NCBI RefSeq assembly: GCF_028198145.1
Contig: NZ_CP116338.1
Coordinates: 2,232,001 to 2,296,000 of the forward strand
Direction of reading: 5' to 3'
Origin: Microbacterium sp. nov. GSS16
GTDB lineage: Bacteria; Actinomycetota; Actinomycetes; Actinomycetales; Microbacteriaceae
DNA: 64,000 nt
The notes below the pieces were generated by a model. That model had not been told where the DNA came from and searched no databases. It saw only the letters and a program-made list of their open reading frames with translations. Position numbers and translations under genes: made by a program. This document shows positions 1 through 64,000 of this stretch, in pieces; position 1 is the stretch's first letter, and the number at the start of each line of letters is the position of its first letter.

Positions 1-2
1 TC

Positions 3-578
3 GCCATCCTCGCCTGGCGGATGGGCTTCCGGCTCTCGCTCGCGGGAGTCGCGGGTCTGATCGTGTCGATCGGATTCACTGCGGACTCGTTCATCGTGTA
101 CTTCGAGCGCATCCGCGACGAGCTGCGAGACGGAAAGTCGATCGTCGCCGCCGTCGAAGACGGCTGGGGACGAGCGAAGCGCACGATCTACATCTCGAAG
201 TCCATCAACGTCCTCGCCGCCGTCGTGCTGTACGTGCTGGCCGACGCGACGGTGAAGGGCTTCGCGTTCACCCTGGGGCTCACGACGCTCATCGACGTGT
301 TCATCTTCGTGATCTTCACCCACCCGGTCATGCAGCTGCTCGCGCGGACCCGCTTCTTCGGCGGCGGGCACAAGCTGTCGGGTCTCGACCCGGACGCCCT
401 CGGCGCGGTCTACCGCGGTCGCGCGCAGTTCCGTGACGTGCGCACCGGCTCGTCGGGGCGCGCCGCACGCAACAAGGGCGCACGCGGCGAGGCCGAGAGA
501 CGGCAGACCATCGCCGAGCGCAAGCGCGCTGAGGCTCTCGCGGGATCCAAGGATGCCGGAAAGGACTCCGACGCCTGA
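3..578 (+). CDS. secD: Protein translocase subunit SecD, C-terminal part (cut by window start)
   Basis: This is the last 191 residues of SecD; the gene starts before the window and the frame is open from base 3. SecD with SecF forms the proton-driven membrane complex that helps SecYEG complete protein export. The visible part has the last membrane helices and the conserved SecD/SecF signature around GFTADSFIVYFERIRDE, followed by a hydrophobic helix ending in IFTHPVMQLLARTRFF. The last 60 or so residues are a charged cytoplasmic tail rich in Arg, Lys and Ala, as is usual for actinobacterial SecD. The stop codon overlaps the secF start by one base (TGATG), so the two genes are translationally coupled. 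The identity is firm; only the N-terminal half is missing. Confidence 0.95.
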   Translation, partial: AILAWRMGFRLSLAGVAGLIVSIGFTADSFIVYFERIRDELRDGKSIVAAVEDGWGRAKRTIYISKSINVLAAVVLYVLADATVKGFAFTLGLTTLIDVFIFVIFTHPVMQLLARTRFFGGGHKLSGLDPDALGAVYRGRAQFRDVRTGSSGRAARNKGARGEAERRQTIAERKRAEALAGSKDAGKDSDA

Positions 579-1567
579 TGTTCTCCATGAATGAGTTCGG
601 CAACAACCTGTACTCGGGCAAGACCTCGTTCCCGTTCGTCGGGAAGCGGCGCCTGTGGTTCGTCATCGCGATCCTGCTGGTCGTCGGCTCGGCCCTCGTG
701 CCGCTCGTGCGCCCCGTGCAGTTCTCGATCGAGTTCACCGGCGGATCGCAGTTCGTCGTGTCGGCGCCTGCGTCGACCGATCAGGCGCTTGCTACCGATG
801 CCGTGCGCTCGGTCGTCCCGAACGCGGCCGCCAAGGTCGTCACGGTCAACAACCGCGACGTGCGCGTGCAGACCGACCAGATGACGCCGAACGAGACTCA
901 GGAGGTCAAGGCGGCGCTCGCTGATGCGTACGACGTGCAGGCCGACGAGATCACCGACTCGTTCATCGGACCGGCCTGGGGCGAGAACGTCACCCGTCAG
1001 TCGCTGTGGGGCCTTGCGATCTTCCTCGCCCTGACCTTCCTCATCCTCGCGATCTACTTCCGCACCTGGAAGATGTCGGCGGCCGCCATCATCGGTCTGC
1101 TCGACGTGCTGCTCATCACCGTGGGCGTGTACGCCCTCGCCGGGTTCGAGATCTCGCCTGCGGCGGTGATCGGCTTCCTCACGATCCTCGCGTACTCGCT
1201 GTACGACACCACGGTCGTGTTCGACAAGATCCGCGAGAACACGACGGAAGACGTCAACCAGACGACGCGCACGTTCGGGGAGTCCGTGAACCTGGCGGTG
1301 AACCAGACGCTGATCCGCTCGATCAACACCTCGGTCGTCGCCGCTCTGCCGGTCGGTGCGATCCTGTTCATCGGCTCGCTGTGGTTCGGCGCCGAGACCC
1401 TCACCGACATCTCGCTGTCGATCTTCGTCGGCATCATCGTGGCCACCTACTCGACGCTCTTCGTCGCTGCGCCCCTCTACTCGCTGTTCCGCGAGAAGGA
1501 GCCCGAGATCATCACGCACGATGCCAAGGTGCACGAGGCGCGCGAGCGCGCCGTCGCCACGGTGTGA
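578..1567 (+). CDS. secF: Protein translocase subunit SecF
   Basis: SecF, 329 residues, is the partner of SecD in the proton-driven Sec accessory complex. It has the family plan: a first membrane helix (about residues 28-45), a periplasmic domain with the motif FSIEFTGGSQF, then five helices from about residue 140 on. The motif AYSLYDTTVVFDKIRENT is the conserved helix-4/5 signature with the acidic residue thought to take part in proton movement. The ATG start at 578 overlaps the secD stop. A strong hairpin at 1574-1603 follows the gene and should end the secDF transcript. Confidence 0.97.
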   Translation: MFSMNEFGNNLYSGKTSFPFVGKRRLWFVIAILLVVGSALVPLVRPVQFSIEFTGGSQFVVSAPASTDQALATDAVRSVVPNAAAKVVTVNNRDVRVQTDQMTPNETQEVKAALADAYDVQADEITDSFIGPAWGENVTRQSLWGLAIFLALTFLILAIYFRTWKMSAAAIIGLLDVLLITVGVYALAGFEISPAAVIGFLTILAYSLYDTTVVFDKIRENTTEDVNQTTRTFGESVNLAVNQTLIRSINTSVVAALPVGAILFIGSLWFGAETLTDISLSIFVGIIVATYSTLFVAAPLYSLFREKEPEIITHDAKVHEARERAVATV

Positions 1568-1573
1568 TCCCGC

Positions 1574-1603
1574 CGCGCGGTCGGGGAGGACCCCGGCCGC
1601 GCG
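1574..1603 (+). terminator. Hairpin terminator after secF
   Basis: An inverted repeat of two 13-base arms (one G-U pair) with a four-base AGGA loop begins 6 bases after the secF stop. No T tract follows, which is common for terminators in high-GC actinobacteria. It separates secDF from rel, whose own -10 box comes right after it. Confidence 0.75.
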
Positions 1604-1609
1604 TAGGAT
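1604..1609 (+). promoter_or_regulatory. Probable -10 box of rel (TAGGAT)
   Basis: TAGGAT fits the actinobacterial TAnnnT -10 consensus and sits just after the secF terminator and 26 bases before the rel start codon. No clear -35 box is visible, because the terminator hairpin occupies that stretch. The call rests on position and the -10 match only. Confidence 0.45.
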
Positions 1610-1635
1610 GATCTGATCGGGAACGGGAGCAGAAG

Positions 1636-3888
1636 ATGGCGGATCCTCAGGCGACTACGCAGGTGTCGAGCCTGCGCCGGCTGGTGCCGCGCATCTTCTC
1701 GCGAGCCCCCAGGGTCAACGACCTCGACAACCTCATCCGCACCGTCCGCGCGAACCATCCGCGCGGCGACCTGCCCGTCATCGAGCGTGCCTACCGGGTC
1801 GCCAAGGAGAAGCACGAGGGCCAGTTCCGCCAGAGCGGCGAGCCGTACATCACGCATCCGCTCGCCGTGGCGCAGATCCTGGCCGAGCTCGGCCTCGGTC
1901 CGCGCGCCATCGCCGCGGCCCTGCTGCACGACACGGTCGAGGACACCGGCTATGCGCTCACCGAGCTGACGGCAGAGTTCGGCGACGAGGTCGCCATGCT
2001 GGTCGACGGCGTCACCAAGCTCGACAAGGTCAAGTACGGCGAGAGCGCGCAGGCCGAGACCGTCCGCAAGATGATCGTGGCGATGTCGAAAGACATCCGT
2101 GTGCTGCTGATCAAGCTCGCCGACCGGCTGCACAACGCGCGCACCTGGGGCTTCGTGCCTCCCGAGAAGTCGGCGCGCAAGGCCAAGGAGACGCTCGAGA
2201 TCTACGCGCCGCTCGCGCACCGGCTCGGCATCCAGACCATCAAGTCCGAACTCGAGGATCTCTCGTTCGCGGTGCTGCACCCGAAGATCTACGCCGAGAT
2301 CAACAGCCTCATCGCGCAGCGCACCCCGCAGCGCGAGAAGTACCTGCAGAGCGTCGTCGAGTCGATCAACGAGGACCTTCGCGAACTGCGCATCCGCGGC
2401 AAGGTGGTCGGCCGCCCCAAGCAGCTGTACTCGGTGTACCAGAAGATGGTCGTGCGGGGCCGCGAGTTCGACGACATCTACGACCTGATCGGCATCCGCG
2501 TGCTGGTGAGCTCGGTGCGCGACTGCTACGCGGTGCTCGGAGCGATCCACGCAAGGTGGACACCGCTGCCCGGCCGGTTCAAGGACTACATCGCGACACC
2601 GAAGTTCAACCTGTACCAGTCGCTGCACACGACCGTCATCGGCCCGTCCGGCCGCACGGTGGAGATCCAGATCCGCACGCACGAGATGCACCAGCAGGCC
2701 GAGTTCGGCGTCGCGGCGCACTGGATGTACAAGGAGCGGATGAACGGCGGCAAGGTGGATGCCCGCGCCGCCGACGCCGACATGGCCTGGCTCGCGCACA
2801 TCTCCGACTGGCAGGCCGAGACGGCCGACCCCAGCGAATTCCTCGACTCGCTGCGCTTCGAGATCGGCGCGAAGGAGGTCTACGTCTTCACCCCGAAGGG
2901 GCGCGTCATCGGGCTGCCCACCGGGGCGACGACCGTCGACTTCGCCTACGCGGTGCACACCGAGATCGGGCACCGCACGATGGGCGCCAAGGTCAACGGA
3001 CGGCTCGTGCCGCTGGAGACCGAGCTGAAGAGCGGCGACGTCGTCGAGGTCTTCACCTCGAAGAACCCCGATGCCGGCCCGAGCCAGGACTGGCTGAGCT
3101 TCGTCAAGAGCACTCGCGCGCGCAACAAGATCCGGGGATGGTTCACGAAGGAGCGCCGCGAAGAGGCGATCGAGCAGGGCAAGGAGTCGATCGCCAGGGC
3201 GATGCGCAAGCAGAACCTGCCCCTGCAGCGGCTCATGAACCAGGAGTCGTTCGCCGAGGTCGCCCGGCAGCTGCGCTACGAGGACGTCTCCGGCCTGTAC
3301 GCCGCGGTAGGCGAAGGGCATGTCTCCACGCAGTCGGTGCTCGAGAAGGTCACCGCTCTCGTCGCAGCCGATGAGGACACCAGCACGGGCGCCATCGAGC
3401 TGCCCGGTCGCGCCGCAGCGCGCGAGCCGCGCACGAGCGACTCCGGCGTGCTGGTGCGCGGCGCGTCGGACATCCTCGTCAAGCTGGCACGCTGCTGCAC
3501 GCCGGTTCCGGGCGATCCCATCGTCGGGTTCGTCACCCGCGGCAGCGGCGTCTCGGTGCACCGGCAGGACTGCGTCAACGTCAAGGCCCTCGGATCGGAC
3601 CCCGAGCGCTTCATCGACGTCGAATGGGCGCCGACGACCAAGAGCGTGTTCCGCGTGCAGATCCAGGTCGAGGCGCTCGACCGCTCGGGACTGCTCTCGG
3701 ACGTGACGCGCGTGCTCAGCGAGCACCACGTGAACATCCTCTCGGCGACCGTCTCGACCACAGACGAGCGTCTCGCGCTCAGCAGATTCGTCTTCGAGAT
3801 GGGCGACTCGGTGCACCTGGACCGCGTGCTCAACGCGGTGCGACGCATCGACGCGGTCTACGACGTGTACCGCGTCACGACATCCTGA
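1636..3888 (+). CDS. rel: Bifunctional (p)ppGpp synthetase/hydrolase Rel
   Basis: This 750-residue enzyme makes and degrades (p)ppGpp, the stringent-response alarmone. Domains in order: an HD hydrolase domain with the intact HDTVED motif at residues 98-103; a synthetase domain with the GRFKDYIATPKFNLYQSLHTT stretch at about 313-333; a TGS domain at about 413-475; a zinc-finger-like CC segment near residue 620; and a C-terminal ACT domain from about 672. Both catalytic centres look intact, so it should be the single long Rel of this organism. The ATG at 1636 is preceded by a GGGAGCAG-type ribosome site. The gene stands alone between secF and a convergent gene whose end overlaps its last 14 bases. 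Confidence 0.97.
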   Translation: MADPQATTQVSSLRRLVPRIFSRAPRVNDLDNLIRTVRANHPRGDLPVIERAYRVAKEKHEGQFRQSGEPYITHPLAVAQILAELGLGPRAIAAALLHDTVEDTGYALTELTAEFGDEVAMLVDGVTKLDKVKYGESAQAETVRKMIVAMSKDIRVLLIKLADRLHNARTWGFVPPEKSARKAKETLEIYAPLAHRLGIQTIKSELEDLSFAVLHPKIYAEINSLIAQRTPQREKYLQSVVESINEDLRELRIRGKVVGRPKQLYSVYQKMVVRGREFDDIYDLIGIRVLVSSVRDCYAVLGAIHARWTPLPGRFKDYIATPKFNLYQSLHTTVIGPSGRTVEIQIRTHEMHQQAEFGVAAHWMYKERMNGGKVDARAADADMAWLAHISDWQAETADPSEFLDSLRFEIGAKEVYVFTPKGRVIGLPTGATTVDFAYAVHTEIGHRTMGAKVNGRLVPLETELKSGDVVEVFTSKNPDAGPSQDWLSFVKSTRARNKIRGWFTKERREEAIEQGKESIARAMRKQNLPLQRLMNQESFAEVARQLRYEDVSGLYAAVGEGHVSTQSVLEKVTALVAADEDTSTGAIELPGRAAAREPRTSDSGVLVRGASDILVKLARCCTPVPGDPIVGFVTRGSGVSVHRQDCVNVKALGSDPERFIDVEWAPTTKSVFRVQIQVEALDRSGLLSDVTRVLSEHHVNILSATVSTTDERLALSRFVFEMGDSVHLDRVLNAVRRIDAVYDVYRVTTS

Positions 3889-4426
3889 CTCGCCAGCTCT
3901 CGAGCATCCGTCTGGCGTGGGCGGCGCCGGGACGCCTGCCCAGCGGCAGCACGCGTTCACGAACCGCGTCGGCCAGGCCGGGGCGCAGGCGGACCAGCGC
4001 ATGCAGCCAGCACTCGTCCTCCGGCGAGCGCGCCGAGCTGAACAGCAGCGCCACCGCGGCCGCCTCCGGCGTCTGCACCCAGACGCCCCCGACCACCTCC
4101 ACCTCATCGGCGGCCAGACGTCTCTCGTGGTGCACCACGCGTGTCGACGGACTCACGCGCTGACGGCTGGCACTGATCCGCGACAGGTGATGCACGCGCG
4201 GGGGAGCGTCGCCGGCTCCGTGCACCCAGGCCGCGCTCGCTCCGCTCACCGCGGTTCCCGTGGGGACGAGGGGCGACAGACTCAGTGCCCGCGCGCCGGC
4301 CCCCTCGATCGTGTCCGCAGGCATGTACCCCTCGCCGACCTCGACGACATCGCCATCGAGTCGTGCGGCGCTCAGCTCAGGCAGGGTCAGCCGATCACCC
4401 GGACGGTAGAACAAAGCGCGATGCAC
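3875..4426 (-). CDS. AbiEi-like orphan protein (type IV antitoxin-like fold), function unknown
   Basis: This 183-residue protein reads like the C-terminal part of the AbiEi antitoxin-like proteins of actinobacteria. The SGASAAWVHG segment matches the pattern of a small residue, Ala-Ala, aromatic, His-Gly found in that group, and it is followed by a VHHLSRIS strand and a VVHHERRL segment. No nucleotidyltransferase (AbiEii) gene lies next to it, so there is no sign of a working toxin-antitoxin pair. It starts with GTG at 4426. The bases just upstream carry a possible -10 (TACTGT) so close to the start that the message may be leaderless. It converges on rel and overlaps its end by 14 bases. Such orphan proteins are common near core genes in Microbacteriaceae; the job is unknown. 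Confidence 0.75.
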   Translation of the reverse strand: MHRALFYRPGDRLTLPELSAARLDGDVVEVGEGYMPADTIEGAGARALSLSPLVPTGTAVSGASAAWVHGAGDAPPRVHHLSRISASRQRVSPSTRVVHHERRLAADEVEVVGGVWVQTPEAAAVALLFSSARSPEDECWLHALVRLRPGLADAVRERVLPLGRRPGAAHARRMLESWRVRMS

Positions 4427-4431
4427 GCTGA

Positions 4432-4480
4432 ACAGTATGAGCCGCGGCGCCCGTCAGAGGGGCGCCGCGGCTCATACTGT
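4432..4480. terminator. Perfect 21-bp inverted repeat, terminator of the DUF349 gene
   Basis: Two perfectly complementary 21-base arms with a 7-base loop lie between the end of the DUF349 gene (read leftward, ends at 4514) and the start of the AbiEi-like gene at 4426. It is positioned as the terminator of the DUF349 gene. The outer arm nearest 4426 also contains the only plausible -10 box for the next gene. Confidence 0.8.
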
Positions 4481-4513
4481 GGATAACGGCCGACGCCGGG
4501 TCGGCTGCGCGGT

Positions 4514-5872
4514 TCAGCCGCCCAGGGCGCTCAGCCAGGAGCGACGCGCGGCGAGCGCCTCGGTGGCCTCCTTGACGGCCCGCTTGTCGCCGGACTCCTC
4601 CGCGGCTGCGAGCTCCGCCTCGAGCTTCTCGATGGCCTCGAGCAGCTGCGAGCTCATGTCGTTCGCGCGGGCCTTCGTCTCGGGGTTGTTCTTCTTCCAG
4701 TCGACGTCCTCACGCGACTTGAGCGCCTGCTCGATCGACCGCATGCGGTCATCGAGCGCCCGCTCCTTCTCGCGCGGGAAGATGCGACCGACCTCGTCCC
4801 ACTGCCGCTGGATGCGCGTGAGCAGGGCACGAGCGCGCTTGAGGTTCGGCTCGTCGGCGACGGCCTTCGCCTCTTCGAGCAGCGCCTCGCGGGCCTCGAT
4901 CTTCGGTGCGGAGTCGGCCTCCTCGGCGGCGGCCTGCTCGGCGCGTGCCGAGTACAGTGCGTCACCTGCCGCCTTGAACCGCGCCCACAGTGCGTCATCG
5001 GCCTTGCGGCCCGCCCGCCCCGATGCCTTCCAGGCGTCGAGGAGGTCGCGGTACGCGGGGATGCCGTCGACGCCACGCGGGGCGAGCGCCTCGGCCCGCT
5101 CGACGAGACGGGTCTTGGCGTCACGAGCGGTGCGGTGCGCGTCGTCGAGCTCGGAGAAGAACGCGCGGCGCGCCTTGTCGACCGTCGTGCGCGCGTCGCG
5201 GAAGCGCTTCCAGAGCTGCTGCGCGACACCCTTCGGCAGGCGGGGCGCATTCTGCTGGTGCGCCTGCCAGGCGTCGAAGAGCTCGGTCATCTCCGCGGTG
5301 ACCTGCTTCCACTGCACCTTCGACAGGTCGCGACCGGCGACCGCCTCGGCCTTCTCGACGATCGCGGTGCGCTCGGCGATGGCGGCGTCCAGTGCCTCCT
5401 TGGCGGCCGCGGCCTCGCGTGCCGCCGCATCGGCGAGCGAGGCGAGCAGCGTCTCGATGCGCTCGCGGAGCGACACCAGATCGCCCACGGCGGCGGCGTC
5501 GGTGGCCTCGCCCTTGAGGTGCGTGGCCTGCTTGGTCAGGTCGGATGCCGATGCGCCGCCGCTCTGCGCGCGGGTCTCGAGCGTGCCGAGCTTGACGGCG
5601 AGATCGTCGTACTTGCGGGCGTAGTAAGCCAGGGCCTCCTCAGCGGTGCCGTCCGGGTACTGACCGACAGGACGCCAGGCGTCTCCTTCGCGCACCTCGA
5701 CCGTGCCGTCCTCGGTGACGCGACCCCATTCGGCGGCGTCGGAGGCGACCGGCGCGACGGCGGGGGCGGCTGCTGCAGCCGGTGCCGCGGCGGGCATCGG
5801 CTTGCGCGGCGGCGCCGGAACGGGCGGGCCGGGAACAGGAGGGGTGGGCGTGGGGGCGTCGTTGTCAGACAC
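4514..5872 (-). CDS. DUF349 domain protein
   Basis: This 452-residue soluble protein has a Pro/Ala-rich N-terminal 60 residues, a segment near residue 65 (YPDGTAEEALAYYARKYDDL) and then a long charged, helical region that matches the repeated DUF349 module. Its signs are recurring W-x-x-W/F patterns such as KVQWKQVTAEMTELFDAWQ, AQQLWKRFRDAR, YRDLLDAWKASG and QRQWDEVGRIFPREKE. DUF349 proteins are widespread in actinobacteria and lie near rel in many of them. Their molecular role is not established. Translation starts with GTG at 5872 after a clear AAGGAG site. A strong 21-bp hairpin ends the unit. Confidence 0.9.
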   Translation of the reverse strand: MSDNDAPTPTPPVPGPPVPAPPRKPMPAAAPAAAAAPAVAPVASDAAEWGRVTEDGTVEVREGDAWRPVGQYPDGTAEEALAYYARKYDDLAVKLGTLETRAQSGGASASDLTKQATHLKGEATDAAAVGDLVSLRERIETLLASLADAAAREAAAAKEALDAAIAERTAIVEKAEAVAGRDLSKVQWKQVTAEMTELFDAWQAHQQNAPRLPKGVAQQLWKRFRDARTTVDKARRAFFSELDDAHRTARDAKTRLVERAEALAPRGVDGIPAYRDLLDAWKASGRAGRKADDALWARFKAAGDALYSARAEQAAAEEADSAPKIEAREALLEEAKAVADEPNLKRARALLTRIQRQWDEVGRIFPREKERALDDRMRSIEQALKSREDVDWKKNNPETKARANDMSSQLLEAIEKLEAELAAAEESGDKRAVKEATEALAARRSWLSALGG

Positions 5873-5930
5873 GATGTTCTCCTTGCGCGGTCGCTCCGCG
5901 GGAGGGGGAAAGGACGTTGCTCAGCCTAGT

Positions 5931-6239
5931 TCACTCACCCGGAGACTGCGTCGGGGTCGGGCTGAGCGGTGGGCTCGTGGAGGGGGCGGGCGACGGGGTC
6001 TCGACCGGCGCCGTGGTGGAGGTCGGGGCCGGGGTCGGCTCGGGTGCGGTCACCTGCGCGTGCACGACCTGGCTGGCGATGGCGCCGACGACGATCAGCG
6101 AGCCGGCCACGGTCGCGACGACGGTGTCTCTGCGCCGCCGACGGATCGTTCTGCTGTGCCACGCCGCTCGGGCGGCGTGGAGTCTGGCGCGCTCCGCCTC
6201 GGTTCTGAGCCGGGCGTCACGAGAACCACGGGCTGGCAT
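5931..6239 (-). CDS. Small single-pass membrane protein with Pro/Thr-rich tail, unknown function
   Basis: This 102-residue protein has a basic N-terminal 40 residues, one membrane helix (VVATVAGSLIVVGAIASQVV, about residues 42-61) and an outer tail made almost only of Pro, Thr, Ser and Ala. I chose the ATG at 6239 because AGGAGG lies at the right distance upstream; the frame is open further up but has no ribosome site there. The tail looks like a flexible wall-spanning or low-complexity segment. It is divergent from nirB, and the 161-base gap between them holds the GlnR-like element, so it might share that control. I do not recognise a family. Confidence 0.7.
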   Translation of the reverse strand: MPARGSRDARLRTEAERARLHAARAAWHSRTIRRRRRDTVVATVAGSLIVVGAIASQVVHAQVTAPEPTPAPTSTTAPVETPSPAPSTSPPLSPTPTQSPGE

Positions 6240-6299
6240 CGGCTGTCCTCCTGATCGGGGTCGTGCCTGCGAGCCTACCGTCGCCGTCTCACATGCTTC

Positions 6300-6337
6300 G
6301 TTATGCGTTTGTGAGCGAATTGTTCGCTGCGCGTAAC
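6300..6337 (-). promoter_or_regulatory. GlnR-like operator upstream of nirB
   Basis: Read on the - strand, four five-base half-sites follow one another with exactly six bases between them: GTTAC, CGAAC, CTCAC and ATAAC. This is the layout of the actinobacterial GlnR box (gTnAC-N6-GaAAC repeated), in which every half-site ends in AC. The first three half-sites match those in front of the nitrite channel gene at 12212-12238, in the same orientation relative to the gene. The element lies 63 bases upstream of the nirB start and 60 bases upstream of the divergent small gene. A perfect inverted repeat, AGCGAA-N3-TTCGCT (6314-6328), sits inside it. Confidence 0.6.
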
Positions 6338-6400
6338 GCAGGGCCGCGGGTTCGCGAAACACACGTTGCGTAGCTTCGGGTCTGACGGAAGGGGGGCCGG

Positions 6401-8980
6401 ATGGCAATTCAGAACACCACAGCCTCAGAGGTGCTCGTGATCGGCGCCGGGATGGTGGCACATCGCTTCGTGGACAGTCTGCTCAGCGGCGCCGACGCGG
6501 GGCGATCGGTGACCGTCATCGGCGAAGAAGGGCATCCGCCGTACGACCGGGTGGGTCTGACGTCGTTCTTCTCCGGGGCGACTGCGGAGGACCTCGCGCT
6601 CGACAGCGCGGTCCTCGCCGATGAGCGGGTCACCTACCTCGGCGACGACCCCGCGGTGCGGATCGACCGTGAGTCGCGAACGGTGAGCACCGTGTCCGGT
6701 GCCGTGCACTCGTACGAATCGCTCGTGCTCGCCACCGGCTCGTCGGCACCACGTGTTCCCGTAGAGGGCAACGATCTGCCCGGCTGCTTCGTGTACCGCA
6801 CACTGGACGACGTCACGGCCCTGCGCACGCACGTGCAGGAGCGGTTCGCGGTGCTCGGGCGTCCGCTCCGAGGCGCAGTGGTCGGTGGCGGCCTGCTCGG
6901 CCTCGAGGCCGCCGGCGCCCTGCAGGGCATGGGCGTGGAGTGCACGGTCATCCAGTCCGCCGACCGCCTGATGTCCGCTCAGCTCGACGACGCGGGCGGT
7001 CGCATGCTGCAGCGCCTGATCGAGGCTCGCGGCGTCGAGGTGCGCACGCGCAGCCGCACAACGAGGATCGCATCGGACGATTCCGGCTGGGTGCGCCGGG
7101 TCGACTTCGAGCAAGGCGGACATCTTCCCGCCGATGTCGTCGTCTTCACCGTCGGCGTGCGGCCCCGTGACGAGCTCGCACGTGCCGCGGGAATCGCGGT
7201 CCACGCGAACGGCGGCGTGCTGATCGACGACGCGTGCCGCACCTCCGACCCGCGCATCCTCGCCATCGGGGAGGTCGCGAGCTTCGACGGGCGCTGCGTC
7301 GGGCTCGTCGCCCCTGGTTACGCGATGGCCGAGGTCGCCGCGAGCGGCCTGCTCGGCCGGCCCGCGGCCTTCCCCGGATACGACGACGCGACGAAGCTCA
7401 AGCTCTCCGGGGTCGACGTCGCCAGCTTCGGTGACGCGATGGCGACCACGCCGAACGCTCTGGACGTGGTCTACGCCGATCCGGTCGCCGGGGTGTACAA
7501 GAAGCTCGTGCTCTCGGATGATGCGCAGACGCTGCTCGGTGGCATCCTCGTGGGCGATGCCAGCGCCTACGGCGAACTTCGCCCGCTCGTCGGAGCCGCG
7601 CTGGGTGGCGACCCCGCCGCGTATCTGATGCCGGAGGAGCAAGCCGGGACGCCGACGCGCGAACTGCCCGACGCCGCAGTCGTGTGCTCGTGCGCCGACG
7701 TCACGGCAGGGCGCATCCGCACCGCGGTCCACGAGGAGGGCTGCGCCGACGCTGCGGCGGTGAAGGCCTGCACTCGTGCAGGTGCGACGTGCGGTTCGTG
7801 TGTCTTCATGGTCTCGAAGATCGTCGGAGCCGAGCTGGCCAAGACCGGCCGCGCCGCATCGACCGCGCTGTGCGAGCACTTCGACATGTCGCGACGGCAG
7901 CTGTTCGACGCGGTCCGCGTCTCCGGGCTGACGACGTTCAGCACCGTCATTGCGCGCTTCGGACACGGCCGCGGGTGCGACATCTGCAAGCCCGCACTCG
8001 CGGGGATCCTGGCGGTGCTCGTCGGCGATCACGTGCTCGAGGGTGAGAACGCGACCCTGCAGGACACGAACGACCACGTCATGGCGAACATGCAGAAGGA
8101 CGGCACGTACTCGGTCGTGCCCAGGATGCCGGGCGGCGAGGTCACCCCTGCCGGCCTCATCGCGATCGGCCGGATCGCCGACGAGTACGGGCTGTACACG
8201 AAGATCACGGGTGGCCAGCGCATCGACATGTTCGGCGCACGCCTGGAGCAGCTTCCCGAGATCTGGGGGCGGCTCGTCGACGCCGGATTCGAATCCGGTC
8301 AGGCCTACGGCAAGGCGCTGCGCACCGTCAAGTCCTGTGTCGGGTCGACCTGGTGCCGTTACGGAGTGCTCGACTCGGTCGGCATGGCCGTGCGTCTCGA
8401 GCTGCGCTATCGGGGGCTCCGCGCACCGCACAAGCTGAAGCTGGGCGTCTCGGGATGCGCGCGAGAATGCGCGGAGGCCCGCAGCAAGGATGTCGGCGTG
8501 ATCGCCACCGAGCAGGGCTGGAACATGTACGTCGGCGGGAACGGCGGCTTCTCCCCTCGCCACGCGCAGCTGTTCGCGTCCGGCCTCGACGACGACGGGC
8601 TCATCCAGGCCATCGACCGGTTCTTCATGTACTACATCCGCACGGCCGACCGGCTGCAGCGCACCGCAGCGTGGTGCGAAGACCTCGAAGACGGTCTCGA
8701 CGGGCTCCGCAGCGTCGTCTTCGACGACGCGCTCGGCATCTGTACCGACCTGGACGCGGCGATGGCGCGTCACGTGGATCGCTATGAGGACGAGTGGGCC
8801 GCCACCCTGCGCGACCCCGAGAAGCTGCGACGCTTCAGTTCCTTCGTCAACGCCGCCGACACCCCCGACCCCTCGCTCGCCTACGTCCCTGTGCGCGGGC
8901 AGGTGCGCCCCGCCACCGAGGCGGAGCGCACGGCGGGCGGCATCCTGATCGCCGGAACCACCCTGGAGGTGCGCAGATGA
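6401..8980 (+). CDS. nirB: Assimilatory nitrite reductase, large subunit NirB
   Basis: NirB, 859 residues, is the NAD(P)H-dependent, siroheme-containing subunit that reduces nitrite to ammonium in the cytoplasm. The N-terminal part is an FAD/NAD oxidoreductase fold (VLVIGAGMVAHRF, residues 11-23; second nucleotide motif VVGGGLLGLEAAG near 165). A BFD-like [2Fe-2S] site follows with C429, C431, C464 and C467. The C-terminal nitrite/sulfite reductase part has the siroheme-[4Fe-4S] ligands C646, C652, C686 and C690 in the usual C-x5-C and C-x3-C pairs. All cofactor residues are present. The ATG at 6401 follows GGAAGGGGGG. The stop overlaps nirD by four bases (ATGA), starting a tightly coupled operon with nirD, cobA and the HemD fusion. 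Confidence 0.97.
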   Translation: MAIQNTTASEVLVIGAGMVAHRFVDSLLSGADAGRSVTVIGEEGHPPYDRVGLTSFFSGATAEDLALDSAVLADERVTYLGDDPAVRIDRESRTVSTVSGAVHSYESLVLATGSSAPRVPVEGNDLPGCFVYRTLDDVTALRTHVQERFAVLGRPLRGAVVGGGLLGLEAAGALQGMGVECTVIQSADRLMSAQLDDAGGRMLQRLIEARGVEVRTRSRTTRIASDDSGWVRRVDFEQGGHLPADVVVFTVGVRPRDELARAAGIAVHANGGVLIDDACRTSDPRILAIGEVASFDGRCVGLVAPGYAMAEVAASGLLGRPAAFPGYDDATKLKLSGVDVASFGDAMATTPNALDVVYADPVAGVYKKLVLSDDAQTLLGGILVGDASAYGELRPLVGAALGGDPAAYLMPEEQAGTPTRELPDAAVVCSCADVTAGRIRTAVHEEGCADAAAVKACTRAGATCGSCVFMVSKIVGAELAKTGRAASTALCEHFDMSRRQLFDAVRVSGLTTFSTVIARFGHGRGCDICKPALAGILAVLVGDHVLEGENATLQDTNDHVMANMQKDGTYSVVPRMPGGEVTPAGLIAIGRIADEYGLYTKITGGQRIDMFGARLEQLPEIWGRLVDAGFESGQAYGKALRTVKSCVGSTWCRYGVLDSVGMAVRLELRYRGLRAPHKLKLGVSGCARECAEARSKDVGVIATEQGWNMYVGGNGGFSPRHAQLFASGLDDDGLIQAIDRFFMYYIRTADRLQRTAAWCEDLEDGLDGLRSVVFDDALGICTDLDAAMARHVDRYEDEWAATLRDPEKLRRFSSFVNAADTPDPSLAYVPVRGQVRPATEAERTAGGILIAGTTLEVRR

Positions 8981-9339
8981 CCATCGCCCACAGTCTCGAC
9001 ACGCTCGTCCGCGCATGCGCGCTGACCGATCTCGAGGTCGAGAGAGGGCGCGCCGCCCTCTTCGGCAAGACGCAGATCGCGCTCTTCCTGCTCGCCGACG
9101 GCACGGTGCACGCGGTCGCGAACCTCGACCCGTACAGCGGGGCGCAGGTGATGTCTCGCGGCATAGTGGGCACCCGCGACGGCGCCCCCACCGTCGCTTC
9201 GCCGATGCACAAGCAGGTGTTCGACCTGCGCACCGGTCTGTGCGTCGCCACCCAGGGACGGCCGCCCGCGACGCTGCGGGTATGGCCCGTGGTCATGCAC
9301 GACGGCGACGTGCTCATCCACCTCGGGGAGCTGCGATGA
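8977..9339 (+). CDS. nirD: Nitrite reductase small subunit NirD
   Basis: NirD, 120 residues, has a Rieske-type fold that lost the iron-sulfur ligands, as is normal for NirD. The typical core is visible: HAVANLDPYSGAQVMSRGI and then SPMHKQVFDLRTGLC. It pairs with NirB in nitrite reduction; its exact contribution is structural or electron-transfer support. Start ATG at 8977 overlaps the nirB stop by four bases, and its own stop overlaps cobA by four bases. Confidence 0.95.
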   Translation: MTIAHSLDTLVRACALTDLEVERGRAALFGKTQIALFLLADGTVHAVANLDPYSGAQVMSRGIVGTRDGAPTVASPMHKQVFDLRTGLCVATQGRPPATLRVWPVVMHDGDVLIHLGELR

Positions 9340-10106
9340 CGATGCTCGGCAGAGTGGACCTCGTCGGCGGCGGCCCCGGTCCGGCCGATCTGATGACGGT
9401 GCGCGCGGCGCGTCTCATCGCCGAAGCCGACGTGATCGTGTTCGACCGGCTCGGCCCGGCAGCCGAGATCGTGCAGGGACTCGACCCTCGCGTGCTGGTG
9501 ATCGACGTGGGCAAGCAGCCCGGTCATCACCCGGTTCCTCAGGAGGAGATCAACAGGCTTCTCGTGATGCACGCGGCGGCCGGCCGCCGGGTGGTGCGTC
9601 TGAAGGGAGGCGATCCCTTCGTCTTCGGCAGGGGAGCGGAGGAGATGCAGGCGTGTCTCGTGGCGGGTGTGCCGGTCGACGTGACCCCGGCGCCGAGCAG
9701 CGCGATCGCCGTTCCGCAGGCGCTCGGCATTCCCCTCACGCATCGCGGCACGGCCGCCGCGTTCCACGTCACCACCGGGCATCGGGGCATCGACGCGACC
9801 ACGCTCACGGCCATCGCGGATCCCCAGGTTACGACCGTCATCCTGATGGGAGTGACCGCGCTTCCCCGTCTCGTCGACACGGCACTGCGACACGGCATCG
9901 CACCCGGCACGCCGATGGCGTTCATCGAGAACGGCCACACGCGGCAGCAGCGCTCGATCCGCACCACCCTCGGCAGTGCGGCAGCGGATGCCAGGACGAT
10001 GGGGCTGCGCAATCCCGCGGTCATCGTGATCGGCGACGTCGCGCGAGCCGGGCTGCTCGCACCGGTCCGGCCATCTCCGGTACCCGTGGGAGCAGTGTCC
10101 GCGTGA
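9336..10106 (+). CDS. cobA: Uroporphyrinogen-III C-methyltransferase (SUMT)
   Basis: This 256-residue enzyme methylates uroporphyrinogen III twice with SAM to give precorrin-2, the precursor of siroheme. Family motifs are intact: VGGGPGPADLMTVRA near the N terminus, VVRLKGGDPFVFGRGAEE (about residues 86-103), APSSAIAVPQALGIPLTHRG (about 122-141) and the later MAFIENGHTRQQR. There is no fused CysG-type dehydrogenase/chelatase domain, so those steps must be encoded elsewhere. The place inside the nirBD operon shows it serves the siroheme demand of NirB. It is coupled by four-base overlaps on both sides. Confidence 0.95.
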   Translation: MTMLGRVDLVGGGPGPADLMTVRAARLIAEADVIVFDRLGPAAEIVQGLDPRVLVIDVGKQPGHHPVPQEEINRLLVMHAAAGRRVVRLKGGDPFVFGRGAEEMQACLVAGVPVDVTPAPSSAIAVPQALGIPLTHRGTAAAFHVTTGHRGIDATTLTAIADPQVTTVILMGVTALPRLVDTALRHGIAPGTPMAFIENGHTRQQRSIRTTLGSAAADARTMGLRNPAVIVIGDVARAGLLAPVRPSPVPVGAVSA

Positions 10107-11230
10107 CGCCTGGCCGACTGCCGGATTCCGCTCTGGCGGGATGCGCGATCGTCGTCGTCGCCGATCGTCGCGCCGGCGATCTCGCCGTCGCGCTCGAACG
10201 TCGCGGCGCGACGGTGCAGCGTGCGCCCGCTCTCAGCATCCTGCCCGCCGCCGATGACGAGCTGCTCCTCGAACGCTCGCGCGAGCTCGTCGCCCAGCCG
10301 CCCGACACCGTCGTGGTCACCACCGGGGTCGGGCTCCGCGGCTGGATGGATGCCGTCCACGAGCGCGACCTGCACCCGCAGCTGACCCACGCGCTGTCGC
10401 AGGCGAGATTCATCGCCCGCGGACCGAAGGCGCACGGAGCCATTCAGCAGGCGGGGTTCTTCGCCGACTGGGTGGCGAGCACGGAGACGTCCGCCGAGGT
10501 GGCGGAGCATCTCATCGCCCGCGGCGTGGAGGGTGAGCGGATCGCCGTGCAGCATCACGGCGCGGGCTCCGACGGACTGGACGAGCTGCTCACCGCACAC
10601 GGCGCGACCGTCGTGCCCCTCATCGTGTACAGGTGGGGCCCGCCGCCGGATGCGGGCCTCGTGCGCCGCTCGGCTGAGCAGGCCGCCTCCGGAGCCGTGG
10701 ACGCGCTGCTGTTCACGTCGGCGCCGGGCGCTGCGGAATGGCTGCGCATCGCCGAGATCGCCGGGTCGCTCGCCGCGATCCGCCGGCGCGCGGAATCCCA
10801 GCGGCTGCTGCTGGCCGCCGTCGGTCCGATCACCGCGGCGCCGCTCCGGGATGCCGGCCTGCGGACGGCGGTCGCCGCGCGCGGACGTCTGGGTTCGCTC
10901 GTGCGGTGCGTCGTGGAGCATTTCGCGGCCGGGGCGCCCTTCGCCACCACAGCGGCGGGCGCGCTCGAGGTGCGCAGCGGTGGTGCGCTGATCGGTGATC
11001 GCTTCGTGCCACTGTCCCCGGCATCTGCGGGTGTGCTCGGCGCACTGTTCGATGCCCGAGGGAGCGTTCTCTCGCGGGAGGAGCTGGGGCGAGTGCTGCC
11101 GCGGGGAGGCCAGAGTCCGCACGCCGTCGAGATGGCGGTCGCGCGTCTGCGCGAGGCGCTCGGCGACAGGCGCGCCGTGACGACCGTGGTCAAACGCGGG
11201 TACCGGCTGGCGCTCGACGAGCGGCTCTGA
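10103..11230 (+). CDS. Uroporphyrinogen-III synthase fused to a C-terminal winged-helix DNA-binding domain
   Basis: The 375-residue product has two parts. Residues about 8-265 form a HemD-like uroporphyrinogen-III synthase, with LAGCAIVVVADRRAG at the start and the two-lobe pattern VVVTTGVGLRGW / DALLFTSAPGAAEWL / AAVGPITAAPLRDAG. Residues about 285-375 are an OmpR/PhoB-type winged helix: VPLSPASAGVLGALFDARGS, LSREELGRVL, HAVEMAVARLREALGD and the wing VTTVVKRGYRLAL. The start is a GTG at 10103 overlapping the cobA stop (GTGA). Mycobacteria carry similar HemD-winged-helix proteins near nitrite genes. It may be both enzyme and regulator, or a regulator that senses a tetrapyrrole; the sequence alone does not decide. 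A 16-bp hairpin ends the operon. Confidence 0.88.
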   Translation: MTPGRLPDSALAGCAIVVVADRRAGDLAVALERRGATVQRAPALSILPAADDELLLERSRELVAQPPDTVVVTTGVGLRGWMDAVHERDLHPQLTHALSQARFIARGPKAHGAIQQAGFFADWVASTETSAEVAEHLIARGVEGERIAVQHHGAGSDGLDELLTAHGATVVPLIVYRWGPPPDAGLVRRSAEQAASGAVDALLFTSAPGAAEWLRIAEIAGSLAAIRRRAESQRLLLAAVGPITAAPLRDAGLRTAVAARGRLGSLVRCVVEHFAAGAPFATTAAGALEVRSGGALIGDRFVPLSPASAGVLGALFDARGSVLSREELGRVLPRGGQSPHAVEMAVARLREALGDRRAVTTVVKRGYRLALDERL

Positions 11231-11236
11231 ACACGC

Positions 11237-11273
11237 GCCGACGGAGAGGCACCTCGCGTGCCTCTCCGTCGGC
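11237..11273. terminator. Bidirectional hairpin terminator between the nir operon and the nitrite channel gene
   Basis: A perfect inverted repeat with two 16-base arms and a 5-base CTCGC loop lies between two convergent units, 6 bases after the operon's last stop and 23 bases beyond the channel gene's stop. Placement suggests it serves both directions. Confidence 0.8.
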
Positions 11274-11295
11274 CCGTCCGTGAATGCACCTGCGC

Positions 11296-12129
11296 TCACA
11301 CCATGACGGAACGAGACTCCTCCGCGGGCTGCCGGACAGAGCTGCCGCCGTGCGTCAGATAGAGGGGGAGTCCGACGAAGAGCAGTCCGCCCACGAGGTT
11401 GCCGACGACCGTGGGGATCTCGTTCCAGATCAGGTAGTCCCACAGCGTGAACTCCCCGCCCATGAGCAGGCCGGAAGGGAACAGGAACATGTTCACGATC
11501 GAGTGCTCGAAGCCCATGTAGAAGAACAGCATGATGGGCAGCCACATGGCGATCACCTTGCCCCCGACGGTGTTCGACGCCATCGCCAGCACGACGCCGG
11601 TCGACACGAGCCAGTTGCACAGCATTCCGCGGATGAACAGCGTCAGCATGCCGGCGAGGCCGTGATCGGCGTATCCGACGGTGCGACTGTGGCCGATCTC
11701 GCCCAGCGCGCGGCCGACCTCGTTCGGCTCGGCTGAGAAGCCGTAGGTGAAGACCGCGGCCATGAGCACGGCGACGAGGATCGCGCCGCAGAGGTTGCCC
11801 AGGAACACCAGGCCCCAATTGCGGAGCATGGCAGGAACCGTGGCACCGGGGCGCCGTGCGAGGACGGCGAGAGGACCGAGGGTGAACACGCCGGTGAGCA
11901 GGTCGTAGCCGAACAGGTAGAGGATGACGAAGCCGACGGGGAAGAGCACGGCGCCCAGCAGCGGCTGGCCGGTCTGCGTGGCGATCGTCACGGCGAAGGC
12001 CGCGCCGATGGTGAGCAGGGCTGCGCCCATGAAGGCCCGGATCAGAGTGTCGCGTGCGGACATCTGCATCTTGGCGGCGCCGGCGTCGAGCATGTGGCCG
12101 ACGAGTTGGGCGGGCTTGACGTAAGACAC
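11296..12129 (-). CDS. Formate/nitrite transporter family channel (NirC-like)
   Basis: This 277-residue protein is a six-helix FNT channel. It shows the family pattern: ARDTLIRAFMGAALLTIGAAFAV for helix 1, a re-entrant stretch GNLCGAILVAVLM, and the conserved helix segment MGFEHSIVNMF with the pore histidine. Next to nirBD its most likely cargo is nitrite, as in NirC, although formate cannot be excluded by sequence. The GTG start at 12129 follows a perfect AGGAGG. A short hairpin (12148-12163) lies in the 5' leader just before the ribosome site. The gene converges on the nir operon but seems to share its regulator through the element at 12212-12238. Confidence 0.93.
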   Translation of the reverse strand: MSYVKPAQLVGHMLDAGAAKMQMSARDTLIRAFMGAALLTIGAAFAVTIATQTGQPLLGAVLFPVGFVILYLFGYDLLTGVFTLGPLAVLARRPGATVPAMLRNWGLVFLGNLCGAILVAVLMAAVFTYGFSAEPNEVGRALGEIGHSRTVGYADHGLAGMLTLFIRGMLCNWLVSTGVVLAMASNTVGGKVIAMWLPIMLFFYMGFEHSIVNMFLFPSGLLMGGEFTLWDYLIWNEIPTVVGNLVGGLLFVGLPLYLTHGGSSVRQPAEESRSVMV

Positions 12130-12147
12130 GAGTACCTCCTAGGAAAG

Positions 12148-12163
12148 GAGCCCGGTCGGGCTC
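12148..12163 (-). other. Short leader hairpin before the nitrite channel gene
   Basis: A 7-bp inverted repeat (GAGCCCG and CGGGCTC, two-base loop) lies immediately upstream of the ribosome-binding site of the channel gene. It could affect translation or mRNA stability; nothing in the sequence shows a ligand-binding structure. Confidence 0.4.
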
Positions 12164-12211
12164 TCTCGAGGACAGCGTGGTCCAGCGATGTTTCCGAGGT
12201 TCGTGTGTGTG

Positions 12212-12238
12212 GTTACGCCTATGGAACCAAGTTCTCAC
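12212..12238 (+). promoter_or_regulatory. GlnR-like operator upstream of the nitrite channel gene
   Basis: Three half-sites, GTTAC, GGAAC and CTCAC, are spaced by exactly six bases each, fitting gTnAC-N6-GaAAC-N6-GtnAC of the actinobacterial GlnR box. A fourth half-site is not recognisable. The element begins 83 bases upstream of the channel start codon and is on the strand opposite to the gene, exactly as at nirB. It also lies 60 bases from the divergent rarA start. Confidence 0.6.
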
Positions 12239-12285
12239 CTCGCCCGCGCGGCGCTGTGAGCAAGACGGGTGTCGCTCGCCCCGAC

Positions 12286-12291
12286 TAGCCT
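12286..12291 (+). promoter_or_regulatory. -10 box of rarA, leaderless start
   Basis: TAGCCT ends six bases before the rarA ATG, so transcription should begin at or next to the A of the start codon. The intervening GGGAGG abuts the ATG directly and would be too close to act as a normal ribosome-binding site. Confidence 0.5.
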
Positions 12292-12297
12292 GGGAGG

Positions 12298-13623
12298 ATG
12301 ACCTCCGCGCCCCTGCTCTCGGGACAGACACCGCTCGCCGTGCGCATGCGGCCGGTCTCGCTCGACGAGGTGGCCGGGCAGCAGCATCTGCTGCGCGCGG
12401 GGTCGCCGATCGTCGCCCTCGCCGATCCGGATGCCAAGGCGCCCGGCGCGGTGTCGATCATCCTCTGGGGTCCGCCCGGCACAGGCAAGACCACGCTCGC
12501 TCAGGCCATCGCCCGTTCCTCGGGGCGCCGGTTCGTCGAGCTGTCGGCGATCACCGCCGGGGTCAAGGACGTACGGGAGGTCATGCAGGAGGCGATCACG
12601 CAGCGCGACCTCTACGGCCAGACCACGATCCTGTTCCTGGATGAGATCCACCGGTTCACGAAGGCCCAGCAGGATGCCCTGCTGCCCGGCGTCGAGAACG
12701 GCTGGGTCATCCTCATCGCGGCGACCACCGAGAATCCGTCGTTCTCGGTGATCTCGCCGCTGCTCTCGCGTTCGCTGCTTCTGACACTGAAGCCCCTCAC
12801 CGACGACGACATCGGCGTGCTGCTCGACCGTGCCGTGGAAGACGCGCGCGGGCTGGCCGGCGCGGTGAGCGTGTCCGATGATGCGCGGGCGGCCCTGATC
12901 CGTCTCGCGTCGGGGGATGGGCGCCGTGCTCTCACCGGACTCGAGGCGGCCGCGGCCGTCGCGCTCTCGAAGCACGAGGAGGGTGAGGAAGTCGTCACGG
13001 ATGAGGACGTCGCCCAGGCCGTCGATCGGGCGCTGCTGCGCTACGACAGACAGGGCGACGAGCACTACGACGTGATCAGCGCCTTCATCAAGTCGATCCG
13101 CGGGTCGGATGCCGATGCGGCGGTGCACTATCTGGCACGGATGATCGAGGCGGGGGAGGACCCGCGGTTCATAGCCCGTCGACTCGTGATCTCCGCTGCG
13201 GAGGACGTCGGTCTCGCCGACCCGCAGGCGCTGACGATCGCGACGGCCGCCGCCGATGCGGTCGCCTTCATCGGGATGCCAGAGGGGCGCATCCCGCTCG
13301 CCGAGGCGACGATCTACCTGGCGACGACCGCCAAGTCGAACGCCGCGTACGCGGCGATCAATCAGGCGATCGCGGACGTGCGGGCCGGCGGATTCGGCCG
13401 TGTGCCGATCCACCTCCGCGATGCCCATTACGCCGGAGCGAAGCGCCTCGGGCACGGCAAGGGCTACCGCTATCCGCACGACAGCGACGCGGGCATCCTG
13501 CCTCAGCAGTACCTGCCCGACGAGCTCGTAGGGCGGCGCTACTACGAACCGAAGAACCTCGGTGCCGAGCGCGACATCGCGCCTCGCCTCGAGCGCATCC
13601 GGAAGATCCTCGGCGATCGCTGA
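12298..13623 (+). CDS. rarA: Replication-associated recombination protein A (MgsA/RarA family AAA+ ATPase)
   Basis: RarA, 441 residues, is a clamp-loader-like AAA+ ATPase acting at stalled replication forks. Motifs: MRPVSLDEVAGQQHLL near the N terminus, Walker A GPPGTGKTTLAQAIA (about residues 58-72), Walker B TILFLDEIHRFTKAQQDALLP (about 110-130) and sensor 1 IAATTENPSF. The C-terminal part has the typical AAEDVGLADPQAL and MPEGRIPLAEATIYLA segments. The ATG at 12298 is directly preceded by GGGAGG but with no spacer, and a TAGCCT box ends six bases before it, so a leaderless transcript is likely. It is divergent from the nitrite channel gene and unrelated to it in function. Confidence 0.96.
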   Translation: MTSAPLLSGQTPLAVRMRPVSLDEVAGQQHLLRAGSPIVALADPDAKAPGAVSIILWGPPGTGKTTLAQAIARSSGRRFVELSAITAGVKDVREVMQEAITQRDLYGQTTILFLDEIHRFTKAQQDALLPGVENGWVILIAATTENPSFSVISPLLSRSLLLTLKPLTDDDIGVLLDRAVEDARGLAGAVSVSDDARAALIRLASGDGRRALTGLEAAAAVALSKHEEGEEVVTDEDVAQAVDRALLRYDRQGDEHYDVISAFIKSIRGSDADAAVHYLARMIEAGEDPRFIARRLVISAAEDVGLADPQALTIATAAADAVAFIGMPEGRIPLAEATIYLATTAKSNAAYAAINQAIADVRAGGFGRVPIHLRDAHYAGAKRLGHGKGYRYPHDSDAGILPQQYLPDELVGRRYYEPKNLGAERDIAPRLERIRKILGDR

Positions 13624-13688
13624 GACGATCAGGTATCAGCGGACATCTTCTTCATGGGGCGCCGAGCGCCGCGTCGAGGAGGACGGTC

Positions 13689-14485
13689 ATGATCCACGGT
13701 CTGCGCACACGCGCCGGTGCGCTGTTCGCCCTGGTGCTGGTGATCGGCACCGCGATTCTGGCGGGCTGCGCATCGGCGGCCGCACCGGGCGGAACACCGC
13801 CGGAGAACGGTGGCGATCCCGCGCGCCCGCTGCTGACGACCCCGCACGCGGCCACGGTGATCGAGTCGGGCGACGGCGGCGGGCAGATGTGCATCGGCCC
13901 GCCGCGATGTCGTATCCGCCGCAGTGCGGCGGACCGGCGCTGGTCGGCTGGGACTGGGCGGAGTGGAGCGGAGCGTACGCCGAGTCGGGCGGCGTGCGCT
14001 GGGGCGAGTTCGCGCTGACCGGCACGTTCGACTCCGAGGCGCTCACCTTCACCCCGGAGACCATCGAGCCGTGGCGGGACGATCGGACGGTCGCCGACGA
14101 TCGTTCGCGGGTCCCCACCGCGGGCGCCGGTGCGACACCCGAGCAGCAGCTCGCCGAGAGCGCCTCGTCACCCGAGCTGACCATAATCAACGTCCGCGTC
14201 GTCGGCGATCTCGAGGCCGGGACGATCGAGCTGCGCCGGATCTGGGGCGGGATGCTGTGCGTCAGCGGGGCCACGCGCACGCAGTCCGAGCTGCAGGAGA
14301 TCGCCGACGACATCGTGGCCGAGACGCCGCAGGGAATCCTCTCGATCACTGCAGACGGCATGGTCGGGCGCGTGAACGTCGAGGTGATCCACGATGACGG
14401 CACTCTGCGACATGACGTGGATGCGGAGTACGGCACCGGCGTCGTCGTCGTGACCTCGTCTCTGCGTCCGGCATCCAGCGAGTGA
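13689..14485 (+). pseudogene. Putative lipoprotein gene interrupted by a -1 frameshift
   Basis: The N-terminal part starts at ATG 13689 after GAGGAGG and encodes a lipoprotein signal peptide (AGALFALVLVIGTAILAGC, lipobox LAGC with the acceptor Cys near residue 27). This frame runs well to about 13901 (GQMCIGPP) and then becomes unlike a protein. The sensible sequence continues in another frame from about 13904 as AMSYPPQCGGPALVGWDW and runs to the stop at 14485. One base is missing at about 13902-13903. The joined product would be about 265 residues, an exported lipoprotein of unknown function. It is either a recent pseudogene or a sequencing error. No slippery heptamer is present, so programmed frameshifting is unlikely. 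Confidence 0.8.
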
Positions 14486-14499
14486 GACCGGCTATCTGT

Positions 14500-14505
14500 T
14501 AGCAT
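14500..14505 (+). promoter_or_regulatory. Probable -10 box (TAGCAT) of rpsD with a long leader
   Basis: TAGCAT fits the TAnnnT pattern and lies 15 bases after the lipoprotein stop. It would give rpsD a 5' leader of roughly 140 bases. The leader holds an AAGGAGG (near 14585) that serves no visible start codon. Ribosomal protein S4 often controls its own mRNA; whether that happens here cannot be read from the sequence. Confidence 0.4.
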
Positions 14506-14652
14506 TGACCGGCTCGAAACAGAGTTTTCGGGCATCCCTCCGCTCCTGCATCACTTCCCGACGCGCCCCGGCGTGCGCGACGAGAAGGAGGAAGCGAGGC
14601 GATACGCCCGTGAGGCGCGAAAGACGCGTCCACGTCACGGAAGGAACACTTC

Positions 14653-15282
14653 GTGGTCACGAAGTCCCAGGACCGCCGCAAGGTCCGTCTCAGCCGTGCG
14701 CTGGGAATCCCGCTCACCCCGAAGGCCGCCCGCTACCTCGAGAAGCGTCCCTACGCTCCCGGCGAGCACGGCCGTACCAAGCGCAAGGCCGACAGCGACT
14801 ACGCCGTCCGCCTGCGTGAGAAGCAGCGTCTGCGCGAGCAGTACGGCATCCGCGAGAAGCAGCTGCGCATCGCGTTCAACGAGGCTCGCCGCAAGGACGG
14901 CCTGACCGGTGAGAACCTGGTCGAGCTGCTCGAGATGCGTCTCGACGCCCTCGTGCTGCGTGCCGGCTTCGCCCGCACCACCGCGCAGGCTCGCCAGCTG
15001 GTCGTGCACCGTCACATCCTCGTCGACGGTCAGCTCGTCGACCGCCCGTCGTTCCGCGTGAAGCCGGGTCAGCTCATCCACGTCAAGGCCAAGTCCGAGG
15101 CTCTCGAGCCGTTCCAGGTCGCAGCAGCCGGCGGTCACGCCGAGGTGCTCCCCCCGGTGCCGGGCTACCTCGAGGTCGAGCTCGACAAGCTGCAGGCACG
15201 CCTGGTCCGTCGTCCGAAGCGCGCCGAGGTCCCCGTGACCTGTGAAGTGCAGCTCGTCGTCGAGTACTACGCAGCCCGCTGA
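14653..15282 (+). CDS. rpsD: 30S ribosomal protein S4
   Basis: RpsD, 209 residues, is a primary 16S rRNA-binding protein of the small subunit. The N-terminal S4 domain reads SQDRRKVRLSRALGIPLTPKAARYLEKRPYAPGEHG. The C-terminal RNA-binding S4 fold contains MRLDALVLRAGFARTTAQARQLVVHRHILVDGQ. The N-terminal zinc-binding cysteines found in some S4 proteins are absent; this is the Cys-free form. Start is GTG at 14653 after GGAAGGA. As in many actinobacteria it stands alone, not in the rpsK-rpoA operon. A clear terminator follows. Confidence 0.97.
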   Translation: MVTKSQDRRKVRLSRALGIPLTPKAARYLEKRPYAPGEHGRTKRKADSDYAVRLREKQRLREQYGIREKQLRIAFNEARRKDGLTGENLVELLEMRLDALVLRAGFARTTAQARQLVVHRHILVDGQLVDRPSFRVKPGQLIHVKAKSEALEPFQVAAAGGHAEVLPPVPGYLEVELDKLQARLVRRPKRAEVPVTCEVQLVVEYYAAR

Positions 15283-15297
15283 TATCAGCATCCGCAC

Positions 15298-15328
15298 GAG
15301 AGGCGTCGGGGATTCCCCGGCGCCTCTC
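15298..15328 (+). terminator. Hairpin terminator after rpsD
   Basis: A 31-base inverted repeat with arms of about 15 bases (one G-U pair) starts 15 bases after the rpsD stop. It precedes the -10 box of the next small gene. Confidence 0.75.
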
Positions 15329-15344
15329 GTCGTAGGATGGAGCG

Positions 15345-15533
15345 ATGAAGAGACTGTCCTGGTTCCTGCTCGGCGTGATCGGCGGTTTCGTCGCCGCTCA
15401 CTTCATGAACAAGGACCCACGCGGACAGGAGATCTTCGCCGACCTCGACGCCCGTCTGTCGCAGGTCACTGCCGTCATCGGCGACGCGTATCGGCAGCAG
15501 GAAGCCCGCCTGTCCGACCCCGCAGACGACTGA
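15345..15533 (+). CDS. Small membrane-anchored protein, unknown function
   Basis: A 62-residue protein starting MKRLSWFLLGVIGGFVAAHFM, which is one N-terminal membrane helix, followed by a charged helical stretch (RGQEIFADLDARLSQVTAVIGDAYRQQEARL). It stays in the membrane with a short soluble tail. It sits between rpsD and alaS. TAGGAT (15333-15338) ends six bases before the ATG, so the transcript may start at the start codon. I do not know its function. Confidence 0.75.
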   Translation: MKRLSWFLLGVIGGFVAAHFMNKDPRGQEIFADLDARLSQVTAVIGDAYRQQEARLSDPADD

Positions 15534-15597
15534 ACCCGATTCCCACCCGCCGCGCGCACCGACGCGGCGCTTCCACGCAAGGAATGCCACGAGCTCT

Positions 15598-18258
15598 ATG
15601 AAAACTGCGGAGATCGCGCAGCGTTACCTCGACTACTTCGAGAAGAACGACCACCTCATCGTCCCCTCGGCATCCCTGGTCAGCGACGACCCGTCGCTGC
15701 TCTTCACCGTCGCGGGCATGGTGCCGATGATCCCTTACCTCACGGGTGTCGTCCCCGCTCCGCATCCGCGTATCGCCGACGTGCAGAAGTGCATCCGCAC
15801 CAACGACATCGAAGAGGTCGGGCGCACCGCGCGCCACGGCACGTTCTTCCAGATGCTCGGCAACTGGTCGTTCGGGGACTACTTCAAGGAAGGCGCGATC
15901 CGCTACGCCTGGGAGCTGCTCACCTCCTCCGAGGCCGACGGCGGGCTCGGGTTCGACGAGAAGGACCTGTGGGTCACCGTCTACGAGACCGACGACGAGG
16001 CCGAATCCATCTGGCGCGACATCATCGGCTTGAAGCCCGAGCGCATCCAGCGGCTTGGCCGCGCAGACAACTACTGGAACACGGGTCAGCCCGGCCCCGG
16101 CGGCCCCGACTCGGAGATCTTCTTCGACCGCGGGCCCGCCTACGGCAAGGACGGCGGACCAGCCGTAGATGATTCGCGGTTCCTCGAGATCTGGAATCTC
16201 GTGTTCATGCAGGAGTTCGTCGAGAACGTCCGCAGCAAGACCGAGTTCGACATCGTCGGCGAGCTGCCGATGAAGAACATCGACACGGGCATGGGTCTCG
16301 AGCGCGTCGCCTTCCTGAAGCAGGGCGTCGAGAACATGTACGAGACCGATCAGGTGCGACCGGTTCTCGATCGCGCCGTCGAGCTCTCCGGCAGGAAGTA
16401 CGGCGCCGTCCACGAAGACGATGTGCGGTTCCGCGTGATCGCCGACCACGTGCGCTCGTCGCTCATGCTGCTCTCCGACGGCGTGCGCCCATCCAACGAG
16501 GGTCGCGGGTACATCCTGCGCCGCCTGATGCGTCGCACGGTGCGATCGATGCGCCTGCTGGGCGTGGACGCACCGTCGTTCCCCGAGCTCTTCGCGGCCT
16601 CGAGGGATGCCATGAAGTCGGCCTACCCCGTGCTCGAGACGGAGTGGTCGACGCTCTCGTCGGCCGCGTTCGCCGAAGAGGAGACCTTCCGTCGCACTCT
16701 CGCCCAGGGCTCGACGATCCTCGATCTCGCCTTGGACGACACGAAGAAGAAGGGCGGGGCCACGCTCAGCGGCTCCGAGGCCTTCCTGCTGCATGACACG
16801 TACGGCTTCCCGATCGACCTCACCCTCGAGGTCGCCGAGGAGGCAGGGCTCGACGTGGATCGCCCCGCGTTCGACGCGCTCATGAAGGAGCAGCGCGACC
16901 GCGCCAAGGCCGACGCGCGCAACCGCAAGCGTCAGCTCGCCGACGTCTCGGTGTACCGGCAGTTCCGTGCGCTGGGCGAGACGGGCTTCGCCGGCTACAC
17001 CGACCTGCAGACCGAATCCCGTGTGCTCGGACTGATCGTCGACGGCGCACCCGCACAGAGCGCCACCGAGGGCCAGATCGCCGAGGTCATCCTCGCCGAG
17101 ACGACGCTGTACGCCGAGTCGGGCGGACAGGTCGCCGACAAGGGCACGATCGTGGGCGCCGGGTTCGAGCTCGACGTGCTCGACGTGCAGCGTCCGGTTC
17201 CTGGTCTCATCAGCCACACCGTGCATGTGGCGACCGGCACGATCTCGGTCGACGATCGCGCGACCACGGTGGTCGACGCCGCCAACCGGCGTGCGGCTCG
17301 GCAGGCCCACTCGGCCACGCACCTCGTGCACGCAGCTCTGCGCGACACGCTCGGCAAGACCGCGACCCAGGCCGGCTCGCTCAACCGTGCGGGCTACATG
17401 CGCTTCGACTTCTCATGGTCGCAGCCGCTGTCGCTCGAGACCCGCTCCGAGATCGAGGAGATCACCAACCGCGCGGTGAACGACGCCCTCGAGGTCACCA
17501 CCCGCATCGTCTCGCTCGATGAGGCCAAAGAGGCCGGCGCGATGGCGCTGTTCGGCGAGAAGTACGGCGACGTGGTCCGGATGGTCGACATCGGCGGTCC
17601 CTGGTCGCGTGAGCTGTGCGCAGGCACGCACGTGACCACGAGCTCGGAGATCGGCCTGGTGAGCCTGGTCGGCGAGTCGTCCGTGGGTGCGTCCAACCGA
17701 CGCATCGAGGCTCTCGTCGGGCAGGACGCCTTCCGCGAGCTGGCCGCCGAGCGCACGGTCGTATCGCAGCTGACCTCGGCGCTGAAGGCACCGCGCGATC
17801 AGCTCGGCGCTCGCATCGAGGAGCTGCAGGCGAATCTGAAGGCAGCCGAGAAGCGCATCGCGCAGTTCGAGGCGAAGGAGCGCGAAGGGCGCGTCCCGGC
17901 TCTCGTCGAGGCAGCCGTGCAGGTCGGCGGCTACCGCGTGGCATCCGCGTCGCTCGGCGAGGTGGGCTCTGCCGACGACATCCGCACGCTCGCTCTGAGC
18001 GTTCGCGAGCGTCTCGGCTCCGACGCTGCCGTCGTGGCGTTCGGAGGCATCGTCGGCGGTCGCCCGATCGTCGTGGTTGCGACGAACGATGCCGCCCGCG
18101 CAGCGGGCGCCAAGGCCGGTGCACTCGTGCGCATCGCCGCCGGCATGCTCGGCGGCGGCGGGGGTGGGAAAGACGACGTCGCTCAGGGCGGGGGGACGGA
18201 TGCCTCGGCTCTGGACGCCGCGCTCTCGGCGATCGTCTCGGAGCTCGGAGGAGCGTGA
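15598..18258 (+). CDS. alaS: Alanine--tRNA ligase
   Basis: AlaRS, 886 residues, charges tRNA-Ala and edits mis-charged Ser/Gly. The catalytic core begins with QRYLDYFEKNDHLIVPSASLV and contains FTVAGMVPMIPYLTG and RTNDIEEVGRTARHGTFFQMLGNWSFGDYFKE. The editing domain has the zinc motif HSATHLVHAAL (about residue 578) and CAGTHVTTSSEIG (about 681). The C-terminal C-Ala domain includes the Gly-rich GGGGGGKDDVAQGGG signature. Everything expected is present. The ATG at 15598 is weakly supported by an upstream AAGGA. The stop overlaps ruvX by four bases. Confidence 0.97.
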   Translation: MKTAEIAQRYLDYFEKNDHLIVPSASLVSDDPSLLFTVAGMVPMIPYLTGVVPAPHPRIADVQKCIRTNDIEEVGRTARHGTFFQMLGNWSFGDYFKEGAIRYAWELLTSSEADGGLGFDEKDLWVTVYETDDEAESIWRDIIGLKPERIQRLGRADNYWNTGQPGPGGPDSEIFFDRGPAYGKDGGPAVDDSRFLEIWNLVFMQEFVENVRSKTEFDIVGELPMKNIDTGMGLERVAFLKQGVENMYETDQVRPVLDRAVELSGRKYGAVHEDDVRFRVIADHVRSSLMLLSDGVRPSNEGRGYILRRLMRRTVRSMRLLGVDAPSFPELFAASRDAMKSAYPVLETEWSTLSSAAFAEEETFRRTLAQGSTILDLALDDTKKKGGATLSGSEAFLLHDTYGFPIDLTLEVAEEAGLDVDRPAFDALMKEQRDRAKADARNRKRQLADVSVYRQFRALGETGFAGYTDLQTESRVLGLIVDGAPAQSATEGQIAEVILAETTLYAESGGQVADKGTIVGAGFELDVLDVQRPVPGLISHTVHVATGTISVDDRATTVVDAANRRAARQAHSATHLVHAALRDTLGKTATQAGSLNRAGYMRFDFSWSQPLSLETRSEIEEITNRAVNDALEVTTRIVSLDEAKEAGAMALFGEKYGDVVRMVDIGGPWSRELCAGTHVTTSSEIGLVSLVGESSVGASNRRIEALVGQDAFRELAAERTVVSQLTSALKAPRDQLGARIEELQANLKAAEKRIAQFEAKEREGRVPALVEAAVQVGGYRVASASLGEVGSADDIRTLALSVRERLGSDAAVVAFGGIVGGRPIVVVATNDAARAAGAKAGALVRIAAGMLGGGGGGKDDVAQGGGTDASALDAALSAIVSELGGA

Positions 18259-18737
18259 GCGGCTTCCGCCGCGGAACCCGCATCGGCATCGATGTGGGCA
18301 AGGCGCGCATCGGCGTGGCGCGCTGCGATCCCGACGGCATGCTGGCCGTGCCGGTGGAGACGGTGCCGCGGTCGGAGACGTCGATCGATCGCATCCTCGA
18401 GCTCATCGCCGAGTGGGAGCCGTTGGAGGTCGTGGTGGGTCTGCCCGTGAACATGCGCGGCGAGGAGACGCTGTCGACCGCAGACGCACGCGACTTCGCC
18501 GAAGAGCTGCAGCGCCGCTCCGGCCTCGACATCCGGATGGTCGACGAGCGACTCAGCACCGTCAGCGCGCACACCGCACTGCGCGCGTCGGGGCGAACGC
18601 AGAAGAAGTCTCGTAGCATTGTCGATCAAGTAGCCGCAGTGGTGCTGTTGCAGCATGCCGTGGACACCGAGAAGAGCACTGGAAAGCCCGCCGGTGCGTT
18701 GATCCCCTCTGCCCAGGAGCCCCCGCGCGATGTCTGA
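18255..18737 (+). CDS. ruvX: Putative pre-16S rRNA nuclease RuvX (YqgF)
   Basis: This 160-residue RNase H-fold protein is the YqgF/RuvX family member implicated in 16S rRNA 5'-end maturation. The first acidic site is in RIGIDVGKARIGVARCDPDG, the second conserved strand is EVVVGLPVNMRGEE, and the DERLSTVSA and SRSIVDQVAAVVLLQ motifs near the end are typical. GTG start at 18255 overlaps the alaS stop (GTGA) and its end overlaps mltG by eight bases. alaS-ruvX-mltG-aroE is a conserved order in actinobacteria. Confidence 0.93.
   Translation: MSGFRRGTRIGIDVGKARIGVARCDPDGMLAVPVETVPRSETSIDRILELIAEWEPLEVVVGLPVNMRGEETLSTADARDFAEELQRRSGLDIRMVDERLSTVSAHTALRASGRTQKKSRSIVDQVAAVVLLQHAVDTEKSTGKPAGALIPSAQEPPRDV
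18614..18619 (+). promoter_or_regulatory. Possible internal -10 box (TAGCAT) for mltG inside ruvX
   Basis: TAGCAT inside the 3' end of ruvX fits the -10 pattern and lies 110 bases before the mltG start. Because it falls within a conserved coding region (the SRSIV segment of RuvX), a chance match is possible. Confidence 0.25.
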
Positions 18738-20160
18738 CCCGAACGATCGCAGATCCGACTCACTCGGCGACTTCTTCGACAACGTGCCCACCGCGTCGAC
18801 GCCGTCGCCCGAACGAGAGGTGCGTGACGAGCCAGCACCCGGCTCACGCCGGGCACTGCGCGAAGCCGCCGCCCGCGGAGCCTCGGAGCAACGCCCGTCG
18901 GAGCAGCGCCCTTCGGATCAGCAGATGTCGGATCAGCCGATGTCCGGCGACCACGTGGCCGGGCCGCAGGCGCAGGCCGAGCGCGCTGCCGCAGAGCCAC
19001 GGACCGGTACCGCGAGCGGACCGGAAGAGCCGGAGCAGCAGTCGCTCGACGCGCTGTTCGCCCCCGAGGCGGCAACGCACGGGCCCCGCCGGCGTCGGGG
19101 TCGGGGCTGCCTGATCGCTCTGATCGTGCTGCTGGTGATCGGCGGCGTCATCGCGGGTGCGGGGGTCTGGGTCTACAACACGTATCAGACCCAGATCGAC
19201 GACATCATGGGCTGGGGCGAGCCGAAGGACTACGAATCGGGCATCGCCACGGGCGAGGCGTTCGTGACCATCAAGAAGGGTGACACCGGGTCGCCCGTGT
19301 CGACGGCGCTGTTCCAGGCGAAGGTCACCAAGACCGACCGGGTGTTCTACGACTACCTGATCGAGAACGATCCCGATGTCACCTTCTATCCCGGCGTGTA
19401 CAAGCTGCAGCAGAAGATGACGGCTGCGGCGGCGCTGAAGGCGCTCAGCAACCCCGAGAACCGCATGGCCAACACCGTGCGCATCACCGAGGGCAGCACC
19501 GTCGTATCGTCGCTGCCTCGAATCGCCGAAGGCGTGGGGATACCTCTCGAGGAGCTGCAGGCCGCCGTTCAGGATCCGTCCGTCTACGGCGTCGCGGCAC
19601 AGAACCTCGAAGGATGGCTGTTCCCCGCCATCTACACGTTCGATCCCGGCGCCACCGCGCAGGACGCGATCGCCGCGATGGTCGACCGCACCAGAGAGTC
19701 GCTGGCGAAGGCCGGCGTCGCTGCCGAAGACGCGCAGCGCGTGCTCACGATCGCTTCGATCATCGAACGCGAGGCGCGCACCGCCGATTTCGCCAAGGTG
19801 TCGCGAGTCATCGCGAACCGCGTCGCCGACGGCATGATGCTGCAGATGGACTCGACCGCGCAGTACGGCTACGGAGAACTGCACGCCGGCAAGGCGAGCA
19901 CCTCCGAGGCCGCGCAGCACGATGACAACCCGTGGAACACGTATGTGATCACCGGGCTGCCGGCGACGCCGATCGCGAACCCGGGCGACGCCGCCATCGA
20001 TGCGGCCATGCACCCCGCAGACGGCCCGTGGCTGTACTTCGTCACGATCGACATGTCCACCGGTGAGACCCAGTTCTCCGAGACGTACGAGGAGCACCAG
20101 CAGGGCATCAAGAAGATGCGCGCATGGTGCTCGGCGAACCCCGACTACACGGGCTGCTGA
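18730..20160 (+). CDS. mltG: Endolytic transglycosylase MltG
   Basis: MltG, 476 residues, cuts nascent peptidoglycan strands at the membrane. It has a long acidic, Pro/Gln-rich cytoplasmic N-terminal region with short repeats of the type SEQRP/SDQ (about residues 55-73), one membrane helix (GCLIALIVLLVIGGVIAGAGV, about 126-146) and an extracellular YceG domain. The conserved IASIIEREA motif contains the catalytic glutamate E346, and YGYGELHAGKAST and PWNTYVITGLPATPIANPG are the usual signatures. The N-terminal extension is typical of actinobacteria. It overlaps ruvX by eight bases. Confidence 0.94.
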   Translation: MSDPNDRRSDSLGDFFDNVPTASTPSPEREVRDEPAPGSRRALREAAARGASEQRPSEQRPSDQQMSDQPMSGDHVAGPQAQAERAAAEPRTGTASGPEEPEQQSLDALFAPEAATHGPRRRRGRGCLIALIVLLVIGGVIAGAGVWVYNTYQTQIDDIMGWGEPKDYESGIATGEAFVTIKKGDTGSPVSTALFQAKVTKTDRVFYDYLIENDPDVTFYPGVYKLQQKMTAAAALKALSNPENRMANTVRITEGSTVVSSLPRIAEGVGIPLEELQAAVQDPSVYGVAAQNLEGWLFPAIYTFDPGATAQDAIAAMVDRTRESLAKAGVAAEDAQRVLTIASIIEREARTADFAKVSRVIANRVADGMMLQMDSTAQYGYGELHAGKASTSEAAQHDDNPWNTYVITGLPATPIANPGDAAIDAAMHPADGPWLYFVTIDMSTGETQFSETYEEHQQGIKKMRAWCSANPDYTGC

Positions 20161-20161
20161 C

Positions 20162-20986
20162 ATGTCCGGGCGCAGTCGCCTCGCCGTCTGGGGCGATCCC
20201 ATCGAGCACAGCCGTTCGCCGCAGCTGCACACCGCCGCCTACCGCCATCTCGGCCTCGAGTGGACATACGAGCGGCGGCAGGTCGACAGGACGGGTTTCC
20301 TTCCCGCTCTGTCGTCGCTCGACGACTCGTGGCGGGGGCTGTCGCTGACCATGCCGCTGAAGGAGGTCGCGCACGATGCGGCCGACGAGCTCGACCGGCA
20401 TGCGGCGCTCACGGGGGCGGTGAACACGCTGCTTCTCGGCGAGACGGCGCGCGGCTTCAACACCGACGTGGGCGGCATCGTCGACGCCTTCGCCCACGCC
20501 GGTGTCATCGGTGTTCGTCGCGCGCGCGTCCTCGGTGCGGGGGCGACCGCCGCATCCGCGCTGGTCGCGCTGAGCGACCTCGGTGCGACCGAGGTCGAGT
20601 TCCGCGCGCGGCGCCCTGAGGCGGTCGACCGGCTGCGCCCGACCGCCGAGGCCCTCGGGGTGCAGCTGAACACCGTCGACTTCGCAGCTCCCGCATCCGA
20701 CGTCGATGCGACGGTCGCGACGCTGCCGAGCGGTACGGTGCTCGACGCCGACATCGCGATGCCGCTCGCGGCCGTCGGCGGCACCCTCTTCGAAGCCGCC
20801 TATGCGCCGTGGCCGTCGGCTCTCGCAGCCCTCTGGCCGTCGCCCAACGTGATCTCCGGCTTCGAGATGCTGCTGTTCCAGGCCGTCCGCCAGATCCGCA
20901 TCTTCCGCGACGGAGATCCGCAGCGGCAGCTGCCCGATGAGGCCGTCACAGTCGGCATCATGCGGTCGGCCGTCGTGGGAGACTAG
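20162..20986 (+). CDS. aroE: Shikimate dehydrogenase
   Basis: AroE, 274 residues, reduces 3-dehydroshikimate to shikimate with NADPH. Substrate-binding part: [22 protein letters not shown]; catalytic Lys in TMPLKE (K67); Asp in GFNTDVGG (D102). The nucleotide-binding loop is [15 protein letters not shown]. The C-terminal signature [16 protein letters not shown] is present. The start ATG lies one base after the mltG stop. It opens the aroE-C-K-B-Q cluster covering four consecutive shikimate-pathway steps plus chorismate synthase. Confidence 0.93.
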
Positions 20987-20990
20987 AGCA

Positions 20991-22220
20991 ATGCTCCGCG
21001 TGCTCACTGCCGGCGAATCGCACGGCCCCGAACTCATCGCCATCGTCGAGGGCCTGCCCTCCGGTGTGACGGTCACGGCCGAGGCGATCCAGGCCGACCT
21101 CCAGCGTCGCAAGCTCGGCTACGGCCGCGGATCGCGCATGAAGTTCGAGCAGGACGAGCTCACCATCTCCAGCGGCGTCCGCCACGGGCTCACCCTCGGC
21201 AGCCCGATCGCGCTGCGCATCGGCAACACCGAGTGGCCGAAGTGGACCGAGGTGATGAATCCCGCACCCACCGAGCTGACCGAGAAGTCCCGCGGACGGG
21301 GAGCGGCGCTCACCCGCCCGCGTCCCGGTCACGCCGACCTCGTCGGCATGCAGAAGTACGACTTCGACGAGGCACGGCCGATCCTCGAGCGGGCGAGCGC
21401 GCGGGAGACCGCCGCCCGAGTCGCCCTCGGCGCGGTCGCGCGCTCCTTCCTCTCCGAACTCGGCATCCGCCTGGTCAGCCACACGCTCTCGATCGGCCCG
21501 GTGCAGGCGCCCGCCGATGCCGCGCTGCCGACTCCGGACGACGTGACCGCGCTCGACGCCGATCCGCTGCGCTGCTTCGACGCCGAGACGTCGGCCCGGA
21601 TGGTCGAGGAGGTCGACTCGGCTCGCAAGGACGGCGACACACTCGGCGGCATCGTCGAGGTGCTCGCCTACGGTCTTCCGCCGGGGATCGGCTCGCACGT
21701 GCACTGGGATCGACGGCTCGACGGCCGGCTCGCGCAGGCGCTGATGAGCATCCAGGCGATCAAGGGCGTCGAGGTCGGCGACGGGTTCGAGACGACGCGC
21801 CGTCGCGGTTCGGCTGCCCACGACGAGCTGTTCGCCGCAGCTGACGGCATCACCCGGGCATCCGACCGCGCCGGCGGCATCGAGGGCGGAATGAGCACCG
21901 GCACCGTGCTGCGCATCCGTGCCGGGATGAAGCCGATCGCCACGGTGCCGCGTGCGCTGCGCACCGTGGACGTCGCATCCGGCGAGACTGCGACCGCGCA
22001 TCACCAGCGCTCCGACGTCTGCGCCGTGCCCGCAGCAGGGGTGGTCGCCGAGGCGATGGTCGCCATCGAGCTCGCGAACTCGCTGCTCGAGAAGTTCGGC
22101 GGCGACAGCATCGGCGAGACCCGACGCAACCTCGAGTCCTACCTCGCAGCGATCCCCGAGTCTCTTCGCACGGCACCCGCATCCGAGGCGGCGCTGCTCG
22201 CCCATGATGAGCTCGTCTGA
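20991..22220 (+). CDS. aroC: Chorismate synthase
   Basis: AroC, 409 residues, converts EPSP to chorismate using reduced FMN. The three family signatures are present: [18 protein letters not shown] at the N terminus, [12 protein letters not shown], and the C-terminal [10 protein letters not shown] and [17 protein letters not shown], with [18 protein letters not shown] and [17 protein letters not shown] between. It starts four bases after aroE and its end overlaps aroK by 17 bases. Confidence 0.96.
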
Positions 22221-22728
22221 TCATCCGCTGACCCTCGTGCTGGTCGGCCCGATGGCTGCGGGCAAGACGAGTGTCGGCCGCAAGGTCGCGCGTCTGCTCG
22301 ACGTGCCGTTCATCGACACCGACAAGCGCATCGCGGCCGCGCACGGGCCGATCCCCGAGATCTTCGCCGCGCACGGCGAGCCGCGCTTCCGCGAGCTCGA
22401 GAGAGGAGCCGTCGCGACAGCCGTCGCCGAGGGCGGCGTGGTCTCGCTGGGCGGGGGAGCGGTGACGGATGCCGACACCCGAGCCCTGCTGCACCGGCAT
22501 CCCGTCGTCTTCCTCACCGTCACCGCGGAGGCCGTCGAACGACGCATCACCGGAAGCAGCCGCCCGCTGCTGGCAGGCGAGGAAAACCCCGTGGAGAGGT
22601 GGCGCACCATCTTCGATCAGCGGAGAAGCTGGTACGAGGAGGTCGCCGACCTCACCGTCGACACATCACGCAGACCCATGCGGGCACTGGCGGAGGAGAT
22701 CGCCGCCTGGAGGAGGAAGCAGCCATGA
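22204..22728 (+). CDS. aroK: Shikimate kinase
   Basis: AroK, 174 residues, phosphorylates shikimate. Walker A is [13 protein letters not shown]; the shikimate site includes [18 protein letters not shown] and [16 protein letters not shown] is the second conserved loop, and the lid carries the Arg of SSRPLLAG. Two adjacent ATGs (22204, 22207) are possible starts inside the end of aroC. The stop overlaps aroB (ATGA). Confidence 0.93.
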
Positions 22729-23804
22729 CCACGACCACGATCAGCGTCTCGGGAAGCACGCCGTACGACATCACCGTCGGGCGCGGCATCCTCGACGGTG
22801 TGCACGCGGCTCTCGATCCCGCCGTGCGCAAGGTGCTCGTCGTGCATCCGCCCACCCTCGGCAAGCGGGCGGCCGAGCTGCGGGAGCGGCTCATGTCGGA
22901 CGGCGGTCTCGAGGTGCTGCTCGCCGAGATCCCGGATGCCGAGGCCGGCAAGCGCATCGAAGTCGCAGCGTTCTGCTGGCAGGTGATGGGCCAGGCCGAC
23001 TTCACCCGCACCGACGCCGTGATCGGCTACGGCGGAGGTTCGGTGACGGATGTCGCCGGCTTCGTCGCCGCCACGTGGCTGCGCGGCGTGCAGGTCGTCC
23101 AGGTGCCGACGACCGTGCTCGGTCTCGTCGACGCCGCCGTCGGCGGCAAGACCGGGGTGAACACCGCCGAGGGCAAGAACATGGTGGGCGCGTTCTGGGC
23201 GCCGCGCGCGGTCGTCGGCGATCTGGACGAGCTGCAGACCCTGAGCGCCAACGAGGCGACGGCGGGGTACGCGGAGGTCGTGAAGGCGGGATTCATCTGG
23301 GCGCCCGAGATCCTCGACATCATCGAGGCCTCGCCCGAGCGGGCGGTCGACCCGACCACCGACGAGTTCCGTCGCACGGTCGAGCTCGCCATCGACATGA
23401 AGGCGAAGGTCGTCTCGGATGACTTCCGCGAGGCGGGCCTGCGGGAGATCCTCAACTACGGGCACACCCTGGGGCACGCGATCGAGCACGCCGAGCGCTA
23501 CCAGTGGCGGCACGGAGCGGCGATCTCGATCGGCATGATGTACGCCGCCGAGCTGTCACGTCTGGCCGGCAGGCTCTCGGACGCCGGCGCCGATCGGCAC
23601 CGTTCAGTGCTCGAGTCGCTCGGGCTGCCGACGACATACCGCGGGGGAGCCTGGCAGCAGCTGCTGGCCACGATGCAGCGCGACAAGAAGGCGCGCGGCG
23701 GGATGCTGCGGTTCATCCTGCTCGACGACATCGCCAAGCCCACCGTCGTGCAGGCGCCGGACGAGTCGCTCATGTTCGCCGCCTACCAGGAGGTGGCGGG
23801 ATGA
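22725..23804 (+). CDS. aroB: 3-dehydroquinate synthase
   Basis: AroB, 359 residues, forms 3-dehydroquinate from DAHP with NAD and zinc. Motifs: [18 protein letters not shown] for NAD binding, [27 protein letters not shown], and HTLGHAIEH with zinc-binding histidines. Length and motifs are standard. It starts within the aroK stop and ends within the aroQ start, so the whole cluster is coupled. Confidence 0.96.
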
Positions 23805-24241
23805 CCGATGCCCGCCGGCTGATGCTGCTGAACGGTCCGAACCTCAATCTGCTCGGCACTCGCGAGCCCGACGTGTACGGCAGCGCCACGCTGGCGGATG
23901 TCGAGCAGCTGACCGCCGCGGCGGCAGCGGAAGCCGGGTACGAGCTGCGGGCGCTGCAGAGCAATCACGAGGGTGTGCTGATCGATGCGATCCACGCGGC
24001 CCGGGAGGACTGCGCGGCCATCATCATCAACCCGGGCGGGCTCACGCACACGTCGGTGTCGCTGCGCGACGCACTGACCGGCGTCGCCCTGCCCTTCGCC
24101 GAGGTGCATATCTCGGACGTGTACGCCCGGGAGAAGTTCCGGCACTTCTCCTACCTTCACGACGTGGCCGCCGTGCGCGTCGTCGGCGAGGGCGTCGACG
24201 GCTACGCGCGGGCCGTGCGCGAGCTGGCCGCCCTGCTCTGA
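23801..24241 (+). CDS. aroQ: 3-dehydroquinate dehydratase, type II
   Basis: AroQ, 146 residues, is the dodecameric type II enzyme. [18 protein letters not shown] contains the active-site Arg and the catalytic Tyr; [12 protein letters not shown] and [17 protein letters not shown] are typical; the catalytic His is in [17 protein letters not shown] at 23801 follows AGGAGG inside the end of aroB. It ends the aro cluster. Confidence 0.96.
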
Positions 24242-24278
24242 CCTCAGCCGGCCCAGAAGGGACGGGCTCGCGTGCTCA

Positions 24279-24293
24279 GCTCGGACACCGAGC
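24279..24293. terminator. Weak hairpin between convergent aroQ and PEP-mutase-like gene
   Basis: A 6-bp stem (GCTCGG and CCGAGC, loop ACA) lies in the 71-base gap between two convergent genes. It is the only sizeable dyad there and may serve as terminator for one or both, but it is weaker than the other hairpins of this window. Confidence 0.35.
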
Positions 24294-24312
24294 CGACGCA
24301 CCTCGGGACTGG

Positions 24313-25125
24313 CTAGAACAGCGAGTTCATCGCGGCGTAGTCCACGGCGGGAGCCAGAGAAGCGTGCGTGCCCGTGGTCAGCAGTTCAGCGGCGGCCCGA
24401 TGCGCGACGGCGTAAGACGCCTGGGCCACGCCGGATCCGGCGCTCACGCGGGCGACGCCGAGCCGAGACAGGGCTGCGGCGGTGGGCGCGCCCGGTCCCA
24501 CCATGACGTTGACGGGGCCGTCGACCTCCTGCACGAGCACCCTGATCGTGTCGACATCGACCACGCCCGGAACGAACACGCCGTCCGCTCCGGCGTCGAG
24601 ATAGCGGCGCGCGCGCCGCAGCGTCTCTGCCAAGCGCTCCGCGGGAGCGGCGACGCCCCCGAGAAACACGTCGGTGCGGGCGTTGATGAACAGCGGCACA
24701 CCCGAGCGGGCGGCGGCGCGCCGGGCGGCGCTGATCCGGTCGGCCATGTCGCCGGGGTGCAGGAGTCCATCCTCGATGTTGATGCCGACCGCACCGCTCT
24801 CCACGACATCCGCCACCGTACGCTCGACGCCGGCTGCGCTGTCCGCGTATCCGGCCTCGACGTCGACGGTGACCGGCACCGTGACGGCGGCCACGATACG
24901 AGCCGCCGCGGCGATCGCTTCCTCGCGAGCGAGGACGTTACCGTCTGCGCAGCCCAGTGACCATGCCACCCCCGCACTGGTCGTCGCGATCGCCGGAGCG
25001 CCGGCACTCTCGATGAGCCGCGCGCTGGCAGCGTCCCACGCGTTGGCGAGGAGAAGTGGCTGTCCTGGGTTGAAGTGCAGAGCACGGAAGGTGATCGCCT
25101 GGGCATGTCTGTGTCTGTTGTCCAT
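24313..25125 (-). CDS. Isocitrate lyase/PEP mutase family protein
   Basis: This 270-residue alpha/beta-barrel protein belongs to the ICL/PEPM superfamily. It shows LLLANAWDAASARLIESAGAPAIATTSAGVA at the N terminus, the metal-binding acidic pair VTVDVEAGYAD, GINIEDGL and the strand FINARTDVFL. The isocitrate lyase KKCGH-type catalytic motif is missing, so it is not isocitrate lyase. Activity could be on a 2-methylisocitrate-like, oxaloacetate-like or phosphonate substrate; no neighbour helps. It is leftward, alone, and set between the aro cluster and efp. Confidence 0.85.
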   Translation of the reverse strand: MDNRHRHAQAITFRALHFNPGQPLLLANAWDAASARLIESAGAPAIATTSAGVAWSLGCADGNVLAREEAIAAAARIVAAVTVPVTVDVEAGYADSAAGVERTVADVVESGAVGINIEDGLLHPGDMADRISAARRAAARSGVPLFINARTDVFLGGVAAPAERLAETLRRARRYLDAGADGVFVPGVVDVDTIRVLVQEVDGPVNVMVGPGAPTAAALSRLGVARVSAGSGVAQASYAVAHRAAAELLTTGTHASLAPAVDYAAMNSLF

Positions 25126-25290
25126 CTGCTCAGTCCATCGCGGCCGGATGCCGAATGCTGGCGGGTTTCGGACGACGCAGTGCGGTGCCGCAGCCGATTC
25201 GACCGGAGGTCCGTGGGGGAGTGGTCCGGTCGCGAGAGGCGGAGACGTGAAGTGCGCCGCGGATCTGATCGCCCGATCCGAGGCATCCGA

Positions 25291-25296
25291 TAGAAT
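25291..25296 (+). promoter_or_regulatory. -10 box of efp-nusB (TAGAAT)
   Basis: TAGAAT is close to the TATAAT ideal and lies 74 bases before the efp ATG in a 245-base divergent gap. The rest of that gap (25126-25290) shows no other structure that I recognise. A TTGACA-like -35 box is not obvious. Confidence 0.55.
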
Positions 25297-25370
25297 CGGT
25301 TTTCGGCCACCTTCTTGCGCGCAACCGCGCCCGGCCCTCGAAGCTTCTGAATGAACGGACCCGCATCACC

Positions 25371-25934
25371 ATGGCATCCACCGCAGACATCAAGAACGGC
25401 GTCGTCATCAAGATCGACGGACAGCTCTGGAGCGTCGTGGAGTTCCAGCACGTCAAGCCCGGCAAGGGCGGCGCATTCGTCCGCACCAAGCTGAAGAACG
25501 TCGTCACGGGCAAGTCGGTCGACAAGACCTACAACGCCGGCACCAAGATCGAGATCGAGAACGTCGACCGTCGCGACTTCACCTACCTGTACACCGACGG
25601 CGACAGCTTCGTCTTCATGGACCAGGAGGACTACGACCAGATCAACGTCCCCGCGGCCACCGTCGGCGATGCCAAGAACTACATGCTCGAGAACCAGCAG
25701 GTGCAGATCGCCCTGAACAACGGCAACCCGCTGTACATCGAGCTCCCCGCGTCGGTCGTGCTCGAGGTCACCTACACCGAGCCGGGCCTGCAGGGCGACC
25801 GCTCGTCGGCCGGCACCAAGCCCGCCACCCTCGAGACCGGCTACGAGATCCAGGTCCCGCTCTTCCTCGAGACCGGCACCAAGGTCAAGGTCGACACCCG
25901 CACGGGTGACTACCTCGGTCGCGTCAACGACTGA
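25371..25934 (+). CDS. efp: Elongation factor P
   Basis: EF-P, 187 residues, rescues ribosomes stalled at proline runs. Three beta-barrel domains are readable; the tip loop is [17 protein letters not shown] with the conserved Lys at position 32. No EpmA/EpmB genes are seen here; actinobacterial EF-P is generally thought to work without that lysylation. The C-terminal signature [16 protein letters not shown] is intact. nusB starts two bases after the stop, forming an efp-nusB unit. Confidence 0.97.
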
Positions 25935-25936
25935 CC

Positions 25937-26347
25937 TTGAGCGCCCGCACCAAGGCGCGCAAGCGCGCCCTCGACATCCTCTTCTCAGCTGACGTGCGCG
26001 GCGAGGAGCTCTCGGTCGTGCTCGCCGCAGCCGCCAAGCGCGCGGCCAGCGAGCCCGCACGTGAGGCGTCGTGGCTGTACGCCCGTGACATCGTCGACGG
26101 CATCATCGACAACCGCGATGAGATCGACGAGCACATCACCACGCACAGCAACGACTGGAAGCTCGACCGGATGCCCGCCGTCGACCGCGCCCTGCTGCGC
26201 ATCGGCACCTGGGAGATCGTCTACAACGACGAGGTGCCCACGGCCGTCGCGATCGACGAGGCAGTGGAGCTGGCCAAGGAGCTGTCGACCGAGGACTCCG
26301 GCGCCTTCGTGCACGGCGTGCTCGCGCGCATCGCACGTTCCATCTGA
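25937..26347 (+). CDS. nusB: Transcription antitermination factor NusB
   Basis: NusB, 136 residues, is an all-helical protein that binds boxA RNA with S10 in rRNA antitermination. It has the usual N-terminal arginine-rich helix (ARTKARKRALDILFSAD) and the C-terminal AVDRALLRIGTWEIVYNDEVPTAVAIDEAVELAKELS motif. The start codon is TTG at 25937, two bases past efp, which is conserved spacing in related genomes. Confidence 0.95.
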   Translation: MSARTKARKRALDILFSADVRGEELSVVLAAAAKRAASEPAREASWLYARDIVDGIIDNRDEIDEHITTHSNDWKLDRMPAVDRALLRIGTWEIVYNDEVPTAVAIDEAVELAKELSTEDSGAFVHGVLARIARSI

Positions 26348-26397
26348 ATCGCAGGCGGCGCTGACCGAGTGTCGGTGGTGACGGGGAGGATGCTGTC

Positions 26398-29300
26398 ATG
26401 AGGTCTCCCCGTCCCTCCGCAGCGGCGCTGCGCGATCTGGCGGGAGACGGCGGCTACGAGCGCGGGCTCGACTACGCCCGCCGCGGTCGCGTCGTCGATG
26501 CGCGGTGGGATACCGCAGCGCAGACGCTCACTGCTGAGGTGCTCGGAAGCGAAGCCGCGCCCTATCGCTGCCGGGTGCGATTCGACGGGCAGCGGATCAT
26601 GTCGACCAGCTGCACGTGCCCGGTCGCATCTGCCTGCAAGCACGCGATCGCAGCCGTCGTCATCGGCGCCGTCTCGGATGAGAGGTTCCGCGCAGAGCCG
26701 CCGTCACAAGCGATGACGATGCCCGCGCCGGCGCCTCCCCGAGAGCCGTGGGAGCAGTTCGGTGCCTTCGCGAGGCCGGCGCCGCCGCCCGCATGGCGTG
26801 CGCTGCTGGGCGCTGCACCCGCGCCGACCGCGCTTCCCCTCGCGCTGGGAATCGAGCTGCGCACGCGGCCCCGCCACTCGTTCGACCGGTGGGGACCGGC
26901 CGCCCTGCAGACGGCGACACCCCGAGATCTCGCGGGCGATCACGGTGAGATCCTGCTCTGCGTCCGCCCGCTCATGCGCAGCGCGTCGACGGGCCGGTGG
27001 ATCCACGGCGATGCCTCGTGGGACTCCGTGCGGCGCTCGTCGGCGCGCTTCGATGCCGACCAGGCGCGCTGGTTCACCGACTTCCTCAACATCGCGCGCG
27101 ACTCGCTGCTCTCCGGCACAGCGGGTGACTGGATCGCCCTCGACAGGGTCGAGACGCCGCTGCTCTGGCAGCACGTCGACGCTCTGGCGGGCCTCGGCAT
27201 CCCGATCATCCCGACGCAGAAGCACACCGCCGTCCGCTTCGCCGAAGGCGCGGCGGTCGGTCTGCGCATCGATCCCGTCGATGGCGGGGGATTGGCCGTC
27301 GGCGTCGACGCGGTGCTCGACGGGCAGGCGGCGCCGACGGCGCACCTGCGCCCGATCGGCCGCATCGGCCTGTACCGGTGGGAACTCGAGGGTTCGGGTC
27401 TCGAGGTGACCATCGCGCCCATCGGGCTCGCGCCGGCGGTTCTGAACGCCATCAACGCTCCTGCTCCGATCGATGTGCCGGCGCACGACCGGGAACGGTT
27501 CCTCGCCGAGGCCTATCCCGCTCTCGCCAGGCAGACCGTCGTCACGGCGTCTGAGGGCCTCGCCCTGCCCTCCCTCGCCGTTCCCGAGCCGGTGCTGCGC
27601 GTGACCTTCCGCTCGGGCCACCGCATCGCATACCGCTTCGAGTGGGAGTACGCGGGTCAGGGCTCCGTCGCATTCACCGACGGCTCGGAGCCTTTCCGCG
27701 ATCCGGATGCCGAGCAGCGGCGCTCCCGCGACATCGAGGCGATCTGGGCAGGTGCCGCTCGCGATGCGTTCCGTCATCGCGCTGAACTCGAACAGCTCGC
27801 TGCCGCGGAGTGGGCGGCGCACGTGCTGCCGGCTCTCGAGACGTCCGACGTCAAGGTCGTGGTCACCGGGCGCCGAACCCGATACCGAGAACTGACCGGC
27901 ACGCCCGAGATCTCGGTGTCGACGGTCGAGTCGACCGACGCCGACTGGTTCGACCTCGGCGTGCTGGTGAAGATCGATGGACACTCGATTCCGTTCACGC
28001 CGCTGTTCACCGCGCTGAGCATGCGGCGCACGAAACTCATGCTCGTCGACGGCACGTACTTCTCGCTCGCGCATCCCGCACTCCAGCAGCTGCGCGAGCT
28101 CATCGACGAGGCCGGCGCGCTCACCGAATGGGAGACCGGCCCGCGGATCAGCCGCTATCAGACCGCGCTCTGGGAGGATTTCGAGGATCTCGCCGACGAA
28201 TCCGAGCAGGCGGTCGGCTGGCGAGCTGTGGCCGAGGGCCTGCGTGGCATCGATCGGGTGCCGCACACCCCGCCGCCCGGCGGGCTTCGCGCTCACCTGC
28301 GTCCGTATCAGCAGCAGGGACTCGACTGGCTGGCGTTCCTCTGGCAGCACCGGCTCGGAGGCATCCTCGCCGACGACATGGGTCTCGGGAAGACCCTCCA
28401 GCTGCTGTCGCTCATCGCGCACGCCGTCGAGGCGGGCGAGAAGCGCCCCTTTCTCGTCATCGCGCCGACCTCGGTGCTCGGCACCTGGCGCAGCGAGGCG
28501 AGCCGGTTCACGCCCGACCTGCGGGTGAGCGTCGTCGAAGGCACCGGATCGCGGCGGGCCGACGAGATCGGCGCGATGGCCGCCGGCGCCGACATCGTCG
28601 TCACCTCGTACACGCTGCTTCGGCTCGACGCCGAGGAGTATCAGGGCATCGACTGGGCGGGCGTGATCATCGACGAGGCGCAGTTCGCGAAGAACCCCGC
28701 CACGAAGGTGCACCAGGCGATCGCGCAGCTGCGATCGGTCGTCACGATCGCCGTCACCGGCACGCCGCTCGAGAACAGCCTGACCGACCTGTGGGCGCTG
28801 TTCGCGCTGACCGCACCGGGACTGTTCCCGTCGAAGCGGCGATTCCGCGACGAGTACGTGCAGCCGATCGAGCGGGGCAAGGTGCCCGAGAACGAGGAGG
28901 GCGCCCCGTACCGGCAGCGGCGACTCGAGCGGCTGCGCCACCGCATCCGACCTCTCATGCTGCGACGCACCAAAGAGCTGGTCGCGGGCGATCTGCCCGA
29001 GAAGCAGGTGCAGGAGCTGTTCGTCGATCTGAGCCCTGCGCACCGGGCCCTCTACGACACCGTCCTGCAGAGGGAGCGGCAGAAGGTTCTCGGCCTGCTG
29101 GCCGATCTCGATCGCAACAGATTCATCGTGTTCCGCTCTCTCACGATGCTGCGGATGCTCGCGCTGTCGCCACGGCTGATCGACACGGATGCCGAGGATG
29201 CGTCGTCGGCGAAGCTGGACGTCCTGCTCGAGCACGTGCAGGAGCTGCGGGCCGGGGGGCACCGCGCCCTCGTCTTCAGCCAATTCACCTCATACCTCGA

Positions 29301-29712
29301 GCTGGCGGCCGAGCGGCTGCAGTCCGCGGGTATCGTCTACGAATACCTCGACGGGTCCACTCGACGACGCGACGACGTCATCGCGAAGTTCCGCTCCGGT
29401 GACGCCCCGGTGTTCCTGATCAGCCTGAAAGCCGGCGGGTTCGGGCTCACCCTCACCGAGGCGGACTACGTGCTGCTGCTCGACCCGTGGTGGAACCCCG
29501 CGGCCGAGGCGCAGGCGATAGACCGGACGCACCGGATCGGACAGACGCAGCCGGTGATCGTGTACCGCCTGATCGCCGCGGGAACGATCGAGGAGAAGGT
29601 CCTGGCACTGCAGCAGCGCAAGGCACGACTGTTCACCGCGGTCATGGACGACGAGGCGCTGTTCTCGCAGGCGCTCACCGCCGACGACATCCGCGGGCTG
29701 CTGGAGGCGTGA
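26398..29712 (+). CDS. SNF2-family DEAD/DEAH helicase with N-terminal SWIM zinc finger
   Basis: This 1104-residue ATPase has a SWIM zinc finger at about residues 63-86 (SCTCPVASACKHAIAAVV, the C-x-C...C-x-H pattern), a long middle region and a C-terminal SNF2 motor. Motor motifs: Walker A DDMGLGKTLQLLSLI (about residue 660), IIDEAQFAKNP, TGTPLENSLTDLW, and in the second lobe STRRRDDVIAKF, LISLKAGGFGLTLTEADYV, DPWWNPAAEAQAIDRTHRIGQ. This is the bacterial RapA/HepA-like SNF2 class that moves along DNA or acts on RNA polymerase; the precise task is unknown. It stands alone between nusB and an unrelated gene, with no methylase or nuclease partner, so a restriction or defence system is not indicated. 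Confidence 0.92.
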   Translation: MRSPRPSAAALRDLAGDGGYERGLDYARRGRVVDARWDTAAQTLTAEVLGSEAAPYRCRVRFDGQRIMSTSCTCPVASACKHAIAAVVIGAVSDERFRAEPPSQAMTMPAPAPPREPWEQFGAFARPAPPPAWRALLGAAPAPTALPLALGIELRTRPRHSFDRWGPAALQTATPRDLAGDHGEILLCVRPLMRSASTGRWIHGDASWDSVRRSSARFDADQARWFTDFLNIARDSLLSGTAGDWIALDRVETPLLWQHVDALAGLGIPIIPTQKHTAVRFAEGAAVGLRIDPVDGGGLAVGVDAVLDGQAAPTAHLRPIGRIGLYRWELEGSGLEVTIAPIGLAPAVLNAINAPAPIDVPAHDRERFLAEAYPALARQTVVTASEGLALPSLAVPEPVLRVTFRSGHRIAYRFEWEYAGQGSVAFTDGSEPFRDPDAEQRRSRDIEAIWAGAARDAFRHRAELEQLAAAEWAAHVLPALETSDVKVVVTGRRTRYRELTGTPEISVSTVESTDADWFDLGVLVKIDGHSIPFTPLFTALSMRRTKLMLVDGTYFSLAHPALQQLRELIDEAGALTEWETGPRISRYQTALWEDFEDLADESEQAVGWRAVAEGLRGIDRVPHTPPPGGLRAHLRPYQQQGLDWLAFLWQHRLGGILADDMGLGKTLQLLSLIAHAVEAGEKRPFLVIAPTSVLGTWRSEASRFTPDLRVSVVEGTGSRRADEIGAMAAGADIVVTSYTLLRLDAEEYQGIDWAGVIIDEAQFAKNPATKVHQAIAQLRSVVTIAVTGTPLENSLTDLWALFALTAPGLFPSKRRFRDEYVQPIERGKVPENEEGAPYRQRRLERLRHRIRPLMLRRTKELVAGDLPEKQVQELFVDLSPAHRALYDTVLQRERQKVLGLLADLDRNRFIVFRSLTMLRMLALSPRLIDTDAEDASSAKLDVLLEHVQELRAGGHRALVFSQFTSYLELAAERLQSAGIVYEYLDGSTRRRDDVIAKFRSGDAPVFLISLKAGGFGLTLTEADYVLLLDPWWNPAAEAQAIDRTHRIGQTQPVIVYRLIAAGTIEEKVLALQQRKARLFTAVMDDEALFSQALTADDIRGLLEA

Positions 29713-29776
29713 ACGCCGCGTCACAGTCATCCGGATAACCACGGCCGGTCACCGGGCCCGCTCAGCGAGCGCTCGG

Positions 29777-29782
29777 TAGAAT
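29777..29782 (+). promoter_or_regulatory. -10 box (TAGAAT) of the MBL-Rieske gene
   Basis: TAGAAT lies 27 bases before the ATG at 29810, and a GAGGAGAG ribosome site is in between. The gene therefore has its own promoter and is not an extension of the helicase unit. Confidence 0.55.
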
Positions 29783-29809
29783 CGACGTCGTCCAACCCTG
29801 AGGAGAGAC

Positions 29810-31402
29810 ATGCGGATCACGGGACTCGGCCACGCCGGGATGTTCATCGAGACGGTCGGCGGAAACATCATCTGCGACCCCGTGCTCGGTCCATCGTTCT
29901 ACGGCTCCTGGTTCCCGTTCCCCGACAACCGCGGCCTGGACTGGGAGCGACTGGGACGCGAGGCGGACTTCCTCTACATCTCGCACCGTCACCGCGACCA
30001 CTTCGACCCGAACCTGCTCGAGAAGTACATCTCGAAGGACATCGAGGTGCTGCTGCCCGAGTACGTCACCGACGACCTCGAGGTCGACATCCGCAGGCTC
30101 GGGTACGACAACATCACCTACGCACCGGCAGGCCAGGTGATCGAGCGCGGCGACCTGAAGATCATGATCACGCCGCTGCGCGCGCCGAGTGACGGCCCGA
30201 TCGGCGACTCCTCGCTGAGCGTCGATGACGGCACGGCATCCATCCTCAACCAGAACGACTCGCATCCGCTGGATCTGGAAGCGCTGCTGTCGTTCGGCAA
30301 GCCCGAGGCGTACTTCACCCAGGTGTCCGGCGCGATCTGGTGGCCGATGGTCTACGATCTGCCGCAGGACGCCAAGCAGAAGTTCGCCGCGCTCAAGCGC
30401 GAGGCGCAGAACAAGCGGGCGATGTACTACATCGAGAAGGTCGACGCACCGCACGTGTTCCCGATGGCCGGGCCCCCGATGTTCCTGCGCGACGAGCTGT
30501 TCCGGTTCAACGGGAAGGGTCAGGACGACGACTCGATCTTCACGGATCAGAAGGAGTTCCTCGCGCACATGAAGGAGCTGGCCCCGAAGTACGACGGCCA
30601 CCTCTTCATCCCCGGCACGGTGGTCGAGATGAACCACGGCGACATGACCGTGTCGCAGAGCCTGTACTCCGACGACGAGATCACCCACATCTTCGACGAG
30701 AAGTGGGACTACCTCGAAGAGCAGCGCGCATCGCGCCAGCAGGAGATCATCGATGAGGAGGCCACCCGCGCGGAGGTCATCCCCCCGGCGGAGATGCTCG
30801 CGGCGATCAAGGAGTGGTGGGAGCCGCTGCTGAAGAAGTCGCGCACCATCCGCCTCGGCGTGGGCGGCAACGTGCGCTTCCGCATCGGCGAGCTGGACAT
30901 GGTCGTCGACTTCCCCAAGGCGAAGGTGCGCGAGTACGCGGGGGAGGAGTGCATCTACTGGTACACGATCCCCGCCGATCTCGTCTCGACGAACATCCGC
31001 GACCACGAGATCGACTGGTCGAACTCCATCTTCCTGTCGATGCAGTTCTCGGTCGGCCGCAGCGGCAAGTTCAACGAGTTCCTCACCACGTTCCTGAAGT
31101 GCCTCTCGGTCGATCGCATCGAGTACGTCGAGAACTGGTACCAGGAGCAGACCGATCAGACCGAGGACGCCGAGATCGACGACTGGGTCGTGCAGCGCCG
31201 CTGCCCGCACCTGCGCGCCGACCTGACCCGTACGGGCAAGATCGAGAACGGCGTCCTGACCTGCTCGATGCACGACTGGAAGTGGGACCTCGAGACGGGC
31301 AAGTGCCTGACGACGACCGGGCACCCGATCCGCGCGTCGCGGGTCATCAAGACCGGCTCACGTTCCGAAGAGGAGCGCGAGCCCGCCGCCGCACGGGGCT
31401 GA
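29810..31402 (+). CDS. Metallo-beta-lactamase-fold protein with C-terminal Rieske [2Fe-2S] domain (CMP-Neu5Ac hydroxylase-like)
   Basis: The 530-residue protein begins with a UlaG-like metallo-beta-lactamase fold: RITGLGHAGMFIETVGGNIICDPV and the metal motif H59-R-H61-R-D63-H64. A middle part of about 250 residues follows (GPPMFLRDELFRFN, RIGVGGNVRFRIGELDMVVDFPKA type segments). The C-terminal Rieske centre has C465, H467, C485 and H488 in CPHLRADL...CSMHDWKWDLETGKC. The same two domain types occur in vertebrate CMAH, but there the Rieske domain comes first. Here it would be an iron-dependent oxygenase or hydrolase with its own electron-transfer domain. The substrate is unknown and no sialic acid genes are nearby. 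Confidence 0.85.
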   Translation: MRITGLGHAGMFIETVGGNIICDPVLGPSFYGSWFPFPDNRGLDWERLGREADFLYISHRHRDHFDPNLLEKYISKDIEVLLPEYVTDDLEVDIRRLGYDNITYAPAGQVIERGDLKIMITPLRAPSDGPIGDSSLSVDDGTASILNQNDSHPLDLEALLSFGKPEAYFTQVSGAIWWPMVYDLPQDAKQKFAALKREAQNKRAMYYIEKVDAPHVFPMAGPPMFLRDELFRFNGKGQDDDSIFTDQKEFLAHMKELAPKYDGHLFIPGTVVEMNHGDMTVSQSLYSDDEITHIFDEKWDYLEEQRASRQQEIIDEEATRAEVIPPAEMLAAIKEWWEPLLKKSRTIRLGVGGNVRFRIGELDMVVDFPKAKVREYAGEECIYWYTIPADLVSTNIRDHEIDWSNSIFLSMQFSVGRSGKFNEFLTTFLKCLSVDRIEYVENWYQEQTDQTEDAEIDDWVVQRRCPHLRADLTRTGKIENGVLTCSMHDWKWDLETGKCLTTTGHPIRASRVIKTGSRSEEEREPAAARG

Positions 31403-31435
31403 CGTCACACGTCATCGCGTCCCACCGGTCTGTCA

Positions 31436-31441
31436 TAGACT
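31436..31441 (+). promoter_or_regulatory. -10 box of the pyr operon (TAGACT)
   Basis: TAGACT sits 34 bases after the MBL-Rieske stop and 57 bases before the TTG start of pyrR. It should drive the pyrR-to-pyrF operon with a leader of about 50 bases, which contains the PyrR-like RNA element. Confidence 0.5.
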
Positions 31442-31466
31442 GGAGGCATCACCGAACCTTTAACAC

Positions 31467-31480
31467 CGTCCTGTGAGGCG
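31467..31480 (+). promoter_or_regulatory. PyrR-type RNA-binding loop in the pyrR leader
   Basis: CGTCCTGTGAGGCG matches 12 of 14 positions of the PyrR-binding loop consensus ARUCCNGNGAGGYU, including the whole UCCNGNGAGGY core. Flanking bases extend the hairpin (CCG with CGG, and CCTT with AAGG further out). The 3' side runs into GAGAAGGGAAG, the ribosome site of pyrR, so binding of UMP-loaded PyrR could block translation, as is described for mycobacteria. Confidence 0.65.
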
Positions 31481-31497
31481 GAGAAGGGAAGTGGCCG

Positions 31498-32028
31498 TTG
31501 TCTGCACGCACAGTGCTGCATGAAGCCGATATCGCGCGCGCTCTGACGCGCATCGCCCACGAGATCCTCGAGTCGAACCGAGGCGCCGACGGGCTCGTGC
31601 TCCTCGGCATCCCGACCAGGGGAGTGACGCTCGCCGAACGGCTCGGCACGATCATCTCCGGCATCGCCGGCACCGACATCGCGGTGGGCTCGCTCGACAT
31701 CACCCTGTTCCGCGACGACCTGTCGAAGCACCCGACCCGTGCGCCCAAGCGCACCGAGATCCCCGCCGGCGGCATCGACGGCAGGACCGTCGTGCTCGTC
31801 GACGACGTGCTGTTCTCGGGGCGCAGCATCCGCGCAGCGCTGGATGCCCTCCAGTCGATCGGTCGCCCCGCTGCAGTGCGTCTGGCGATCCTGGTGGATC
31901 GCGGCCACCGCGAGCTGCCCATCCGTCCCGACTTCGTCGGCAAGAACATCCCGTCCTCCCGCGCGGAACGAGTGAATCTGCGCCTTCGCGAGCTCGACGG
32001 AGCCGATGAGGTGACGATCGAATCATGA
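31498..32028 (+). CDS. pyrR: Bifunctional pyr operon regulator / uracil phosphoribosyltransferase PyrR
   Basis: PyrR, 176 residues, is an RNA-binding regulator of the pyrimidine operon with weak uracil phosphoribosyltransferase activity. The PRPP motif is [22 protein letters not shown], and [17 protein letters not shown] and [23 protein letters not shown] are family signatures. The start codon is TTG at 31498 after GAGAAGGGAAG. It is the first gene of the operon and its own leader carries the likely target. Its end overlaps pyrB by four bases. Confidence 0.95.
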
Positions 32029-32984
32029 GGCACCTGCTCGACATCCGCACCCTCGATCGCGAGCAGGCCCTGCGCATCCTCGACGTCGCCGAGGACATGG
32101 CCGACACGCAGTCGCGCGAGGTCAAGAAGCTTCCCACGCTCCTCGGCAAGACCGTCGTCAACCTCTTCTTCGAGGACTCCACCCGCACCCGCATCTCATT
32201 CGAAGCGGCGGCGAAGCGACTCTCCGCCGACGTGATCAACTTCGCGGCGAAGGGCTCCAGCGTGTCGAAGGGCGAGAGCCTGAAGGACACCGCCCAGACC
32301 CTGCAGGCGATGGGGGCGGATGCCGTGGTCGTGCGCCACTCGGCGTCCGGAGCACCCCGCACGCTGGCGACGAGCGGCTGGATCTCCGCCGGCGTGGTCA
32401 ATGCGGGCGACGGCACGCACGAGCACCCGACCCAGGCTCTGCTCGACGCATTCACGATCCGCAAGCGCCGCCACGGCAGCGAGAGCCGTGGCCGCGACCT
32501 GTCTGGCCTGCGCGTCGTCATCGTCGGCGACGTGCTGCACTCCCGGGTGGCTCGCTCCAACGTGTGGCTGCTGTCGCTGCTCGGCGCCGACGTCACACTG
32601 GTCACCCCGCCGACGCTCGTACCGCAGAACGTGTCGCAGTGGCCCGTGCGAGTGATCTACGACCTCGACGCCGCACTGGCCGAGGGGCCGGACGCCGTCA
32701 TGATGCTGCGCATCCAGGCGGAGCGGATGCACGCCGCGTATTTCCCCACTGAGCGGGAGTATTCCCGGCTATGGGGGCTCGACGCCGTGCGCGCGGCGAG
32801 CCTGCCGGACGATAGCATTGTGATGCACCCGGGGCCCATGAACCGCGGGCTGGAGATCTCATCCGAAGCCGCGGATTCGCCCCGCTCCACCGTGCTGGAG
32901 CAGGTCACGAACGGAGTCTCCGTGCGCATGGCCGTGCTCTATCTGCTGCTGGCAGGCGAGCGCAACGACGAAGAGGGGAAGTGA
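32025..32984 (+). CDS. pyrB: Aspartate carbamoyltransferase, catalytic chain
   Basis: PyrB, 319 residues, makes N-carbamoyl-aspartate from carbamoyl phosphate and aspartate. The carbamoyl-phosphate loop [19 protein letters not shown] (about residues 47-65) and [13 protein letters not shown] are intact, as is [11 protein letters not shown]. No regulatory chain (pyrI) is present, as in Gram-positives. It overlaps pyrR by four bases; pyrC starts one base after its stop. Confidence 0.96.
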
Positions 32985-32985
32985 A

Positions 32986-34320
32986 GTGAGCGAGACCCTC
33001 GTCATCGAAGGCGTCCGGCTGCTCGGGCGCGACAGCGCAGACATCGTGATCGAGAACGGTGCCATCGCCGAGATCGGCTCGGGGCTCACCCGAGCGGGCG
33101 CGCGCGTCATCGACGCCGCGGGCCTGGTCGCGCTGCCCGGCCTCGTCGACCTGCACACGCACCTGCGTGAACCAGGGTTCGAAGCCTCCGAGACCGTGCT
33201 GACCGGCACGCAGGCAGCGGCGGCCGGCGGGTTCACGGCGGTCTTCGCGATGCCGAACACCCAGCCCGTCGCAGACACCGCGGGTGTCGTCGAGCAGGAG
33301 CTCGCCCTCGGCGAGGCCGCTGGCTACGCGACGGTGCAGCCGATCGGCGCCGTGACCGTCGGACAGAAGGGTGAGCGTCTCGCCGAACTGGGCGCCATGG
33401 CGGGATCCCGCGCCCGCGTGCGCGTCTTCAGCGATGACGGCTTCTGCGTGTGGGATCCGCTGATCATGCGGCGCGCGCTGGAGTACGTGAAGTCGTTCGA
33501 CGGCGTCATCGCGCAGCACGCGCAGGACCCGCGTCTGACCGAGGGCGCGCAGATGAACGAGGGCGTCGTGTCGGCCGAGCTGGGCCTCGCGGGCTGGCCC
33601 GCCGTCGCCGAGGAGTCGATCATCGCCCGCGATGTGCTCCTCGCCGAGCACGTCGGCTCGCGTCTGCACGTGTGCCACCTCTCGACCGCCGGCTCCGTCG
33701 ACATCATCCGGTGGGCGAAGAAGCGCGGCATCCGCGTGACGGCCGAGGTCACTCCCCACCACCTGCTGCTGACCGACGACCTCGTGCGCGACTACGACGC
33801 CCGCTACAAGGTGAACCCGCCCCTGCGCACCGCCGAGGACGTGATGGCCGTGCGCGAAGGCCTCGCCGACGGCACGATCGACATCGTCGCGACCGACCAC
33901 GCCCCGCACCCGGCGGAGAACAAGGCGTGCGAATGGCAGGCCGCCGCGAACGGCATGGTCGGGCTCGAGAGCGCGCTGCGCGTCGTGCATCAGGCGATGG
34001 TCGAGACCGGCCAGCTCGACTGGGCGGACGTCGCTCGCGTGATGAGCGCCGCTCCCGCCCGCATCGGGCGCCTCGACGGCTTCGGCGCCCTCGAAGTCGG
34101 GCGGCCCGCGCACGTCACGCTGTACGACCCGAGCGTGCCCGGGGTGTTCACCGAGGCCGACCTGCACGGACGCAGCCACAACTCCCCGTACCTGGGACGC
34201 GAGCTGCCCGGCCGCGTGCGCTGGACCATCCACGGCGGCGTCGTGACCGTCGACGGCGGAGCCCTCGTCGCGGATCTCGACGCGCGCGATGTGCTGAGCG
34301 AGCGGAGCGAGCCGAAGTGA
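32986..34320 (+). CDS. pyrC: Dihydroorotase
   Basis: PyrC, 444 residues, closes carbamoyl-aspartate to dihydroorotate. The zinc site [10 protein letters not shown] lies at about residues 58-67, and [11 protein letters not shown] style histidines and [13 protein letters not shown] complete the binuclear site of the class I enzyme. The last residues LSERSEPK are coded by a short sequence that resembles a dispersed repeat of Microbacteriaceae (see findings). GTG start at 32986; the stop overlaps the next gene (GTGA). Confidence 0.95.
34294..34317 (+). repeat. Repeat-like sequence at the 3' end of pyrC
   Basis: These 24 bases contain GAGCGAGCGGAGCGAGCC followed by GAAG, resembling a short dispersed element that I recall from Microbacteriaceae and related actinobacteria. 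It encodes the final, non-conserved residues of PyrC. Membership in a repeat family is from memory and not shown by this window alone. Confidence 0.4.
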
Positions 34321-34823
34321 CTCGCGAGCTCGCGGGGCTGATCATCGCCCTCGTCGCCGCGCTGATCCTGCTCTCGATGTTCATCGCCTGGCGCAGGCGC
34401 CTGCGCCGCGACGCCGGCCTGACCGCTCCGCTCGGCGTGCCCGAGCACGCCGACGTGACCGCCCGGTACGAGGTGCTCTATGTCGCGACGACCGCGCACG
34501 ACCAGCCGCTCGAGCGGCTCGCGGTCAGTCCGCTGACCTACCGCGCTCGGGGAGAGCTCGTGCTCACCGACCGAGGTGTCGCGCTGAGCCTCGACGGCGC
34601 ACCGACGGTGTTCCTGCCGTCCGCGCGACTGGTCGCGGCAGACCGCGCCACCGTCGCCATCGACCGCGTCGTGGAGCGCGACGGTCTCATCCGCCTCGTG
34701 TGGCGGGTGGCCGACGACGTCCACGTCGATTCCTTCATCCGGCCCACCTCAGGCGGGCCCTCAGAGATCGTGCCGCAGCTCGAGCGCCTCTGCGCCGGTG
34801 CGGAGAACGGAGAGAACTCGTGA
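34317..34823 (+). CDS. Membrane-anchored protein of the pyr operon (PH-like domain), unknown function
   Basis: This 168-residue protein has one N-terminal membrane helix ([20 protein letters not shown]) followed by a soluble domain rich in beta strands that may be PH-like. Actinobacteria conserve such a gene between pyrC and carA; in Mycobacterium tuberculosis the corresponding position holds Rv1382. No enzyme motif is visible. It is translationally coupled on both sides (GTGA overlaps with pyrC and carA), so its level follows the pyrimidine enzymes. Its function is unknown. Confidence 0.85.
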
Positions 34824-36004
34824 CATCCCCCGACCAGACCGCCCACGGCCCTTCGACGGGCTCAAGGGCCCAGAACGCCGCTGTGCTCGTTCTCGAGGAC
34901 GGCACCCGCTTCGAAGGCCGCGCATACGGCGCGCGAGGCACCACGCTCGGCGAGGTCGTCTTCGCCACCGGCATGTCCGGCTACCAGGAGACGCTGACCG
35001 ATCCCTCGTACGCCGGTCAGATCGTGCTGCAGACCGCGCCGCACATCGGCAACACCGGCATGAACCGCGAGGATCAGGAGTCCTCGCGCATCTGGGTCGC
35101 GGGATACATCGTGCGAGACCCCGCCCGCCGGGTGTCGAACTGGCGCTCCGAGGAGTCGCTCGACGACGCGCTCGTGCGCGAGGGGATCGTGGGGATCAGC
35201 GGCATCGACACGCGCGCCCTCACCCGTCGCATCCGCGACACGGGGTCGATGCGCGGCGGAATCTTCTCGGGCGACGCCGCCGGGCTGGACGCCGACGAGC
35301 AGCTGCGTCAGGTGACCGCCGCTCCCGAGATGGCGGGTCAGAACCTGTCGGCGACGGTGTCGGTCACCGAGCCCCTCGTCGTCGCCGCGACCACCGAGCG
35401 CATCGGGAACGTCGCCGTGATCGACCTGGGCATCAAGCAGTCCACCGTCGACAACCTCGCAGCGCTCGGCTTCGACGTGCACGTGCTGCCGCAGTCGGCC
35501 GGCTTCGACGACATCGCCGCGACATCTCCCGACGCGGTGTTCTACTCGAACGGCCCCGGCGATCCCTCGGCATCCGACGAGCAGGTGGCCGTGCTGCGCC
35601 AGGTGCTCGACGCGCGCATCCCGTACTTCGGCATCTGCTTCGGCAACCAGCTGTTCGGACGCGCGCTCGGGCTCGACACCTACAAGCTCACCTTCGGCCA
35701 TCGCGGCATCAACCAGCCCGTCATCGACAAGGCCACCGGCCGGGTCGAGATCACGGCCCACAACCACGGCTTCGCCGTGGAGGCCCCGCTCCAGGGCGCA
35801 TTCGACAGCCCGCACGGCTACGGGAAGGTCGAGGTGAGCCACGTCGGCCTGAACGACCAGGTCGTCGAGGGCCTCCGCGCCCTCGACATCCCGGCCTTCT
35901 CCGTGCAGTACCACCCCGAGGCGGCGGCGGGGCCGCACGACGCCCACTATCTCTTCACCCGATTCCGCGAGCTCGTCCTCGCCAGCAAGAAGGGCGCCAA
36001 CTGA
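34820..36004 (+). CDS. carA: Carbamoyl-phosphate synthase small chain
   Basis: CarA, 394 residues, supplies ammonia from glutamine. The class I amidotransferase site is C273 in [11 protein letters not shown] with H365 and E367 in [10 protein letters not shown]. The N-terminal domain begins at about residue 20 ([18 protein letters not shown]). The first 19 residues are not conserved and are partly coded by a palindromic repeat-like sequence (34847-34870). GTG start at 34820 overlaps the preceding stop. The carA stop and carB start share one base. Confidence 0.96.
34847..34870 (+). repeat. Palindromic dispersed-repeat-like element inside the carA 5' end
   Basis: Seven-base arms GGCCCTT and AAGGGCC enclose CGACGGGCTC. 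The pattern CCCTTCGAC...GCTCA.GGG is, to my knowledge, a common short intergenic repeat in actinobacterial genomes. Here it lies in frame and adds residues to the non-conserved N terminus of CarA. Confidence 0.5.
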
Positions 36005-39000
36005 TGCCGAAGCGCGAAGACATCAACTCCGTCCTGGTCATCGGCTCCGGCCCGATCGTCATCGGTCAGGCCTGCGAGTTCGACTACTCGGGAACCCAGG
36101 CCTGCCGGGTGCTGCGCGAGGAGGGCGTGCGCGTCATCCTGGTCAACTCCAACCCGGCGACGATCATGACCGATCCCGACTTCGCCGATGCGACCTACAT
36201 CGAGCCGATCACGCCCGAGGTCATCGAGACCATCATCGCCAAGGAGAAGCCGGATGCCATCCTGCCGACCCTCGGCGGTCAGACCGCGCTGAACGCCGCC
36301 ATGGCGCTGCACGAGCGCGGCATCCTCGACAAGTACGGCGTCGAGCTCATCGGGGCCAAGGTCGACGCGATCCGTCGCGGCGAGGACCGCCAGGTGTTCA
36401 AAGAGCTCGTGATCGAGGCGGGCGCCGACGTCGCGAAGTCGGTCATCTGCCACACCATGGACGAGCTCATCGCCGGCGCAGCAGAGCTCGGCTACCCGCT
36501 CGTCGTGCGGCCCTCGTTCACGATGGGCGGCCTGGGCTCGGGCTTCGCCTACGACGAGACCGACCTCCGCCGCATCGGCGGCGCCGGCCTGCACGACTCG
36601 CCGACCAACGAGGTGCTGCTCGAGGAGTCGATCCTCGGGTGGAAGGAGTACGAGCTCGAGCTCATGCGCGACACCGCCGACAACACGGTCGTCGTCTGCT
36701 CGATCGAGAACGTCGACCCCGTCGGCGTGCACACCGGCGACTCGATCACCGTCGCGCCGGCGCTCACGCTCACCGACCGCGAATATCAGAAGATGCGCGA
36801 CATCTCGATCGACATCATCCGCTCGGTCGGCGTCGACACGGGCGGCTGCAACATCCAGTTCGCCGTCGACCCGACCAACGGGCGCATCATCGTCATCGAG
36901 ATGAACCCGCGTGTCTCGCGCTCGTCTGCCCTCGCCTCCAAGGCGACCGGATTCCCGATCGCGAAGCTCGCCGCCAAGCTCGCCCTCGGCTACCGCCTCG
37001 ACGAGATCCCGAACGACATCACCGGCGTCACCCCGGCGAGCTTCGAGCCGACCCTCGACTACGTCGTGGTCAAGGTGCCCCGCTTCGCGTTCGAGAAGTT
37101 CCCGGCGGCCGACGCCACCCTCACCACCACCATGAAGTCGGTGGGCGAGGCGATGGCCATCGGGCGCAACTACACGACCGCGCTGCAGAAGGCGCTGCGC
37201 TCCCTCGAGAAGCGCGGCTCCAGCTTCCACTGGGGTGACGAGAGCCGTTCGGTCGAGGAGCTGCTCGAGATCGCGAAGACCCCGACCGACGGCCGCATCG
37301 TCGTGCTGCAGCAGGCGCTGCGCAAGGGCGCGACCATCGAGCAGGCCTTCGATGCGACGGCGATGGACCCGTGGTTCCTCGACCAGATCGTGCTGATCAA
37401 CGAGGTCGCAGACAGCGTCGCCAGCGCCGACGAGCTCGATCGCGCCACCCTGCGTCTCGCCAAGGAGCACGGCTTCAGCGACGCGCAGATCGCGCAGCTG
37501 CGCGGCCTCGACGAAGCCGAGGTGCGCTCGATCCGTCACGGCCTCGACGTGCGTCCGGTGTTCAAGACCGTCGACACCTGCGCGGGGGAGTTCCCGGCCC
37601 TGACGCCGTACCACTACTCGAGCTACGACTTCGAGACCGAGGTCGCGCCGAGCGAGCGCACCAAGATCGTCATCATCGGCTCGGGCCCCAACCGCATCGG
37701 CCAGGGCGTCGAGTTCGACTACTCGTGCGTGCACGCGTCGTTCGCGCTCTCGGATGCCGGGTACGAGACCGTCATGGTCAACTGCAACCCCGAGACCGTG
37801 TCGACCGACTACGACACCTCCGACCGGCTGTACTTCGAGCCGCTGACCCTCGAGGACGTCCTCGAGGTGCTCGATGCCGAGGCCCGCAGCGGCACCATCC
37901 TCGGCGTCGTCTGCCAGCTCGGCGGACAGACGCCGCTGGGTCTGGCGAAGGGCATCGAGGCGGCGGGCTACACGGTGCTCGGCACCAGCCCCGCAGCGAT
38001 CGACCTGGCCGAGGAGCGCGAGCTGTTCGCGCGCCTGCTCGACGACGCCGGTCTGGTCGCCCCGCGAAACGGCACGGCGATCGACGTCGACGGCGCGGTG
38101 CGCATCGCCGAGGACATCGGATACCCCGTGCTCGTGCGGCCGAGCTTCGTGCTCGGCGGCCGCGGCATGGAGATCGTCTACGACACCCCGTCGCTGCGCG
38201 ACTACTTCGTGCGCACCGCGGGCGAGGTGGTCATCGAGGAGGGCAAGCCCCTGCTCGTGGACCGCTTCCTCGACGATGCGATCGAGCTCGACGTCGACGC
38301 CCTGTACGACGGCACCGATCTGTACATCGGCGGGGTCATGGAGCACCTCGAAGAGGCCGGCATCCACTCCGGCGACTCGAGCTGCACGCTGCCGCCCGTC
38401 TCGCTCGGCCGCACCGACATCGACCGCGTGCGCACGGCGACGCTCGCCATCGCGGAGGGCGTGGGCGTCCGGGGTCTGCTGAACGTGCAGTTCGCGATCA
38501 GCGCCGGTGTGCTCTACGTGATCGAGGCGAACCCCCGCGCGAGCCGCACCGTCCCGTTCGTGTCGAAGGCGCTGGGCATCCCGATGGCGAAGGCCGCGAG
38601 CCGCCTCATGGCGGGTGCGACGATCGCCGAGCTGATCGACGAGGGCATGCTGCCCGCGCAGGACGGATCCCGCGTGCCGCTGGGCGCTCCGGTCGCCGTG
38701 AAGGAGGCGGTGCTGCCGTTCAAGCGCTTCCGCACCCACGACGGCAAGGTCGTCGACTCGGTGCTCGGGCCCGAGATGCGCTCGACCGGCGAGGTCATGG
38801 GCATCGACCGCGACTTCCCGACCGCGTTCGCGAAGAGCCAGTCCGCCGCGTACGGCGGGATGCCGACGGCGGGCACCGTGTTCATCTCGGTCGCGGACGC
38901 CGACAAGCGCGAGGTCATCCTGCCGGCCCACCGCCTGCAGCAGCTCGGCTTCACCCTCGTCGCGACGGAGGGCACGGCCGAGATCCTCAGCCGGAACGGC

Positions 39001-39291
39001 ATCGACGCGCAGGTCGTGGCGAAGTACAGCGAGACGCAGGAGAACGGCGAGCGGAACATCGTCGACCTGATCAACGACGGGGAGATCGACATCGTCGTGA
39101 ACACCCCGTCCGGCGGCGCGGCCCGCGCCGACGGGTACGAGATCCGTGCCGCGGCGGTCGCCGCCGACAAGGCGCTGTTCACCACCATGGCCGTGCTCGG
39201 CGCCGCCGTGACCGGCATGGACGCCACCCAGTCCGGCTTCCACGTGCGCAGCCTTCAGGAATACGCCTCCGACCGTGAGGCCGCTCGATGA
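36004..39291 (+). CDS. carB: Carbamoyl-phosphate synthase large chain
   Basis: CarB, 1095 residues, makes carbamoyl phosphate for both pyrimidine and arginine synthesis. It has the duplicated ATP-grasp plan: [21 protein letters not shown] starts the first half, and [21 protein letters not shown] (about residue 560) starts the second. Both metal/ATP motifs, [19 protein letters not shown] and [19 protein letters not shown], are intact. The C-terminal allosteric domain follows ([19 protein letters not shown]). Its stop overlaps pyrF by four bases. The same frame is open far upstream across carA, but that is a high-GC artefact. Confidence 0.97.
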
Positions 39292-40151
39292 CCCAGCCGT
39301 TCGGAGCGCGTCTGCGCACGGCGATCGACCGTCTCGGTCCGCTGTGCGTCGGCATCGACCCGCACGCGGCCCTGCTCGACCAGTGGGGTCTGGCGCAGGA
39401 CGCCGAGGGCCTGCGCTCGTTCGGTCTGGCCGTGGTCGAGGCCGCGGCCGGCCGAGCGGCGGTCGTGAAGCCGCAGGTCGCGTTCTTCGAGCGCTTCGGC
39501 TCGAAGGGCTTCGCCGCACTGGAGGACGTCATGGCCGCCGCGCGGGATGCCGGGCTGATCGTGCTCGCCGACGCCAAGCGCGGCGACATCGGGTCGACCA
39601 TGGCCGGTTACGCCGCGGCGTGGCTCGAGGCCGGATCGCCCCTCGAAGCGGATGCGGTGACGATCAGCCCGTACCTCGGGCCGGAGTCGCTGCGCGACAC
39701 CCTCACCGGAGCGGTGCGTGCAGGCAAGGGCGTGTTCGTGCTCGCTGCAACGAGCAACCCCGAGGCCGCCGCGCTGCAGACCGCGCACACGGTCGACGTG
39801 GCAGGCGGCGAGGAGCAGACGGTCGCGGCCCGAGTCGTCCGGGATGTCACCTGGGTCAACAGCTCGCCGGCCTTCGATGGCGCGCTCGGACCGATCGGCG
39901 TCGTGATCGGCGCCACGGTCGATCGCGCCGTGGTCGGCATCGACGACGAGATCCTGACCGGCACGCCCGTGCTCGCGCCGGGCTTCGGAGCACAGGGCGC
40001 CACTGCGGCCGACCTCACCGTCCGGTTCGGGGCGGTCGCGTCGAACGTGCTCGCCAGCGAGAGCCGCAGCATCCTCGCCGCGGGTCCTGGCGGCATGGCC
40101 GAGGCGATCAGCGCCCGCAACGCGCGATACCAGGAGGTACTCCGTGGCTGA
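39288..40151 (+). CDS. pyrF: Orotidine 5'-phosphate decarboxylase
   Basis: PyrF, 287 residues, makes UMP from OMP. It belongs to the longer type II (mycobacterial) subgroup. [33 protein letters not shown] and the catalytic [18 protein letters not shown] (Asp-Ala-Lys-Arg-Gly-Asp) are present. It ends the pyrimidine enzymes of this operon; pyrD and pyrE are not in the window. Its end overlaps the guanylate kinase gene by eight bases. Confidence 0.95.
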
Positions 40152-41064
40152 ACGACCCGCCGTCCCCGACGTCGACCGCGTCGCCGCCTCCCGCCGGGCG
40201 CTCGAGCGACGTCGAGCGCGCGCCGCGCTCAAGCGCGACCTGAGCACGCGGGTCGTCGCACCCCAGGCCGTGCTGCGCCAGGCGACGGAGGATGCCGATT
40301 CCGACGCCGCCACGATGCGTGTCACCGACTTCCTGATGGCTCTGCCCGCCATCGGCGCCGGCAAGCGCGACCGTGTCCTCGAGGATCTGCACATCGCTCC
40401 GGTGAAGCGACTCGGCGGACTCGGCGTGCGCCAGCGCACCGCACTGCGGGAGTGGCTCGACGAGCGCTTCCCCCCGCACCGCCCGCGCCCGGCCCGCAGC
40501 CGGCTGCTCGTGCTCGCCGGCCCCACGGCCGTGGGCAAGGGCACGGTCGCTGCCCGCATCCGGGAGACCCATCCCGAGATCCACCTCTCGGTGTCGGCGA
40601 CGACGCGCGCCCCCCGCCCCGGCGAGGTCGACGGAGTGCACTACTACTTCGTCGACGACACCGAGTTCGATCGCCTCATCGCCGACCGGCAGCTTCTCGA
40701 ATACGCCGTAGTGCACAACAAGCACCGCTACGGCACACCGCGCGGTCCGGTGGACACCGCACTGGCCGAAGGCAGGACAGTGCTGCTCGAGATCGATCTG
40801 CAGGGAGCCAGGCAGGTGCGGGCCGCCGAGCCGTCGGCATCCCTCGTCTTCCTGCTGCCGCCCAGCTGGGACGAACTCGTCCAGCGTCTCGTCGGCCGCG
40901 GCACCGAGGACGCCGAGGAGCGCGCCCGCCGACTGCGCACTGCGCGGGTGGAGCTGGCCGCGCAGAACGAGTTCGATTACCTCGTCGTGAACGCCGACGT
41001 CGCCACCGCGGCCGAAGAGGTCGTAGAATTGTCCACAGACTCTGCGCGTCGCCCGGCTCCCTGA
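40144..41064 (+). CDS. gmk: Guanylate kinase with N-terminal mIHF (actinobacterial integration host factor) domain
   Basis: The 306-residue product is longer than a normal guanylate kinase (about 200). Residues about 8-112 match actinobacterial integration host factor m[64 protein letters not shown] and [22 protein letters not shown], the helix-two-turn-helix DNA-binding part. Residues 120-306 are the kinase: P-loop GPTAVGKG (G126-K132), [22 protein letters not shown] and [11 protein letters not shown]. In mycobacteria mihF and gmk are separate neighbours; here they form one frame. The kinase makes GDP; the mIHF part probably binds DNA. Confidence 0.92.
41024..41029 (+). promoter_or_regulatory. 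-10 box (TAGAAT) of rpoZ inside the gmk end
   Basis: TAGAAT lies in the last 40 bases of gmk and 114 bases before the rpoZ ATG, which has its own AGGAGG. It would let rpoZ be expressed apart from the pyr operon. Confidence 0.45.
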
Positions 41065-41143
41065 GCCCTCGGACCGCGCGCCGCATCGATTTCGCGACAG
41101 CTCGTCACCCCGACGCCACCGTCGCCTGACCAGGAGGTCCACC

Positions 41144-41398
41144 ATGGCCGGACACAACAACGGCATCATCGACCCGCCCATCGACAACCTTCTCGAGCGC
41201 GTCGAGTCGAAGTACGAGCTCGTGATCTACGCGTCGAAGCGCGCACGGCAGATCAACGACTACTACTCCGACCTGCACGAGGGGAACCTCTTCGACAACG
41301 TCGGTCCGCTCGTCGACTCCTCGGTCGAGGACAAGCCCCTCACGATCGCCCTGCACGAGATCAACGAGGACAAGCTGCGCATCCGTCACGCTGAGTGA
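41144..41398 (+). CDS. rpoZ: DNA-directed RNA polymerase subunit omega
   Basis: Omega, 84 residues, wraps the C-terminal end of the beta' subunit and helps assembly of RNA polymerase. The core [32 protein letters not shown] is the family signature. ATG at 41144 follows AGGAGG. A 15-bp hairpin after the gene stops the transcript before metK. Confidence 0.96.
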
Positions 41399-41414
41399 TC
41401 GCCTTCGCACTGTG

Positions 41415-41448
41415 AGCCGCCGACGTCCTCGCGAGGATGTCGGCGGCT
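41415..41448 (+). terminator. Hairpin terminator after rpoZ
   Basis: Two 15-base arms with one G-U pair and a CGCG tetraloop begin 16 bases after the rpoZ stop. The 61 bases between it and metK show neither a SAM riboswitch fold that I recognise nor another gene. Confidence 0.8.
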
Positions 41449-41509
41449 TCATGCACACTGGCGTCGAGCCGTCACCGGCTCCGCCCCACGACCCCGCTTT
41501 GGAGCCCCG

Positions 41510-42706
41510 ATGAGCGCGCTGCGCCTGTTCACGTCCGAGTCCGTCACCGAAGGACACCCCGACAAGATCTGCGACCAGATCTCCGACAGCATCCTCGACG
41601 GGCTTCTCACGGTCGATCGGGACTCGCGCGTGGCCGTCGAGACGCTCGTCACGACCGGTCTGGTGCACGTCGCCGGTGAGATCCGCACCGAGGGCTACGT
41701 CGACATCCCGACCATCGTGCGCGACGTCGTGAACGGCATCGGCTACACCTCGAGCGACACCGGCTTCGACGGCTCGTCGTGCGGGGTCAGCATCTCGGTC
41801 GGCGAGCAGTCCACCGACATCGCCAACGGCGTGGATCAGGCGCAGGAGCAGCGCGACGGAGGATCGACCGACCCTCGCGACCTGCTCGGCGCGGGCGATC
41901 AGGGCATCATGTTCGGCTTCGCCACCAATGAGACGCCTCAGCTGATGCCGATGGCCGCGTGGACGGCGCACCGCATCGCCGAGCGGCTCACGGAGGTGCG
42001 CCGCTCCGGCGAGCTGGCCTTCCTGCGCCCCGACGGCAAGACGCAGGTGACGCTCGGCTACGACGGCTTCACGCCGAAGACGGTCGACGCCGTGGTGCTG
42101 TCGACTCAGCACCAGCCGGACATCTCGCAGGACGAGCTGAAGCAGCTCGTGCGCGACGTCGTGATCGACCCGGTGCTCGAGCAGACCGGTCTCGATCTCG
42201 CCGACGACCTGAAGTACTACATCAACCCGGCAGGCCCCTTCGTCACGGGCGGGCCGAAGGGCGACGCCGGTCTCACCGGCCGCAAGATCATCATCGACAC
42301 CTACGGCGGAGCCGCACGTCACGGCGGCGGCGCGTTCAGCGGCAAGGACCCCTCGAAGGTCGACCGCTCGGGCGCCTACGCGATGCGGTGGGTCGCGAAG
42401 AACGTGGTCGCCGCCGGCCTCGCCGACCGTGCCGAGGTGCAGGTCGCCTATGCCATCGGCGTCGCTCGCCCGGTGGGGCTCTACGTCGAGACCTTCGGCA
42501 CGGGTCGGGTGTCTGAAGAGACGATCACCGACGCCATCTCGCAGGTGTTCGATCTGCGCCCTCAGGCGATCATCGAAGAGCTCGACCTGCTCCGCCCGAT
42601 CTACGCGCAGACCGCCGCCTACGGCCACTTCGGCCGTGAGCTGCCCGACTTCACCTGGGAGCGCACCGACCGCGCCGACGACCTGCGTCGCGCAGCCGGC
42701 CTCTGA
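41510..42706 (+). CDS. metK: S-adenosylmethionine synthetase
   Basis: MetK, 398 residues, forms SAM from methionine and [41 protein letters not shown], and the P-loop-like [23 protein letters not shown] motif are intact. The SAM made here would also feed CobA and RsmB of the window. In mycobacteria a coaBC (dfp) gene separates rpoZ from metK; none is present here. priA follows after seven bases. Confidence 0.97.
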
Positions 42707-42713
42707 GGCCGCC

Positions 42714-44693
42714 GTGTCCGACCCTCGACCCGAGCGGGCGGCATCCGGCCCGGGGGAGGGGCGCCGCATCGCGCGCGTGCTGATCGACTCGCCGCTGCCG
42801 CAGCTGGACAGGCTGTTCGACTACGCGCTGCCCGACGAGCTCGGCGACGTGCAGCCGGGGGTGCGCATCAAGGCGCCGCTGCGCACCGCCGGTCGCGTCG
42901 TCGACGGCTACATCGTCGAGATCGACGTCGAGCCGGACGCCACTCGCACGCTCTCCGAGGTCGAGAGCGTCGTGTCGCCCACGATCGTGATGCCCGAGCG
43001 GCTGTACCGCCTCGCTCGGCGCGCCGCGGATCGCGCCGCAGGATCGGCCTCCGACGTTCTGCGGCTGGCCATCCCGAAGCGGCAGGTGCGAGTCGAGAAG
43101 GCATGGACGCCGCCCGATGAGAAGGTCGAGGTGGATCCGGATGCCGTGAGCCGCGCGCAAGAGGTCGTCGCGCGGTACGACGGTCTGGCCGCAGTGATCG
43201 CCGAATCGGGCCGCGCTGCGGTCGAGGCGATCCCCGTGCAGAGCGGGTCCGAGCCGGGATGGGCGACCCTGCTGGCCGCCGCCGCCGCCTCGCAGCTGGC
43301 GGAGGGCCGCTCGAGCATCCTCGTCGTCCCCGATTACCGCGACCAGGAGCTGCTGCTCACCGCGCTGGAGCGTCTCGTGCCGGCGGACGCGATCGCTCGC
43401 CACGACGCCAGGCAGGCGAACCCCGATCGGTACCGCGCGTTCCTGCGGACCCTGGATGACGAGCCGTGCGTCGTCGTCGGCAACCGCTCCGCGATCTACT
43501 CGCCGGCTCGGGCGGCGCTCGTCGCCATCTGGGACGACTCCGACCCGCTGCTCGCCGAGCCGCTCGCACCTTACGTGCATGCCAGGGACGCGGCACTGAT
43601 CCGCCAGGAGCAGGAGGGCAGCGCGCTGCTTCTGGTCGCGCACACCCGCTCGACCGACGTCGAGCGTCTCGTGCAGCACGCGTGGCTGCGAGACGTCACC
43701 GCCGCGCGGCGCATCATCCCGAATGTGCGACTGAGCACGCCGCAGGAACTCGAGCGGTCGATCGGCCAGCGGGTGCCCTCGAGCGCCTTCGCCACCGCGC
43801 GCGCCGCAGCGGCAGAGGGGCCGGTGCTCGTGCAGGTCGCTCGCCCCGGCTTCGCCCCGACGCTCGTCTGCGCCTCATGCCGGCATCCGGCGCGGTGCCG
43901 GCAGTGCGGCGGCCCCCTCGGCGCTCGTCGACGCGGCGCGGTGCCGGTCTGCGGGTGGTGCGGCCGCTCGGCGCACTCGTGGCGATGCACGGAATGCTCC
44001 TCGGATCAGGTGCGGCTGGCGTCATCCGGCACCGAACGCACCGCAGACGAACTCGGCCGCGCATTCCCCGGGGTGCGGGTGATCGTCTCGGACGGCGCGC
44101 ACCCCGTGCAGCACGTCGACGATCGCCCCGCGCTCGTCGTCGCGACGCGCGGCGCCGAGCCGATCGCCGACGGCGGCTACCGGGCGGTCATCCTGCTCGA
44201 CGGCGCGCGCATGCTGCAGGCGCCTGAGCTGCGGATCGGCGAGTCGTGCCTGCGCTGGTGGTCGAACGCCGCCGCTCTCGCGGCCCCCGCGGCGCCCGTT
44301 CATCTCGTGGGTGTGGACGGCCCCGTGGCCCGGGCGCTGGCGACCTGGTCGGCTGCGGCGTATGCGCGCTCCGAGCTCGAGGCGCGGATGCCGCTGCACA
44401 TGCCTCCCACGGCACGATTCGCCCAGCTCGAGGGGCTGCCGGCCTCGGTGCGTGCGGCGCTCGACGCACTGTCGGGCATCGGCATCCCGACGGATGCCGT
44501 GCTGGGGCCCGTCCCGCTCGACGACGACGGCCGCGTGCGCGCTCTCGTGCGCTTCCCGTACGCCGCAGGCCAGGACGTGGCCGACACGCTGCGCGCCAGC
44601 GTGGTCGCCGATGCGGCACAGAGCCGCCGCGGCCGGGGACGGCAGCGGATCCCCTTCTCGGTGCACCTCGATATCCTCGAACCCGACATCTGA
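42714..44693 (+). CDS. priA: Primosomal protein N' (PriA), ATPase-deficient actinobacterial form
   Basis: The 659-residue protein keeps the PriA layout: the N-terminal 3'-DNA-binding domain (RVLIDSPLPQLDRLFDYALPDEL), a helicase-like core and the zinc-binding block (CASCRHPARCRQCGGPLG, CGWCGRSAHSWRCTEC). The helicase core has lost the Walker A lysine motif. Where the GxTGSGKT loop should be, there is SEPGWATLLAAAAASQLAEG, and the DEEH box is replaced by WDDSDPLL. It should therefore lack helicase activity and act as a structural loader or fork-binding factor. This is typical of actinobacteria. GTG start at 42714. Confidence 0.92.
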   Translation: MSDPRPERAASGPGEGRRIARVLIDSPLPQLDRLFDYALPDELGDVQPGVRIKAPLRTAGRVVDGYIVEIDVEPDATRTLSEVESVVSPTIVMPERLYRLARRAADRAAGSASDVLRLAIPKRQVRVEKAWTPPDEKVEVDPDAVSRAQEVVARYDGLAAVIAESGRAAVEAIPVQSGSEPGWATLLAAAAASQLAEGRSSILVVPDYRDQELLLTALERLVPADAIARHDARQANPDRYRAFLRTLDDEPCVVVGNRSAIYSPARAALVAIWDDSDPLLAEPLAPYVHARDAALIRQEQEGSALLLVAHTRSTDVERLVQHAWLRDVTAARRIIPNVRLSTPQELERSIGQRVPSSAFATARAAAAEGPVLVQVARPGFAPTLVCASCRHPARCRQCGGPLGARRRGAVPVCGWCGRSAHSWRCTECSSDQVRLASSGTERTADELGRAFPGVRVIVSDGAHPVQHVDDRPALVVATRGAEPIADGGYRAVILLDGARMLQAPELRIGESCLRWWSNAAALAAPAAPVHLVGVDGPVARALATWSAAAYARSELEARMPLHMPPTARFAQLEGLPASVRAALDALSGIGIPTDAVLGPVPLDDDGRVRALVRFPYAAGQDVADTLRASVVADAAQSRRGRGRQRIPFSVHLDILEPDI

Positions 44694-44730
44694 TCACCCG
44701 AACACCGCTCGACCGACCGGAGAACCTTCC

Positions 44731-45654
44731 ATGCGCCTCGTCTTCGCAGGCACCCCCGCCGTCGCCGTCCCCACCCTGCGCGCCCTGGCAGCAGAGCACG
44801 AGATCGCGGCGGTGATCACTCGCCCCGACGCGCCGCTCGGGCGCAAGCGCGTGCTGACCGCATCACCCGTCGCCGCGGCGGCCGAGCAGCTGGGTCTGCC
44901 CGTCATCAAGGCGGCGCGTCTCGACGACGGCGTGTCGGAGCAGGTGCGGACCCTCGGCGCCGCGCTGGGCGTGATCGTCGCCTACGGCGGGATCGTGCGC
45001 GAGCCGCTGCTGTCGACCCCGGAGAAGGGCTGGATCAATCTGCACTTCTCGTTGCTGCCGCGCTGGCGCGGCGCCGCGCCCGTGCAGCGTGCCCTGATCG
45101 CGGGCGACGCCGAGCTGGGAGTCGCCGTGTTCCAGCTCGTGGCGGCACTCGACGCGGGTGACGTCTTCGCGATGCGCCCGGTCGCCGTGCCGGACGATGC
45201 CACGGCGGACGTCGCTCTCGAGGTGCTCGCGAAGGACGGCGCCTCGCTCACCCTCGACGTCGTCGCCGACATCGCCGACGGCACCGCCCTGGCTCGGCCG
45301 CAGGAAGGCGATCCGACCCTCGCCCCGAAGCTCACGCTCGACGACGGCGCGATCGACTGGAGCGCGCCCTTCGAGCAGGTGTACGCCCGCTACCGCGGAG
45401 TCACCCCCGAGCCGGGCGCGCACACGACCGTCGGCGGCGCCCGGCTGAAGATCCTGCACGCCGCGCCCGCCCCCGCCGACTCCCCGCGGCTCGATCCCGG
45501 CACGATGCACGGCGCCAAGGCGGCCGTGCTCATCGGCACCGGCACGACGCCCCTCGCGGTCACCCGTATGCAGCCGGCGGGCAAGGGGCCGATGGACGCC
45601 GCCGACTGGTGGCGGGGCCTGCGTGACGGCGGCTCGGCGAGGGCCGGATCGTGA
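44731..45654 (+). CDS. fmt: Methionyl-tRNA formyltransferase
   Basis: Fmt, 307 residues, formylates initiator Met-tRNA. Formyl-THF site: GVIVAYGGIVREPLLSTPEKGWINLHFSLLPRWRGAAPVQRAL, with the conserved Asn/His pair and HFSLLPRWRGAAP signature; the C-terminal tRNA-binding part follows. ATG at 44731 lies 37 bases after priA. Its stop overlaps rsmB by four bases. Confidence 0.95.
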   Translation: MRLVFAGTPAVAVPTLRALAAEHEIAAVITRPDAPLGRKRVLTASPVAAAAEQLGLPVIKAARLDDGVSEQVRTLGAALGVIVAYGGIVREPLLSTPEKGWINLHFSLLPRWRGAAPVQRALIAGDAELGVAVFQLVAALDAGDVFAMRPVAVPDDATADVALEVLAKDGASLTLDVVADIADGTALARPQEGDPTLAPKLTLDDGAIDWSAPFEQVYARYRGVTPEPGAHTTVGGARLKILHAAPAPADSPRLDPGTMHGAKAAVLIGTGTTPLAVTRMQPAGKGPMDAADWWRGLRDGGSARAGS

Positions 45655-47048
45655 GCGCCCCCAAGGTACAGGCCGCCCGCTGGGTCGCCTACGACGTGCT
45701 GCGTGCCGTCTCGGACGACGACGCGTATGCCAACCTGCTGCTGCCGAAGCTGATCGGCGACGCGAACCTGAACCCGCAGGACGCGGGACTCGCCACCGAG
45801 CTCGCCTACGGCACCCTGCGCCGCCGTGGCACGTACGACGCGATCATCGCCGAGGCGGCCGGCCGGCCCGTGGAGCAGATCGATCCGGTGGTGCTGGACG
45901 CCCTGCGCCTCGGCGCCCACCAGCTGCTCTCCACCCGCGTCGCTGCGCACGCGGCGGTGAACGAATCGGTCTCGCTGGTCGCCGCCGAGGCGGGACGCGG
46001 CGCGTCCGGATTCGCCAACGCGGTGCTGCGCCGGATCGGCCGCGACGACGCCGACGCCTGGCAGCAGCGAATCGAAGCGGGTGCCCGTTCGGACGACGAG
46101 CGTCTCGCGCTGCGGACCGCCCATCCCGTCTGGGTGATCCGCGCGCTCCGACGCGCCCTCGCCGCGGAGGGACGAGGAGACGAGCTCGACGCCCTGCTGG
46201 CATCCGACAACGACGCGCCCGAGGTCACGCTGGCTGCGCTTCCCGGGCTCGCCGAGCCCGGATCCCCGCGGCGCCCGTACGCGCCCACCGCGTTCGGATC
46301 GCCCGGCGGAGACCCGCGCCGGGTCATCGCCGACGCGAACGGCACCATCCGCGTGCAGGACGAGGGCTCTCAGCTCGTCGCGCTCGCGCTGGCCGCCGCA
46401 GCCCCGGTGCGGGCGGGGGAGCGGTGGCTGGACCTGTGCGCAGGGCCCGGGGGGAAGACCGCGATGCTCGCCGCACTCGCGCGCGAAGCCGGCGCGGACC
46501 TCGAAGCGAACGAGGTCATCCCCGCGAGAGCCGGGCTCGTGCGCCATGCCGTGCGCCCGCTGCCGGTCGAAGTGCCCGTGCACGAGGAGGACGGACGCGT
46601 GCTGGCGGCGCAGCATCCGGCCTTCTTCGATCGCATCCTCGTCGACGCGCCCTGCACCGGTCTCGGCGCGCTGCGCCGGCGCCCGGAGGCGCGGTGGCGC
46701 AAGTCACCGGAGGACGTCGCCGAGCTCGTGGAGCTGCAGACGCAGCTGCTCGACGCCGCGATCGACGCGCTGGTGCCAGGGGGCATCGTCGGCTACGCCA
46801 CCTGCTCGCCTCATCTGGCCGAGACGACGGGGGTCGTCACCGAGATCCTGCGACGCCGGGACGACATCGTCGAGCTCGACGCCCGAGCGGTCATGACGGG
46901 CGTGTCGCGATCGCCCATCGACCTCGCGCCGCGCACGGCTGAGGGGCCAGGCAGCGGCAGCGTGCAGCTGTGGCCGCACCGTCACGGCACCGACGCCATG
47001 TTCCTCGCACTGCTGCAGCGCACCGACCAGGAAAGGACCGCATCGTGA
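45651..47048 (+). CDS. rsmB: 16S rRNA (cytosine-C5) methyltransferase RsmB/Sun family
   Basis: This 465-residue enzyme has an N-terminal NusB-like RNA-binding domain (ARWVAYDVLRAVSDDDAYANLLL) and a C-terminal Rossmann methyltransferase. SAM loop WLDLCAGPGGKTAMLAAL; the two catalytic cysteines are in VDAPCTGLGALRRRPEARW and YATCSPHLAETTGVV. It methylates a cytosine of 16S rRNA (C967 in E. coli). GTG start, coupled to fmt and to rpe by four-base overlaps. Confidence 0.93.
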   Translation: MSAPKVQAARWVAYDVLRAVSDDDAYANLLLPKLIGDANLNPQDAGLATELAYGTLRRRGTYDAIIAEAAGRPVEQIDPVVLDALRLGAHQLLSTRVAAHAAVNESVSLVAAEAGRGASGFANAVLRRIGRDDADAWQQRIEAGARSDDERLALRTAHPVWVIRALRRALAAEGRGDELDALLASDNDAPEVTLAALPGLAEPGSPRRPYAPTAFGSPGGDPRRVIADANGTIRVQDEGSQLVALALAAAAPVRAGERWLDLCAGPGGKTAMLAALAREAGADLEANEVIPARAGLVRHAVRPLPVEVPVHEEDGRVLAAQHPAFFDRILVDAPCTGLGALRRRPEARWRKSPEDVAELVELQTQLLDAAIDALVPGGIVGYATCSPHLAETTGVVTEILRRRDDIVELDARAVMTGVSRSPIDLAPRTAEGPGSGSVQLWPHRHGTDAMFLALLQRTDQERTAS

Positions 47049-47725
47049 CCCTCCCCACCGCACCGCGCATCAACCCGAGCATCCTCGCCGCCGATTTCGC
47101 GAACATGCAGGCCGAGCTCGGCCGCATCGCATCGGCCGACTTCGCCCACGTCGACGTGATGGACAACCACTTCGTGCCGAACCTCACCTTCGGCCCGCAG
47201 ATGGTCGAGCGGATCCAGGCGACCAGCCCGATCCCGCTCGACGTGCACCTGATGATCACCGACCCCGATCGGTGGGCACCGGCCTACGCCGAGCTCGGCG
47301 CGGCCAGCGTCACCTTCCATCTCGAGGCCGCCGCCGACCCCGTCGCGCTCGCCAGGCGCCTACGCGGGATGGGGGCACGCGCCGGCGTCGCGATCAAGCC
47401 CGGCACAGCGGGGGAAGCGCTCTACGACATCATCGACGAGTTCGACCAGATCCTGGTGATGACCGTCGAGCCCGGCTTCGGAGGCCAGGGTTTCATGCCG
47501 GAGACCATGCCGAAGCTGCGGGCGCTGCACGACGAGGCGCGCAGGCGCGGATCGGATGTCTGGCTGCAGGTCGACGGCGGGATCTCGTCCGACACGATCG
47601 CGCAGGCCGCCGCGGCGGGCGCCGACACGTTCGTCGCAGGCTCGGCGGTGTACGGCGCAGCCGACATCGAGGCGGCGGTCATCGGTCTTCGTGAGCGCGC
47701 GCGAGCGGCTAGCCTGGAATCGTGA
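47045..47725 (+). CDS. rpe: Ribulose-phosphate 3-epimerase
   Basis: Rpe, 226 residues, interconverts ribulose-5-P and xylulose-5-P in the pentose phosphate path. [30 protein letters not shown] and DVHLMITDP hold the metal ligands; [15 protein letters not shown] and QVDGGI are the phosphate-side motifs. GTG start at 47045 overlaps the rsmB stop. Its end overlaps the hisE start by four bases and carries a -10-like TAGCCT. Confidence 0.96.
47710..47715 (+). promoter_or_regulatory. -10 box of hisE, leaderless start
   Basis: TAGCCT ends six bases before the GTG of hisE, the same box and the same distance as at rarA. It implies a transcript that begins with the start codon, though the box lies in the end of rpe. 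Confidence 0.45.
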
Positions 47726-47985
47726 AGACTTTCGACGAACTGTTCGCCGAGCTCAGCGCCACCGCGCAGGAGCGCCCCGAGGGATCGGGCACCGTCGCAC
47801 AGCTGGATCGCGGAGTGCATGCGATCGGCAAGAAGATCGTCGAGGAGGCGGCCGAGGTGTGGATGGCCGCCGAGTACCAGTCGGACGATGAGGCCGCCGA
47901 GGAGATCTCCCAGCTGCTGTACCACCTGCAGGTGATGATGCTCGCGAAGGGGCTGACGCTGGAGGACGTCTACCGACATCTGTGA
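47722..47985 (+). CDS. hisE: Phosphoribosyl-ATP diphosphatase
   Basis: HisE, 87 residues, hydrolyses phosphoribosyl-ATP to phosphoribosyl-AMP in histidine synthesis. It shows the MazG-like helical core [38 protein letters not shown] with the acidic metal-binding residues. GTG start at 47722. It is a stand-alone HisE, with HisI encoded separately downstream. Confidence 0.95.
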
Positions 47986-48026
47986 GCGAGGCTCAGACCA
48001 CCGTTCACATCAGACGAAAGACATCC

Positions 48027-48869
48027 ATGCTGCGCATCGCCGTTCCGAACAAGGGCTCGCTCTCCGAGACAGCCGCCGAGATGCTCGCGGAGGCCGGATA
48101 CACCGGTCGCCGCGACCCCAAGACCCTGCACGTCATAGATGCCGACAGCGACGTGGAGTTCTTCTACCTGCGTCCCCGTGACATCGCCACCTATGTGGCA
48201 TCCGGAGCCCTCGACGTCGGCATCACCGGACGCGACCTGCTGCGCGACGTGCGTCAGGACGACGCGCGCGAGATCGAGCAGCTGGGCTTCGCCCGGTCGA
48301 CGTTCCGATTCGCGGCGCCCCCCGGGCGCTACTCGTCGATCGACGACCTCGACGGCGTGCGCGTGGCCTCCGCCTACCCTGGCCTGGTCGACGACTTCCT
48401 CCGCGAGAACGGCGTGACCGCTCGGCTCGTCCCACTGGACGGCGCGGTCGAATCGGCCGTGCGTCTCGGCGTCGCCGATGTGATCGCCGATGTGGTCGAG
48501 ACGGGCACGACGCTGCGTCAGGCGGGTCTGGAGATCTTCGGCCCCGTCATCATCCAGTCCGAGGCGGTGCTGATCAGCCGGCCGGGTGACGTGCCCGGCA
48601 CCGACCGGCTGCTGCGTCGCCTGCGCGGCGTCATGGTCGCGCGGCAGTACGTGCTGCTCGACTACGACCTCCCCGCTCACCTCGTCGACCAGGCCGTCGA
48701 GATCGCCGGAGGTCGGGAGTCGCCGACCATCTCGCCGCTGCGCGACCCCGAGTGGGTCGCCGTGCGAGTCATGGTTCCGCGCAAGGGCGTGAACCAGGTG
48801 ATGGACGACCTGTACGCGCTGGGCGCCCGGGCGATCCTCGTCACCGCGATCGACGCGGCGAGGCTCTGA
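48027..48869 (+). CDS. hisG: ATP phosphoribosyltransferase (long form)
   Basis: HisG, 280 residues, starts histidine synthesis and is feedback-inhibited through its C-terminal domain. [25 protein letters not shown] opens the family; [24 protein letters not shown] is the PRPP-binding stretch; the C-terminal ACT-like domain ends with [27 protein letters not shown] prefer ATG 48027 to the GTG at 47982 because the conserved sequence begins exactly there. hisF overlaps by one base. Confidence 0.95.
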
Positions 48870-49630
48870 TGACCCTCGCCGCGCGGGTGATCCCATGTCT
48901 GGATGTCGCCGCCGGACGCGTGGTGAAGGGCGTCAACTTCCAGAATCTGCGCGACATGGGAGACCCCGTCGAGCTCGCCTCGCACTATGCGGCCCAGGGC
49001 GCGGATGAGATCACGTTCCTCGACGTGACCGCCACGGTGGATGCGAGGGCGACAACCTACGACGTCGTGCAGCGCACCGCCGAGAACGTGTTCGTGCCGC
49101 TCACCGTGGGTGGCGGCGTGCGCAGCGTCGACGACGTGGCCCGTCTGCTATCGGTCGGCGCAGACAAGGTGGGAGTCAATTCCGCCGCCATCGCCCGGCC
49201 CGCGCTCATCGGCGAGATCGCCGATCGGTTCGGCGCCCAGGTGCTCGTTCTCTCGCTCGACGTCAAGCGCGCGACGACGACGCCCTCGGGTTTCGCCGTC
49301 ACGACCCACGGCGGGCGCACCGAGACGACCCTCGACGCGCTCGACTGGGCGCGCGAGGCCATCGAGCGCGGCGCCGGAGAGCTGCTGGTCAACTCGATCG
49401 ACGCCGACGGCACGAAAGACGGCTTCGACCTCGAGCTGATGCGCGTGATGCGCGAGGCGTCGGCCGTGCCGGTCATCGCCTCTGGAGGCGCCGGCGACGT
49501 CGGCGATTTCGCACCGGCCATCGAGGCGGGGGCGGATGCCGTGCTCGCGGCCAGCGTGTTCCACAGCGGGCAGCTCACGATCGGCGAGGTCAAGGAGGCC
49601 CTGCGGGCCGAAGGGGTGGTGGTGCGCTGA
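48869..49630 (+). CDS. hisF: Imidazole glycerol phosphate synthase subunit HisF
   Basis: HisF, 253 residues, is the cyclase barrel of IGP synthase. [18 protein letters not shown] has the catalytic Asp; [40 protein letters not shown] and [14 protein letters not shown] complete the barrel motifs. The partner HisH is not in this window. One-base overlaps join it to hisG and hisI. Confidence 0.97.
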
Positions 49631-49971
49631 TGAGCGACGACGTCGCGCAGATCGCCTGGAACGACGCCGGCCTCGCTCCTGTGATCGTGCAGCAGCACGA
49701 CACGCGCGAGGTGCTCATGCTGGCGTGGATGGATGCCGAGGCGCTGCACCGCACCCTGACCGGCGGTCGCGCCGTGTACTGGTCGCGATCGCGCCGGGAG
49801 TACTGGCGCAAGGGCGACACCTCGGGCAACACGCAGCGGGTGATCAGCGTCGCCGTCGACTGCGATGCCGACACGATCCTGCTGCAGGTCGACCAGCAGG
49901 GACCCGCCTGCCACACCGGAACGCGAACCTGCTTCGACGGGCGCGAACTGTCTTCGAGCGGAGTGTCCTGA
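49630..49971 (+). CDS. hisI: Phosphoribosyl-AMP cyclohydrolase
   Basis: HisI, 113 residues, opens the adenine ring of [39 protein letters not shown] and the metal cysteines in [27 protein letters not shown] are all present. It is the short single-domain form. The Trp-associated membrane protein begins one base after its stop; trpE, which often lies here in relatives, is absent. Confidence 0.95.
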
Positions 49972-49972
49972 C

Positions 49973-50566
49973 GTGCTGCGCCGCGCCCGCATGCTCGGTG
50001 TCCTGGCATTCCTGCTCGCCGGGGGGATCGGGATCATCTCCTCGACCCAGGTGTGGGCGACGGTGCAGCGCGCCGATGCGGGGGAGACCCTCACCGTCAC
50101 CGGGGCCGTGCTCTACCCGCTGCTCGCGCCGCTGTCGCTGGCGGTGCTCGCCCTGGGAGCCGCGCTGTCGATCGCCGGTCCCGTGCTTCGCCACATTCTC
50201 GCCGTGCTCGGCGCGGGTGCGGCCTTCACCCTGATCCTCGGCACCGCGCCCCTGATCGGGTCGGCGCCGATCGCCGCCGTGGCCCCGGCGATCACCGAGG
50301 TCACCGGCCTGGGCGGCGAGGAATCTGTGCGTGAGGTCGTGGCCGCCGTCACCGCGACGCCGTGGCCGGTGATCGCTCTGCTGTGCTGGGTGGTGCTCGG
50401 GCTGGCGTCCCTGTTCGTGCTCGTCACCGCACGCCGCTGGCCGGCTGGCGGCCGGCGCTACCGATCCACGACCGGGAGCGCGCAGCGCAGCTCGGGGCCG
50501 CTCGACGCCGTCGATTCCTGGGACGAGCTGTCGCACGGCACCGATCCGACGGACTCGGCCCGGTAG
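49973..50566 (+). CDS. Trp biosynthesis-associated membrane protein
   Basis: This 197-residue protein has three or four membrane helices: MLGVLAFLLAGGIGIISSTQVW, LYPLLAPLSLAVLALGAALSIA, ILAVLGAGAAFTLILGTAP and WPVIALLCWVVLGLASLFVLV. It fits the actinobacterial Trp-operon-associated membrane family, encoded next to trpC/trpB. The function is unknown. I use the GTG at 49973, one base past hisI; ATG 49991 is the alternative. The cytoplasmic tail carries SSGPLDAVDSWDELSHGTDPT, also typical. Confidence 0.85.
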   Translation: MLRRARMLGVLAFLLAGGIGIISSTQVWATVQRADAGETLTVTGAVLYPLLAPLSLAVLALGAALSIAGPVLRHILAVLGAGAAFTLILGTAPLIGSAPIAAVAPAITEVTGLGGEESVREVVAAVTATPWPVIALLCWVVLGLASLFVLVTARRWPAGGRRYRSTTGSAQRSSGPLDAVDSWDELSHGTDPTDSAR

Positions 50567-50569
50567 ACT
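50564..50569 (+). promoter_or_regulatory. -10-like box (TAGACT) before the HGxxPAAW gene and trpCBA
   Basis: TAGACT, the same sequence as the pyr promoter box, overlaps the stop of the preceding gene and lies 31 bases before the next start, with a GGAGGAG ribosome site between. No attenuator-type leader peptide with Trp codons is visible. Confidence 0.45.
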
Positions 50570-50600
50570 GTCAGCATCGCCTAACCACCCGGAGGAGAAC

Positions 50601-50831
50601 ATGACCAACCCGATCGCCGATCCCGGCCACGGACACTCGCCTGCTGCCTGGACCGCCGTCGTGATCATGCTCGTCGGCTTCACCGCCGGTACGGTCTTCT
50701 TCTGCCTGAACCAGCCCATCGCGGTCTGGGTCTGCGCCGCGGTCATCGTGATCGGCGCGATCGTCGGCTGGGTGATGGCGAAGGCCGGCTGGGGTGTGAA
50801 GGGCCCGAAGTACGCGCCGAAGGCGCACTGA
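50601..50831 (+). CDS. HGxxPAAW-motif small membrane protein
   Basis: A 76-residue protein with the defining HGHSPAAWTAV motif near residue 10, followed by two membrane helices (VVIMLVGFTAGTVFFCL and VWVCAAVIVIGAIVGWVMA) and a basic tail. The family is actinobacterial and sits with trp genes; its role is unknown. The start follows GGAGGAG and its end overlaps trpC by one base. Confidence 0.88.
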   Translation: MTNPIADPGHGHSPAAWTAVVIMLVGFTAGTVFFCLNQPIAVWVCAAVIVIGAIVGWVMAKAGWGVKGPKYAPKAH

Positions 50832-51640
50832 TGGTGCTCGCCGACCTTACGGCCGGCGCCGTGGAGGATGCCGAGCGGCGCGCGATCTCGCGTCCGCTCG
50901 CCGTCGTCGAGCGCGACGCCGCGGCTCGACCCGCAGCTCGTGATGTGCTCGCAGCACTCGCCCCTGCCGACCGTGTGAAGATCATCGCCGAGGTCAAGCG
51001 TGCCAGCCCGTCCCGCGGTGCCCTCGCCGAGATCCCCGATCCCGCGCTGCAGGCCTCGCTGTACGAGCAGGGCGGCGCCTCGGCGATCAGCGTGCTGACC
51101 GAAGAACGCCGCTTCGGCGGCAGCCTCGTCGACCTCGAGGCGGTCACCGACCGCGTCTCGGTGCCGGTTCTGCGCAAGGACTTCGTCGCCACCCCGTACC
51201 AGGTGCTCGAAGCGCGCGCCGCCGGAGCAGACCTCGTGCTGCTCATCGTCGCCGGTCTGTCTCGCACCGTGCTCACCGAGCTGCACGGACTCATCATCGA
51301 GCTCGGGATGACCCCGCTGGTCGAGACGCACTCCGCCGAGGAGCTCGAGGTCGCGATCGACCTCGGCGCCGACCTGATCGGCGTGAACGCGCGCAACCTG
51401 CACACCCTCGAGCTCGACCGCGACCTGTTCGCGCGGCTCTCCGACCGCATCCCCGACTCATCGATCCGCATCGCGGAGTCGGCCGTGCTGCAGCCAGACG
51501 ACGTCGCGCGGTACCGGGACGCCGGTGCGGATGTCGTCCTCATCGGCGAAGCGCTCGTCACCGGCGATCCGGTGGCCACGCTGAGCACTTTCCTGGCGGC
51601 CGGCGACCGCCCGATCCGAGACATCGAGAGGCGCTCATGA
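50831..51640 (+). CDS. trpC: Indole-3-glycerol phosphate synthase
   Basis: TrpC, 269 residues, closes the indole ring. [20 protein letters not shown] holds the catalytic Lys; [49 protein letters not shown] and [15 protein letters not shown] are standard. It is a single-function enzyme, with no TrpF domain. Four-base overlap with trpB. Confidence 0.96.
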
Positions 51641-52863
51641 GCCTGCGCGCGCAGCACGGTCCGTTCTTCGGCGACTTCGGCGGCAGGTACATGCCCGAGT
51701 CGCTCGTCGCCGCCATCGACGAGCTCGCCGCCGCCTACGAGGACGCGATCGCCGACCCCGCGTTCCGCTCCGAGCTGGCGACGCTCCTGCACTCCTACGC
51801 CGGGCGTCCCTCGCCGATCACCGAGGTGCCGCGCTTCGCCGAGCACGCGGGCGGAGCGCGCGTGTTCCTCAAGCGGGAGGACCTCAATCACACCGGCTCG
51901 CACAAGATCAACAACGTGCTCGGCCAGGCGCTGCTCACCAAGCGCCTCGGCAAGACCCGCGTGATCGCCGAGACCGGGGCCGGCCAGCACGGCGTGGCGA
52001 CGGCGACGGCGGCTGCCCTGTTCGGCCTGGACTGCACGATCTACATGGGCGAGGTCGACACCGAGCGCCAGGCGCTCAACGTCGCCCGCATGCGCCTGCT
52101 CGGCGCCGAGGTGGTCGCGGTGACCACAGGATCCCGCACGCTGAAAGACGCCATCAACGACGCGTACCGTGACTGGGTCGCCAGCGTCGAGACCACAAAT
52201 TACATCTTCGGAACGGCGGCCGGCCCGCATCCGTTCCCCGCGATGGTGCGCGACTTCCAGAAGATCATCGGCGAGGAGGCCCGCGAGCAGCTGCTCGCAG
52301 AGGCCGGCCGGCTGCCGGATGCCGTCGTCGCCTGCGTCGGCGGCGGATCGAACGCCATCGGCATGTTCGACGCGTTCCTCGATGACCAGAATGTGAAGCT
52401 GTATGGCGTCGAGGCGGCCGGTGACGGCGTCGACACGCCGCGGCACGCGGCGTCGATCGGGCGCGGCCGACCGGGTGTGCTGCACGGGGCGAAGACGTAC
52501 GTCCTCCAGGACGAGGACGGGCAGACCGTCGAGTCGCACTCCATCTCCGCCGGTCTCGACTACCCCGGGGTCGGACCGGAGCACTCCTGGCTCAGCGCGA
52601 TCGGCCGAGCCGAATACATCCCCGCCACCGACGACGAGGCCATGCAGGCTCTCCGGCTGCTCAGCAGGACGGAGGGGATCATCCCCGCGATCGAGTCGGC
52701 ACACGCCCTGGCCGGCGCGCTGCGCATCGGCCGCGAGCTCGGCCCCGAGGGCCTCATCGCGATCTGCCTCTCGGGCCGCGGCGACAAGGACATGGACACC
52801 GCCGCCCGGTACTTCGAGCTGTACGACGGGGCAGCCGGCGACGCTGAGGGGAGCGCGGAGTGA
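51637..52863 (+). CDS. trpB: Tryptophan synthase beta chain
   Basis: TrpB, 408 residues, condenses indole and serine with PLP. The PLP lysine is K90 in [52 protein letters not shown] and the C-terminal [17 protein letters not shown] are intact. It is the TrpB1 type, fitting a complex with the TrpA next door, which it overlaps by four bases. Confidence 0.97.
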
Positions 52864-53651
52864 GCCGCGTCGAGGATGCCATCCGCAGAGCGCACGAGGC
52901 GGGACGGGGCGCGTTCATCGGCTACCTGCCCGTGGGCTTCCCCGATCTCGATACGAGCATCCAGGCCGCGCTGACGATCGCCCGCAACGGCGTCGACATC
53001 ATCGAGCTGGGCCCGCCCTACTCCGACCCGGTGATGGACGGCGCGGTCATCCAGGAGGCGACGCAGCACGCGCTCGCGAACGGCTTCCGGATGCGCGATC
53101 TGTTCACCGCCGTCAAGGCGATCACCGACGAGACCGACGTGCCCGTCGTCGTCATGACGTACTGGAACCCGGTGATGCAGTACGGCGTCGACCGCTATGC
53201 CGACGACCTGCTCGCCGCCGGCGGGGCAGGACTCATCACTCCCGATATCACGCCGGAGTCGGCGGGGGAGTGGATCGAAGCCAGCAGGCGCACGGGCCTC
53301 GACCGGATCTTCCTCGCCGCGCCCACGTCGAGCGACGAGCGACTCGATCTGGTCATCTCGTCATCGACGGGCTTCGTCTACACGGTGTCGACCATGGGGA
53401 TCACGGGCGAGCGCGCTGCGCTCGACCTGGCCGCCCGCACGCTCGTCGAGCGGATGCGCTCGCGCGGCGAGGTGCACGCCTGCGTCGGCATCGGCATCTC
53501 GAACGCCGAGCAGGTCGCGGGCGTGGTCGAGTACGCCGACGGCGCAATCGTCGGCACCGCGCTCGTCAAGGCGCTCCGCGACGGCGGGATCGATGCTCTC
53601 GCCGAAACCACCAGAACCCTCGCCGGCGGTACGCCGACGACGCGATACTAG
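52860..53651 (+). CDS. trpA: Tryptophan synthase alpha chain
   Basis: TrpA, 263 residues, cleaves indole-3-glycerol phosphate and channels indole to Trp[34 protein letters not shown] (catalytic acidic residues) and the loop [14 protein letters not shown] are present. GTG start at 52860. The -10-like TAGGAT of lgt overlaps its stop codon. Confidence 0.95.
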
Positions 53652-53654
53652 GAT
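53649..53654 (+). promoter_or_regulatory. -10 box of lgt, leaderless start
   Basis: TAGGAT overlaps the trpA stop and ends seven bases before the lgt ATG. The bases between (CTCTCTC) cannot act as a ribosome site, so lgt is probably made from a leaderless message or by read-through from trpA. Confidence 0.45.
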
Positions 53655-53661
53655 CTCTCTC

Positions 53662-54633
53662 ATGCCCTTCGCGCCCTTCAGCAGCCTTTCCGTCGTGCCT
53701 GCGAGCATCCCGAGCCCGCCGGAGAGCAGCTTCCAGATCGGCCCGCTGACGATCCACTACTACGCGCTGTGCATCATCGCCGGCATCATCGCCGCGGTGC
53801 TGCTGACGAACCACCGGCTCTCCAGGCGCGGCGCGGAGAAGTGGGTCGTGATCGACATCGCGATCATCGCCGTGCCGCTCGGCATCATCGGCGCCCGGAT
53901 CTTCCACGTCCTCACCCACCCGAACTTCTACTTCGGGCCGGGCAGGAACACGTGGAACCCGTTCGAGTACGGCTCGGTGTGGGCGATCTGGGAGGGTGGC
54001 ATCGCCATCTTCGGCGCCCTGCTCGGCGGTGCGGTCGGCGCGTGGCTCGGCTGCAAGTGGACGGGCATCCGGTTCTGGACCTTCGCCGATGCCCTCGCAC
54101 CCGGCATCCTGCTCGCGCAGGCGATGGGCCGATTCGGAAACTGGTTCAACCACGAGCTCTTCGGCCTGCCGACCGACGTGCCCTGGGGCCTCGAGATCGA
54201 GTCCACCAACCCGTCCTTCCCTCCGGGACTCGCCGAGGGCACGCTGTTCCACCCCACCTTCCTCTACGAGGTCGTCTGGAACGGCCTCGGCGTGCTCGTG
54301 CTGCTGTGGGCGGGACACCGTTTCCGCCTGCAGTGGGGCAAGCTCTTCGCCCTGTACCTCATCTGGTACAGCGCGGGCCGCATCGTCTGGGAGTCCATCC
54401 GGATCGACCCGAGCGAGGTCCTCTTCGGACTGCGCAGCAACGTATGGGCCGCGATCATCGGCGTCATCGTCGGCATCGTCATCTTCATCGTGCAGACCCG
54501 TCGTCACCCCGGTGTCGAGCCGTCGCCCTACGTGCGCGGTCGAGAGCCGGAGATCGCCGATGTAGAATCACAGGACAATTCCTCCGACTTCGTCGACGTG
54601 AGCGAGCCTCCCGTCACGGTCGAAGCAAATTAG
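53662..54633 (+). CDS. lgt: Prolipoprotein diacylglyceryl transferase
   Basis: Lgt, 323 residues, adds diacylglycerol to the lipobox cysteine of preprolipoproteins such as the one encoded near 13689. Seven membrane helices can be traced. IHYYALCIIAGIIAAVLL, GIIGARIFHVLTHPNFYF, EGGIAIFGALLGGAVGAWLG and the Lgt signature QAMGRFGNWFNHELFGLPT are present. A charged cytoplasmic tail of about 50 residues follows the last helix, as in other actinobacteria. No ribosome site is visible before the ATG. A hairpin and the gltB leader follow. Confidence 0.95.
   Translation: MPFAPFSSLSVVPASIPSPPESSFQIGPLTIHYYALCIIAGIIAAVLLTNHRLSRRGAEKWVVIDIAIIAVPLGIIGARIFHVLTHPNFYFGPGRNTWNPFEYGSVWAIWEGGIAIFGALLGGAVGAWLGCKWTGIRFWTFADALAPGILLAQAMGRFGNWFNHELFGLPTDVPWGLEIESTNPSFPPGLAEGTLFHPTFLYEVVWNGLGVLVLLWAGHRFRLQWGKLFALYLIWYSAGRIVWESIRIDPSEVLFGLRSNVWAAIIGVIVGIVIFIVQTRRHPGVEPSPYVRGREPEIADVESQDNSSDFVDVSEPPVTVEAN
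54563..54568 (+). promoter_or_regulatory. -10-like box (TAGAAT) for gltB inside the lgt end
   Basis: TAGAAT lies 193 bases before the gltB start codon, within the last codons of lgt. It would give gltBD a leader of about 185 bases containing the hairpin at 54665-54684. Confidence 0.4.
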
Positions 54634-54664
54634 GAGCCACCGCCACAAGCACCGCTCCCGTCAC

Positions 54665-54684
54665 GAGGGTCCGCCCGGGCCCTC
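54665..54684 (+). terminator. Hairpin between lgt and gltB (terminator or leader structure)
   Basis: Arms of eight bases (one G-U pair) with a four-base loop lie 31 bases after the lgt stop. It may end the lgt transcript or form part of the gltB leader. The rest of the 128-base gap holds no ORF and no GlnR-like half-site series that I can find. Confidence 0.5.
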
Positions 54685-54761
54685 CTTCCGCGCGAGAGAT
54701 CGCACTGAACGCACGGGCCGATGATGTCCCCGGGTTCACCGAAATCTGAGGACGGTGACTG

Positions 54762-57700
54762 GTGTACTTCCAGCCTCCCTACGGCGCCTCCGGCGCCTAC
54801 CCCCCGAAGCAGGGCCTGTACAACCCCGCCCACGAGAAGGATGCCTGCGGCCTGGCCATGGTCGCGACGCTCCGCGGGGAACCCGGCCATGACATCATCG
54901 CGCTGGCGCTTGAAGCGCTGCGCAACCTGGAACACCGCGGTGCAATCGGCTCCGATGCCGGCACCGGCGATGGCGCCGGCATCCTCACCCAGATGCCGGA
55001 CGCGTTCCTCCGCCAGGTCGTCTCCTTCGACCTTCCCCCCGCAGGCGAGTACGCCGCGGGACTCGCGTTCCTCCCACGGGAGTCGAGCGCCCGCCGCGAG
55101 CAGAAGGCCGGCATCGAGCGCATCGCCGCCGCCGAGGGCCTCGAGGTGCTCGGGTGGCGGGTCGTCCCCACCGCGAACGAGAACCTCGGCTCGCTGGCCG
55201 ACGAGGCCCGTCCGGCCTTCGAGCAGCTGTTCGTCAGCATCCCCGGCACGAGCGCCGGTTCGCAGCTGACCCTCGACCGGTTCGCATACCGGTTGCGCAA
55301 GCGCGCCGAGCACGAGCTGGGCGCCTACTTCGTCTCGCTGTCGTGCCGCACGCTCGGCTACAAGGGCATGCTCACCACGCTCCAGCTCGAGCCCTTCTAT
55401 CCCGACCTGCAGGACGAGCGATTCGCCTCCGAGCTGGCCGTGGTGCACTCGCGCTACTCGACCAACACGTTCCCGTCCTGGCCGCTCGCGCAGCCGCTGC
55501 GGATGCTGGCGCACAACGGTGAGATCAACACCGTCGGCGGCAACCGCAACTGGATGCGCGCCCGCCAGTCCCAGCTGCGCTCCGACCTGCTCGGAGACAT
55601 CCGACCGCTGCTGCCGATCTGCAGCGACAGCGCCAGCGATTCGGCATCCTTCGACGAGGTTCTCGAGCTGCTCACCCTGACCGGCCGCAGCCTGCCGCAC
55701 GCGATCATGATGATGGTTCCGGAGGCCTGGGAGAAGCAGGCCGACATCGACCCCGACCTGCGCGCGTTCTACGAGTTCCACGACATCCAGATGGAGCCGT
55801 GGGACGGCCCCGCGGCGCTCATCTTCACCGACGGCACTCAGGTCGGGGCGACGCTCGATCGCAACGGTCTGCGCCCCGGCCGATGGACCGAGACGGTCGA
55901 TGGCCTTGTCGTCATCGGCAGCGAGACCGGCGTGCTCGAGTTCGAGCCCGAACGGATCAGACGGCGCGGCCGACTGCGCCCCGGTCACCTCTTCCTCGTC
56001 GACACCGCGCAGCGCCGGATCATCGAAGACGCCGAGATCAAGAAGGACCTCGCCACCCTGCATCCCTGGCGGGAATGGCTGGATGCCGGCGCCGTGCGTC
56101 TGGCGGATCTGCCCGAGCGCGAGCACATCGTGCATCCTGCGGCCTCCATCACCCGCCGTCAGCGCACCTTCGGCTACACCGAGGAGGAGGTGAGGGTGCT
56201 GCTCACCCCGATGGGGCAGACCGGCGCCGAGCCTCTCGGCGCGATGGGCAGCGACACGCCGATCGCGGTGCTCAGCGAGCGACCGCGGCTGCTGTTCGAC
56301 TACTTCGTGCAGCAGTTCGCCCAGGTCACCAACCCGCCGCTCGACGCGATCCGCGAAGAGGTCGTCACGAGTCTGCGGCTCGGCCTCGGCCCGCAGCTCA
56401 ACCTGCTGGAGTGGGGGCCGGAGCACGCCAGGACGGTGAGCCTGGACTTCCCGGTCATCGACAACGACGAGCTCGCGAAGATCAAGCACGCTGGTCGTGC
56501 GCTGCCCGGCCGCACGAGCGCCACCCTCAGCGGGCTGTACCACTTCGACGCCGGGCCCCAGTCCCTGCCCGAGCGGCTCGCCGAGATGTGCGCGGAAGCC
56601 GATGCCGCGATCGAGCGCGGCGCGGAGTTCCTCATCCTCTCCGACCGCGACTCCGACAAGGACCGCGTGCCGATCCCGTCGCTGCTGATGCTCTCGGCCG
56701 TGCACCATCACCTGATCCGCAAGGAGACGCGCATGCGGGTGGGCCTGATCGTCGAGGCGGGGGATGTGCGCGAGGTGCACCACGTCGCCACGCTGATCGG
56801 GTACGGCGCAGCCGCGGTCAACCCGTACCTGGCGATGGAGACGGTGGAGCATCTTGTGCGCACCGGCTTCATCACCGGCATCGCCCCAGACGAGGCGGTG
56901 CACAACCTGATCCACGCGCTCGGCAAGGGCGTGCTGAAGATCATGTCGAAGATGGGCATCTCGACGGTGTCCTCCTATGCCGGTGCGCAGGTGTTCGAGG
57001 CCATCGGCTTGAGCCAGGAGTTCGTCGACCGGTACTTCACGGGCACGGAGACGAAGCTGGGCGGCATCGGAATCGACGACGTCTACGCCGAGAACCAGAA
57101 GCGTCACGACCACGCCTATCCGCAGGACGCGGCGCCCCGTGCGCACGAGCGCCTGTGGACCGGCGGCGAATACCAGTGGCGCCGCGACGGGTCACCTCAC
57201 CTGTTCAACCCCGAGACGGTGTTCCGGCTTCAGCATGCCACCCGCACCCGCCGCTACGACATCTTCCGGGAGTACACCCGGCTGGTCGACGACCAGGCTC
57301 GCGAGCTGAAGACGCTGCGCGGCCTGTTCGAGCTGCGCACCGGCGAGCGCCCGCCGATTCCCCTCGACGAGGTCGAGCCGGTCAGCGCGATCGTCAAGAG
57401 GTTCTCGACCGGCGCGATGAGCTACGGCTCGATCTCGCAGGAGGCTCACGAGACCCTCGCGATCGCGATGAACCGCCTGGGTGCGAAGTCGAACACCGGA
57501 GAGGGCGGCGAAGACTCGGAGCGCCTCATCGATCCCGAGCGCCGCAGTGCGATCAAGCAGGTCGCCTCCGGCCGGTTCGGCGTGACGAGCCAGTACCTGA
57601 CCGAGGCCGACGACCTGCAGATCAAGCTCGCGCAGGGCGCCAAGCCCGGCGAGGGCGGGCAGCTGCCGCCGCAGAAGGTGTACCCGTGGGTGGCGCGCAC

Positions 57701-59319
57701 GCGGCACGCGACCCCGGGGGTGGGGCTCATCTCCCCGCCGCCGCACCACGACATCTACTCGATCGAAGACCTCAAGCAGCTGATCTTCGACCTCAAGCGC
57801 GCCAACCCGAAGGCCCGCATCCACACCAAGCTGGTCAGCCAGTCCGGCATCGGTGCGGTCGCCGCCGGCGTGGCCAAAGCGCTCAGCGACGTCGTGCTCG
57901 TCTCGGGTCATGACGGCGGCACGGGCGCGAGCCCGCTGAACTCGCTCAAGCACGCGGGCACGCCGTGGGAGCTGGGTCTGGCGGAGGTGCAGCAGACGCT
58001 CATGCTCAACGGCATGCGCGATCGCGTGGTGGTGCAGGTCGACGGCCAGCTGAAGACCGGGCGCGATGTGATCATCGGCGCGCTGCTGGGCGCCGAGGAG
58101 TTCGGCTTCGCCACGGCGCCGCTGGTCGTCAGCGGCTGCATCCTGATGCGGGTGTGCCATCTCGACACGTGCCCGGTCGGCGTGGCGACCCAGAACCCGC
58201 TGCTGCGACAGCGTTTCACCGGCAAGCCGGAGTTCGTGGTGAACTTCATGGAGTTCATCGCCGAGGAGGTGCGCGAGCTGCTCGCCGCACTCGGGTTCCG
58301 CTCGATCGACGAGATCATCGGCCGGCACGACCTGCTGCGCACCGACCCGGCCGTGAGGCACTGGAAGACGGACGGCCTCGATCTCACGCCGATCCTCGAA
58401 GGGCCGGCATTCCCCGCCGGCGAGCCGAGGAGAAGCGCGAGGGCGCAGGATCACGAGCTCGAGAAGCACTTCGACGCGGCCCTGCTCGCTCATGCGACGG
58501 AGGCGCTCGACAGCGCGCTGCCGGTCGTCATCGAGCTGCCCATCCGCAACACCGAGCGCGCCGTCGGCACGATGCTCGGACACCACGTCACCGCGCGCCA
58601 CGGTGCGGCCGGCCTTCCGCGCGAGACGATCGACATCACCCTGCACGGCACGGCCGGTCAGTCGCTCGGGGCCTTCCTGCCACCGGGGATCGTGCTGCGC
58701 CTCGAGGGCGACGCGAACGACTACGTGGGCAAGGGCCTCTCGGGCGGAGACATCACCATCCGCCCGGCTCGGGATGCGCGGTTCGAACCGCACCGCAACG
58801 TCATCGCCGGGAACGTGATCGGCTACGGCGCGACGAGCGGAAGCATGTACATCTCAGGGGTCGTGGGGGAGCGCTTCCTCGTGCGCAACTCCGGCGCGAC
58901 CGCTGTCGTCGAGGGCGTCGGAGACCACGCTCTCGAGTACATGACGGGCGGCGTGGCGGTCATCCTCGGTGACACCGGCCGCAACCTCGGTGCGGGGATG
59001 TCGGGCGGCGTCGCGTACGTGCGGGGCCTGAGCGCGACGAGCGTGAACAGCCAGGCGCTGCAGAGCGGCGAGCTGCTTCTCACCGCGCTCGAGCGCGACG
59101 ACGCCGAGGTGCTGCGCGAGCTGCTCGTCGAGCACGTCGAGCGGACGGCGTCACCGCTGGCATCCGCTCTCCTGGACGACTTCGAGAGCGTCATCAACGA
59201 ATTCACGAAGGTGCTGCCGCGCGACTACGCAGCGGTGCGCACCATGCGCCAGGAGGCGGTGGCCGCGGGGATCGACCCCGACGGCGACGTCGTCTGGGAC
59301 CGGATCCTGGAGGTGACCG

Positions 59320-59327
<8 letters not shown>
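54762..59327 (+). CDS. gltB: Glutamate synthase (NADPH) large subunit
   Basis: GltB, 1521 residues, makes glutamate from glutamine and 2-oxoglutarate with GltD. A propeptide of 28 residues precedes the N-terminal nucleophile Cys29 ([14 protein letters not shown]). Then come the class II amidotransferase domain, a central domain, the FMN-binding synthase domain ([47 protein letters not shown]), the [3Fe-4S] ligands in [15 protein letters not shown] and the C-terminal beta-helix ([20 protein letters not shown]). GTG start at 54762. It overlaps gltD by eight bases. It assimilates ammonium of the kind made by NirBD in this window. Confidence 0.97.
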
Positions 59328-60786
<1,459 letters not shown>

Positions 60787-60836
60787 GCTGAGCGCGGCAA
60801 CGTCGCCATGTTGATTTCTGTCCTCTTACCCTGGAG

Positions 60837-62291
60837 ATGATGTTGAGACGCGCGAAGATCGTCGCCACACTCGGCCCTGCAACCTCGACCTATGAGAAGG
60901 TCCGTGCCCTTATCGACGCCGGTGTGGACGTCGCCCGCCTGAACCTCAGTCACGGGGACTACTCGGTGCACGAGGCCAACTACTCGAACGTGCGCCGGGC
61001 GGCCGAGGACTCGGGGCGCGCGGTCGCCATCCTGGTCGATCTGCAGGGGCCGAAGATCCGACTGGGCCGCTTCGAGGACGGTCCGTACGAGCTCGAGGTC
61101 GGTGACATCTTCAAGATCACCACCGAGGACATCATCGGCAACCGCGAGATCTGCGGCACGACGTTCAAGGGTCTGCCGCAGGACGTCAAGCCCGGCGACT
61201 TCCTTCTCATCGACGATGGCAAGGTGCGTGTCGAGGTCGTCGAGACCGACGGCACTGTCGTCACGACCAAGGTCATCGTGGCTGGCGCCGTGTCGAACAA
61301 CAAGGGCATCAACCTGCCCGGTGTCGCCGTCAACGTGCCTGCGCTCAGCGAGAAGGACGAGGACGATCTGCGGTGGGGTCTGCGCATCGGCGCCGACGTC
61401 ATCGCCCTGTCGTTCGTGCGCAACGCCACGGACGTCGAGCGCGTTCACGAGATCATGGCGGAGGAGGGTGTGCGCATCCCGGTCATCGCCAAGATCGAGA
61501 AGCCGCAGGCCGTCGACGCCCTCGAGGAGATCGTCGACGCGTTCGACGGCATCATGGTGGCCCGCGGAGACCTGGGTGTCGAGCTGCCTCTCGAGGCCGT
61601 CCCGATCGTGCAGAAGCGCGCCGTCGAGCTCGCCCGCCGCAACGCGAAGCCGGTCATCGTGGCGACGCAGATGCTCGAGTCGATGATCTCGAGCCCCGTG
61701 CCGACGCGCGCCGAGACCTCCGACGTCGCCAACGCCGTTCTCGACGGTGCGGATGCGGTCATGCTCTCGGGCGAGACGAGCGTCGGCGACTACCCGATCG
61801 TCGTGGTCGAAACCATGGCGCGGATCATCGAGTCGACCGAGGAGCACGGCCTCGAGCGCATCTCGCCGCTGAACACGAAGCCGCGCACGCAGGGTGGCGC
61901 GATCACTCTGGCGGCGCTCGAGGTGGCGGAGTTCGTCGGAGCGAAGTATCTCTGCGTCTTCACGCAGTCGGGTGACTCCGCTCGCCGCCTGTCGCGTCTG
62001 CGCGCGCGCATCCCGATGATCGCGTTCACCCCAGAGCCCGGCATCCGTCGTCGCATGGCCATGACCTGGGGAATCCGATCGACCCTCGTCGAGATGGTGC
62101 AGCACACCGACTCGATGTACCGGCAGGCTGACGAGTACCTTCTGGGCAGCGGTCTGGCCCAGGAGGGCGATGTGATCGTCGTCATCTCCGGATCCCCTCC
62201 CGGGATCATCGGCTCGACCAACGACATCCGCGTCCACAAGGTCGGGGATGCCGTCGGCGGAGCCGCTCCCGTCTACAAGACCGGAGTCTGA
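60837..62291 (+). CDS. pyk: Pyruvate kinase
   Basis: Pyk, 484 residues, makes pyruvate and ATP from PEP in glycolysis. RRAKIVATLGPATSTYEKV, ARLNLSHG, VDLQGPKIRLG, the catalytic signature VIAKIEKPQAVDALEEIVDAFDGIMVARGDLGVELP and MLSGETSVGDYP are present, followed by the C-terminal domain. Two neighbouring ATGs (60837, 60840) could serve as start; the family usually begins near MRRAKIV. A very strong hairpin closes the gene. Confidence 0.97.
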   Translation: MMLRRAKIVATLGPATSTYEKVRALIDAGVDVARLNLSHGDYSVHEANYSNVRRAAEDSGRAVAILVDLQGPKIRLGRFEDGPYELEVGDIFKITTEDIIGNREICGTTFKGLPQDVKPGDFLLIDDGKVRVEVVETDGTVVTTKVIVAGAVSNNKGINLPGVAVNVPALSEKDEDDLRWGLRIGADVIALSFVRNATDVERVHEIMAEEGVRIPVIAKIEKPQAVDALEEIVDAFDGIMVARGDLGVELPLEAVPIVQKRAVELARRNAKPVIVATQMLESMISSPVPTRAETSDVANAVLDGADAVMLSGETSVGDYPIVVVETMARIIESTEEHGLERISPLNTKPRTQGGAITLAALEVAEFVGAKYLCVFTQSGDSARRLSRLRARIPMIAFTPEPGIRRRMAMTWGIRSTLVEMVQHTDSMYRQADEYLLGSGLAQEGDVIVVISGSPPGIIGSTNDIRVHKVGDAVGGAAPVYKTGV

Positions 62292-62300
62292 GAAGCATCC

Positions 62301-62344
62301 GAGCGCCGAGGGGCGGGCCCGCGAGGGTCCGCCCCTCGGCGCTC
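62301..62344 (+). terminator. Strong hairpin terminator after pyk
   Basis: Two 20-base arms with a single G-U pair and a GCGA tetraloop, followed by TTG, begin 9 bases after the pyk stop. It is one of the longest hairpins of the window and isolates pyk from the hydrolase genes. Confidence 0.85.
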
Positions 62345-62361
62345 TTGCGCATGGGACGCGA

Positions 62362-62367
62362 TACGGT
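62362..62367 (+). promoter_or_regulatory. -10-like box (TACGGT) of the hydrolase gene, leaderless start
   Basis: TACGGT fits TAnnnT and ends six bases before the ATG at 62374, just after the pyk terminator. No ribosome site precedes the ATG, so a leaderless transcript is plausible. Confidence 0.4.
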
Positions 62368-62373
62368 GCTGGG

Positions 62374-63165
62374 ATGAGTCCGGAGACGCAGCAGACGCAC
62401 CGCATCGGACGGCTCTACTTCCGCACGCTCGCATCGCCGTCGTCCTCCGGCCCGGTCTTCGTGCTCGTGCACGGCATCGGGATGTCGCATCGCTACCTCG
62501 CGCGGCTGCACCGCTCGCTGACCGCGAGCGGGAGCGTGATATCGGTCGATCTGCCCGGATTCGGAGGGCTGCCGAAGCCCGGGCGCGACGTCGACATCGA
62601 AGAGATGGCGGATGGCCTCGCCGCTCTGCTCGACCGCATCGGCGCCGGAACCGCCGCGACCGGGCCGGTCGTGCTCGTCGGACAGTCGATGGGCACCCAA
62701 TGGGTGGTGGAGCTCGCGGCGCGTCGGCCCGAACTCGCGCAGGCGGTCGTGCTGATCGGCCCGGTCGCCGATGAGCGTCGGCGCACCGTGCTGCAGCAGG
62801 CGGGGCGGCTCGCGCTGGACACGGTGCGGGAGACGCCGGGGGCGAACGCACTCGTGTTCGCCGACTACCTGCGGTGCGGCCCGCTCTGGTATCTCGCGCA
62901 GCTGCGGCACATGCTGGGGTACCGGATCGAGGACCGGATCGTCGGGGTGGAGGCGCCCGTGCTGGTCGTGCGCGGCTCGCGAGACCCCATCGCATCACTC
63001 AGCTGGTCCCGGCACCTGACGGCCGCAGCGCAGCGCGCAGCGCTGGTCGAGATCCCCGGGCGAGCGCACAACGCCCAGCACACGGCTCCCGGCGCTGTCG
63101 CGTCCGCCGTCCGGCACTTCTGCGCTACGGACCTGGCGATTCGAACGCGGGAGGGTGAAGGGTGA
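62374..63165 (+). CDS. Alpha/beta-fold hydrolase
   Basis: A 263-residue alpha/beta hydrolase. VFVLVHGIGMSHRYL forms the oxyanion-hole HG motif, VGQSMGTQWVVELAARRP the nucleophile elbow with Ser in G-Q-S-M-G, VLVVRGSRDPIA the acid strand and IPGRAHNAQHTAPGAVA the catalytic His. All three catalytic positions are present. The substrate is unknown. It overlaps the second hydrolase by four bases, so the two are made together. Confidence 0.85.
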   Translation: MSPETQQTHRIGRLYFRTLASPSSSGPVFVLVHGIGMSHRYLARLHRSLTASGSVISVDLPGFGGLPKPGRDVDIEEMADGLAALLDRIGAGTAATGPVVLVGQSMGTQWVVELAARRPELAQAVVLIGPVADERRRTVLQQAGRLALDTVRETPGANALVFADYLRCGPLWYLAQLRHMLGYRIEDRIVGVEAPVLVVRGSRDPIASLSWSRHLTAAAQRAALVEIPGRAHNAQHTAPGAVASAVRHFCATDLAIRTREGEG

Positions 63166-63827
63166 GCGATCTGCTGCGCAGGGCGCTCTGGTGGGCGCAG
63201 GATTACGCCTACGCTGCCGTCTGGCAGGTGCGAGCCTTCGGCGGTCGCAACCGGCCGGAGGCGTACACCAGCGGCGCCGGCGTGCCGATCGTCGTGCTGC
63301 CGGGCATCTACGAGAGCTGGCGGTTCCTGCGCCCTCTGATCGAGCGGGCGCACCGCGACGGGCATCCCGTGCACGTGGTCGAGCCGCTCGAGCGCAACCT
63401 CAGCCCCATAGCCGACATGGCCGACCGAGTCGGGGCGTATCTCGCCGCACGCGACCTGCATGACGTCGTGCTGCTGGCGCACAGCAAGGGCGGCCTGGCC
63501 GGCAAGCTCGTGATGCTCGGCCCCCAGGGCTCGCGGGTGCGCGGGATGCTCGCCGTCGCGACCCCGTTCGGCGGGTCGCGATACGCCCGCCTGATGCTCA
63601 CCCGCAGCCTGCGCGCTCTCTCGCCGCGGCATCCGTCGATCGCCGCACTCTCCGCCCAGCATGAAGCGGATGCGCGGATCGTGTCGGTCTACGCCCGGTT
63701 CGACCCGCACATCCCGGAAGGCAGTGAACTCCCCGGCGCGAAGAACGTGCCGCTCGACACGGGAGGGCACTTCCGCGTGCTCGCGCACCCCCGCGTGATG
63801 GCCGAACTCGCGGCGCTGGCCGCGTGA
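63162..63827 (+). CDS. Lipase-like alpha/beta hydrolase
   Basis: A 221-residue protein of the same fold but a different subgroup. PIVVLPGIYESWRFLRPLIE holds the oxyanion region, LLAHSKGGLAGKLVML the elbow (A-H-S-K-G-G with nucleophile Ser), and VPLDTGGHFRVLAHPRVM the catalytic His. This pattern is near triacylglycerol lipase/esterase-like proteins of actinobacteria. GTG start overlaps the first hydrolase gene. The substrate is unknown; a lipid or ester is likely. Confidence 0.8.
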   Translation: MSDLLRRALWWAQDYAYAAVWQVRAFGGRNRPEAYTSGAGVPIVVLPGIYESWRFLRPLIERAHRDGHPVHVVEPLERNLSPIADMADRVGAYLAARDLHDVVLLAHSKGGLAGKLVMLGPQGSRVRGMLAVATPFGGSRYARLMLTRSLRALSPRHPSIAALSAQHEADARIVSVYARFDPHIPEGSELPGAKNVPLDTGGHFRVLAHPRVMAELAALAA

Positions 63828-63828
63828 T

Positions 63829-63863
63829 GCAGGAGGGCCGCCCCTCCGGGACGGCCCTCCTGC
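63829..63863. terminator. Hairpin terminator between the hydrolase gene and tRNA-Leu
   Basis: A perfect 12-bp stem with an 11-base loop starts one base after the hydrolase stop. Because the tRNA gene is convergent, the hairpin could end transcription in both directions. Confidence 0.8.
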
Positions 63864-63868
63864 GCATG

Positions 63869-63951
63869 TGCCGGCGGTGGGACTCGAACCCACACGCCCT
63901 CTCGGACAGAGCATTTTGAGTGCTCCGCGTCTGCCATTCCGCCACGCCGGC
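63869..63951 (-). tRNA. tRNA-Leu (anticodon CAA)
   Basis: Read leftward, the 83-base gene folds as a class II tRNA with a long variable arm. The acceptor stem is GCCGGCG paired with CGCCGGC, with discriminator A; the anticodon arm is AGCA-CTCAAAA-TGCT with anticodon CAA; the T arm contains GGTTCGAGTCC. The 3' CCA is not encoded (CAC follows the discriminator). CAA reads the rare UUG leucine codon in this high-GC genome. Confidence 0.95.
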
Positions 63952-64000
63952 CGGCACACTGCGCATACGACTGTAGCGCAGCCGGTGCACCGTGCCGCGC

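Follow-up and report, generated by a model that had tools for sequence, protein, structure and literature searches.

The DNA analysed here (the window) is a stretch of 64,000 nucleotides from the 2,906,279-base genome of Microbacterium sp. nov. GSS16, and coordinates refer to it. It contains a gene for a channel of the FNT (formate/nitrite transporter) family, convergent with a nirB operon whose last gene is of the nnaR type (Table 1). The FNT protein scores 142.2 bits against TIGR00790, under the cut-off of 232.3, and the product of the nnaR-type gene matches PF02602 and PF00486 above cut-off and PRK07239 with 376 bits (cut-off 273). Judging from overlap and spacing, nirB, nirD, cobA, and nnaR presumably form one transcription unit. 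Compared with locus L057, which holds one of the closest named relatives of this FNT gene, there is no SirC-like frame between nirD and cobA (window 9333-9340) and no CbiX/SirB-like frame after nnaR (window 11231-11295); these frames were identified by eye. Elsewhere in the genome there is a match to the CbiX family (G000:C1:1004193-1004717), and a genome search for SirC, partly without a positive control, found none, its best match reading like a 2-hydroxyacid dehydrogenase.

A first-pass annotation of the window had placed a 27-base element, GTTAC-n6-GGAAC-n6-CTCAC, 83 bases before the FNT start; it is found there, separated by 82 bases from the start codon (GTG at 12129, minus strand). Its nirB partner lies at 6311-6337 on the minus strand and differs by one mismatch overall (GTTACGCGCAGCGAACAATTCGCTCAC), so the agreement noted at GTTACGC, GAAC, and CTCAC is correct. 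Judging from its letters, the element forms the inner section of a longer promoter, in which an arm of an NnaR-type palindrome is joined to GlnR-type boxes with an 11-bp phase. On the gene strand the FNT promoter runs CTCAC-N17-GTGAG-n6-GTTCC-n6-GTAAC-n17-GAAAC-n10-CACGCT, followed by FNT, and the nirB promoter runs CTCAC-N18-GTGAG-n6-GTTCG-n6-GTAAC-n18-GAAAC-n10-TAGCTT, with its parts in the same order. The CTCAC of the 27-base element is one arm of the palindrome, the outer arm of which lies beyond the element's coordinates. The idea of one shared operator is right in that the element marks both the nirB and the FNT promoter, but it merges two sites into one and cuts the palindrome at its boundary.

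Table 1. Genes and promoter parts at the nirB and FNT loci of Microbacterium sp. nov. GSS16
Feature	Position	Strand	Remarks
nirB NnaR-type palindrome CTCAC-N18-GTGAG	6288-6315	+	
nirB box 11, GTTCG	6322-6326	+	GTTCG in 59/68 genus nirB promoters
nirB box 22, GTAAC	6333-6337	+	
nirB GAAAC box at +45	6356-6360	+	
nirB -10-like hexamer TAGCTT	6371-6376	+	
nirB, nitrite reductase large subunit	6401-8980	+	TIGR02374 978.7 bits, cut-off 578.35
nirD-like open frame	8977-9339	+	overlaps nirB end; named by eye from reading frame and position
cobA, uroporphyrinogen-III C-methyltransferase	9333-10106	+	TIGR01469 246 bits, cut-off 185; start at internal ATG
nnaR-type gene	10103-11230	+	HemD (uroporphyrinogen-III synthase) domain and C-terminal winged helix; start GTG, presumed
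FNT channel gene	11296-12129	-	PF01226 E 2.8e-63; start GTG
FNT -10-like hexamer CACGCT	12174-12179	-	10 bases past GAAAC
FNT box 44, GAAAC	12190-12194	-	GlnR b2-type position
FNT box 22, GTAAC	12212-12216	-	GlnR b1-type position
27-base element	12212-12238	+ (letters)	box 22, box 11, and inner NnaR arm
FNT box 11, GTTCC (GGAAC on + strand)	12223-12227	-	GlnR a1-type position
FNT NnaR-type palindrome CTCAC-N17-GTGAG	12234-12260	-	published motif; outer CTCAC 12256-12260, inner GTGAG 12234-12238
rarA/mgsA	12298-13623	+	divergent neighbour of FNT

Conservation and genome-wide uniqueness of the composite

FNT genes are present in 48 of the 149 genus genomes searched, and all 47 that have upstream DNA also match NirB (the FNT gene of G093, at a contig end, is left out of the 47). 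The nirB upstream regions come from 70 of 99 matching genomes, the omitted ones being 10 FNT-led operons, 13 low-scoring or partial matches, and 6 others. Relatives that keep the genes keep the element, as the first-pass annotation had expected: the palindrome is found at no fewer than 9 of 10 bases in 45/47 FNT and 68/70 nirB upstream regions, with a gap of 17 being common (21/45 FNT, 29/68 nirB). GNAAY stands at +22 in 33/45 FNT and 67/68 nirB promoters, at +44 in 39/45 and 9/68, and at +45 in 3/45 and 59/68, so that 42/45 FNT and 68/68 nirB promoters carry it at one of the latter two positions; at other offsets it occurs in a mean of 0.18 sequences (of 45 FNT) and 0.55 (of 68 nirB). Several assignments affect these counts. 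G162 and G187, both FNT-led operons, were assigned gap 16 and count as palindrome matches but box misses; the FNT gene of G096 counts as a palindrome match through the palindrome of its divergent nirB; the nirB gene of G192 counts as a palindrome miss as its locus is cut short, with the composite present there; and the nirB gene of G072 is a palindrome miss. G087 has 8 of 10 palindrome bases yet both boxes, and the FNT gene of G056 (L223) is without the operator. By eye, the region between the divergent FNT and nirB genes of G096 appears to hold two composite promoters placed back to back.

Among 31 aligned solo FNT promoters, picked for having both boxes and scored against an assumed background of 0.17 for A/T and 0.33 for G/C, the information content averages 2.08 bits per base in boxes 22 and 44 and 1.13 in box 11; the spacers have 0.53, the stretch past the -10 has 0.51, and the upstream flank has 0.10. 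Because these promoters were preselected for both boxes, the independent evidence comes from the offset counts and not from the bits. In the same alignment, the A at the second position and the last T of the -10-like hexamer are invariant.

Both elements had been described as antisense to their genes. Box 11 (GTTCG or GTTCC) does agree better with the antisense reading, but boxes 22 and 44 favour the sense strand. Over 68 nirB promoters, box 22 reads GTAAC in 43, GAAAC in 20, GTAAT in 3, TTAAC in 1, and GCAAT in 1, variation that preserves the sense-strand AA at positions 3-4 and not the A at position 4 of an antisense box. Since the boxes are partly self-complementary and box 22 varies as GNAAC, the antisense label is weakly founded, and the sense reading appears better supported at the boxes conserved most strongly (22 and 44), box 11 being the exception. 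GlnR boxes usually stand in sense orientation, although published exceptions exist. Genus nirB promoters have two further conserved pieces: within the palindrome, at -11, 25/68 carry GTTAC or GTTAT, and 28/68 carry GNAAY at +6. Genus FNT promoters have no consensus for a -11 box.

The argument that two matching promoters are too much for chance is borne out. In the window, the 27-base pattern has 4 matches at three or fewer mismatches, where shuffled sequences give 0.74 on average, and the FNT and nirB sites are the only ones with at most one mismatch. In the whole genome there are 3 matches at two or fewer mismatches, the FNT and nirB sites being the best and the third having 2; at three or fewer, the count is 48, compared with 27 when the pattern is reversed, which makes matches with three mismatches mostly background. 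The palindrome alone is not unusual (the window has 2, with 0.81 expected; exact CTCAC-N15-19-GTGAG at 17 places in the genome, reversed control 9), and in the 15 of these 17 places inspected (2 were without a locus) boxes at +22 and +44/45 occur together only at FNT and nirB. The full composite occurs twice in the window, at these two promoters, and they are also the only two places in the 2.9-Mb genome with the skeleton GTGAG-N17-GNAAC-N17/18-GAAAC (control 0). A scan of both strands of 60 genus loci (560 kb) gives 57 matches to the composite, one each in 57 loci, all upstream of the queried gene. Chance is excluded as the source of the two-promoter element.

The skeleton extends into the family, with 44 matches in 38 of 299 genomes (6 of the genus) and 4 for the reversed control. 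Of 30 of these 44 loci, 22 adjoin NirB homologues (by tblastn) and 3 adjoin CbiX-like frames (identified by eye), making 25 in all; TAnnnT follows GAAAC by ten bases in 25/25 of them and in 0/5 of the others. The outer arm is looser in these 25 loci (3 of the genus), with exact CTCAC in 3/25 and nnCAC in 19/25. Many skeleton loci in other genera of the family (L271-L300) have TTCAC at +11, and in many family loci the promoter points away from the NirB homologue (divergent), often towards NirD-like frames.

In a wider set of FNT loci, 80 of 573 matches listed, Microbacterium included and with phylum assigned by title, 49 are actinobacterial, 30 pseudomonadotal, and 1 doubtful; the closest named relatives among the matches listed are from Microbacterium (L057-L059). 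Within these 80, the palindrome lies within 300 bases of 34/49 actinobacterial and 0/30 pseudomonadotal FNT genes (L082 entering with only 90 upstream bases), and palindrome plus +44/45 box of 26/49 and 0/30, with 8 of the 34 palindrome-bearing actinobacterial genes lacking that box. The palindrome is missing at the level of at least 9 of 10 bases from 15/49 actinobacterial FNT genes, and NnaR was found in 14/14 of those genomes that were searched, among them L136, whose protein lacks the winged helix. NnaR homologues occur in 47/49 of the genomes reached through FNT loci (50 of 58 loci, less L095), the other two being pseudomonadotal. The doubtful locus, L067, is a 3.2-kb contig filed as Stenotrophomonas maltophilia with FNT behind a full actinobacterial operator, and is probably contamination. 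In L077 and G056, FNT lies directly behind a frame that we take to resemble cyanase, with the operator absent, and may serve another anion. For G078, G072, G109, and G126, a palindrome shared with the divergent NirB-like neighbour was considered and rejected: the palindrome is symmetric, but there is no GAAAC on the opposite side at +44/45.

Regulators and competing explanations

The genome has both regulator genes, nnaR in the nirB operon and glnR elsewhere. The GlnR-like protein is encoded by a 226-codon open frame at L001, and among solved structures it matches 8hih best (E 1.1e-74), with 4o1h, 'Transcription regulator GlnR', ranking lower. The two regulators and the way they jointly control nitrite genes have been described before, for an FNT gene of Mycobacterium smegmatis among others. 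The M. smegmatis NnaR palindrome is CTCAC[a/c]-16N-[t/g]GTGAG, with a GlnR motif at similar distance in most targets (PMC6277429), and the palindrome is also found in M. abscessus (PMC11162112). In M. smegmatis, palindrome and GlnR motif precede nirB, narK, and the FNT gene msmeg_5360; expression of msmeg_5360 is reduced in nnaR and in glnR mutants, and its promoter is shifted by both proteins together and by neither NnaR (2 uM) nor GlnR singly (PMC6277429). Association of the two proteins was weak in pull-down and absent in two-hybrid tests, and msmeg_4008, with a palindrome one base short, was not bound by NnaR alone (PMC6277429). In S. coelicolor, a2 of the amtB promoter is at the -35 position and dispensable, b2 being essential (PMC5826061; PMC10704036), and NnaR and GlnR bind the nirB promoter cooperatively (Amin et al., 2012, as cited in PMC10704036).

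Very probably, then, FNT and nirB are governed by a composite NnaR/GlnR activator promoter with the 27-base element at its core. NnaR, a regulator in which HemD is fused to a winged helix, would bind the CTCAC-N17/18-GTGAG palindrome, and GlnR, an orphan OmpR-type nitrogen regulator, would bind the 11-bp-phased boxes between palindrome and -10 as a1, b1, a weak a2, and b2, with a2 in the -35 place and b2 being the GAAAC 10 bases before the -10. At both FNT and nirB the b1- and b2-type boxes match and the a1 and a2 positions are degenerate; with box 11 lacking a sense-strand A at position 4, the GlnR consensus is therefore only partly matched. This counts against the proposal, as do the looser outer arm outside the genus, the actinobacterial FNT genes that lack the palindrome or the +44/45 box, and the weak association of the two proteins in M. 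smegmatis. Under nitrogen limitation, GlnR, cooperatively aided by NnaR, would recruit RNA polymerase to both promoters, so that the FNT channel, presumably carrying nitrite, would be made together with NirBD, the siroheme methylase, and NnaR. The molybdopterin oxidoreductase family PF00384 has 0 matches in the genome, 11/14 control genomes being positive, and the organism apparently assimilates nitrite rather than nitrate. Since no molybdopterin-type nitrate reductase was found, a nitrite regulon of two transcription units, FNT and nirB-nirD-cobA-nnaR, as first proposed, fits the genome, with the composite found only at these two.

Could GlnR be sufficient, the 27-mer being an antisense a-b-a site and CTCAC merely another GlnR half-site? 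GTTAC-n6-GGAAC fits antisense gTnAc-n6-GaAAc, and the nirB site, helped by the -11 box described above, fits the antisense four-box pattern with 3 mismatches. However, this would leave the outer CTCAC arm, conserved in the genus, unexplained, and it sits poorly with a box 22 that keeps its sense-strand A at position 4 and with FNT promoters that share no -11 box. The genome also offers plain GlnR targets for comparison. Before glnA and amtB (identified by eye through their reading frames), where the first-pass annotation had suggested looking for the motif, the composite is absent, and we find GTAAC-n6-GAAAC-n6-xxxxx-n6-GAAAC-n10-[TC]AnnnT, a plain GlnR a-b-a-b site. No palindrome was found before the glnA or amtB of this genome (best 7 of 10 bases). 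Because these genes have GlnR boxes without it, GlnR alone is not the answer; we rejected the element as a plain GlnR site and consider this explanation improbable.

It is more improbable still that NnaR acts by itself on palindrome and boxes with GlnR uninvolved. The linkage of nnaR to its targets would suit this, as would one natural control, a Brachybacterium locus (L136) where the HemD protein stops short of a winged helix and the operator is missing before FNT. But the +22 and +44 boxes have the sequence of GlnR b-sites, the distance from GAAAC to the -10-like hexamer is the same at FNT and nirB as at glnA and amtB, which serve as an internal calibration, and the dependence of NnaR targets on GlnR has been published (PMC6277429; PMC10704036). 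The GlnR-like boxes might instead be occupied mainly by another OmpR-type regulator, MtrA or PhoP: the genome has 11 Trans_reg_C loci, and the MtrA motif is nearly identical to that of GlnR, with MtrA binding the mycobacterial nirB promoter (PMC6277429). Sequence alone cannot separate these proteins, but GlnR is favoured by the role of both targets in nitrogen metabolism and by the glnA and amtB sites, and we regard a leading role of MtrA or PhoP as highly improbable. The chance that the operator serves the divergent rarA, which starts 59 bases past its end and to which the 27-mer's written strand is sense, or that it is a random match, is negligible, since the solo-FNT loci L057, L058, L059, L061, L098, and L106 all keep it with rarA adjacent in L057, 1.9 kb off in L058, and not found within the other four, which led us to reject it as a rarA operator, and since the genus offsets, the genome-unique skeleton, and the 57/60 genus loci exclude chance.

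Comparison with known regulons and promoter grade

Composite NnaR/GlnR control as proposed here resembles the NnaR regulons of M. smegmatis and M. abscessus in setting the palindrome next to a GlnR motif (PMC6277429; PMC11162112). It differs in that no PF00384 nitrate reductase was found, in that the distances from palindrome to GAAAC to -10 are nearly fixed across the genus, and in that nnaR lies inside the nirB operon, comparable to its place within a narK3-led operon of M. abscessus (PMC11162112). The palindrome gap of 18 in M. smegmatis (PMC6277429) compares with 17 at Microbacterium FNT and 18 at nirB. The shorter FNT gap, seen beside the one-base-short msmeg_4008, speaks against NnaR binding there, although a gap of 17 is common in this genus. 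The 11-bp phase, weak a2 at -35, and b2 recall the a-b-a-b GlnR sites of Streptomyces and Amycolatopsis, with a b1-b2 spacer of 16 bases in A. mediterranei nas and of 17 (FNT) and 18 (nirB) here (PMC10704036; PMC5826061); unlike those sites, box 11 is a non-standard sense a-site and an NnaR palindrome directly adjoins the array. As at S. coelicolor nirB, two regulators would meet on one nitrite promoter, whereas the four S. coelicolor NnaR targets named in PMC10704036 do not include FNT. A literature search at listing level found no publication on NnaR/GlnR nitrite promoters in Microbacterium. Our analysis would thus extend NnaR/GlnR co-activation, known from mycobacteria and Streptomyces, to this genus, in a minimal form of two promoters in a genome where no nitrate reductase of the molybdopterin type was found, and the base-level map of palindrome, box positions, and -10 predicts the regulon from sequence.

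The newer part of the finding is a difference between the channel and reductase promoters at the -10. The first base of the hexamer is C, G, or A and never T in 33/33 scored solo FNT promoters, whereas it is T in 67/67 scored nirB promoters and in 8/8 scored FNT-led nirB operons (the -10 is unscored in 6/47 FNT, G096 included, and 3/70 nirB promoters). Reductase promoters carry TAnnnT, with mostly 18 bases from GNAAC to GAAAC, and at channel promoters this spacing is 17 bases. A -10 without the first T would suit a channel promoter that is weaker and leans more on its activators. It is possible, and we suggest it tentatively, that selection sets two promoter grades, with a fixed assembly of NnaR, GlnR, and polymerase holding the channel below the reductase; if this were true, nitrite entry would never outrun reduction. 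The strict -10 difference would then offer a simple way of testing how cells match the uptake of a toxic intermediate to its reduction. Of the two GlnR targets in this genome, amtB has C and glnA has T as the first -10 base.
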